Source: an uncultured Photobacterium sp. (lineage in GTDB: Bacteria > Pseudomonadota > Gammaproteobacteria > Enterobacterales > Vibrionaceae). From it: DNA of 42,746 nucleotides. The notes below the pieces were generated by a model that saw only the letters and a list, made by a program, of their open reading frames with translations, was not told where the DNA came from and did no database searches. The position numbers and the translations under genes are program-made. Of this stretch, positions 1-42,746 are shown one piece after another (the first letter of the stretch is position 1; each line of letters opens with the position of its first letter). The stretch spans positions 1-42,746 of the forward strand of contig CAMQXY010000015.1 of the NCBI GenBank assembly GCA_947039005.1. The letters run 5' to 3'.

Positions 1-1556
1 CGAGGGTAAATACAGCCCATAGCAATATCTTCTTCACTCACGCACTCGGCTAATGCATAAGAAGCGGTGGTAAATATATCTTGGGTGATTGTTTTTGTTT
101 GCGACACAATAGATGCCAACCCAACCCCAGGGAAAATAAAGACATTGTTTCCTTGCCCAATACGGTATTGATGACCATTGTATTCGACATCAGAAAATGG
201 ACTGCCTGTTGCCACAATCGCCTGACCATCACTCCAATGATAAATCGCTTCAGGGATCGCCTCACAATTGGCGGTAGGATTAGAGAGTGGGAATATAATT
301 GGTCGTGGCGTATATTCCATCATTTTTTGAATATGCTCAGCAGTAAATGAACCACCAATGCCACTGGCACCTAATAACACCGTCACTGGATGATTATTAA
401 TCAGTTCTGTTAAGCTAATTTTACCTAACTCAGCAGCATGCCAACCTTCAGATATAGCACGAGGTTTTGCATAGCGACGTTTATAATCTTCTAAACCATC
501 GCGATCATCAAACACCACCCCTTTAGAATCAAGAATAAAGATCTTTTCGCGTGCAGAATGATGAGTACAGCCTTCTTTGAGTAACCCAGCATAAATTTGA
601 TCTGCAACCCCGACGCCCCCCGCGCCAGCACCATACACAACATAAGTTTGATCAACTAAGCGTTCTTGTTTGATCTTACATGCACCCAAAATACCCGCTA
701 ATACAACCGAGCCTGTACCTTGAATATCGTCATTAAACGATGGCAAACTGTTTTCATAATCGACAAGATTATCAAACGCATTGGCTTTACTGAAATCTTC
801 CCATTGCAATACTGCTTTCGGAAAATGTCGTTTGACTTGTTTTACAAAGGCTTTAATAAAGAGCTTATAAGCATCACCACGAAGTCGTTTACGTGAAATA
901 CCTAAGTACATCGGATCATCCAGCAACTCTTGGTTATCAGTACCGACATCTAACACAATAGGTAAGCAATGAGCTGGATGAATACCCGCACCCAAAGTAT
1001 AGAGTGATAACTTACCAATCGGGATCCCCATGCCGCCAACACCTTGATCGCCAATACCTAAAATTCCTTGGCTATCGGTAACCACAATGATTTTGATTTC
1101 TTTACCCATAAAATGACGCGACATCTCACCCATCGCACCCACATTTTCTTCGGTAATATATAACCCACGCGCTTTTTGATAACGATGACTAAATTCCTGA
1201 CATGCTTTACCCACCGTTGGGGTATAAATGATCGGCGTCATTTCTTCTACATGGCGTGATAATAAGGCATAAAAAAGGGTTTCGTTGCGATCTTGTAGCG
1301 AGCGTAAAAAGAGGTATTTTTCAATATCGGTTGAAGCATTACTAAAGCCGTCATAGACACGGTTAAGTTGATCATCAAACGTTTGTACTCGTGGGGGTAA
1401 TAATCCCGTTAATTGAAAAGCATCACGCTCTTCTTGAGTAAAAGCCGTACTTTTATTTAAAGTGCGATCATTGAGTAACTCGGTGCCTGTGAGTGACACT
1501 GGACGAAACACTTTCCCTTGCGCATCTTTCCATCTGAGGTACTTACCGATAGTCAT
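1..1556 (-). CDS. maeA: NAD-dependent malic enzyme, C-terminus cut by window edge
   Basis: Oxidative decarboxylation of malate to pyruvate with NAD reduction, in the cytoplasm. The frame is open from an ATG at 1556-1554 to base 1, about 518 codons. Malic enzymes of this type run about 560 residues, so roughly 45 C-terminal residues lie outside the window. The protein starts MTIGKYLRWKDAQGK. It contains the malic-enzyme signature DSQGILGIGDQGVGGMGIPI (encoded near 1020-1080) and the dinucleotide-binding stretch VVYGAGAGGVGVADQIYAGL (near 580-650). The last visible residues, EDIAMGCIYP, are also typical. Transcribed leftwards, with about 260 bp of apparently non-coding DNA upstream. The maeA (sfcA) assignment over maeB rests on length and lack of a C-terminal phosphotransacetylase domain in what is visible; cofactor preference is inferred from the family. 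Confidence 0.93.
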   Translation of the reverse strand, partial: MTIGKYLRWKDAQGKVFRPVSLTGTELLNDRTLNKSTAFTQEERDAFQLTGLLPPRVQTFDDQLNRVYDGFSNASTDIEKYLFLRSLQDRNETLFYALLSRHVEEMTPIIYTPTVGKACQEFSHRYQKARGLYITEENVGAMGEMSRHFMGKEIKIIVVTDSQGILGIGDQGVGGMGIPIGKLSLYTLGAGIHPAHCLPIVLDVGTDNQELLDDPMYLGISRKRLRGDAYKLFIKAFVKQVKRHFPKAVLQWEDFSKANAFDNLVDYENSLPSFNDDIQGTGSVVLAGILGACKIKQERLVDQTYVVYGAGAGGVGVADQIYAGLLKEGCTHHSAREKIFILDSKGVVFDDRDGLEDYKRRYAKPRAISEGWHAAELGKISLTELINNHPVTVLLGASGIGGSFTAEHIQKMMEYTPRPIIFPLSNPTANCEAIPEAIYHWSDGQAIVATGSPFSDVEYNGHQYRIGQGNNVFIFPGVGLASIVSQTKTITQDIFTTASYALAECVSEEDIAMGCIYP

Positions 1557-1749
1557 ATTCTGTCTCCATGTATAACAACAATAACCAGCGCACTTTATGA
1601 TCATCAACAACAACCGTTATTCATAATGATAAAGCCATAATATAAAATAGAGTTTATATCTAACCGCAGCATAAAAATGTGAACAATCGCATTGTTAATT
1701 ATATTGCTGGTTAAAAAAACATCAGGGCTGATTTTTGGGTAATACAAAG

Positions 1750-1778
1750 AAAAAAGCGCCAGCGATATCGCTAACACC
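1750..1778 (-). terminator. Rho-independent terminator of the small-gene block
   Basis: Read on the minus strand, a 10-bp stem (GGTGTTAGCG against CGCTGGCGCT, with several G-U pairs) closes an ATAT loop and is followed by six T. It lies about 40 bp past the stop of the hypothetical gene ending at 1821. Confidence 0.6.
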
Positions 1779-1820
1779 ATTGAACGATGAATAATAAATA
1801 ATGGCTAAATACACTCTAAA

Positions 1821-2162
1821 CTATAGATTTTCACGTCTTATTGCTACTTTATCGCAGCAGAATGGCGTAATGTTAAGATTATCTCGCGCTTGTAGATCAG
1901 CATCACGATAAAGCTGATATTTTAATTTACGAAAAAAACCTTTTTTATAATCAACACCAGCAGCAACAATCAGGGCTAATATTTGTTCGAATTCAATATA
2001 CCTAAAATCGTAAATCAACCGCAATTTATGGGGTGGTTTTAGCGTCGCAGAAATAATGTATTGATTAGTGTTTAATGTGGCTAGCATAGATTCAATGCTT
2101 ATTGTAGAGCCATCTATATAACAACGACGATGATGAGGTTCAATCACGACTATTGGTTTCAT
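1821..2162 (-). CDS. Hypothetical protein, about 113 aa
   Basis: I do not recognise a family. I chose the ATG at 2162-2160 (MKPIVVIEPHHRRCYID) rather than the longer frame from 2192, because a good ribosome binding site (TAAGG) lies 8 bases upstream and the longer form would overlap the preceding small gene. The protein is basic at its C-terminus and has a mixed alpha/beta look, with no signal peptide or membrane segment. It starts 10 bp after the stop of the 35-residue membrane peptide at 2173-2280, so the two are probably one transcription unit ending at the terminator at 1750-1778. Function unknown. Confidence 0.6.
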   Translation of the reverse strand: MKPIVVIEPHHRRCYIDGSTISIESMLATLNTNQYIISATLKPPHKLRLIYDFRYIEFEQILALIVAAGVDYKKGFFRKLKYQLYRDADLQARDNLNITPFCCDKVAIRRENL

Positions 2163-2172
2163 TAATAAAGCC

Positions 2173-2280
2173 TTACTGCCAATAAGAAGCAATCAATAAC
2201 AACACAAAAATAGCAGCAATGAACTTCAATAATAGTCCCAAGCTTGCGCCACCTTTAGGGGCTTTATTACAACAACTCAT
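2173..2280 (-). CDS. 35-aa small membrane protein with N-terminal Cys-Cys
   Basis: ATG at 2280-2278, stop TAA at 2175-2173. The product begins MSCCNKAPKGGASLG and continues into one hydrophobic helix of about 18 residues ending ASYWQ. A strong ribosome binding site (AAGAGG) is 7 bases upstream of the ATG, and the next gene starts 10 bp after the stop. The paired cysteines with a Lys/Gly-rich turn before the helix suggest a metal- or thiol-related membrane peptide, but this is only a suggestion. I cannot name a family. It is well supported as a translated frame by the two tightly spaced ribosome binding sites. Confidence 0.6.
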   Translation of the reverse strand: MSCCNKAPKGGASLGLLLKFIAAIFVLLLIASYWQ

Positions 2281-2359
2281 ATTGACCTCTTAATATATCT
2301 ACATTACAGAAAACATAATGATAAAGATTACAGTAAGGGGAAAGTCAAGATAAGGCTTA

Positions 2360-2390
2360 AGTGAGCAACATAACAATTATGTCACTCACT
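2360..2390. repeat. Two-tier inverted repeat downstream of tatA
   Basis: AGTGAG and ACATAA on the left pair with TTATGT and CTCACT on the right, with a CA/CA internal loop and a 3-base apical loop. There is no T-run on the minus strand, so it is a weak terminator or a 3'-end stabilising hairpin for the gene ending at 2407. Confidence 0.4.
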
Positions 2391-2406
2391 CAAAAATCTG
2401 CGTCAT

Positions 2407-2613
2407 TTATTGCTGATCATTAGCAGATGGAGATGCAACTTGATTTCCCGTTGTCGCCTCTGTCTTCGATTGTGGTTCCTCTTTCACTGCATTTTGAAAG
2501 CCACGTAACGCGCAACCAAGATCACTGCCTAACGTACGAAGTTTTTTAGTTCCAAATAATAAAACGAAAATCACAGCAACAATCAATAATTTACCAATAC
2601 TAATTTCACCCAT
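2407..2613 (-). CDS. tatA: Sec-independent (twin-arginine) translocase subunit TatA/TatE-like
   Basis: Small membrane protein of the Tat pathway, which exports folded proteins across the inner membrane. The 68 residues show the TatA pattern: a short N-terminal membrane helix (about residues 5-20), the hinge [14 protein letters not shown], an amphipathic helix (to about residue 45) and a polar tail. No tatB or tatC is adjacent, so this is an orphan paralogue in the manner of E. coli TatE. The hinge is followed by a cysteine (GCALRGF) where many TatA proteins have Gly or Ala. Family assignment is firm; whether it works with the main TatBC is inference. A Tat substrate candidate (the DUF1501 protein) lies elsewhere in the window. 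Confidence 0.85.
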
Positions 2614-2627
2614 TTTTACTTAATCTC

Positions 2628-2738
2628 TTATTGTTCACTCTTAGATAAATAACGCTCTTTAGCAGCAATCACAAATACCGCTGCAAAAAACATCCCAATC
2701 AACCATTTAGCTTCCAGATATTCAGGAAATAATGGGTA
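2628..2738 (-). pseudogene. Open frame with membrane-protein character, no normal start; probable remnant
   Basis: Immediately upstream of tatA an open minus-strand frame reads FPEYLEAKWLIGMFFAAVFV and continues IAAKERYLSKSEQ before a stop at 2630-2628. It looks like the C-terminal end of a small membrane protein, but the frame opens at a TAG (2741-2739) with no good start or ribosome binding site. Either a decayed gene or a peptide starting at the internal ATG (MFFAAV). The stop is 15 bp from the tatA start. Confidence 0.3.
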
Positions 2739-2833
2739 CTAAATAGTTCAATTAACCGCAGTCATTGGATGGTATAAATTTAAATCTAATGTTTATGTAA
2801 GGATTATTAGAGTGAATATAATTTTTTTATAAA

Positions 2834-2859
2834 CAAAACATTATCAGCATCGTAATGTT
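2834..2859 (-). terminator. Probable terminator after kdpE
   Basis: On the minus strand a 7-bp stem AACATTA/TAATGTT with a 9-base loop is followed by TTTGTTT. It lies just beyond the stop of the response-regulator gene. Confidence 0.45.
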
Positions 2860-2864
2860 ATGGC

Positions 2865-3560
2865 TTAATCATCACTAATTAAGCGATAACCCACACCATT
2901 TTCAGTAATAATATATTGTGGTTGCGCGGGTAGACGTTCTATTTTATGACGCAATTGTGCAATATGAATACGCACATAATGAGCATGCTCGGTATAATTC
3001 CCCCCCCAAACTTCTTTTAATATCTGCTTATGGGTTAATACCTTACCCATATTTTTAGCCAATAAAGTAAGTATTTTATATTCTTTGGGAGTTAACTTAA
3101 TCGATTCATCTAAACGGGTGACGGTTTGCATGGCAACATCCAGTATGACATCACCAAATTGGTATTGGATCACATCATCTGTACTTATATTGGTATTTAT
3201 ACGTAACGCCACTCGAATTCGGGCTAACAACTCTCCACTACCAAACGGTTTGGTTAAATAATCATTCGCGCCCGCATCAAGAGCAAATACTTTATCAGCC
3301 TCTTTATCACGCGCAGAAATCACAATAATCGGGGTTTCAGTCCAAACTCTTAATTCTTTGGTAAAATCGAGACCATCGGCATCAGGCAAACCAAGATCCA
3401 ATAATATTAAATGCGGATTCCAGGTTGTGATTTGTTTAAGACCTTCTTGAGCCGTTTCAACCGTTTTAACTTGATAACCATGCCCAGTAGTTAAAATATC
3501 AAGAAATCGACGGATTGGCGCTTCATCTTCAATGATTAAGATCTTACTTTCAGTCTTCAT
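2865..3560 (-). CDS. kdpE: KdpE-like response regulator, OmpR family
   Basis: Cytoplasmic DNA-binding regulator of a two-component pair. Receiver domain at residues 1-120 with the acidic pocket IIEDE, the phosphoacceptor D55 in LLDLGLPD and the conserved Lys104 in YLTKPF; winged-helix DNA-binding domain at about 130-230 ending in QYIITENGVGYRL. Its start overlaps the end of the sensor kinase gene by 11 bp, so the two are translationally coupled. In E. coli KdpE activates kdpFABC, but no kdpFABC is present here; the nearest potassium transporter is kup directly upstream. Regulation of kup is therefore a reasonable but untested inference. Confidence 0.88.
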   Translation of the reverse strand: MKTESKILIIEDEAPIRRFLDILTTGHGYQVKTVETAQEGLKQITTWNPHLILLDLGLPDADGLDFTKELRVWTETPIIVISARDKEADKVFALDAGANDYLTKPFGSGELLARIRVALRINTNISTDDVIQYQFGDVILDVAMQTVTRLDESIKLTPKEYKILTLLAKNMGKVLTHKQILKEVWGGNYTEHAHYVRIHIAQLRHKIERLPAQPQYIITENGVGYRLISDD

Positions 3561-5019
3561 AAATATCCGTTAACTCATACTTTTCACAAGGAATTTTAAC
3601 TATAAACACACTGCCACCACCAGCACGTGGTAATACGCTAATATCGCCATTATGAGCCGCAACAATCAATTGGCATATTGCTAAACCTAAACCAGTGCCT
3701 TTTATTTTTACTTGTTCTGAACGATAAAAACGCTCAAAAATACGGAGTCGATCTTCTGCAGCTACCCCACAACCACGATCGGCAATTTCCACAATAAAAG
3801 CCCCTTGTTGATAATCAGTTTTAATATCAATAACACTACCGACAGGGCTATATTTAGCTGCATTTTCAACAAGATTTGCGATGATTTGCTCAATCAACGT
3901 AAAATCTAATGACACTAAAATTGTATCACCACATAAATTAATTGGATGTGATTTTATGACTTGCTCAACCCGTTTAATGGCACTACCAATAACTTCTTCC
4001 GGTTCAACCCAATCACATTTAGGGATCAAGGTTTTAATACTATAGCGGCTGATATCAAGTAACTTAGTTAAACTGCGGTTTAAACTGTAGCCTTCTTCTG
4101 CAATCGACTGTAATAGCTCTTGTTGGGTTTGTTCTGGCAAATGTAAGCTGGTATCACTTAATGTGGTCGCTGAACCAATGATAGCGCCCAAGGGTGTTTT
4201 TAAATCATGCGACACTGCCGCTAATAAGGTATTACGCATTTGTTCTAATTGATTAGCTTCTTTCGCTAACGTTAAAGCGACATTGGATTCAGATCTTGCT
4301 AACGATAAGCTAATCAGAGTATTAAGAAGAGGATTAAACATTTGTTCGGATAATGCCTCAATCACCAATACGCCAAACATGCCTGATTGCCCATCCAGTG
4401 GGTGCAAACTCAATGATGGCGAAAGATATTCAATATGTTGCTGCTGACGCCTCATAAAACGTTCAACCAATGGCTGATAAGTCACTTCATTTAACTGCTC
4501 ATGCGTTGCTAAACAATGTAATTGTGGCGAAAACAACCATATTTGCGCATGCATTTGTAGATCACACTCAAGATGAGCAATGGATGATTTAGCGATAGCA
4601 TGGCTTTCATTTAATGCTGCCAATATTGATGCTAAATCATAATTACTGTTTAATTCTGCACGTAGAACCTGATTTTCTTCAATTTTTTGTTGCTGAGATT
4701 GCGTTAACCGCACGGCAAATACACCACTAATCGCCATCACGGAAAACGTAATAATATGTTGATAGTTCTGAAATCTAAATGAGTTATGCTCAGGTAAAAC
4801 AAAGAAATGAAATGCGACAATACTAATAGCGGTGATCACATATGCTATGCGTTTACGTAACAAGACCCCACTCACGATATTAAGTAATAGCAACAACATA
4901 GCGGTATCGGTTTCAATAATGACATTACGAAACACAACCCCCAGATAAGTCACTAAAACATATAACAGTAATAAAATACTGGTTTTTGTCACATCAAACC
5001 ACGATAACGGGTTCTTCAT
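3550..5019 (-). CDS. kdpD: Short KdpD-type sensor histidine kinase lacking the N-terminal KdpD/Usp half
   Basis: Membrane histidine kinase, 489 residues against roughly 890 for E. coli KdpD. The visible order is a four-helix DUF4118-type membrane domain (about 12-105), a GAF-like linker (about 125-245), the dimerisation and phosphoacceptor region with H271 in AAVSHDLKTPLGA, and an HATPase domain with N box (NLVENAAKYSP), G1 box (DRGCG) and G2 box (GTGLGLAIC). The cytoplasmic N-terminal KdpD and universal-stress-like domains are absent, and the ATG at 5019 directly precedes the membrane domain, so this is not a truncation by the window. Downstream kdpE overlaps its stop; kup lies 109 bp upstream on the same strand. 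Confidence 0.85.
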   Translation of the reverse strand: MKNPLSWFDVTKTSILLLLYVLVTYLGVVFRNVIIETDTAMLLLLLNIVSGVLLRKRIAYVITAISIVAFHFFVLPEHNSFRFQNYQHIITFSVMAISGVFAVRLTQSQQQKIEENQVLRAELNSNYDLASILAALNESHAIAKSSIAHLECDLQMHAQIWLFSPQLHCLATHEQLNEVTYQPLVERFMRRQQQHIEYLSPSLSLHPLDGQSGMFGVLVIEALSEQMFNPLLNTLISLSLARSESNVALTLAKEANQLEQMRNTLLAAVSHDLKTPLGAIIGSATTLSDTSLHLPEQTQQELLQSIAEEGYSLNRSLTKLLDISRYSIKTLIPKCDWVEPEEVIGSAIKRVEQVIKSHPINLCGDTILVSLDFTLIEQIIANLVENAAKYSPVGSVIDIKTDYQQGAFIVEIADRGCGVAAEDRLRIFERFYRSEQVKIKGTGLGLAICQLIVAAHNGDISVLPRAGGGSVFIVKIPCEKYELTDIYED

Positions 5020-5068
5020 TCGTTTCTCATTATTTCACAACCATTGTATAAGTAATTATAACGCGACC

Positions 5069-5115
5069 AATAACGCGCTTACCATTATTGAGTATGTTAA
5101 TGGTAAGCGGTTATT
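5069..5115. repeat. 18-bp inverted repeat between kup and kdpD
   Basis: AATAACGCGCTTACCATTA pairs with TAATGGTAAGCGGTTATT apart from one bulged G, around a 10-base loop. There is no T-run on the minus strand. It could attenuate or stabilise a kup-kdpDE transcript, or act as a weak kup terminator. Confidence 0.5.
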
Positions 5116-5128
5116 AAACGGCATAAAC

Positions 5129-6991
5129 TTAAATTTCCACATGAACGCCAATTTCAATCAATCGATCTTGCGGCACATGCAATCGTTCAGAAGTACGCAG
5201 GGCATTTCGACTTAATAAAACAAACAAACGTGCTTTTACATCATGCCACCACGAACTAGGCTTCACTTTTATCCGCTCAGATGACATAAAAAATAATGTA
5301 TCTGTTGGGTGTAAAGTTAAACCACTACTGCGAGACACCGTGTAAATTTGTTCAATATCGGGTGATTCTTGATAACCGACATAGACAATCATTTGCCAAA
5401 ATGTTGCTGATAACTGTGTGACGTCCATACGTTTTAATGGATGTACCCGTGGTTGATCTGGGTACTTAAACGTTAGTAATACATTCCGTTGATGCAAAAT
5501 TTCATTGTATTTAAGATTATTGATTAACGAAGACGGTACCTGACCTTCATTACGCGAGAAATACACCGCTGTACCCGATGCTCGCGTCCACGGTTTCTGT
5601 TCAAGCTCACTCACCATTGCTTCGGCTGATAATGGCTGTTTAAGAAGCTGTCCTAGTCGTTGCCGTTCTAAATACCATACCACCATCAATATAAACACCA
5701 TCGAACCGATAGTTAATGGTAACCAGCCACCGTCCATAAATTTTAATGAGGTTGCCGTAAAGAGCAACGCATCGTAGGTGAGCATTAACAGCCCATATTG
5801 TAATGTCATCAACCGCGACCATTTCCATAAATGCCGCGCCACAACCAAAGTGAATATCGATGAAATCAACATTGTTGCTGTCACAGCAATACCGTATGCC
5901 GCCGCTAACCGTTCTGAGCTGCCGAATGCCAGCACTACAGTAACAACTAAGATAAACAGTAACAGGTTAGCCAGAGGGACGTAGATCTGCCCCTGAGCTT
6001 GATTAGAGGTATGATAAATTCGCATCGGTGGCAAATAACCTAAGTTAATGGCTTGGCGAGTCAGCGAATAAATACCTGAGATAACAGCTTGTGAAGCGAT
6101 CACTGTTGCAAAAGTCGCTAATATAATTAACGGTAACCGTAAAATAGTGGGCGCTAACATAAAGAACGGATTCGTTGCCGTACTCGCATCTGCCAGCACT
6201 AACGCCCCTTGACCAAAGTAGTTCAGTACTAAGCATGGCATCACAATAAAAAACCAAGCCAGACGAATAGATTTAATACCGAAGTGCCCCATATCAGCAT
6301 AGAGCGCTTCTACCCCAGTAACGGCTAACACCACCACCCCTAAGGTAAATAAAGTTTCAATACCATGATTAACAACAAACTCTAAGGCGTATAACGGATT
6401 TAATGCCAATAAGACCCTCGGATAGGCAACAATACTGATAACGCCCAACACGCCAATGCAGCAAAACCATAACAACATCACGGGTGCAAATAAGCGCCCA
6501 ATACTGCCAGAGCCATATTTTTGAATAGCAAAGAGCACACAAATAATAGCGATGGCGATAGGTATAATCATCGGTTGCAAATCATGGTTAATCACCGTGA
6601 TCCCTTCCACTGCCGATAACACTGACATTGCCGGGGTAATGATCGCCTCACCAAAGAAAAACCCTGCGGCTAACATCCCTAAAAAAATAATGATTGTTTT
6701 ACTGCGAGCTGGAGCGACACCATGTGCCAATGCTGTCAAAGTCAGTACACCACCCTCACCACGATTAGATGCGCGTGTAACAACCGCTAAATATTTGATA
6801 GAAACGGTAATAACAAAAGTCCAGAAGACAAGGGATAACACCCCAAACACATTAGCTGAATTAATCGCTAATGCGTGCGAACCACTAAACATCGCTTTAA
6901 ATGCATATAATGGGCTAGTACCAATATCACCATATACAATCCCAACAGATAAGCACGTGAGTACTAATAATGACTGTTTTTGATTTTGCAT
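5129..6991 (-). CDS. kup: Low-affinity potassium:proton symporter Kup
   Basis: Inner-membrane K+ uptake protein of the KUP/HAK/KT family, 620 residues, close to the usual 622. The N-terminus carries the family signature GIVYGDIGTSPLYAFKAMF (about residues 17-35), followed by about twelve hydrophobic helices to residue 430 and a soluble C-terminal domain. GEAIITPAMSVLSAVEG and TGVEALYADMGHFG are also typical. Reads in the same direction as the downstream kdpDE pair, separated by a strong inverted repeat, which suggests a potassium-responsive block. Confidence 0.95.
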   Translation of the reverse strand: MQNQKQSLLVLTCLSVGIVYGDIGTSPLYAFKAMFSGSHALAINSANVFGVLSLVFWTFVITVSIKYLAVVTRASNRGEGGVLTLTALAHGVAPARSKTIIIFLGMLAAGFFFGEAIITPAMSVLSAVEGITVINHDLQPMIIPIAIAIICVLFAIQKYGSGSIGRLFAPVMLLWFCCIGVLGVISIVAYPRVLLALNPLYALEFVVNHGIETLFTLGVVVLAVTGVEALYADMGHFGIKSIRLAWFFIVMPCLVLNYFGQGALVLADASTATNPFFMLAPTILRLPLIILATFATVIASQAVISGIYSLTRQAINLGYLPPMRIYHTSNQAQGQIYVPLANLLLFILVVTVVLAFGSSERLAAAYGIAVTATMLISSIFTLVVARHLWKWSRLMTLQYGLLMLTYDALLFTATSLKFMDGGWLPLTIGSMVFILMVVWYLERQRLGQLLKQPLSAEAMVSELEQKPWTRASGTAVYFSRNEGQVPSSLINNLKYNEILHQRNVLLTFKYPDQPRVHPLKRMDVTQLSATFWQMIVYVGYQESPDIEQIYTVSRSSGLTLHPTDTLFFMSSERIKVKPSSWWHDVKARLFVLLSRNALRTSERLHVPQDRLIEIGVHVEI

Positions 6992-7177
6992 AACTTGTTA
7001 CATATATGTTTGCCCTTAACGATAGCAATACATAAAGCCTTATTTCATTCAACGAGACGAGCAGGTTAACAAGGGTAATGTAAAGTTAGGGTATATTTTC
7101 CCGCATCAAATATAAAAAATACATAAAGTTTGGGTGTTATTTAACCAGGGTGAAGTCACACTCGCCTAACCACAAAA

Positions 7178-7209
7178 ACAAAAAAAGCACCAGTCAGTGA
7201 CTGATGCTT
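7178..7209 (-). terminator. Rho-independent terminator of the MFS transporter gene
   Basis: On the minus strand, 11 bp of stem (AAGCATCAGTC with GACTGGTGCTT) close a 3-base loop and are followed by six or more T. It lies about 25 bp past the stop at 7235. Confidence 0.85.
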
Positions 7210-7234
7210 AATAATTCTGAAATTAAAACCGTGC

Positions 7235-8698
7235 TTACATGCTTTCGATATTTCTACCTGATGTTTCAAAACGGTACTTATGTGTTACCCATGCGCCTAA
7301 TAAAGACGTTACGACTAAACACAATAAGAGTGTGAACACACCAATCCCATGCAACAAAATCGGGAATAAAAAAGCCGTTAAAATAGCACCAAATTTCGCA
7401 ACTGATGCTGCAAAACCCGCCCCTTTAGCTCGAATTTTAACAGGAAATACTTCTCCTGATATCAAATATGTTTGTGCATTAGGACCTAGGTTATTCATGA
7501 AGTTGAATAACATAAAGCCTAAAAACAGCAGATATATTTGATAATCACCATGCAATTTCACGGAAATTGCAGCACATAATAAACCCGCAGCACAACCGAT
7601 AAAACCAAAAATCTGTAGCTTCATACGGCCAACAGATTCTGAAAAAATAATCGCACAGATAACGCCAACAATTAACAAGCAGTCAATAACGGCAGTACCT
7701 TTTGCTAAATAAATCGTATTAGCAATAGTGTTATGTAACGCATCGCCCCCAGTCGCTTTATGTGGGTCAAGTACAGATGCAAGAATAACAGGTGTAAAAA
7801 TACCAATACCATAAGTGCCTAGATCTTGAATAAACCAAGGGACTGATGCCAAAATTGTTTTAGCACGATATTTTTCTTTAAATAACCGTTTGTAACCATG
7901 TATCCATGACGATAGTTCAACATCATCACTCGGTGCTTCTTCAATTGGCATTGATGACTGCGGTGAACGATGTAATAACCGTTTGAGTGATGTTTCAGCA
8001 TCTGCCTTACGATTTTTAGACAATAGCCAATGCGCACTTTCTGGAATAAAAAACCGTGCAACCGTAATCAATAATGATGGAATCAAAGCAATAACATACA
8101 TCAATCGCCATGCATTAATATCATTGACATAGGTTAAGACAAAGATACCCGTTAAAATGCCTAACAAAACACCAATAGACTGAAACGCAAATGCACCCAA
8201 CACCAATTTACCACGGTTCTTGGATGGAATACTTTCAGATATCATTAAGTGCGCCGTAGGGTAATCACACCCCAAAGCTAAGCCAATGCCAAAGTTAAAT
8301 ACTAAAATGCTCAGATAAGATTGACTCGTAGCCATACCTATCAAGCAGATAGAGAGTAAAGCCATCTCAATAATGAACATTTTCTTACGTCCATAAATAT
8401 CAGATAGCCCACCCAGAGCACTTGCTCCAATTAAAATACCAAACAGAATTGAGGAACTAATTATACCTTTCTGTAGCTCTGTTAAATGAAATTGTAAGGT
8501 CAATAATGGCAGGGTTAACCCCATCATAAAAACGATCATACCCTCAAAAAACTTACCAAATGTTGCTAATAACCAAATTCGCCATTGCACACGCGTCATT
8601 GACATTGAATATTTATTAGTAACTGAATCACTTATTGATCTTTCATCAATATAATTCTGGATCGTATTTTGCGGTTGAATCTCTATTTTTTGATTCAT
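7235..8698 (-). CDS. MFS transporter, sugar/organic-acid porter type
   Basis: Twelve-helix inner-membrane major facilitator protein of 487 residues. MFS motif A is seen as GGLSDIYGRKK (residues 96-106) between helices 2 and 3, PESAHWLL follows helix 6, and a large charged loop (about 225-275) separates the two halves, as in sugar porters and related metabolite:H+ symporters. The substrate cannot be told from sequence alone. The first 35 residues are polar and poorly conserved-looking, and no clear ribosome binding site precedes the 8698 ATG, so a start at MSMTRVQWR (residue 32 or 34) is possible. Single gene with its own terminator, upstream of a long AT-rich gap. Confidence 0.85.
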   Translation of the reverse strand: MNQKIEIQPQNTIQNYIDERSISDSVTNKYSMSMTRVQWRIWLLATFGKFFEGMIVFMMGLTLPLLTLQFHLTELQKGIISSSILFGILIGASALGGLSDIYGRKKMFIIEMALLSICLIGMATSQSYLSILVFNFGIGLALGCDYPTAHLMISESIPSKNRGKLVLGAFAFQSIGVLLGILTGIFVLTYVNDINAWRLMYVIALIPSLLITVARFFIPESAHWLLSKNRKADAETSLKRLLHRSPQSSMPIEEAPSDDVELSSWIHGYKRLFKEKYRAKTILASVPWFIQDLGTYGIGIFTPVILASVLDPHKATGGDALHNTIANTIYLAKGTAVIDCLLIVGVICAIIFSESVGRMKLQIFGFIGCAAGLLCAAISVKLHGDYQIYLLFLGFMLFNFMNNLGPNAQTYLISGEVFPVKIRAKGAGFAASVAKFGAILTAFLFPILLHGIGVFTLLLCLVVTSLLGAWVTHKYRFETSGRNIESM

Positions 8699-9740
8699 GT
8701 TAAAATCAACAATGCTTATTGTCTTAATTCAGACTAATATCAGTATTAAAGTTGGCAGTATATAAACATATATCACAACTAAAGATGAAATTTATTTTCC
8801 CGGTGTAATTAATTGTCACTATGCACTATTGGTTACCTCATTTACTATCAGCTAATAAAACAAATCAAAAATAATCAACATTAATACTAATAATCATGCA
8901 GTTATACAAAAACAAAAAATAATAAAAATAATAATTTGATGTTCATTTTTAGGTTTATTTTATATTTAGAGATCAAAAGTAAAATATAAAATACTATTTA
9001 TTATGCATGTATTAACTAATTTTTAAGCAATATCCGTTATTTTCCAATAAAAACCAAATCAAACAACCTTTAATTTATCGTTTTAATTGCTAAAAAAATA
9101 GGTATCAAGCGTAAAAAATATTACTATTTTGTTAATAATAAATATAGCCTATTTTTTAATTAAACGGCTACCATTAATCTCAATTAAATGAACGATTCAC
9201 CGTAAAAGTGTGCAGCATATAATAATTATGAATACTTAAAGGTAAATACATTAACCACCATAAATGAAATCTATATTTGCAATAAATAAATATTGACGAT
9301 GATATAGCGTTATCCCAAGTAACAACTATCGTCTATAAGCTATCATGTCATTATTTAGTCGGCCGAACAAATGACATTATCTCAAATGACACAATAATGA
9401 CATACCATTGCTATGCTATTCACTCTTGGATTTATATCACAATATTCACAATATTCACAATGATGAGCGAAGGCTATAATATGCAGACAACAACTATCAC
9501 AACGCTCTATTATTTGTGACACGATACGTGAACAAATCTCATCCACAATAACAATGTAAATAAAGAAATTACTTTTAAAATGTATCTTTTTATTCATTGA
9601 TATTAAAGATAATCTACTGCGTTCAACTGTCAGATGATATAGATTTACAATCAATAAAAAACATCATTCACTGATCTGCTGAAACAACTTGTTTGGTTGT
9701 ATTTATTTTGATACGTTTACGGCATGGATAAGATAACAAG
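8699..9740. other. Long AT-rich intergenic region
   Basis: About 1.1 kb with no convincing gene on either strand. It includes a run of short tandem units (CACAATATT-CACAATATT-CACAATGATG near 9438-9465) and three nearby AATGACA copies around 9370-9400. A 90-codon minus-strand frame at 9382-9654 has no ribosome binding site and no recognisable content. Promoters for the genes on either side are presumably here. Confidence 0.5.
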
Positions 9741-9764
9741 CAATACCTCACCCCTTTTCTTTTG

Positions 9765-9899
9765 GTGGCGCTCTTCATAGAGCGGCGCTGATATAGTTAT
9801 TATTTCTATTTCATTTTGCCGCCGGAAGGTTGCAAATGAATACGCCTAATCTTATCCGTATTTCCTCACCTCTCCGGCCGCACTTTTTCGGAGAAAAAC
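9765..9899 (+). promoter_or_regulatory. Structured trpS leader with mutually exclusive stems
   Basis: A small hairpin CGCTCT-tcat-AGAGCG (9769-9784) is followed by three segments. A (9818-9829, GCCGCCGGAAGG) contains the ribosome binding site of a leader frame. B (9869-9881, CCTCTCCGGCCGC) is complementary to A at 10 of 12 positions. C (9889-9893, CGGAG) is the ribosome binding site of trpS and pairs with CTCCG inside B. B:C would hide the trpS site, whereas A:B would free it and hide the leader site. Pairings are read from the sequence; the regulatory role is inference. Confidence 0.55.
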
Positions 9900-10057
9900 A
9901 TGAACACTCAAGCATCAATCACACCAGAACAACATCAACCGATTATTCTTACAGGCGATCGTGCCACAGGTCAGCTTCACCTCGGTCATTACGTTGGCTC
10001 ACTGCAACAACGGGTTCAACTACAGCATCAATACCGACAGAATATTCTAGTGGCTGA
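9836..10057 (+). CDS. Possible leader reading frame overlapping trpS
   Basis: ATG at 9836 with a good ribosome binding site (GGAAGG, 6 bases away). It encodes MNTPNLIRISSPLRPHFFGE and continues out of frame into trpS, stopping at 10055-10057. No tryptophan codon occurs before the trpS start; the single one is at 9995-9997. The long overlap with trpS means residues beyond about 22 are probably incidental. Its likely interest is as a translated leader that crosses the stems hiding the trpS start, not as a stable protein. Whether it is translated is unknown. Confidence 0.3.
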   Translation: MNTPNLIRISSPLRPHFFGEKHEHSSINHTRTTSTDYSYRRSCHRSASPRSLRWLTATTGSTTASIPTEYSSG

Positions 10058-10931
10058 TATGCAAGGCCTGACGGATAACGGTCATAACCCACAAAAAGTT
10101 GCAGACAATATCCTGAATGTTGTTGCCGATTATTTGGCGGTTGGCATTGATCCCAAACTGACTACCATTTGCTTACAATCTGCCATTCCCGCTTTGGCGG
10201 AGCTAACGATGTATTATTCCAACATAGTTTCTATTGCACGTTTAGAACGTAACCCTACAGTAAAGAGTGAAATTCAATCTAAAGCTTTTGGACGCTCGAT
10301 TCCAGCAGGCTTTCTAACCTACCCCATTTCTCAGGCGGCAGATATAACAGCATTTAGAGCCAGTTTAATTCCTGTTGGTGACGATCAATTACCGATGCTT
10401 GAACAAACCAATGAAATTGTCAGAAAAATAAACACCATTGCAGGTAAAAATATTTTAGTGGAGTGCCAACCGCTATTAAGCAAAGTTGCGCGCTTACCGA
10501 GTACTGATGGCAAAAATAAAATGTCAAAATCAATGGGTAATACCATCACATTAGGTGCTGATAGTAAGAGTATTTCGCTGGCGGTTAAATCAATGTACAC
10601 CGATCCAAGCCATCTTCGCGTGGAAGATCCTGGTTGTATTGAGGGAAATATTGTCTTCACTTATCTTGATGCTTTCCATCCAGATAGTGCTTATGTCGAC
10701 ACATTAAAGCAGCAATATCGTCAAGGTGGTTTAGGCGATGGCACCACTAAAAAAATCTTAGAACAATGCCTGCAAGATTTAATCACTCCAATACGCAAAC
10801 GTCGGGCTGATTATTTAAACAATAAAGACTATTTAATTGAGGTGCTAAAGTCAGGCACTGAGAATGCAAACCAACAAACACAACAAGTATTAACTGATAT
10901 TAAAACTGCCTTTGGTTTAAATTTGTTCTAA
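9900..10931 (+). CDS. trpS: Tryptophanyl-tRNA synthetase
   Basis: Class I aminoacyl-tRNA synthetase that charges tRNA-Trp, cytoplasmic, 343 residues. The ATP-binding HIGH-type motif is HLGH (27-30) in TGQLHLGHYVGSL, and the second signature is KMSKS (207-211) in GKNKMSKSMGN. The start at 9900 has GGAG 6 bases upstream, inside the leader stem described separately. In Vibrionaceae the housekeeping trpS usually lies in the dam-rpe-gph region (established knowledge), so this copy next to an atp operon may be a second enzyme; that is inference. It converges on the atp operon across a shared hairpin at 10942-10980. Confidence 0.93.
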   Translation: MNTQASITPEQHQPIILTGDRATGQLHLGHYVGSLQQRVQLQHQYRQNILVADMQGLTDNGHNPQKVADNILNVVADYLAVGIDPKLTTICLQSAIPALAELTMYYSNIVSIARLERNPTVKSEIQSKAFGRSIPAGFLTYPISQAADITAFRASLIPVGDDQLPMLEQTNEIVRKINTIAGKNILVECQPLLSKVARLPSTDGKNKMSKSMGNTITLGADSKSISLAVKSMYTDPSHLRVEDPGCIEGNIVFTYLDAFHPDSAYVDTLKQQYRQGGLGDGTTKKILEQCLQDLITPIRKRRADYLNNKDYLIEVLKSGTENANQQTQQVLTDIKTAFGLNLF

Positions 10932-10941
10932 AAAAATAAGC

Positions 10942-10979
10942 AAAAAAAGCCCCTGCGCTCGGTACAGCGCAGGGGCTTT
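10942..10979 (-). terminator. Strong terminator of the atp operon, shared with trpS
   Basis: A perfect 14-bp stem (AAAGCCCCTGCGCT with AGCGCAGGGGCTTT) closes a 6-base loop. On the minus strand it is followed by seven T, a strong intrinsic terminator for atpC-side transcripts. On the plus strand the tail is CTTTGGATAG, so termination of trpS there would be weaker. Confidence 0.9.
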
Positions 10980-11163
10980 GGATAGTGATAGTAAACTGAA
11001 CGTCCACCTATGATAAAAGCATCCTAGCTATTTATCATATTGTCCCTTGGTATTAGGCTGGAGACCTATAGAGACGGGGACCAGTAGGTATAAGACCATA
11101 ACCACACGCTACAACTATGGTGATTTAGCCATAACGAACGGTTAACGTATTATTCCAACTGGT
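10980..11163 (-). ncRNA. Structured 3' untranslated region of atpC, possible 3'-derived small RNA
   Basis: The 184 bases between the atpC stop and the terminator have no open frame of note. They include a 9-bp hairpin (TATGATAAA with TTTATCATA at 11009-11017 and 11031-11039) and further short complementary blocks around 11045-11095. Vibrionaceae release regulatory RNAs from such 3' ends (OppZ and CarZ are known cases in V. cholerae). The same could happen here; that is inference. Confidence 0.3.
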
Positions 11164-11607
11164 TTAACGGCGCATTTGTTTCTGGGTTAATTCAACCGCA
11201 CGTAATTGTGCCATTGCTTTTGCCAGATCCATTTCCGCCATCGCGAAGTTAACATCATCAGCATGCCTGTTGATGTTTTCTTCAGCAGCGCGGCGAGCTT
11301 CATCAGCGCGGGCTTGGTCGATGTCCTTCCCATGCATTGCCGTATCGGCAAGTACAGTTACTACGTTGGGTTGAACTTCAACTATACCGCCTGAAATATA
11401 AAGGATTTCTTCGGGATCCTTCAGATTTATGACGAAACTTGCTACACCTGGTTTTAGTCGGCTCAATAACGGAGAGTGACCAGGGCGAATACCCAACTCA
11501 CCATCGGAGCCTGAAACTGCCAGCGCGTGAGCTGGACCTGAGAACAACGGTCCCTCAGCACTTACGATATTGAGTTGAAACGTGTTCTCGGTAACGCCAA
11601 TAGCCAT
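11164..11607 (-). CDS. atpC: ATP synthase F1 epsilon subunit
   Basis: Central-stalk subunit, 147 residues. The N-terminal beta-sandwich holds VSGSDGELGIRPGHSPLLSR, matching the family segment around GELGI-PGH-PLL; the C-terminal part (about 95-147) is a helical hairpin rich in Ala, Glu and Arg. Last gene of the atp operon, starting 16 bp after atpD and followed by a structured 3' region and the strong terminator. Confidence 0.96.
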   Translation of the reverse strand: MAIGVTENTFQLNIVSAEGPLFSGPAHALAVSGSDGELGIRPGHSPLLSRLKPGVASFVINLKDPEEILYISGGIVEVQPNVVTVLADTAMHGKDIDQARADEARRAAEENINRHADDVNFAMAEMDLAKAMAQLRAVELTQKQMRR

Positions 11608-11623
11608 GATGCCTCCTCAAGCC

Positions 11624-13018
<1,395 letters not shown>

Positions 13019-13030
13019 TTAAAATTCTGT

Positions 13031-13903
13031 TTAAACGGCTTGTGCCCCAGCTACGATTTCACTTAGCTCTTGGGTAATTGCGGCTTGACGGGCTTTGTTA
13101 TATACCAGCTGAAGATCATTAATCAGATCACCCGCGTTATCTGTTGCCGCTTTCATTGCAACCATTCGTGCTGCTTGTTCACAAGCGATACTCTCAACGG
13201 TGCCTTGGTAGACTTGTGATTCAATATAACGAAGCATCAATTCATTGAGGATCGGTTTAGGATCAGGCTCGTAGATATAATCCCAACGGCTAGCTTGATT
13301 AACCTCAGTTGACGTTTCTTGCTCAAGCTCTGGGTTAGGTAACAACTGGATCACCTTAGGCATTTGCACCATGGTATTTACAAATTGGTTGTAAACCAGG
13401 AACAAGCGGTCAATTTTGCCGTTGTCGAAAAACTCCAACATGGCATTAACCGGACCTAAAATATCTTCGAGTTTTGGTGAATCACCAATACCTGATGTTT
13501 GTGCAATCACGTTGCCGAAGCGATGGAAAAACGAAATTGCTTTTGAGCCAATCAAGGTGGTATCGACATCAACCCCCTGATCTTGCCACTGGCGCATATC
13601 TGCCAGTGCTTTCTTAAACAAGTTAATGTTCAAGCCACCACATAATCCTCGGTCAGAGGAAATAATGATGTAAGCTACTCGTTTTACTTCACGCTCTTCA
13701 AGATAGGGATGCTTATACTCCAACGAACCGGAAGTTAAGTGCCCAATCACCTTACGCATATTTTCTGCGTAAGGGCGGGTGGCTTCCATGTTATGTTGAA
13801 CTTTACGCATCTTACTTGCGGCAACCATTTGCATTGCACTAGTGATCTTTTGCGTATTTTGTACGCTAGCGATTTTAGTGCGGATCTCTTTTGCATTTGC
13901 CAT
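13031..13903 (-). CDS. atpG: ATP synthase F1 gamma subunit
   Basis: Rotor shaft of F1, 290 residues. The N-terminal helix starts [20 protein letters not shown] with the family pattern of Thr-Lys-Ala-Met, and the C-terminal helix contains [20 protein letters not shown], matching the conserved gamma signature near the C-terminus. The central Rossmann-like domain shows [12 protein letters not shown]. Separated by 69 bp from atpA, the longest gap inside the F1 part of the operon. Confidence 0.97.
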
Positions 13904-13972
13904 GGTTAGCTCCTATCTACATTCATACTGCGTCGTTCGGACGGAAAGTATTTTCGTTACTATTCTCGTTAC

Positions 13973-15514
13973 TTAGTACGACTGCGTATCAACGAATGTT
14001 TTTAGAAGCTGATGCAGACTGGCTTCAATATCATCGTTGTAATTACCTGATTCATTAATTGAGGCAAGTAACTCAGCATGTTGACTCTTAGCAAATGCCA
14101 TCAATGCTTCTTCAAATACACCAATTTGAGATAACTCGATGTTATTCAAATAGCCTTTCTCAGCAGAAAAGAGAGCAAGTGCTTGCTCCGCGACAGACAT
14201 CGGTGCGTATTGCTTCTGCTTCATCAATTCCGTTACTTTTTCACCATGATCAAGCTGCTTACGTGTCGCATCATCAAGATCAGATGAGAACTGAGCAAAT
14301 GCCGCTAATTCACGGTACTGCGCCAGTGCGGTACGAATACCACCAGACAGTTTCTTGATGATCTTAGTTTGCGCTGCACCACCCACACGAGACACTGAGA
14401 TACCTGGATCAACCGCTGGACGTAAACCTGCGTTAAACAAGTTAGTCTGAAGGAAAATCTGACCATCAGTAATCGAAATTACGTTAGTGGGTACGAAAGC
14501 TGATACGTCACCCGCTTGGGTTTCGATGATCGGCAAGGCAGTTAATGAACCCGTTTTTCCAGTCACTTCACCATTGGTAAAACGCTCAACATAGTTAGCA
14601 TTTACACGCGATGCTCGTTCAAGCAAACGGGAGTGAAGGTAGAACACATCACCGGGGTAGGCTTCACGACCAGGTGGACGCTTAAGTAACAATGAAATTT
14701 GACGATAAGCAACCGCTTGTTTTGACAAGTCATCGTATACGATCAACGCATCTTCACCGCGGTCACGGAAATATTCACCCATAGTACAGCCCGCATAAGG
14801 CGCTAGGTATTGCAGTGCTGCCGCTTCTGATGCAGAGGCAACCACGATAATGGTATTTTGTAGCGCACCATTTTCATCTAACTTACGCACCACGTTAGCA
14901 ATGGTTGATGCTTTCTGACCAATCGCAACATACACCGAGTAAATACCAGAATCTTTCTGATTGATAATGGCATCTATCGCCATCGCGGTTTTACCCGTTT
15001 GACGGTCACCGATGATTAGCTCACGCTGACCTCGACCAATGGGAACCATTGCATCAACTGCTTTGTAGCCGGTTTGAATAGGCTGATCAACCGACTTACG
15101 GTCAATAACACCTGGAGCAATGATTTCTACTGGTGCGAAACCGTCATTTTCAATAGCGCCTTTACCGTCAATGGGTTGGCCTAGAGTGTTAACCACTCGC
15201 CCTAATAAACCTTTACCGACAGGAACTTCAAGAATACGACCTGTACCTGTTACTTTCATGCCTTCCGCAAGGTCTGCATAAGGACCCATAACCACCGCGC
15301 CCACAGAGTGACGTTCTAAGTTAAGCGCTAACGCATAACGGTTACCAGGTAGTTCAATCATCTCACCTTGCATAACATCAGCAAGACCATTGATATTAAT
15401 AATACCGTCGCTTACCGAGACGATAGTCCCTTCGTTACGTGCCTGACTGGTCACGTTAAAGGTGGCGATTCGTTGTCTAATTAAATCGCTAATTTCGTTA
15501 GAATTTAGTTGCAT
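13973..15514 (-). CDS. atpA: ATP synthase F1 alpha subunit
   Basis: Non-catalytic nucleotide-binding subunit. I prefer the ATG at 15514 ([16 protein letters not shown]), giving 513 residues like E. coli, over the ATG two codons earlier, because the AGG of the ribosome binding site lies only 2 bases from the first ATG but 8 from the second. Walker A GDRQTGKT at about 169-176; the VALPPxGRE-like segment appears as [20 protein letters not shown]. Downstream of atpH with about 12 bp spacing. Confidence 0.97.
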
Positions 15515-15526
15515 ATCCATTACCTA

Positions 15527-16075
15527 TTACGCCTGAAGGCTCGTTGCTAGTCGGTTAATAGAGCTTTTAAGCGTACCGTCAATCACCAGTTCTCCAGCTT
15601 TGATCAGTATGCCGCCTATTAGCGTTTCATCGATGTGGCAATCAAGCTCAACACTACGATTTAATTTTTTCTGCAGCGCCTGTACTAAATTGGCTTGTTG
15701 TTGAATGCTTAATGGCTCAGTCGTTGTTACATGCGCCGTAACCATGCGCTCATAATCATCTTTAAGCTCATGAAACAGTTCGACAACTTGAACGATCACA
15801 TTTAGACGTCCATTTTCAGCCATCACTTTGATTAGGTTCTGGGCATGCTCGTCCAGTAGACCTTCACAAACGCCCAAGAACATGTCGGTAAACGCTGCTG
15901 AGTCCTTCGCACCCAACTGTTCACTGTCTTCAATCTGCTGAGCAATGATTGGTTGACTAGCAACCGTTGCTGCGATGGTCAACATTTGCTCCCATTGTTC
16001 CAATGCCTGATTAGCAACTGCATAATCAAATGCAGCTTTGGCATAGGGCTGAGCAATGGTTAGTGGATCTGACAT
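15527..16075 (-). CDS. atpH: ATP synthase F1 delta subunit
   Basis: Peripheral-stalk subunit linking F1 to subunit b, 182 residues (E. coli has 177). Starts MSDPLTIAQPYAKAAFDYA, with the conserved ArgTyr/TyrAla-Lys-Ala-hydrophobic start, and ends with IGGILIKAGELVIDGTLKSS, the family's C-terminal beta-strand signature. A helical N-terminal domain covers about 1-105. Confidence 0.96.
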   Translation of the reverse strand: MSDPLTIAQPYAKAAFDYAVANQALEQWEQMLTIAATVASQPIIAQQIEDSEQLGAKDSAAFTDMFLGVCEGLLDEHAQNLIKVMAENGRLNVIVQVVELFHELKDDYERMVTAHVTTTEPLSIQQQANLVQALQKKLNRSVELDCHIDETLIGGILIKAGELVIDGTLKSSINRLATSLQA

Positions 16076-16089
16076 AATGTGCTCTCCGC

Positions 16090-16560
16090 TTACATATCCG
16101 TGATAAGTTTATTAACAAGATCGCGGTTAGCATCAGTATCCAAATTGCGATTGATCAGTTTCTCAGCCGTTTCAATGACCATATCGGACATTTCAGCGCG
16201 TAGTTCCTGACGAATGCGATTACGTTCGCTTTCTAACTCTGCTTGACCTTGCGCTACAAGACGGGCTTTTTCTTTCTCGCCTTCAGCGTGGGCATCTTCG
16301 ATAATCTGTGCTCGACGCTTATTACCTTGCTCAACTAACTCACTCGCACTTTTCTTCGCATCTTCAAGAACTTTGGCACCATTCGCTTTGGCGATGTCGA
16401 GTTCTTTGGCTGCGTTTTCAGTATGAATAAGCCCGTCTGCAATATCGCGCTGGCGTTGTTCTATTAACGCAGTAAGCGGCGGCCAGACATATTTCATGCA
16501 TAACCAAACAAAAATCACAAAAGAGATTGCTTGACCAAGCATGGTTGCATTTAAATTCAT
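16090..16560 (-). CDS. atpF: ATP synthase Fo subunit b
   Basis: Peripheral-stalk subunit, 156 residues as in E. coli. One N-terminal membrane helix (about 5-27, [20 protein letters not shown]) followed by a long Ala/Glu/Lys/Arg-rich coiled coil to the C-terminus. The ribosome binding site GAGGAT precedes the ATG. Lies 14 bp before atpH and 52 bp after atpE. Confidence 0.97.
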
Positions 16561-16612
16561 ACCATCCTCACTATTTAAATAACGTTATGATAAATAACGG
16601 TAGTTTTAGCTA

Positions 16613-16861
16613 TTAAGCCACAGCAAAGATGATGTAAAGACCAATACCAACACCAATCATAGGAACCGCATCGACAAGACCCATCATGATAAAGAACTGT
16701 GTACGTAACATCGGCATTAAATCAGGCTGACGTGCTACACCTTCAAGATATTTACCTGCTAAGTTACCAATACCCGCAGCCGCACCTGCAGCGCCTAAAC
16801 CAATCAGTAGTGCACCAGCAACATAAAGAACTGCACTTACAATATCCATGAATGACTCCAA
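16613..16861 (-). CDS. atpE: ATP synthase Fo subunit c
   Basis: Membrane rotor ring subunit, 82 residues, two transmembrane helices around the polar loop [13 protein letters not shown]. The ion-binding carboxylate is D64 in [11 protein letters not shown]. The Glu-Ser/Thr ligands typical of Na+-type rings are not seen, which favours proton coupling. The Gly/Ala-rich first helix ([12 protein letters not shown]) is normal. The longest intergenic gaps of the operon flank this gene (52 and 39 bp), common where subunit c is translated at a higher rate. Confidence 0.98.
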
Positions 16862-16900
16862 AATTATTAAATAGTTAACACGTAAATCGAACTTAGTTTA

Positions 16901-18068
<1,168 letters not shown>

Positions 18069-18649
18069 ATTTAAATCCTCTACACCGTCTGTATCCTAAT
18101 TATTACGGCTCCTTATATTAGTTATGTTTATTACAAAAAATATAAAGTCATTAATCAAACCTTATCTATAATATGCGACATGTTGAAGCTGTATGAATAC
18201 TGAATCATTTTGAGCATATTTTCATTTCACAATAAAACATTTAACTGAAGAACTTATTAAATATATGAAAGTAAGTTCGATATATTAATACACTTTACGA
18301 ATAGGCTTATATTTCAACATGTTTAAGTCTACCGTTTGCCGTACAAAATTTACGTCATCAGTTTTGTGATAGCCATTAAAATAAATGCAAACAATGATTA
18401 CTATTTTTGGCGATTGTTGTTGCAATCTAACATCCAGATTATCATGTGAATATTGCGCATAAATAATCATTAATAATTTTTAACTTATTTTTATATTTAA
18501 TGATTATCACTCTTTTGCTTGTTCTCAATAAAAAACGTTATTTCCCCGATAATTGCACCATTGGCAATATCAAAACAAATAATCAACTTAAACTTTGAAC
18601 CGTTTAATACTCAACAAAAACATATCAATCAAATAACAAATAATCATAA
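18069..18649. other. AT-rich intergenic region upstream of the atp operon
   Basis: About 580 bp. A possible minus-strand promoter is TATTAT (in CATATTATAG near 18165-18180) with TTCATA about 18 bp upstream; this is weak evidence. A Fur-box-like AATGATTATCA occurs at about 18499-18509. A 61-codon minus-strand frame at 18285-18470 has no supporting signals. Confidence 0.35.
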
Positions 18650-19443
18650 ATAAAAATACTAACACCTTTATTTTACAAGCAAAAAAAACGCCAACAGCAA
18701 CAGTATAGCTACGCTTTTTTTGTTTATAAAACCACCAAAACCAAAGGTACGATCACTTGTTCACTCCATGGAAATTTTGAACAAAGACCCGATATTCACT
18801 TTGCAGGGCATGGTTTCCCTGCCTGTTCTGGCAAGCTAAAGCTGACAATTAGTGCATTTATTGAACGAAAAAAGGCTATTCACGGCAATGATTATGTCTA
18901 CGAAGAATTTAGACACAGAGGAAGATTAGAAAAAAGGATTATAAGCTATCGAATTCACGGTCAATTTGAACAAAAGAAGAATACGCATCTAGTAGGAAAA
19001 GGTTACCAACAATGTACCTCTCCTACCATTATTCACAATCTGTCTACATAAAAAAGGCGCACAACATTCATCATTACCGTTATTGCTATGATCATATTGT
19101 CTATGCTCGCGCACTCAAAAAAGTAGACATAACTTGTCTTATTCATGGTAATTTCACTCAACGTGCTAATGCACATTTACATGGTTCAGGATGCCCTAAA
19201 TGTACAAAAAACAATCAAAACAAGACCAAAAACACTTTATCGTAGACACAAAATAAATTCATGGTAACCAATATAACTATTCATTATTTGAATACCAGAA
19301 TATGCGAATAAAAGGCATTATTATTTGCAGTCTCCATAGCGAGTTTTCCCAATTTTCAGCAAACCATTTGGTGGGAAATAGTTGCCCTAAATGTGCTTTA
19401 GAACGCAGAAAAAAACCAAAACCACTACTAAAAAATCACCATT
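18650..19443 (+). pseudogene. Decayed tandem zinc-ribbon repeat gene (DUF723-like repeats)
   Basis: Four copies of a roughly 60-residue unit can be read in shifting plus-strand frames. The unit has the pattern Ala-x-x-IHG-x-x-Y-x-Y, then Lys-x-x-IxC-x-x-HG-x-F-x-Q, then HLxGxGCPxC. Copy 1 (to about 18833) reads GTITCSLHGNFEQRPDIHFA; copy 2 (about 18845-19020) has IHGNDYVYEEF and IHGQFEQKKNTHLVGKG; copy 3 (19012-19245) has ITCLIHGNFTQRANAHLHG and GCPKC; copy 4 (about 19245-19443) has HGNQYNYSLFEYQ and NHLVGNSCPKC. A stop and frameshift separate 2 and 3, another separates 3 and 4, and no start codon is found for copy 1. Such repeats occur in phage and mobile-element proteins; the DUF723 name is from memory. 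Confidence 0.6.
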
Positions 19444-19770
19444 AAAATTATTACGGTCGTATTAACTAATAATATAAATTTCAGTGACGATTTTTATTGA
19501 TACTCATTATCAACATCTAGGAATATACAATTTAAATAATAAGCCATAATTATATTATTATGATAAACGACAACGTCAATAATAAGCACTCTCAGCATTA
19601 TCATTAATAATTATTGGTTTGAGTTTTATATTCCGTTTATCTACCCTATATTGATGCTGACGATAACTCTTTGTCACCCATAAAAACAACATTGGGGATC
19701 ATGCCATTGTCAGTTACACTAAGCACTAATAACTAAGTATCTTAAATTAGTCACTTAAACGGCATACAGC
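19444..19770. other. Intergenic region
   Basis: AT-rich, no gene seen. It should hold the promoter of the VF530-like gene at 19771. Confidence 0.4.
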
Positions 19771-19983
19771 ATGACTCAGAAAAATAATCCGCTACACGGC
19801 ATCACCTTAGAAAAAGTATTGATTGAACTTGTCGAGCATTACGGTTGGAACGAACTAGGCGCACGGATTAACATTCGTTGCTTTAATGATGATCCGAGCA
19901 TCAAGTCAAGCCTCAAGTTCTTACGTAAGACTGAGTGGGCACGTACTAAAGTTGAAAGTTTATACCTTGATATGCATCGCTAG
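19771..19983 (+). CDS. VF530-family small DNA-binding protein
   Basis: 70-residue cytoplasmic protein that matches the VF530 family (DUF2132), named after a Vibrio fischeri protein. The core pattern is [20 protein letters not shown], then [20 protein letters not shown] and [13 protein letters not shown]. The family is described as a compact helical DNA-binding fold; its cellular role is not established. The start has only a weak ribosome binding site (ACGGCA). Single gene, followed by a hairpin it shares with the convergent gene at 20209. Confidence 0.9.
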
Positions 19984-19994
19984 TCATCAAAGAT

Positions 19995-20043
19995 AAAAAA
20001 GCCGCTACATTCATCACTCGTTGAGTTGAAAATGTAGCGGCTT
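19995..20043. terminator. Bidirectional terminator hairpin
   Basis: 13-bp stem AAGCCGCTACATT with AATGTAGCGGCTT around a 19-base loop. On the minus strand it is followed by six T, a good terminator for the gene ending at 20209; on the plus strand the tail is TTGTTC, serving the VF530 gene less strongly. Confidence 0.7.
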
Positions 20044-20208
20044 GTTCAATTTAGTAACAATAAGATTATGAGTATCCACCATCAGAACAAAGGTTCACGA
20101 CTAAATTGTAAAATATCTAGATGATCACAACCTAAAACCAAGCCCCTTGGTACAACAATCATTTTGTGTACTATTAATACCAAGGGAGATTTTCGCATAC
20201 TGCATTAT

Positions 20209-20574
20209 TTATTGCTGTTGTAAAAAAGTGATAGCTTGTGGCTTTTCTGCAAACGTGAAGTATTGAATATCAATATTACGGAATAAGGCATCTTCAACTT
20301 TGACGATTTTCTCAATCCAGTTCGCATCTGCAACGACGGCCACTTGCTTAATATGTTTTAAGCCAGCATGAACAAGATACTTTAATTCTTCAATAATTGC
20401 GGCTAATTCAATCCCAGAAAAACTTTCAATTTCTTCATAGATCACAATCCCACCATGATCCACTGTTTTAGCTTCGACATCCATCAAAATACGCTTCATG
20501 TCATCTTCAGTCACTTTTCCTGATAACGTAAAAGCAACGGCATTATCAATACCAATATCAACCATAGTTAACAT
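20209..20574 (-). CDS. SpoIIAA-like / STAS-type protein
   Basis: 121-residue cytoplasmic protein of the SpoIIAA-like family (PF11964 type). It shows alternating strands and helices with FTLSGKVTEDDMKRI, the acidic central stretch IVIYEEIESFSGIELAAI and the helix KYLVHAGLKHIKQVAVVAD. Proteins of this family adopt an anti-sigma-antagonist-like fold; several have been proposed to bind lipids or respond to stress, but no defined role can be given here. AAGGAA lies 8 bases before the ATG. Monocistronic, with a leader or 3' region of about 160 bp that contains CCCTTGGTA/TACCAAGGG inverted repeats (about 20144-20189). Confidence 0.8.
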   Translation of the reverse strand: MLTMVDIGIDNAVAFTLSGKVTEDDMKRILMDVEAKTVDHGGIVIYEEIESFSGIELAAIIEELKYLVHAGLKHIKQVAVVADANWIEKIVKVEDALFRNIDIQYFTFAEKPQAITFLQQQ

Positions 20575-21076
20575 ATAAAATTCCTTATTTAATATTACGT
20601 TAATAGCTGTTTTACTGTTTATCTTCTAATTACTATGCACCTTTATTAACCAAGCTTCAGCCTCGAAATACCGATCTTTATTCAATATCACATTGCAACA
20701 ATAACTATCGTCTTTATCCAACGTATTAATTGCTAGCTTATTGAATTAAAAATAATCAATCATGATTTATCAACACTGAATAGTTACCCACTTTTTTTGT
20801 GGATAACGGTAAATTGTACTTAAATATCAGTATCCTAATATTTTCAACAATAAAAATAGATAATAATACCAACGACATTAAGTCATTAGTCACAGTAGAC
20901 AATTATGATTTTAGCTGATTATATTTCCTATTCCCCCCGCGAATTCACCCAATAGGAAATAACGACATTTAGCTTGTAATCAGATCAGAATATTAATCGG
21001 TCGGGTATGGATACAAATTGAAAAATACCAGTATCCAACTTCAGGATAAGGAAATTTGAGATAAAAATTTCAACGT
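20575..21076. other. Intergenic region
   Basis: About 500 bp, AT-rich. I see no gene. The promoter for the SpoIIAA-like gene should be in the left part. Confidence 0.4.
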
Positions 21077-21104
21077 AAAAAAGCCGCACTATACAAGTGC
21101 GGCT
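21077..21104 (-). terminator. Terminator of the structured RNA
   Basis: 9-bp stem AGCCGCACT/AGTGCGGCT with a 5-base loop, followed by six T on the minus strand. No protein gene ends nearby on this strand, which is why the upstream segment is read as an RNA gene. Confidence 0.85.
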
Positions 21105-21437
21105 AGGATGTTGCGCTCAATGTACTTACATGGCACATCAAGTTGTTACGCTTCGTCACTCATTACGTTGAGCTTGGCGTGTCCGATAACTATGTATGGA
21201 CCCATATTTTGACGAAGAAGCAAGAGTTTTACGGTATTGCTATCCAAATTGTTAACAACTAAGAAGTGTTACCTTAGAAGCTTTTACGTATTTCACTTAC
21301 TGTTACGCGTTGCAACTAGATCGTTATTAGTAACGGGTTGAATAGGTCTACTAATAACAACCGGGACCTGAATCCCCTGAGTTAGATGAAAACAGCTTGT
21401 TTCCTCCGTAAGCTCGATAATATATCTCAGTTCAGGT
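21077..21437 (-). ncRNA. Candidate free-standing structured RNA of about 360 nt
   Basis: On the minus strand this segment contains many paired elements and no credible gene. From its 5' end: ACCTGAA/TTCAGGT plus CTGAG/CTCAG, a 12-bp stem with a GGGA bulge (21426-21437 with 21366-21381); inside it a hairpin AGCTT/AAGCT that shows ACGGAGGAAAC in its loop (21394-21414); a 10-bp hairpin GTTATTAGTA/TACTAATAAC (21323-21358); a CTAAG/CTTAG hairpin (21259-21277); a distant CTTCGTC/GACGAAG stem (21151-21157 with 21211-21217); and a terminator. It is GC-richer than its flanks. It is not tmRNA, RNase P RNA, 6S, GcvB, Spot 42 or a Qrr RNA by eye, and it has too few GGA motifs for CsrB. Identity unknown. 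Confidence 0.6.
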
Positions 21438-21439
21438 TA

Positions 21440-21480
21440 ATTTAACTATGGTAGATAAATCGTAAATAGGCAAACTTTAA
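21440..21480 (-). promoter_or_regulatory. Putative promoter of the structured RNA
   Basis: On the minus strand TTGCCT (-35-like) and CATAGT (-10-like) are separated by 17 bases, and transcription would start near 21437, exactly where the outer stem of the RNA begins. Confidence 0.4.
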
Positions 21481-21481
21481 G

Positions 21482-22025
21482 CTGTAATCAATATCAAAAA
21501 TATTAATCTTGTTATTTTTCAATACGCTATTAATAGAGTTCATTAATGCTAAAGCAACAACCTTTTTATACTCATATAAATGCTTATTAATATAATTGAT
21601 TCTATATTCGTTAAAAATAATATTAACCTTTACCACTAAATACCAACAAACAGATTATCGGGTATTTCTAACCTTGTGTTTATTATAATATCAATAAGTT
21701 AGTTGTTAATAACTAATCTTTAGCTACTTAATATGTACCTTTGTAGAAAACCATGCTTAAAATAAATAAAACCATCATTTTCTGATTTATTTTTATATCT
21801 TTGATCATCGAATTAAGACTTCACCACGCATCGTCGCATCAAAAATGAAATCTATGTTTTACTATAAAAAATCAAAAAACGTGATCTAACAATGAGATTT
21901 AAAATTCCATTAAAAAACTAGGAAAAATTCTTAATCCCTTTATCTGTTGTATCGGTATGGTCTCGGCTGCAGCGATTTGTTCAATTAAATACAAATCTTA
22001 TTTAAGCCCTAACGAGATCCAGCCA
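21482..22025. other. Intergenic region upstream of uhpT
   Basis: About 540 bp, AT-rich; no uhpABC-type regulator is present. A 64-codon minus-strand frame (21442-21636, GTG start, no ribosome binding site) is not credible and would run into the RNA promoter. Confidence 0.4.
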
Positions 22026-23414
22026 ATGGAATTATCAATACTTAAACGAGTCCGCAAGCCCACGCTTGACCTATCGCCAAAAGAACGTCGTAAACTATGG
22101 TTTTCTCCTTTTTTAAAGTCCTATTTAGTAGTTTTCGTTAGTTATATGGCGATGTATTTAGTCCGTAAAAACTTTAACATTGCCCAGAATGATATGATTT
22201 CTGATTATGGCATGAGTTTAACCCAACTGGGTACCATCGGCCTTGGCTTCTCAATCACTTATGGTGTTGGTAAAACTGTTTTAAATTATTGGTCTGGTGG
22301 TAAGAATGCAAAAAACATTCTACCTCTAGGGTTATTATTATCAGGTTTCTGTATTCTTGGTATGGGCTTAGTCATGGGACCGAGCTCTAGCCAATTTATA
22401 ATGATGGCCATCTTGTATGCGGCCTCTGGTTTCTTCCAATCAGGCGGTGGTTCAAACTCGGTAGTAACCATTACTAACTGGACCCCACGTAATCGTCGTG
22501 GTCTTGGGGTGGGCTTTTGGAACATCTCCCATAATGCCGGTGGTGCATTAGCCGCTGCTGTCGCAATGTTTGGCGCTGATTATTTCTTTGGCGGAGATGT
22601 AAAAGGGATGTTTATTTTCCCTGCTGTGATCGCGATTATTATTGCAATTATCGGTTTCTTTATGGGTAACGATAGCCCTGAAGCTTATGGTCTTGGTACG
22701 GTAGAAGAGATTTTTGAAGAGCCAATTTCAGAAGAAGATAATGCCGTTAAAGAAAACCAATTAACGAAAATGGAAATCTTTAAGAAATATGTACTCTTTA
22801 ACAAAGTCATCTGGCTACTTTGTTTTGCTAACGTATTCCTTTACATCGTGCGTAGCGGTATCGATCAATGGTCGACGGTTTATGCTCACCAAATTTTAGG
22901 TTTCTCTAAAGACGTTGCAAACTCTGGCTTTACCATGTTTGAAGTCGGTGCATTGGTCGGTACCTGTCTATGGGGCTTACTGTCAGACTTATTTAATGGT
23001 CGTCGGGGCGCGGTATCATGTATTGCCTTAATCGGTATTGTTTTTACCTTAGGCTACTACCAACATGCAGACTCTATTTTTGCTTATAAAGCCTCTTTGT
23101 TTGCACTTGGTTTCTTAGTATTTGCCCCCCAACTGCTTATTGGTGTAGCAGCTATCGGTTTTGTACCAAAACAAGGTTTAGCGGCAGCTGATGGCGTTAA
23201 AGGAACTTTTGCTTACCTAATTGGTGATTCGTTCGCTAAAATTGGTTTAGGTTACATTGCAGAAGGTAATCCATTCTTCGGTCTTGATGGTTGGACCGGC
23301 ACCTTTGCTGCAATTAAAGCAGCTGCAATTGCCTGTTGTGTATTGATGGCTCTAGTCGCTTTATTTGAAGAAATTAAAATTCGTAAATTAGCGCAACAAC
23401 CCGCAGCATATTAA
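22026..23414 (+). CDS. uhpT: Hexose-phosphate antiporter UhpT
   Basis: Inner-membrane antiporter that takes up sugar phosphates in exchange for inorganic phosphate, of the organophosphate:Pi MFS family. From the ATG at 22026 the product is 462 residues (E. coli UhpT 463) and begins [20 protein letters not shown], with RRKLWF following. [62 protein letters not shown] and [13 protein letters not shown] match UhpT closely and separate it from GlpT. An in-frame ATG 23 codons earlier would add a stretch absent from the family, so I use 22026. Substrate binding needs a regulator in E. coli (UhpABC), which is not nearby. Monocistronic with its own terminator. Confidence 0.95.
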
Positions 23415-23428
23415 TAATTCGTCTTTAT

Positions 23429-23466
23429 AAAAAACCTCATAATTATTTTAATTATGAGGTTTTTTA
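23429..23466 (+). terminator. Terminator of uhpT
   Basis: Stem AACCTCATAATTA with TAATTATGAGGTT, flanked by A- and T-runs, 3-base loop, followed by six T on the plus strand. Confidence 0.9.
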
Positions 23467-23786
23467 TTATCTAGATCTAGCACCATTTAAATAGAGCTTT
23501 TATTCTAAATAATAATAGTGAAAATAAAAATCGCCATTATTAATATAATAATAAAAATAACTTCGACAATATAAAAACAGAAAAAAACCAACCATTATAA
23601 ATAATTTAATTTCTATTTATAGTTACTATTAATATTTGCCTACATAACAGTACAAAAAGTCAGTTATTTGTCAGCATTTCAATGCTCACATTCCTTAGTG
23701 GTATATATAGCGTATTATCAGTTAAATAAGAATCCATATATATCACCAATAAGATTGATACAATATAAGTATCAACTGGAATAACT
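23467..23786. other. Intergenic region
   Basis: About 320 bp of AT-rich DNA, promoter region of the DUF1800-DUF1501 pair. No specific operator recognised. Confidence 0.4.
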
Positions 23787-25337
23787 ATGACTGACACTAA
23801 AATATACAGCGATGACCGTAGTCAATGCGCTAAATTTCTTTATCGTGGTTCTTTCGGACCTAAAAAAAATCAAATAGATCACCTCCAAAAAGAAGGCTTT
23901 AATGCTTGGTTTGATAACCAATTTTCAGCAACACCTACTTATCATCGACCAAAACTAAACGCTCTTTTTGCCAACTCAACTTATAATCAAATACAAGATG
24001 ACATGCGCCAAGGCGTATGGTGGCAATGTGTTATTACAGGTGAAGACCAATTACGTCAACGCATGGCTTATGCATTAAGTGAATTATTCGTCGTTTCCTC
24101 TAATGGTGTAGGTTCGTTGAATGAAGGCTTAGCTAATTATTACGATATGCTGGTTACCCACGCTTTTGGTAATTTCCGTGATTTATTTAAAGCAGTTACG
24201 ATTAGTCCAATGATGGGACAATATTTAACATTATCAGGCAGTAAAAAACATAATCCCCAAACCAATACTTTTCCTGATGAAAACTTCCCGCGTGAATGTA
24301 TGCAATTATTCACGATTGGGCTATGGCAACTGAATAAATATGGTGAGCCTATTCTTGATCAAAATGGTAATAAAACACCGACTTATAATCAAGATGATGT
24401 CGAAGATATGTCACGTTTACTCTGTGGTTGGTATATCAATGCCCCCCATTGGCAGCATGATTGGATCAATCCAATGATGGCTGATAATAGTCAACATGAT
24501 ATGGAGGCAAAAATAGTCATGGGCACCCATTTTCCTGCAGGTCAAGATGCTAATCAAGATCTAGATGCCGTAGTCGATATGCTCTTTAATCATAACAATA
24601 CGCCTGCTTTTATTGCTATTCATCTTATTAAACGTTTTGTTACCAGTAATCCAAGTCGTAACCATATACGACGTGTTGCCGAAGTATTTGAAGATAACGG
24701 TGATGGTGTCCGCGGTGATTTACAAGCCACAATTAAAGCCGTTCTCATTGATCCTGATGTTTTTACTGGGGTAAGCCATGGAGCAGGACAAGGTATTCAG
24801 GGTGAACATCAACATTTTGGTTTACTTAAAGAACCTTTAATTGTAGTGGCTAATCAATTACGCGCATTAAACATACAAGCGGTAGATGATCAATGGTGGG
24901 ATACTCAATGGGCAGAAGTGACTTACGGTCAAGCTGCACTCAGTGCCGAGACTGTATTTAACTTTTATAAACCCAATGATGCCCCTCAAGGTGAAATTGC
25001 TAATTTAGGTCTTGCTGCCCCTGAATTTACGATTATAACTGCCGATATTATGCGTAAAACACACAATAGAATGTGGTACAACATTTTAAAATGGAATAAA
25101 ACTGACGCTAAAGAATGGCATTGGGATCGTAGTGATTTTCATGACTTATCGATGGACACCACAGAATATGTCGCGCTTATTAATGAACGATTTTTCGGTG
25201 GCTTAATGTCAAAAAGCCTCCAGAATTATATGGATAAGACTTTATCTCGCCACACAGAACCTTATCAACTCAATATACGCTTTATCAACGCCATATACAT
25301 CGCAACAACGGCACCTGAATTCTTTTGTGAAGGATAA
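23787..25337 (+). CDS. DUF1800 domain protein
   Basis: 516 residues, no obvious signal peptide or membrane helix. It fits the DUF1800 family: AKFLYRGSFGPKKNQIDHL at the N-terminus, then LRQRMAYALSELFVVSS, FRDLFKAVTISPMMGQYL, FPDENFPRECMQLFTIGLWQ, a GxHF-like HFPAGQD and HLIKRFVTSNPS. In many bacteria a DUF1800 gene directly precedes a DUF1501 gene, as here (6 bp apart), and the two are thought to act together, but the biochemical role is unknown. The ATG has GGA 7 bases upstream. First gene of a two-gene operon. Confidence 0.9.
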   Translation: MTDTKIYSDDRSQCAKFLYRGSFGPKKNQIDHLQKEGFNAWFDNQFSATPTYHRPKLNALFANSTYNQIQDDMRQGVWWQCVITGEDQLRQRMAYALSELFVVSSNGVGSLNEGLANYYDMLVTHAFGNFRDLFKAVTISPMMGQYLTLSGSKKHNPQTNTFPDENFPRECMQLFTIGLWQLNKYGEPILDQNGNKTPTYNQDDVEDMSRLLCGWYINAPHWQHDWINPMMADNSQHDMEAKIVMGTHFPAGQDANQDLDAVVDMLFNHNNTPAFIAIHLIKRFVTSNPSRNHIRRVAEVFEDNGDGVRGDLQATIKAVLIDPDVFTGVSHGAGQGIQGEHQHFGLLKEPLIVVANQLRALNIQAVDDQWWDTQWAEVTYGQAALSAETVFNFYKPNDAPQGEIANLGLAAPEFTIITADIMRKTHNRMWYNILKWNKTDAKEWHWDRSDFHDLSMDTTEYVALINERFFGGLMSKSLQNYMDKTLSRHTEPYQLNIRFINAIYIATTAPEFFCEG

Positions 25338-25343
25338 TTAATA

Positions 25344-26678
25344 ATGAGATTATCACGTCGACGTTTTTTAAAAACCAGTGCCGTTGTTAGCGCGACGACA
25401 TTATCAGCATCAGCATTTGCCTCATCAATATTGCCAACCAATACTGAGCCATCATCAACAAACACCAATAAAGCATTAGTATGTGTCTTTCTTTTCGGTG
25501 GTAACGATGCTTACAATATGATTGTGCCAACGCCAGGCTCTAATGCCTATCAAGACTATCAAGCTGCTAGACCTAAAATGGGTTTAGATAGTGATCAATT
25601 AAATACCTTGAACCTAACCACAACCAATGGGGTGCCACTTAGTATTAATAATAATATGTCATCATTACTACCGTTATTTGAAGCAGGTAATGCAACGGCG
25701 ATTATTAATTCAGGCCAATTAATTCAACCTACATCGCGAGATGATATCAATAATTATCGTGTCACGTTGCCACAATTTCTGATGGCTCATAACCAACAAC
25801 AAGATCTATGGCAATTAGGAGCAGAAAATCTTGGCAATGCCTATGGTTGGGCGGGGCGAATGATGGAAATGCTTGGCGCAACAGGAAACCTATCACCGCT
25901 TATTTCAATCAACCAAGGCCAAAAATTACTGCGTTATAAAAACGCTCAGCAAACCGTCGTTAACAGTGAGGGATCTGGTATCTACGCTGGTTGGAAAGAC
26001 GAAGAACGTCTTGATGGTTATTTTGCTCACTTTACGCAACGTCAATATAGCAATATTTATATGCGTAACTATGCAAGTGCGATGTCACATAATGTCTCTG
26101 AAAACGAAGCAATAAAAGCCATTTTAGCAAAACATCAAAATAATTATACTTACCCTAAATCTGATTTAGCCAAACAGCTAAGTATGGTAAGTCGTTTAAT
26201 TAAAGCGCGCGATGATATGCACCAACAACAACAGGTATTTTTTGTTGGCCTTGAAGGTTTTGATACCCATAATAATCAACAGAAAGATCACCCCAAATTA
26301 CTCAAACAAGTAAGTGACGCACTTAGTGTGTTTAATGCCGATATGGTCGATTCAGGTCTCAATGATCAGGTAACTTGTGTAACGATGTCTGATTTTGGCC
26401 GTCGTTTACAAGCTAATGCCAGTGGCACGGATCATGGTTGGGCAGGGCATCAAATAGTAACGGGAGGGGCTGTACGTGGCAATGCCGTTTATGGTGAATG
26501 GCCTCAACTCACTACAGATAGTCAACATAACTATAATAATGGTCGAATTATTCCAACCATTGCAGCGGATCAAGTCAATGCTTCATTATGCCGCTGGTTG
26601 GGGTTATCCGAAGCACAGATATTATCTATCTTTCCTAATTTAACTAATTTCAATTCACCTTATATTGAATTTATTTAA
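25344..26678 (+). CDS. DUF1501 protein with twin-arginine signal
   Basis: 444 residues. The N-terminus MRLSRRRFLKTSAVVSATTL is a Tat signal (SRRRFLK) followed by a hydrophobic core and an ASA/AFA cleavage region, so it is exported folded to the periplasm. The mature part matches DUF1501, a branch of the alkaline-phosphatase/sulfatase superfamily: VFLFGGNDAYNMIVP, FFVGLEGFDTHNNQ and VTMSDFGRRLQANASGTDHG with GHQIVTGGAV. These Asp/His segments resemble metal ligands of that superfamily. Substrate unknown. Co-transcribed with the DUF1800 gene. Its Tat motif makes it a candidate substrate for the translocon that TatA at 2407-2613 could serve, though this is only a guess. Confidence 0.9.
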   Translation: MRLSRRRFLKTSAVVSATTLSASAFASSILPTNTEPSSTNTNKALVCVFLFGGNDAYNMIVPTPGSNAYQDYQAARPKMGLDSDQLNTLNLTTTNGVPLSINNNMSSLLPLFEAGNATAIINSGQLIQPTSRDDINNYRVTLPQFLMAHNQQQDLWQLGAENLGNAYGWAGRMMEMLGATGNLSPLISINQGQKLLRYKNAQQTVVNSEGSGIYAGWKDEERLDGYFAHFTQRQYSNIYMRNYASAMSHNVSENEAIKAILAKHQNNYTYPKSDLAKQLSMVSRLIKARDDMHQQQQVFFVGLEGFDTHNNQQKDHPKLLKQVSDALSVFNADMVDSGLNDQVTCVTMSDFGRRLQANASGTDHGWAGHQIVTGGAVRGNAVYGEWPQLTTDSQHNYNNGRIIPTIAADQVNASLCRWLGLSEAQILSIFPNLTNFNSPYIEFI

Positions 26679-26690
26679 TTATATCTAAAA

Positions 26691-26717
26691 ATGTCGAGCC
26701 CAAAAAAGGCTCGACAT
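26691..26717. terminator. Convergent hairpin between the DUF1501 and decarboxylase genes
   Basis: 10-bp perfect stem ATGTCGAGCC/GGCTCGACAT with a 7-base loop. On the minus strand it is followed by five T, so it ends the decarboxylase transcript; on the plus strand no T-run follows. Confidence 0.65.
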
Positions 26718-26739
26718 AATAATAAACACGATGCTTTAT

Positions 26740-28422
26740 TTAATCTGCAACTGCCATTACATGCACTGGAATACCACGCGCCTGATTAAGCTGTGCCGCT
26801 AAATTTGCCGCTAAAGCGGGTGTTTCCATAACAGCGGTCACAATTTCAATATAAACCCCCGTTGTTGCTGTTTGCGCCATTGCTAACACTTCATCAAGCT
26901 CAGCATTGGTTTCCACTTTAGCCACTAACCAGTCACTAATACCAAACGCCTCCGGTAATAAAGTGTAATTCCACTGACATAAATCGTTGTACGCGATCAT
27001 TGGATCTTTACACAAAATACGTTCGATTAAATAGCCATTATTATTAATCACAAAAATAATCGGAGTTTGATGATAACGATGAAATTGCCCAATTTCCTGC
27101 ACTGTTAACTGATGAGAGCCTTCTCCAGTTAATAACACTGTTCGCTGCTGAGTATTCGCCAATGCTGCGCCTAAAGCCGCTGGCGTAGCCCAACCAATAC
27201 TGCCCCATAATGTTTGGTTGTGAAAACTCGCTTGCTTCGGTAAATGTGCCATTCCAAGCCCCATTGATACCGTCCCTGTTTCAGCAATAATCTGATCCCC
27301 ATTTTTAAAGAATTGCTCTAAACGAGGATATAAAGAAGCAGCATCAATCGCAGCATCAGCAACAACTTGAGCTTGGCGATAGCCCATATAACAAGGATGA
27401 ACAATATCAAGGCGTGGTTTTACTAATGCTGTAATTACCTCTAATAATGCCCCCAACGCCACTGCATCATAATGACACCGTTCAAGTTCAACCCGATCAC
27501 CATAAATATTAATGGTATTTTGTGGCCATTCTGCACTAAATGCACCGGTATTAAAGTCAGTTAATAACGCCCCAAGATTTATCACACAATCGCTATTTTC
27601 AACTATCTCACGTACCGCACGATTAATCACTTTACCATCATATAAACCAATAAAATTAGGATGGGTTTCATCAATAATCGCTTTATCAGCAAACATTGTC
27701 GCAAAAGGAAGGTTTGCTGTTTCAATCAGGGTTTGAGCTTGATCTAAGGCGTTATACACCCGTAAATGCTCACCAACCATTACCACCGGATGACGGGCTT
27801 TATTTATCTGTGCCGCTATTTTTTGTGCTAGTACGTCAACATCTTTAGACGCATTAGGCGCTGCATAACAAAAATCAAAGGGCTGTGGATGAGCTAATAT
27901 TATATTGGCAATATCTTCTGGAACACCAATATAAACAGGGCGTTTAGTGGTTAGTGCCAATTGAATCATACGTTGAATTTCAACATCAGCATTATCACGA
28001 CTTAATACGACACTACCAATGGTGACTTCAGCCGCCATTTTGGCAAAAATATCAAATTTACCATCACCTAAAGTATGGTGAATTAATTTATCCGTTGCCA
28101 TCAAGGTTGAACTCGGCATACCTGTAATAAAAATCACCGGCAAATGTGCAGCAAAAGAGCCCGCAATACCACATAACGCACTTAACTCTCCAGGACCATA
28201 GGTGGTATTTAATGCAGCAATGCCATGAACACGAGCATAACCATCAGCAGCATAAGCAGCATTTAATTCATTAGAACAACCGATCCATTCAATGTTGCTA
28301 TCGTTACAAATAGCATCATTGATTGGAAAGGCAAAATCACCAGGAACACCAAAAACGTGATGTAAATTAATCGCTTTTAATGCTTCAATAAGATATTCAA
28401 CAACAGTAAGTGACGATTTCAT
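26740..28422 (-). CDS. Thiamine-diphosphate 2-oxoacid decarboxylase (indolepyruvate/pyruvate decarboxylase family)
   Basis: 560-residue cytoplasmic enzyme. The ThDP-activating glutamate is E52 in CSNELNAAYAADGYAR, the decarboxylase His-His pair is H115-H116 in LIHHTLGDG, and the cofactor-binding motif is GEGSHQLTVQEIG through NNNGY near residue 425-455. This set marks the pyruvate/indolepyruvate/branched-chain oxoacid decarboxylase branch, not acetolactate synthase. It releases CO2 and an aldehyde from a 2-oxoacid. Whether the substrate is indolepyruvate, phenylpyruvate or pyruvate cannot be read from the sequence, so I leave the symbol empty (ipdC would be the best guess). It is divergent from a LysR regulator, the likely controller. 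Confidence 0.88.
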   Translation of the reverse strand: MKSSLTVVEYLIEALKAINLHHVFGVPGDFAFPINDAICNDSNIEWIGCSNELNAAYAADGYARVHGIAALNTTYGPGELSALCGIAGSFAAHLPVIFITGMPSSTLMATDKLIHHTLGDGKFDIFAKMAAEVTIGSVVLSRDNADVEIQRMIQLALTTKRPVYIGVPEDIANIILAHPQPFDFCYAAPNASKDVDVLAQKIAAQINKARHPVVMVGEHLRVYNALDQAQTLIETANLPFATMFADKAIIDETHPNFIGLYDGKVINRAVREIVENSDCVINLGALLTDFNTGAFSAEWPQNTINIYGDRVELERCHYDAVALGALLEVITALVKPRLDIVHPCYMGYRQAQVVADAAIDAASLYPRLEQFFKNGDQIIAETGTVSMGLGMAHLPKQASFHNQTLWGSIGWATPAALGAALANTQQRTVLLTGEGSHQLTVQEIGQFHRYHQTPIIFVINNNGYLIERILCKDPMIAYNDLCQWNYTLLPEAFGISDWLVAKVETNAELDEVLAMAQTATTGVYIEIVTAVMETPALAANLAAQLNQARGIPVHVMAVAD

Positions 28423-28617
28423 TTTTATAGCCTTGATAGTAAAAATTATCTACTTAACAATCAGTAGTCAGTTCAAACATCCTAATCCTTTTATATAAAA
28501 GGGTAAGTACCAAGATTCAAAAACTGTTTTGCACTTTTCGAAACAATAATATGTGTTTTAATGGGTACGCATTACACTACAAAAATATGAGCAACAACAA
28601 TATCGTGAGCCAATATT

Positions 28618-29529
28618 ATGAAATCTATCGAATCTTTACGCTATTTTATTGCTACAATAAAACAAGGTAGCTTTTCTGCGGCAGCTGAACAACTCAATGT
28701 TGCTGTCTCATCAATTTCAAGACATGTACAATTATTAGAAAAAGAGTTTAATTGCCCATTACTTATTCGACATACCCGACGCTTATCATTAACAGCAACG
28801 GGTCTGCATGTTTATGAACAAGGGATCGCAATTTGTCTGCAAATTGATCAACTAATGAGTGATGTCGTATTACAGCAACGATCTGTTCAAGGACATGTAA
28901 AAATAAGTGCACCACTATGGTATGGTACCCACTATATCGCCCCCTTATTGCCAGCATTACAACAACAATGGCCTCAGCTCACTATTTATCTTAATTATGG
29001 TGAAGAAGCGTTAGATCCTTATGGTGCTGACTATGATATTTATATTCGTATTGAGGATTATGCGGACAGTGCTTTTATTGCTCGTCCTTTACAACATATA
29101 GAATATTGGGCCTGTGCTAGTGCTAGCTATTTAGCATCAGCCGCACCATTACACCACCCAATAGATCTTGAACATCATCAACTGCTGGCTCAAAACTTTA
29201 AGCATATTAGCACCCAATGGTACTTTGAACACACCCAAACAGAAATCAGAACTAAACAAAAAATAGAACTCAACTCTGCGTGGTTATCAAGTAACAATTC
29301 TTTGGCATTATTAGAAGCAGCACTGCAAAATGGTGGTATTGTTCTACTGCCACATCATATGGTAATCACAGCAATTAATGAAAAAAAACTGATACGAGTA
29401 TTAAATGAATATACGGTTTCACCGTTTAATACCGCACACTCGATAGCTCTAGTTTATACCAAAGACAAAACACAAGAACTTAAAACAAAAGTTGTTATTG
29501 AGCATCTTTTAGCCCAATTAGGTCAATAG
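28618..29529 (+). CDS. LysR-family transcriptional regulator
   Basis: 303 residues. Helix-turn-helix at about 1-60 (IKQGSFSAAAEQLNVAVSSI, followed by SRHVQLLEKEF), then an effector-binding domain of the periplasmic-binding fold. Divergent from the decarboxylase gene with 195 bp between the starts, the standard arrangement for control of the neighbouring gene. The effector is unknown; an oxoacid or aromatic amino acid would fit. Sequence resembles the CrgA-like subgroup (short ligand domain, HLLAQLGQ C-terminus) but this is not firm. Confidence 0.9.
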   Translation: MKSIESLRYFIATIKQGSFSAAAEQLNVAVSSISRHVQLLEKEFNCPLLIRHTRRLSLTATGLHVYEQGIAICLQIDQLMSDVVLQQRSVQGHVKISAPLWYGTHYIAPLLPALQQQWPQLTIYLNYGEEALDPYGADYDIYIRIEDYADSAFIARPLQHIEYWACASASYLASAAPLHHPIDLEHHQLLAQNFKHISTQWYFEHTQTEIRTKQKIELNSAWLSSNNSLALLEAALQNGGIVLLPHHMVITAINEKKLIRVLNEYTVSPFNTAHSIALVYTKDKTQELKTKVVIEHLLAQLGQ

Positions 29530-29654
29530 TTTTTAACCTATAATAATATCCAATAGCGATGAGTTAGCATAATTAAATTTATTACAACAATTTATCGCTA
29601 TCCAATAATAGGAAACAAGTGAAAATTAGGTAATGTGATCAACAATAACCGCCG

Positions 29655-29953
29655 GATCTTTTTTATTTATTGAGTTCACAGATACAAAACATCACCATGG
29701 GTTTATATTAATATCAGCTTTCTTTCTCTGTCTGTTTATTAGAGAATTAGATGCTTTTTTGATAATTTCATGGCTTTTGGGTTTATCCAGCACTGATTAC
29801 TGCAATTACCGCTTTTATTTATTCAACCAAAAAACGTAAAAATACAATCAATACATTATATTTATTTGTTAAAAATAAAAACTTTCCAATATTATGCATC
29901 GGATTAGCCATTATTTTTGTATTTTCTCGATTGTTTGGTATGGTCATTTTTTA
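29655..29953 (+). pseudogene. Frameshifted remnant of a small multi-helix membrane protein
   Basis: Two plus-strand frames give fragments of one protein. The first reads GSFLFIEFTDTKHHHGFILI and continues SAFFLCLFIRELDA; after a poly-T tract at 29755-29760 the match moves to another frame, HGFWVYPALITAITAFIYS, ending RLFGMVIF at a TAG near 29953. The join would need two inserted bases. Hydrophobic segments and REL-D-A/HG-W suggest an inner-membrane protein. No start codon remains. Family not identified. Confidence 0.45.
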
Positions 29954-30040
29954 GCATCAAGTAATAAAAACTAACCTATTACGACAATAAACAAGCATGC
30001 TAGTAATAATTTAAAGAGGTCTAATCGTAAATTTTATATT

Positions 30041-30071
30041 ATCAGCCATAAATAATTTATGGCTGATTTTT
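30041..30071 (+). terminator. Hairpin with T-run
   Basis: 11-bp stem ATCAGCCATAA/TTATGGCTGAT, 5-base loop, then TTTTTG on the plus strand. It may end transcription from the LysR gene or pseudogene, and it faces the small gene ending at 30082. Confidence 0.6.
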
Positions 30072-30081
30072 GTAATGAGCA

Positions 30082-30285
30082 CTAAGTATTTGATGCTTCA
30101 ATACTCATCTGTAGCACATCTTCACCAGCTACTGCAAAATGTAGCTCAATACCACCTTTAGACGTAACATTTTTTATTAGTTTAATATCATGCTGACTAT
30201 ATTGTTTTAAAACAAGCTCATGAATTTCAGCGATCAGTTTATCTTTATCCACAGCTACCATTCTTTTTTTGCTATCAAACCACAT
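30082..30285 (-). CDS. Small hypothetical protein, 67 aa (59 from the second Met)
   Basis: Soluble small protein, begins MWFDSKKRMVAVDKDKLIAE and continues as an amphipathic helix and two strands (IELHFAVAGEDVLQMSIEA). I do not recognise the family. The start could be residue 1 or the Met at residue 9; neither has a strong ribosome binding site. Isolated between the LysR region and feoB. Coding is moderately likely from its regular composition. Confidence 0.45.
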   Translation of the reverse strand: MWFDSKKRMVAVDKDKLIAEIHELVLKQYSQHDIKLIKNVTSKGGIELHFAVAGEDVLQMSIEASNT

Positions 30286-30948
30286 ACAAACATTTCACAT
30301 ACTGATTATAAACATAGTAATCATAAACTAATTTTATGCTTTTCAGAAATATATAACTGTTAACAAATGTTAACGCAATCACAAAGATAACCACACTAAA
30401 AAACAATTGAGTCAATTTTGCAACAAAAAAACAAATAATAATGCGTCTCAATACTGCTGTGATCACCGCAATAAAAACCAGAAACTACCGAAAGATCTAA
30501 AGGTTAAAAGAAGGCTAATCTTACATTTTCTACGAACAATATATTGCTCTGATTACAATTAACGACTCCAGCAATGTTATCAACGCGTTACCATAATGTA
30601 CATTGTGCGTCATAATCACAACAAAAATAACCACTTATAACCAAATGATTTATAAGGTAATGTTTTCATAAAATTTATTTTTTATGAAAATTAATAATAA
30701 TTTCACATTTAAAAATGAATAAATTATACCTATTTCAAATAATATTTGACGATCATCACTAACCCCGATATAAATGTAATTGATATTTATTTACGTTTGT
30801 ATTTTTAAAACGCTTTTTACACTCGATCTTAATTAAAACGTAGTGACGATTATTTACATCCAAATTAAAGCATCAAAAAATATATCGTTAATATACTTTT
30901 AATCTCAACTTTTATTAATGATTTTTGATCATGTTCGGAGAAATAATA
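30286..30948. other. AT-rich region upstream of feoB
   Basis: About 660 bp. No feoA-like gene is present, although feoA usually precedes feoB. A hydrophobic minus-strand frame at 30275-30466 lacks support. No clean Fur or FNR site could be named by eye. Confidence 0.4.
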
Positions 30949-33279
30949 ATGGCAAATAGTATTGCCTTATTGGGTAACCCAAACTGTGGTAAAACCACAT
31001 TATTTAACACATTAACCGGCGCCAGACAACGAACAGGCAATTGGGCAGGCGTAACCGTTGATAAAAAAGAAGGGATTTATCGCTATCACAACCAAACGGT
31101 AACCGTTGTCGATTTACCGGGTATTTATTCAATGAGTTCATTTGATGAGCAAGGATCACTCGATGAACAAATTGGTTGTGATTATATACTGAGTGGTGAA
31201 GCCGACCTTGTGGTTAATATTGTCGACGCGGCCAACATTGAACGAAATCTTTATTTAACACTGCAATTAATTGAAATGAATGTACCCTGTATTGTGGTAC
31301 TCAATATGTTAGATATTGCTCGCCAAAAAAACATTACCATTGATGCAGATATATTATCAGCACAACTAGGTTGCCCCGTTGTGTGCTTAATTGCCAATAA
31401 AAATCAGGGCATAGAACAACTAAAAGCTGCAATAAAAAAACAGCTCCTAACACCACAATTATCATCATTTAAAACACATTTTTCAGTAGAATTAGATAAT
31501 GTCATCACACAATTAGTTGCTGATTTTCCTGAAAAATTAATTGATAACAAAAATAAAGAATGGCTTGCATTAAGATTACTTGAATCAGATTTATCTGCAC
31601 AGAACTATGTAGCACACACTGACATCCCTCATCGTGTTACACATTATCAACATTTACTTTATCAACAATGCCATGAAAATGCTGATTTACTCATTGCTGA
31701 TGCCCGTTACCAAGCCGTTGCTAATCTCATCAACCAATGTACATCGAATGATCAAGCCACTCAACATAAGCTCACACAATGGATAGATGCAATTGTTCTA
31801 AATCGCTATCTTGGGCTTCCCATTTTCTTATTCATTATGTATTTAATGTTTTGGTTTGCAATTAATATTGGTGGCGGTTTACAGCCAATTTTTGATCAAG
31901 GCTCGGCGGCTATCTTTATTCATGGTACGGCCTGGCTATGTAATTATCTAGGTTTACCTGCTTGGTTAAACGCTATTTTGTCGCAAGGACTTGGTGGCGG
32001 TATTAATACAGTCATGCCCTTCATTCCTCAAATAGGATTAATGTTCTTGTACCTCTCGGTATTAGAAGACAGTGGCTATATGGCACGAGCTGCTTTTGTT
32101 ATCGACCGTTTAATGCAATCTATTGGTTTACCCGGCAAATCATTTGTCCCGTTAATTGTTGGTTTTGGCTGTAATATTCCATCGATTATGGCCTCTCGTA
32201 CCCTAGATACACCAAGAGATCGTATTTTAACCTCGATGATGGCACCTTTTATGTCGTGTGGTGCTCGGCTCGCTATTTTTGGTGTTTTCTCAGCTGCGTT
32301 CTTTCAAGGAATGGGAAGTTTAATTGTTTTCTCTTTATATTTACTCGGTATTTCAGTCGCGGTACTTACTGGATTTATTCTAAAGAAAACATTATTAACC
32401 GGTGAGGCTTCTCCTTTTATTATGGAGCTCCCTACTTATCATGTCCCTCATGTTAAAACGACATTGATCCACAGTTGGAGTCGCCTTCGAGGATTTCTAG
32501 TTAAAGCTTGCCGACTTATTATTCCAATTTGTATGGTGGTAATGGCTCTTAATAGCGTGACTTTTTCAGGGCGTGTTATAGAACCTGGTCAACAACAAAA
32601 TTCCGCATTATCTGATATTGGCCGCTGGGTAACGCCCGTTTTATCACCTCTTGGTGTCAATCAACAAAATTGGCCCGCAAGTGTCGGCTTACTCACTGGG
32701 TTCTTAGCTAAAGAGGTTGTAGTAGGCACACTTAATACTCTTTACAGTGCCGAATTAGCAAACCAACAAATGATTAATGGTTCACAGCCATTCCATTTAG
32801 GGGCCGAATTAAAAACAGCATGGCAAGATACGGTTAATGGCGTTATAAATAGTTTCTCATTAACTACCCTTAAAAATCCCATCAAAGCCAGTGAAGCGGA
32901 TGGCACAATGAACACTACCGCAATGGGACAAATGCATGCTCAATTTGGTTCAATGGTGGGTGCCTATGCTTATTTAATTTTTGTTTTATTATATGTGCCA
33001 TGTGTAACCACTATCGGGGTTATTGCTAAAGAAATTGGTCGTAATTGGGCTTGGTTCTCTACTTTTTGGGGTATCGCAGTTGCTTATGCACTTTCGATTT
33101 CTTTTTACCAAATTGCTACATTCACAGCGCACCCAGTCGCAACAATTGGCTGGCTAATATTTGCTGGTTCACTACTGGTTAGCTTTATTATCGCTATTCG
33201 TTATTTAAGTAAAAAAGTTGACTGGCAAATGTCAATACCAGAAACAATTCCTCAGCATAAAAGTGGAGGGTGCCACTAA
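30949..33279 (+). CDS. feoB: Ferrous iron transporter FeoB
   Basis: Inner-membrane GTP-dependent Fe2+ uptake protein, 776 residues from the ATG at 30949, which has CGGAGA 7 bases upstream (an upstream in-frame ATG at 30925 has none). Cytoplasmic G domain at 1-170: G1 GNPNCGKT (9-16), G3 DLPGIYS, and NMLDIA as G4. A linker follows, then the membrane domain (about 285-775) with Gate motifs around GFGCNIPSIMASR and GFLAKEVVVGTL. C-terminal helices to YLSKKVDWQM. Overlaps feoC by one base (TAATG). Confidence 0.97.
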   Translation: MANSIALLGNPNCGKTTLFNTLTGARQRTGNWAGVTVDKKEGIYRYHNQTVTVVDLPGIYSMSSFDEQGSLDEQIGCDYILSGEADLVVNIVDAANIERNLYLTLQLIEMNVPCIVVLNMLDIARQKNITIDADILSAQLGCPVVCLIANKNQGIEQLKAAIKKQLLTPQLSSFKTHFSVELDNVITQLVADFPEKLIDNKNKEWLALRLLESDLSAQNYVAHTDIPHRVTHYQHLLYQQCHENADLLIADARYQAVANLINQCTSNDQATQHKLTQWIDAIVLNRYLGLPIFLFIMYLMFWFAINIGGGLQPIFDQGSAAIFIHGTAWLCNYLGLPAWLNAILSQGLGGGINTVMPFIPQIGLMFLYLSVLEDSGYMARAAFVIDRLMQSIGLPGKSFVPLIVGFGCNIPSIMASRTLDTPRDRILTSMMAPFMSCGARLAIFGVFSAAFFQGMGSLIVFSLYLLGISVAVLTGFILKKTLLTGEASPFIMELPTYHVPHVKTTLIHSWSRLRGFLVKACRLIIPICMVVMALNSVTFSGRVIEPGQQQNSALSDIGRWVTPVLSPLGVNQQNWPASVGLLTGFLAKEVVVGTLNTLYSAELANQQMINGSQPFHLGAELKTAWQDTVNGVINSFSLTTLKNPIKASEADGTMNTTAMGQMHAQFGSMVGAYAYLIFVLLYVPCVTTIGVIAKEIGRNWAWFSTFWGIAVAYALSISFYQIATFTAHPVATIGWLIFAGSLLVSFIIAIRYLSKKVDWQMSIPETIPQHKSGGCH

Positions 33280-33530
33280 TGACCACACTTATAGCAGTAA
33301 GGAATGCAGTTCGAGAAGCCAGAATAATCTCACTGACTCAACTCGCTCAAACATTAACTAGCGACCCACAATGGTTATTAATATTACTCGAAGATTTAAT
33401 CAAAAGGGGGAGCGTAGAACGCTGTGAGACAATGAAATCCTGCAATCAAACTTGCCATGGATGCAAAACCGACTCACAAGATGTTATCTTTCGGTGGTGT
33501 GATCAACAAATAGCGATCGCGAATATTTAA
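33279..33530 (+). CDS. feoC: FeoC-like regulator
   Basis: 83 residues from the ATG at 33279 that shares a base with the feoB stop (TAATG); GGAGGG is about 8 bases before it. Winged-helix-like N-terminus (RIISLTQLAQTLTSDPQWL) and a C-terminal Cys cluster CNQTCHGC, as in FeoC proteins that carry an oxygen-sensitive Fe-S cluster or Zn. In E. coli and relatives FeoC binds FeoB and protects it from proteolysis. Together with feoB it forms a feoBC operon lacking feoA. Confidence 0.85.
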   Translation: MTTLIAVRNAVREARIISLTQLAQTLTSDPQWLLILLEDLIKRGSVERCETMKSCNQTCHGCKTDSQDVIFRWCDQQIAIANI

Positions 33531-33557
33531 AAACAACACGGACGCCAATCGCTCATA

Positions 33558-33598
33558 GGATTCAAAAAAAGACGACAATAGTGGTCTTTTTTGAATCC
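33558..33598. terminator. Hairpin after feoC
   Basis: GGATTCAAAAAA-GAC and GTC-TTTTTTGAATCC pair over 15 bp with one bulged A and a 10-base loop; the T-run lies within the right arm. It may serve as the feoBC terminator. It also sits at the left edge of the TnpB remnant, and IS200/IS605 elements have hairpins at their ends, so an element-end role is an alternative. Confidence 0.5.
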
Positions 33599-33599
33599 G

Positions 33600-33850
33600 C
33601 CGTATTGCCTATAACAAAACACCTTACCCGTGGCATTGTTAAAAGACCTTTCAAGTCTGTATCTGGAAGCAAGCTAGCAATTAAAGTAAAAGGTAATCGC
33701 ATTTCCTTATCTAATGGTCGTGGTCGCAAGCCATTACGTTTTAAACTCCCTCGCACAATGCCAATGGGTAACATTGTGCAAGCTGAACTCGATTTTTGTG
33801 TGAGCCGTGAAGCTGGCACATTGGTTATTGGCGATATTTATTGCCAACAT
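33600..33850 (+). pseudogene. Remnant of an IS200/IS605-type TnpB gene with an internal deletion
   Basis: The plus-strand frame holds KHLTRGIVKRPFKSVSGSKL and continues AIKVKGNRISLSNGRGRKP then LRFKLPRTMP, which I recognise as the N-terminal half of TnpB (OrfB) proteins. At AELDF the sequence jumps to CVSREAGTLVIGDIYCQHSH, which resembles the later region around the RuvC-like GDI motif, followed by decay. The middle of the gene is missing. No TnpA is seen. Recognition is from memory of the family. Confidence 0.55.
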
Positions 33851-33860
33851 AGCCACAAGC

Positions 33861-33897
33861 AAAAAAAACGGCTTTGGACAGATGTCCAAAGCCGTTT
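33861..33897 (-). terminator. Terminator of ackA
   Basis: 14-bp stem AAACGGCTTTGGAC with GTCCAAAGCCGTTT, 4-base loop, followed by eight T on the minus strand. It lies about 75 bp past the ackA stop. Confidence 0.9.
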
Positions 33898-33970
33898 CGT
33901 TATTTACTATATTCTGTATTTTATATCAAACGTTACCTTAGCATTTTATTGCTAAGATAATGGCACAACA

Positions 33971-35170
33971 TTACGCCTCAGCGTTAAATAGTGCGAGTGA
34001 TTGCTGAGCAATCACAAATTCTTCATTAGTTGGAATCACCATCGCTAATGGCGTATTTGGTTGGCTAATAATACCTTCAGCGCCAAAACGAGCCGCTTCA
34101 TTACCAGCAATATCTTCACGGTAACCAAAAATTTTCAGTAAGCGCATAATTTCACGACGTACAGGTAATGAGTTTTCACCAATACCACCGGTGAAAATAA
34201 TACCGTCTAACTCATCTAATCCAACCATGTATGAAGCAATGTATTTAGCGGCACGATAAGTAAACACTTCAAATGCAAGCTTAGCGTCATGATTACCCGC
34301 GTCCATAGCTTCAATAATACCACGACAGTCACTGGTTAAGCCTGAAACACCTAAGAAACCAGAATTACTCACAAGCTCTTTATGTAAACGTTCTGGCGTC
34401 CAACCTTTCTTCAATAAATATTCAAGAATACTTGGATCAATATCACCACAACGTGTACCCATCATTAAGCCAGCAAGTGGGGTGAAACCCATTGAAGTAT
34501 CAATACTCTCACCATTTTTAACCACGCATACGGATGCGCCATTACCAAGGTGAACTGAAATAAAGCTTGATGCTTCAACAGGTTTATTAATTCTTTTTGC
34601 TGCTTCACGAGTAACATAATAATGGCTGGTACCATGCGCACCATAACGACGAATATTATATTGCTGACAAACTTCTTTTGAAATTGCATATGTGTATGCT
34701 TTTTCAGGCATTGTTTGGTGAAATGCAGTATCAAACACAGCAAATTGTGGCAACTCTGGGAATGCTTTTTCTGCGGCGCGCATACCTAATACGTGAGCGG
34801 GATTATGTAACGGCGCTAAGTCACTTAACGCTTCAATATCAATCATTACTTGTTCATCAACATGAACCGTAGAATTAAACTTAGTTCCGCCGTGGACAAC
34901 ACGATGACCAATGGTCACGATATTATCTTTCATACCAAGTTCATCAACCAAAGCCACGATACGATCTATTGCTTGTTGATGGTGACCATCAAGGCCATTC
35001 AGTTTGAACTCTTGTTTTTCACCGTTAACTTTCCAGCTAACAACAGCTTCAGGGAGACTAAAACACTCACCAAGACCGCTTAACGTAGCTTCACCTGTTA
35101 CAGTATCAATCAACGCAAATTTAAGTGAAGAACTACCAGAATTGATTACAAGAACTAAAGAATTGCTCAT
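33971..35170 (-). CDS. ackA: Acetate kinase
   Basis: Cytoplasmic ATP + acetate to acetyl phosphate + ADP, 399 residues from the ATG at 35170 (MSNSLVLVINSGSSSLKFAL); the longer frame starting at 35221 would add 17 non-homologous residues. The acetokinase signatures VINSGSSSLKF, HGGTKF and HLGNGASVCVV with MGFTPLAGLMMGTRCGDIDP are present. In vibrios ackA is normally joined to pta; here the only downstream elements are the terminator and a TnpB remnant. That suggests a second acetate kinase without a phosphotransacetylase partner, as known from V. cholerae and relatives. Confidence 0.96.
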   Translation of the reverse strand: MSNSLVLVINSGSSSLKFALIDTVTGEATLSGLGECFSLPEAVVSWKVNGEKQEFKLNGLDGHHQQAIDRIVALVDELGMKDNIVTIGHRVVHGGTKFNSTVHVDEQVMIDIEALSDLAPLHNPAHVLGMRAAEKAFPELPQFAVFDTAFHQTMPEKAYTYAISKEVCQQYNIRRYGAHGTSHYYVTREAAKRINKPVEASSFISVHLGNGASVCVVKNGESIDTSMGFTPLAGLMMGTRCGDIDPSILEYLLKKGWTPERLHKELVSNSGFLGVSGLTSDCRGIIEAMDAGNHDAKLAFEVFTYRAAKYIASYMVGLDELDGIIFTGGIGENSLPVRREIMRLLKIFGYREDIAGNEAARFGAEGIISQPNTPLAMVIPTNEEFVIAQQSLALFNAEA

Positions 35171-35660
35171 GGTTATCTCATCAGAATATTTAAAGACGAA
35201 TTTCGGATTTATTAAAAACATCCAGTTTCATATTTACTCAGTTGAATGCATAACATTCACTCAACTCAGTAAGTACGTGCCAGTCATATTACTCAATTTT
35301 TTTTTAATGTCTCAACTTTTGTTTCAAAAACCACTTAAAAATTTAAAATTTACTGGTTTAGATCAATTTCAAGACTAAAAGTTGATTTAATTCGCATAAA
35401 TCCGCATCATTAGATCAAATTAAGTTAAACATTCCCTGTCAAAATTTTTTATATTTTAAACGACTGTCGTTAATAAATTATTGTTTTACCACCGTAACGG
35501 TTTAAAAATAACCTTATTAGGTGTATCTATTTCAATTAGTATATGGAATAGACTTAATAAAAATAATATTATCAGTTATGCATTCTTGCAGCGAATACTA
35601 AATAGTAAGAAAACATTACTGATCACAGACAAAGTCACTCTTTTTATAATGACTGCTTAA
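35171..35660. other. Intergenic region upstream of ackA
   Basis: About 490 bp, AT-rich; includes the ackA leader and promoter. I see no gene and name no operator. Confidence 0.4.
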
Positions 35661-36338
35661 TTATTCATCAATATATGGCTGAACCATTGCTTTATAATAA
35701 TGATATAGACCATCAATATCAGCACTACACATGATGGTCATTGCCGCTTTTAATTGTGGTTGCGACCAATCCCACCATTTAATTTCAAGTAATTGATTAA
35801 TCTCTAATGGTGTAAATCGCTTTTTAATAGCGCGACCAGGATTGCCCACAACGATTGAATAAGGCTCTATATTTTTGGTGATCACAGCACGAGTTCCAAT
35901 CACTGCACCATCGCCAATCTTAACTCCTGGCATAATCACACATTCAGCACCCAGCCAAACATCATTACCAATTACCGTATCGCCCGCACGCTTAAAACCA
36001 CTTTTTACTCCATCACCAAACTCAGAAAAATCAAAAGGGAAGGATGATATCCAATCATGACGGTGGCCTTGATTACCTGCCATCATTATCACCACCCCGG
36101 TGGCAATTGAACAAAATCGACCAATAATAAGTTTATCTACATCACCAAAAATACCAGATTGCCAGGCGTCATTACTCGATTGATCACCCAATAAATAATG
36201 AACACATTGATCTTCAAAATGATGTTGATGGTAATAACCGGAGTAATAACTGTAGTCCCCCACATCTATATTAGGGTTAGTGATGTGTTGCTTAATTTCA
36301 TAGCCACCAATCCAAGAAGGAAAAATGCTCAACGCCAT
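35661..36338 (-). CDS. CatB/Vat-type xenobiotic O-acetyltransferase
   Basis: 225 residues from the ATG at 36338 (MALSIFPSWIGGYEIKQHIT), which has AGGAG 7 bases upstream. Left-handed beta-helix hexapeptide acetyltransferase: NPNIDVGDYSYYSGYYHQHH, DKLIIGRFCSIATG, AGNQGHRHDW with the active-site His at residue 92, and TVIGNDVWLGAECVIMPGVK. The pattern is that of type B chloramphenicol acetyltransferases and streptogramin Vat enzymes, usually 209-212 residues; this one has a slightly longer loop around residue 52-62. Chloramphenicol resistance is possible but not shown. Divergent from the gene at 36423. Confidence 0.88.
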   Translation of the reverse strand: MALSIFPSWIGGYEIKQHITNPNIDVGDYSYYSGYYHQHHFEDQCVHYLLGDQSSNDAWQSGIFGDVDKLIIGRFCSIATGVVIMMAGNQGHRHDWISSFPFDFSEFGDGVKSGFKRAGDTVIGNDVWLGAECVIMPGVKIGDGAVIGTRAVITKNIEPYSIVVGNPGRAIKKRFTPLEINQLLEIKWWDWSQPQLKAAMTIMCSADIDGLYHYYKAMVQPYIDE

Positions 36339-36422
36339 TACGATTCTCCTTTTTATACTCAACATTCAAACCAAAACGGCATATTATAACTAAAATATTA
36401 ATTACCTTGGAAATCCACCATT

Positions 36423-36887
36423 ATGACAATCAATCATTTACACGACGCTTATTTAGGTGAACTCTATGGCATTAGTTTTTTTACAACGTTTGTTGAACAG
36501 TATAGTGACCGTAGCCATAACAACAAATGGCAAGCCTTATTAGAAATTGAAATCATTACTGCAAAAAAATTAAAAATGGCACTGATACCGTTAGGGATTC
36601 AATGTTCAGACGATAATGAAAATGAAGAAATGACAAAAAAAGGTATCGCAGATGCCAATAAATGGCTTCATCTCCCATGGTCAATATTAATCGATACCAT
36701 GGTGACTTGGGTTGCACCTTATCAGCAGCGTTATCAACAACAAGCAGATAATGCTCAACAACATCAAACTTTATTTACATTAGTTGCTGATCATGAAAAT
36801 GCCATTTATGATTTTCTGCTTGCTGAACAAGCAAACTCACCAGAGAGTATGCATATACTGCAGCGTTTTATTCAAAAACATAGTTAA
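36423..36887 (+). CDS. Hypothetical helical protein, possibly ferritin-like
   Basis: 154 residues, predicted mostly alpha-helical and cytoplasmic, with Glu and His rich stretches (HDAYLGELYGISFFTTFVEQ, LLEIEIITAKKLKMALIPLG, HENAIYDFLLAEQAN). The spacing of Glu and His in the helices resembles ferritin-like four-helix proteins, but I could not confirm a metal-ligand pattern. Lies 85 bp from the divergent acetyltransferase gene. A weak hairpin (AGCTAGAG/CTCTAGCT at 36953-36977) follows. Confidence 0.65.
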   Translation: MTINHLHDAYLGELYGISFFTTFVEQYSDRSHNNKWQALLEIEIITAKKLKMALIPLGIQCSDDNENEEMTKKGIADANKWLHLPWSILIDTMVTWVAPYQQRYQQQADNAQQHQTLFTLVADHENAIYDFLLAEQANSPESMHILQRFIQKHS

Positions 36888-36952
36888 CAAACAATTAGCT
36901 CAATAAAAGCGCTATCAGCACAATTAAAAAACAAATAATGAACACAACATTT

Positions 36953-36977
36953 AGCTAGAGATATTTTTCCTCTAGCT
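36953..36977 (+). terminator. Weak terminator-like hairpin
   Basis: 8-bp stem AGCTAGAG/CTCTAGCT with a 9-base T-rich loop, followed by TTATT. About 65 bp after the stop of the hypothetical gene. Confidence 0.4.
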
Positions 36978-37173
36978 TTATTCCTGTGTTTTAGTAACTC
37001 ACGAGCTAATTTTTTATGTCACTATTATCTCTTTACATTGACACGCACCATTGACCAATATAATTGTGCATGCGGCTCTACACACCAATTTTACAACCAC
37101 TTATTGGCTCACTTTAACCAAGGTAAAAGCAAGTTTCCCTATAAATTCCGATATAAGATAAGAAAAAAATCTA

Positions 37174-37602
37174 TTATTTAATGGTAACTTGATAGCTGAC
37201 TCTCGCGGTAACACCTGCTTCCAACTTACCAACCAATGTCCAAGCAATTTCACCTTGATATCCTTGGCTATTAACGCCATCTGGTGTCAAAATTTCACAG
37301 CTTAATGCTGTCGGCAAATAACTATTATTACAATCAATTACAGCGGTTAATGTTGTAAACTGAGGAACCGCAGCAAAAATTTGAATATTTGAAATCGCAC
37401 TCTTAGAACCATTTGATACATAAATATTATATTCAAGTACATCACCAGGCTTGGCCTCAATCAGAGTAGCAGCCTGACTATGTTGCGTAATATTTGTTAC
37501 CGTTTTAATCAATGTAACATCATGAGCCGATGATGCAAAAACATCATAACAAATTGAATTAAAAAAACAAAAAACAAAAAATACGCGTATAAATACCAAC
37601 AT
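37174..37602 (-). CDS. Exported DUF11-domain protein
   Basis: 142 residues. An N-terminal signal peptide (MLVFIRVFFVFCFFNSICYD, cleavage around VFASSA) is followed by one DUF11-type Ig-like domain with KPGDVLEYNIYVSNGSKSAI and ending VTARVSYQVTIK. DUF11 domains normally occur in large cell-surface repeat proteins; a single-domain secreted form is unusual but known. GAGG lies 7 bases before the ATG. Isolated gene; role unknown. Confidence 0.75.
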   Translation of the reverse strand: MLVFIRVFFVFCFFNSICYDVFASSAHDVTLIKTVTNITQHSQAATLIEAKPGDVLEYNIYVSNGSKSAISNIQIFAAVPQFTTLTAVIDCNNSYLPTALSCEILTPDGVNSQGYQGEIAWTLVGKLEAGVTARVSYQVTIK

Positions 37603-38074
37603 AATCTTGCCTCTATCAACATTGCTTCGTAAATAATAATTTTATTACTTATGATTTTATTGTCTCAATAATTATTCATTGTCTTATTTTTAAGAAAAAA
37701 ACCACAAACCAAGTAACAGAACGATGATCAAGATAAGATTTTTTACGGTGAATGTAACTTCAACAAGAAGATATAAACGAATACATTATTAACCAAATAT
37801 AAAACAACCATCTAGTGACAACACTACAATATCACCAAAAATAAAAACCAATATAAACAAAAGCTTAAGCTATAGATAAAATAGACACTGATAAATATAC
37901 CATTTCTTCCTTGATCATCGTTCCGTGTAATGGTGAGTACATAGCTTCATCCTATTTACCATTAAAATAGACTCACTAATGTAACAAGTATCCATTTTTA
38001 ACGGCGACTATGAAATTGAAAATAATCTCTTTATGCTAGGTAGTTCCATATAATAAATAACGATAGGTCTTACT
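37603..38074. other. Intergenic region
   Basis: About 470 bp of AT-rich DNA without a gene I can support. It contains promoters for the divergent DUF11 and yhbP-like genes. Confidence 0.4.
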
Positions 38075-38500
38075 TTGAATGATAAAAAACACATCTGTGA
38101 TTTTATAACAACAAATCACTTATTAACATTATGTGCCAATAGCCATTCCGATTTATGGTGCGCAAGCTGCTATTATATTTTTGATCCACAACAAATGTCG
38201 TTCATTATTATGACCAGTGAAAATAGCCATCACAGCCAACTCATGATAAAAAATAAAAATATCGCGGGCACAATAGCACCTCAACCAGAAAATATAATGG
38301 ATATAAAAGGTATTCAATTCAAAGGAAGTATTGAAAAAATTACAAATAAAGAAGCTGAAATAAGCGCGGTTCATTATTACCATAAATTTCCTTCTGCAAA
38401 ATTCATTTCAGCCCCTATTTGGAAAATAAAAATAACAATGATAAAAATGACCGACAACAGCTTAGGGTTTGGAAAAAAACTCTTTTGGCAAAAAAACTAG
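38075..38500 (+). CDS. yhbP: UPF0306/YhbP family protein with TTG start
   Basis: 141 residues, pyridoxamine-phosphate-oxidase-like split barrel. Close match to E. coli YhbP in LLTLCANSHSDLWCASCYYI, FIIMTSENSHHSQLM, GIQFKGSIEKI, HKFPSAKFISAPIWKIKI and DNSLGFGKKLFW. The start is TTG: no in-frame ATG lies near the N-terminus, AGGT is about 7 bases upstream, and this start gives the family length. Function unknown; flavin or heme binding is possible. No neighbours in its operon. Confidence 0.88.
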   Translation: MNDKKHICDFITTNHLLTLCANSHSDLWCASCYYIFDPQQMSFIIMTSENSHHSQLMIKNKNIAGTIAPQPENIMDIKGIQFKGSIEKITNKEAEISAVHYYHKFPSAKFISAPIWKIKITMIKMTDNSLGFGKKLFWQKN

Positions 38501-38588
38501 CCATCAACTATGGCTCATCAATACAAATTCTGAATGTCAATGGGTGATTTCCCCCCTATTTTGTTACCAACGGCTTAGATATAGTTGT

Positions 38589-38776
38589 AACATTGATATT
38601 TAAACCAATACTGGTAAATATCAATGTTTATCCGAAAGGATAAAATCACTAAGCGTTGTAATATGTATCATCAATATCACAATGACTTATTGATTACCTC
38701 TTCTACACGTCGTACAGGATTATACTCTACGGAGTCACGTCTTGTTTTTGCCGATCTATATGATCGGCTTTTTTTT
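38589..38776 (+). ncRNA. Candidate small RNA with a GNRA and a UNCG hairpin and an intrinsic terminator
   Basis: A 17-bp hairpin (AACATTGATATTTA with TAAATATCAATGTT at 38589-38628, two bulged A, ACCA/TGGT at the tip) is followed immediately by TATCC-GAAA-GGATA (38629-38642), then ACTC-TACG-GAGT (about 38723-38734), then GCCGATC-tatat-GATCGGC with eight T (38750-38776). No gene ends at this terminator: the preceding yhbP-like gene stops at 38500. U-rich sequence before the last stem fits an Hfq-type 3' end. The 5' end is unknown. Confidence 0.5.
38750..38776 (+). terminator. Intrinsic terminator of the candidate small RNA
   Basis: 7-bp GC-rich stem GCCGATC/GATCGGC with a 5-base loop and eight T. 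Confidence 0.85.
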
Positions 38777-38892
38777 ATTCAATAACTTTTTGATTATAAA
38801 ACGAGCATTACCGTCTATATATATTTACCGAATGTAATAAACTCATTACAATTAATAAGCGCCTAATTAATAAAAACATAAAGCCCATAAAA

Positions 38893-39606
38893 ATGAACAA
38901 TAATGGTATTCATCCCTCATTCGATATATTAAACCAACTACCTGGTTGCTGGGGCTGTAAGGATATAAACTCAGTTTTTGTTTATGTAAATGAGGAATAT
39001 TCGAGGATCATTGGTTTTAATAATCCTCTCGACTGTATTGGTTTAACTGATTTTGATATACCTCATTTAAACCCTAAATATGCGCACCTATTTCAACAGC
39101 AAGATTTACAAGTAATGCAATCTGAAAAACGATTACGCATACTTGATATTCATCCATACGCTGATGGGTATTGGCGGGCACATTTATTTACAAAAACAGC
39201 ATGGCGAGATAAAAGCAACAACATTATTGGAACTATTTTTTCAGGCATAGAGTTCAAAGATACATCATTACTTGAAATTGGGCATTGGCTTTGTCGTACC
39301 AATATTATCGATAAAACAGAAAAAAATAATCCTCATTTTAATAAATCAAAATTAAAAATTTTTCTTAATACTCGAGAATCTGAAGTGTTGTTTTTATTAC
39401 TTTACGGTAAAAAACCACAATACATAGCAAAGACATTACAATTAGCCGTAAAAACGGTTGAAAACTATGTGGTACGACTAAGAGAAAAATTTAATGCCAA
39501 TTCCAAAGGTGAATTGATTGAAGTAGCTCTTAATGCTGGTTTTGGTTCACATATTCCAGAAAGTATGTTGAAAACACAACAATCAATCATATTAAAAGAA
39601 TATTAA
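38893..39606 (+). CDS. PAS-LuxR transcriptional regulator
   Basis: 237 residues. A PAS-like sensing domain covers about 8-125 (CWGCKDINSVFVYVNEEYSR, GIEF at its end); a LuxR/GerE helix-turn-helix covers about 155-215 with TRESEVLFLLLYGKKPQYIA and VKTVENYVVRLREKFNANSK. No receiver domain and no transmembrane segment. Regulators of this form occur in pairs with varied targets; no target is apparent here, the nearest downstream gene (pdxH) being convergent. Confidence 0.87.
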   Translation: MNNNGIHPSFDILNQLPGCWGCKDINSVFVYVNEEYSRIIGFNNPLDCIGLTDFDIPHLNPKYAHLFQQQDLQVMQSEKRLRILDIHPYADGYWRAHLFTKTAWRDKSNNIIGTIFSGIEFKDTSLLEIGHWLCRTNIIDKTEKNNPHFNKSKLKIFLNTRESEVLFLLLYGKKPQYIAKTLQLAVKTVENYVVRLREKFNANSKGELIEVALNAGFGSHIPESMLKTQQSIILKEY

Positions 39607-39612
39607 ATGAAA

Positions 39613-39639
39613 TTAGCAGAGTATTTACTACTCTGCTAA
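39613..39639. terminator. Bidirectional hairpin between the LuxR-type gene and pdxH
   Basis: 11-bp perfect stem TTAGCAGAGTA/TACTCTGCTAA, 5-base loop, between two convergent stops. Neither side has a strong T-run. Confidence 0.6.
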
Positions 39640-39648
39640 ATAATTAAC

Positions 39649-40287
39649 TTATGGTGCTAAACGTTCAATATCCCAATCGTTATTTTCATTACGAGAATAA
39701 ATAAAACGATCATGCAACCGGTGCTTACCACCTTGCCAGAATTCAATAGAATCAAACTTTACTCTATACCCTCCCCAAAAACTAGGAAGCGGCACTTCAC
39801 CTGCTGAAAACTTTTTCTTTAATTCAAAAAATTTCCCTTCAAGAGCCTGACGAGCAGAGAGCCGAGAACTTTGTTTACTCGCCCAAGCCGCAATTTGACT
39901 TTCTTTCGGTCTACTTGAAAAATACTTCATAACTTCAAGTGTTGATAACTGCTCAACATGACCTGTAACATGGACTTGCCGATCAAGTATATGCCACGGA
40001 AAATGTAAACTTATCTTATTATTTAAATGTAATTGCTCAGCTTTACGACTACTTAAATTGGTATAAAAGATAAAACCTTCATTATCGAGATCTTTTAATA
40101 AGACAATCCGTTGAAATGGTTGTCCTTCAGCATTAACCGTCGCAATAGTCATCGCAGTAGGATCGGGTAAATTTGCATCAACCGCTTGTTGTAACCATTT
40201 ATTAAATAAATCTAAAGGCTCGGTGGGTAAATCATCACGACGTAAACCACCTTTGATATATTCTCGACGAATATCAGTCAAATCCAT
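39649..40287 (-). CDS. pdxH: Pyridoxamine 5'-phosphate oxidase
   Basis: FMN enzyme of vitamin B6 synthesis and salvage, oxidising PNP and PMP to pyridoxal phosphate; 212 residues, cytoplasmic. [40 protein letters not shown] (FMN and substrate contacts), the [16 protein letters not shown] segment and the C-terminal [20 protein letters not shown] are classical PdxH. AGGAG is a few bases before the ATG. Monocistronic. Confidence 0.97.
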
Positions 40288-40558
40288 CTTTTATCTCCTA
40301 CTCTAAAGACCCAATAATTAATTATTAATCGCTATATCATCATAAATAACTGAATAAAAATCTATTCCTATTGCAAACAATCAATTGTTGCATAAAGAAA
40401 TAGACGCATTTAGCGAAAAACAACTTTTGTTGAGAAACAATCAACTGTATATCGCAGAGTTTTGATAAATTATACCAATCAGATGTCTTCATTTTCAGCA
40501 TATCTTTATCAATTCTTTGCTCATTGAATGCTGCAGTTAACTTTTTGGTGCTCAAATT

Positions 40559-42502
40559 ATGACACTCTTCAAACGCCAAGTTATTAGTCTAACCGTATTG
40601 GTTTGCTCTGTTATTAGCGTAGTAACCGCGCAACAGCTTTATTCAAGCTACTCAACCCTAAAACATCAACATATCGTAATGTCACAAACAGATATTAATC
40701 GTGCTTTAGTGATACTACCTCAAGCACTAATAAAGCTAAATGATCCAGTAATGTCCAATATTCAAGAAAAAGAATTATTAGCAATTACTAATCAATTATT
40801 TTCAAATACCAATTATAGCCAGATAAACCTTGCATCAACTGACTCGCGTCAACTTATTCGTCAAGATAACGTTATATCAACGATGCACTCACCACACTGG
40901 TTTCAAAATATATTTAAAATTTCATCTCATACTGAACAACGAATCATTGAACATGAAAATCAATCATTAGGCTTATTAACAATAACAACACAACCCATAC
41001 TTAACTACCAACAATTATGGCAGATCAGCACACGCACTGTATTGGTTAATATTTGTATTGCTCTCATTGCGAGTTTATTAATTTATTTTATTTGTCGTAG
41101 GCAATTCTCCGCATTAGCACGATTAACCGCACGTACGCGGAATATAGATAACTTAAATCAAGCGCCTTTATCTATACCCAATGAATCAGATTTAGCGATT
41201 ATCGTACGTGCATTCAATAAAATTTGTTATCAATTAGATGCCAACTTTAAAAATCAAGCAGATGAAGCAATGAAATTACGACAACAAGCCTACTTGGATA
41301 CAACATCCGGCTTGGGTAACCGTAGTTTCTTTATTCACCAACTTAGTTCATGGTTAAATGAATCATATAAAGGTGGATTAGGCTTAATTCAGACTGATTT
41401 AATTAATGAATGCTACCAAAATGAAGGTTTTAAAGAAGGCGATGAATTAATTAAAACCATTTCCTCTCGATTAAATGAAGTTCTTATTTTTAATGATGCA
41501 ACATTAGCACGTCTTTCTAAAGATGAATTTGCCTTTCTTATTCCAAATATTTCCATTGAAAAATTACAACTGTGTAGCAAATCACTACTTAACGTTTTTA
41601 ATGATTTAAATACGCACTCGACCACCATCAATGACAATGTTGCTATCGGCTTATTATTTAATGAAAATAAAAGTACACCAAGCCAAATATTGACTCAATT
41701 AGATAATGCATTAACTCAAGCAAAAATAATGCCTCACGAATCCATTTCAATAATTAAAGATATTAATAACCAAACGACATTAGGTAAACAACAATGGAAG
41801 TCTTTACTTGAAGAAGCGATAAGTGAAGATTTATTCATCTATAAATATCAACCAGCCACACTGTCAAATGGGATAAATTACCATTATGAAGTTTTCACCG
41901 CGATCAAGAAAAACAATAACTACTATTCTGCAGGTATGTTTTTAGGAGCTATAGAGGATTTAAAAATTGGCAGTTGGTTTGATCGTCATGTTATTGTCGC
42001 TATTGTTAATAAATTAAATGCAGATAGAACAAGTGGTCCTTTTGCAATAAACATCACTAATAGTTGTATTAATGATCCCAGCTTTATTCGTTGGTTAGAT
42101 AATTTACTACAAAAGAACATATCATTAAGTTCTCGATTATTTTTTGAAATTCAAGAAATCAGTTGTATTAGACATACTGATGCAACCGGTATTTTATGCT
42201 CTATTATCCATAAACATGAATTTGGTTTTGGTATCGATAACTATGGTCGTAATTTTCAATCATTGACCTATTTAAAAGAACTACAACCTAATTACGTTAA
42301 AATAGATTATGTCTATACTCATCAACTCAATGACCAAACAAAATCGACAGTACTGTCCTCAATCTGTAGAACCGCCCATAGCCTTAATATTAAAGTGATT
42401 GCAACGCGAGTGGAAACGGAAACTCAACTAGAGCGACTATCTGAATTATTTGTTGGTGGCTATCAAGGATTCATTACAGATAAACAACGACAATCTGCAT
42501 AA
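40559..42502 (+). CDS. LapD-like receptor with degenerate GGDEF and EAL domains
   Basis: 647 residues. Membrane helix at about 7-24, a periplasmic LapD/MoxY-type domain (25-155), a second membrane helix (160-180), HAMP (about 180-235), then a GGDEF-like domain (about 243-400) with SKDEF at 320-324 instead of GGDEF, and an EAL-like domain (about 412-640) with EVF at 444-446 instead of EAL. Both catalytic motifs are lost, so a c-di-GMP receptor role like LapD is more likely than cyclase or phosphodiesterase activity. No lapG or large adhesin lies in view on its left; the right side is outside the window. Ribosome binding site weak. Confidence 0.85.
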   Translation: MTLFKRQVISLTVLVCSVISVVTAQQLYSSYSTLKHQHIVMSQTDINRALVILPQALIKLNDPVMSNIQEKELLAITNQLFSNTNYSQINLASTDSRQLIRQDNVISTMHSPHWFQNIFKISSHTEQRIIEHENQSLGLLTITTQPILNYQQLWQISTRTVLVNICIALIASLLIYFICRRQFSALARLTARTRNIDNLNQAPLSIPNESDLAIIVRAFNKICYQLDANFKNQADEAMKLRQQAYLDTTSGLGNRSFFIHQLSSWLNESYKGGLGLIQTDLINECYQNEGFKEGDELIKTISSRLNEVLIFNDATLARLSKDEFAFLIPNISIEKLQLCSKSLLNVFNDLNTHSTTINDNVAIGLLFNENKSTPSQILTQLDNALTQAKIMPHESISIIKDINNQTTLGKQQWKSLLEEAISEDLFIYKYQPATLSNGINYHYEVFTAIKKNNNYYSAGMFLGAIEDLKIGSWFDRHVIVAIVNKLNADRTSGPFAINITNSCINDPSFIRWLDNLLQKNISLSSRLFFEIQEISCIRHTDATGILCSIIHKHEFGFGIDNYGRNFQSLTYLKELQPNYVKIDYVYTHQLNDQTKSTVLSSICRTAHSLNIKVIATRVETETQLERLSELFVGGYQGFITDKQRQSA

Positions 42503-42505
42503 CAC

Positions 42506-42520
42506 ATTTACAGTGTAAAT
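42506..42520. promoter_or_regulatory. Palindrome copy 1
   Basis: ATTTACA-G-TGTAAAT, a perfect palindrome with a central G, immediately after the LapD-like stop. First of four related sites (centres at 42513, 42551, 42587, 42642). Confidence 0.5.
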
Positions 42521-42534
42521 TTAACCGCCCACTC

Positions 42535-42567
42535 AAAAAGTCTATTTACACTGTAAATAGACTTTTT
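42535..42567 (+). terminator. Terminator hairpin that contains palindrome copy 2
   Basis: AAAAAGTCTATTTACA pairs with TGTAAATAGACTTTTT around a central C, then T. The core TTTACA-C-TGTAAA is the second copy of the repeated palindrome, so this site could be both an intrinsic terminator for the LapD-like gene and an operator. Confidence 0.55.
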
Positions 42568-42577
42568 TAATACCAAA

Positions 42578-42596
42578 AAATTTACACTGTAAATTT
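42578..42596. promoter_or_regulatory. Palindrome copy 3
   Basis: AAATTTACA-C-TGTAAATTT, a perfect 19-base palindrome with a central C. Confidence 0.5.
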
Positions 42597-42633
42597 CAAC
42601 CACAGCTACCACAATAGGATTATCCTTATTACA

Positions 42634-42650
42634 TATTTACACTGTAAATA
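42634..42650. promoter_or_regulatory. Palindrome copy 4
   Basis: TATTTACA-C-TGTAAATA, a perfect 17-base palindrome with a central C. The flanking DNA to the window end holds no gene. Confidence 0.5.
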
Positions 42651-42746
42651 ATTATCCCACCCCCACATTAATATGCAACAATAAGTATATCAATGTAGCC
42701 TTGTAATCTAATTCTAATAAATAGATAACCCAATTGAATTGTATGA

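Follow-up and report, generated by a model that had tools for sequence, protein, structure and literature searches.

Near the middle of this Photobacterium contig, the minus strand carries a segment that the original prediction read as a gene of about 360 nt for a structured RNA with a promoter and a terminator. Is it such a gene, how widely is it conserved, and what could its product do? These questions were addressed in the whole stretch of DNA analysed (42,746 nucleotides; the window) and in related genomes.

The RNA gene and its fold

The gene is about 363 nt long and extends from position 21,438 to position 21,076 on the minus strand, its ends being placed from the terminator and the promoter spacing. 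Upstream of it, on the same strand, a -35-like hexamer TTTGCC (21,469–21,474) is followed after an 18-nt spacer by a -10-like hexamer CATAGT (21,445–21,450), which lies inside a CCATA[G/T]TTA-type block common to relatives; a TTTGC-type block is found upstream of the Photobacterium relatives too. The promoter is absent from the output of a simple promoter scan, so the call rests on conservation across relatives, and it is in this way that the predicted promoter is supported. At the other end, an intrinsic terminator (21,076–21,104, minus strand) consists of AGCCGCACU, a loop and AGUGCGGCU followed by a U run, and its hairpin (21,104–21,082) is kept in relatives. A TCACA-type half site (GATCACA/TCACAATTTT), which by eye resembles a CRP half site, recurs upstream of the -35 hexamer, e.g. 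in loci L017, L082, L083 and L124.

The segment contains no ORF of at least 40 aa. Its GC content of 40.5% exceeds that of the flanks (29.4% and 24.5%), as had been noticed, and its minimum free energy of -97.7 kcal/mol (z -3.3) was matched by none of 100 dinucleotide shuffles. Being conserved, covarying and more stable than shuffles, the predicted minus-strand gene with its terminator is borne out, and the stretch 21,438–21,076 almost certainly encodes a standalone structured RNA with its own promoter and terminator.

The 5′ domain (21,366–21,437; all coordinates of the fold refer to the minus strand) is closed by the 12-bp helix P1, in which ACCUGAA (21,437–21,431) and CUGAG (21,430–21,426) pair with UUCAGGU (21,372–21,366) and CUCAG (21,381–21,377), the last two being separated by a GGGA bulge (21,376–21,373). 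Inside this domain, the hairpin P3 (21,394–21,414; AGCUU/AAGCU) shows little covariation and carries a loop, ACGGAGGAAAC, with GGAGG at 21,407–21,403. A clade-specific middle region with a 10-bp hairpin GUUAUUAGUA/UACUAAUAAC (21,323–21,358) and a nearly invariant linker, ACAAUUUGG (21,244–21,252), lead to a 3′ three-way core (21,151–21,217). The core is made up of P4 (CUUCGUC, 21,217–21,211, with GACGAAG, 21,157–21,151), P5 (21,201–21,198/21,184–21,181) and the nearly invariant hairpin P6 (21,173–21,169/21,162–21,158). The 5′ stem with its GGGA bulge, the CTTCGTC/GACGAAG pairing and the terminator all lie on the minus strand where they had been predicted. So does the hairpin with the ACGGAGGAAAC loop, but the claim that it displays GGAGG rests on comparative structure, because in single-sequence folding of 91 RNAs this motif did not stand out as unpaired against the remainder of the molecule (mean 0.36 vs 0.42).

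Covariation was assessed in alignments of Vibrio and Photobacterium sequences. The Vibrio alignment (A6, made with MAFFT unguided by structure) comprises 37 of 42 distinct sequences; L087, L122, L150, L153 and L156, which have no promoter match, and L149, L152 and L157, to which the pattern could not be fitted, were left out of the set. It contains five consensus helices with 97.9% of cells paired. Compensatory changes are numerous in P1 and P5, some occur in the terminator, and P4 and P6 are almost without variation. Double-change cells number 51 compared to 11.2 in shuffles (none of 500 shuffles reached 51) and to at most 24 when the partner strand was slid; pairs with double changes number 11 compared to 6.6 (reached in 2 of 500), and the count of pair types shows no excess over shuffles (reached in 178 of 500). 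In Photobacterium, five of the six P1 pairs analysed (alignment A3) have double changes, with 19 double-change cells compared to 3.4 in shuffles and a covariation score that none of 500 shuffles attained. P4 and P5 together (A1) have 21 double-change cells compared to 6.4, with no excess in the number of covarying pairs (354 of 500) or in pair types (494 of 500). Between the two groups, CUUCGCC/GGCGAAG in P4 gives way to CCUCGUU/AACGAGG and pairing is preserved, in an alignment that was fitted to the model and is thus biased towards it. Of the stems named in the original prediction, P1 and P4 therefore carry the compensatory changes that it had proposed to look for.

The support for P3 is modest. 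A stem of at least four pairs surrounds GGAGG in 35 of 37 distinct sequences, its register is not constant, and shuffled flanks match the stem in at most 5% of cases for 16 of the 37 (median 6%). A pseudoknot between GGAGG and a P4 strand, suggested by eye, was dropped because L080 and L081 do not preserve the pairing. Between the 5′ domain and ACAAUUUGG, seven loci (L006–L011 and L023) contain repeats resembling AAGCAACA/GTAAAAGC in a variable array, as a result of which the length of the RNA differs by tens of nucleotides among close species.

Distribution in the Vibrionaceae

Searched with the segment at the DNA level, 29 of 60 genomes (counting that of the window) contain matches, which range from 95–96% identity over the whole segment to a core of about 40 nt. 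The full architecture, i.e. promoter block, 5′ domain, ACAAUUUGG, paired 3′ core and terminator, is found in 28 relatives, one of which (L020) has CGGATG instead of GGAGG. From Photobacterium alone a covariance model (R1) of the 3′ core was built, which matches 50 of 52 Photobacterium genomes and all 48 of those of good quality; the two genomes that it does not match are 85% and 74% complete. Scanning the genome contigs for the core pattern gave 34 matches, 33 of them Photobacterium loci. The other one (L050, Lentisphaera) looks like a chance occurrence: it seemingly falls within a reading frame, lacks ACAAUUUGG and is not matched by the combined model described below.

Outside Photobacterium, R1 matches nine genomes of three other genera (E 7e-8 to 7e-4), including six members of genus g36 (E 2e-6 to 1e-4). 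This genus is read as Vibrio because one of its loci, L119, contains both primers of a V. cholerae Northern probe exactly. The Vibrio form is compact, about 180 nt long, with the order of elements unchanged. A combined model (R2, cut-off E ≤0.01) matches 196 of 329 genomes of the family, and model R3, built from 37 full-length Vibrio RNAs (cut-off E ≤0.001), matches 218 of the 329, with 217 of these among the 227 g36 genomes. In genus g27, 10 of 18 genomes match, six of them weakly (E 0.02–0.07), and both g30 genomes do. The other nine Vibrionaceae genera (30 genomes) gave no match, laxer filters on 24 of the 30 included. The RNA is nearly always single copy; among the matches listed, five Vibrio genomes have two R3 matches. 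In one of these (G309, contig C2) the two lie close to opposite contig ends, which may be due to an assembly overlap.

Searches beyond the Vibrionaceae returned one weak match in the order (E 0.004, 197 genomes) and two in the class (E 0.003 and 0.005, 185 genomes), the latter two unmatched by R2, and all three were treated as chance. The segment has no match in phage and plasmid collections, and the core pattern does not occur exactly in viral contigs. Rfam 15 has no match at gathering threshold in the window and none at E ≤5 for positions 20,950–21,700, and on the 28 related loci it finds just two tRNAs, both outside the RNA. The original prediction had recognized no known RNA class by eye, and the Rfam search that it had proposed gives the same answer: no family matches the window RNA. 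The conservation that it had expected in related Vibrionaceae extends across the family. The RNA is a new Vibrionaceae-wide family of the standalone bacterial structured kind, absent from Rfam 15, and its presence is unusually wide and constant for something unexplained.

6S RNA forms one long bulged hairpin. The new RNA is similar to 6S RNA in being structured, nearly always single copy and, in its Vibrio form, about 180 nt long, but unlike 6S RNA it has a three-way core and a 5′ domain and no Rfam match. The available part of PMC4612299 indicates a further similarity, abundance in V. cholerae.

The V. cholerae transcript and neighbouring genes

According to that part of PMC4612299, the V. 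cholerae vca0526–vca0527 intergenic region is one of the three highest-peak vesicle RNA regions probed. Its transcript, the HTRR transcript, was detected in whole cells by Northern blot and is visible with GelRed in stained total RNA, and the band is lost in a deletion mutant; the same part of the paper assigns no family, structure or function to it. The V. cholerae-group homologue of the window RNA is flanked by clcA and a CobW-type gene, R3 matches loci of this group, and both probe primers of PMC4612299 are found exactly in the homologous locus L119, where the probe end falls within the GGAGG domain. Since four of the eight primer sequences tried are present in it, L119 is a close relative and not proven to be the strain of PMC4612299. 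One probe primer had no match in 38 genomes, and the other recovered V. cholerae-group loci from 329. The window RNA and this transcript share the closed 5′ domain with GGAGG, ACAAUUUGG, P4/P5/P6 and the terminator and belong to one new family, although the V. cholerae-group form (about 185 nt) is much shorter than the window RNA (about 363 nt). Thereby the vesicle-associated transcript, as described in the available part of PMC4612299, gains an evolutionary identity. Open-licence literature, searched without supplements, gives no function for the clcA–VCA0527 RNA, which might have a catalogue name (e.g. a Vcr number). The RNA is probably important, given that almost every Vibrio and Photobacterium genome searched contains it and that it is abundant in V. 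cholerae.

Neighbouring genes were identified by tblastn, with the SLAC1 queries taken from L013, L082 and L088 themselves. In most Vibrio loci, the RNA has upstream of it, in divergent orientation, either a ClC channel gene or, directly, a SLAC1-type anion-channel gene, and in five of six longer loci (L082–L086, not L087) SLAC1 follows beyond ClC. SLAC1 is also the divergent gene in the majority of Photobacterium loci, as well as in the g30/g27 loci L080, L081 and L088. Frequent divergent linkage of the RNA to an anion-channel gene is seen in L012–L029, L080–L088 and L105–L159. A CobW-type gene usually lies downstream in Vibrio loci, on either strand, and has no match in Photobacterium loci.

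Such linkage could mean that the RNA controls, or is co-regulated with, the divergent channel gene, e.g. in anion or pH homeostasis. SLAC1 or ClC is indeed divergent in most loci outside the P. phosphoreum- and angustum-type clades, across four genera. However, the clade of the window has an MFS transporter at the channel position, and at the same position of angustum-type loci the query proteins find no match, yet both keep the RNA; wherever ORFs were listed, channel gene and RNA do not overlap. We consider a role tied to the channel improbable. Action in trans is the most likely mode, judged by synteny alone: clades without the anion-channel neighbour common elsewhere have kept the RNA.

Two further observations concern the window. 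A SpoIIAA-like (STAS-type, Pfam PF11964) gene lies downstream of the RNA (20,209–20,574, minus strand) and is near the RNA in some close relatives but not in all of them. Two adjacent ORFs of 516 and 444 aa (23,787–26,678, plus strand), the second with a twin-arginine-like start, resemble a DUF1800/DUF1501 pair.

Two near-constant elements and possible partners

The two elements that stand out in the family are the linker and the GGAGG motif. The 9-nt ACAAUUUGG lies outside the covarying helices and is exact in all 29 Photobacterium loci. It is also exact in 48 of 49 other loci, which were fetched with the models and are biased towards it since R1–R3 contain it; the exception, L152, has ACAAUAUGG. 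The 5′ domains were compared in 91 RNAs, a set restricted to loci in which ACAAUUUGG is exact and a promoter-like pattern is present; the promoter requirement removed 20 locus ids, including several duplicates. In 89 of these RNAs, a run of 5 nt or more is complementary to the anti-Shine-Dalgarno (anti-SD) tail of 16S rRNA, in a register that alternates between GGAGG and AAGGAG. Of the two scored as lacking the complement, L020 (CGGATG) is genuine and L096 in fact has GGAGG. Outside this set, L088 and L152 have no GGAGG or AGGAG near the core, and in L153 the motif lies just beyond the 110 nt examined. By itself the complementarity is weak evidence, because at least 5 nt of it occur in about 45% of shuffled 5′ domains.

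GGAGG also resembles a ribosome-binding site, and the RNA might be a leader, a riboswitch or the mRNA of a small protein, all the more so as a same-strand CobW gene comes next in many Vibrio loci. We regard a coding or cis-regulatory unit as highly improbable. No conserved ORF follows the motif, as it would in a small-protein mRNA: a start codon 2–13 nt downstream is absent in 58 of 87 RNAs, and the peptides sampled from the remaining 29 differ between groups. The RNA ends at its terminator. In other Vibrio loci CobW has the opposite orientation, and Photobacterium loci contain no match to it.

The same motif could titrate CsrA (RsmA), in which case the GGA loop would serve as a decoy, together with GGAUGGA of the linker in Vibrio. 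CsrB-type decoys bear many CsrA sites. As in CsrB/CsrC-type RNAs, GGA is held within a stem-closed domain; ANGGA, the CsrA-type core, is found in 71 of the 91 5′ domains, and the medians for the 37 Vibrio RNAs of A6 are 5 GGA and 3 ANGGA (range of the latter 1–4). Unlike those RNAs, members of the new family have few ANGGA sites, not many in repeated hairpins, and no Rfam match. The median is one ANGGA (range 0–2) in 29 Photobacterium RNAs (A2), the window RNA having one, and 20 of the 91 5′ domains have none (L096, read from a wrong start, is among them). A CsrA decoy thus seems unlikely to us, and we hold a base-pairing small RNA with ACAAUUUGG as its seed against mRNAs to be just as unlikely. 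The near invariance of these 9 nt outside covarying helices would suit a seed, and the complement AUCCAAAUUGU lies 16–26 nt upstream of the start codon of an hns-like gene in all four V. cholerae-group genomes tested. However, the remaining 26 of 30 hns-like loci showed no such site near the start, AUCCAAAUUGU has 14 matches in four Vibrio genomes (one in each being the RNA itself) compared to 11 for a reversed control, and searches of the main text of a V. cholerae RIL-seq paper did not find the locus. As the complementary site is limited to the V. cholerae group, hns was rejected as the general target of the family. In that group (L181/L182–L185), the hns-like leader contains, near its ribosome-binding site, a perfect 11-nt complement of ACAAUUUGGAU in the RNA.

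The explanation that we prefer, with a probability of roughly 0.6, is that the RNA is a scaffold that acts in trans and offers its two constant elements to a common partner, the ribosome being slightly favoured over CsrA or base pairing. The 5′ stem would close a domain that holds the Shine-Dalgarno-like GGAGG (or AAGGAG), and the nearly invariant ACAAUUUGG together with the three-way core P4/P5/P6 would complete the scaffold. The 5′ element might then bind the anti-SD tail of 16S rRNA or otherwise occupy the translation machinery. The original prediction had suggested two functions for the motif, CsrA binding and competition for ribosomes; the motif counts (89 of 91 RNAs with the anti-SD complement compared to 71 of 91 with ANGGA) lean towards the ribosome. 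Binding to the anti-SD tail specifically is a tentative suggestion, which we hold slightly less firmly since the exceptions L020, L088 and L152 were counted. A little more tentative still is the possibility that the folded RNA, which has no conserved start codon, holds or tunes 30S subunits by presenting them with a Shine-Dalgarno sequence inside the closed domain and with a contact through ACAAUUUGG. To our knowledge, a global regulatory RNA that tunes 30S subunits in this manner has no counterpart; if true, an unclassified, abundant Vibrionaceae family would act on the translation machinery itself. The consensus structure, the covariance models and the near-constant elements make the function of the RNA directly testable.

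In L152, a Vibrio copy (genome G212, core near 1201–1305), ACAAUUUGG is replaced by ACAAUAUGG and GGAGG is missing, while the 3′ core is retained. The two constant elements are altered together in this locus, which possibly reflects a co-evolving pair or a decaying copy.
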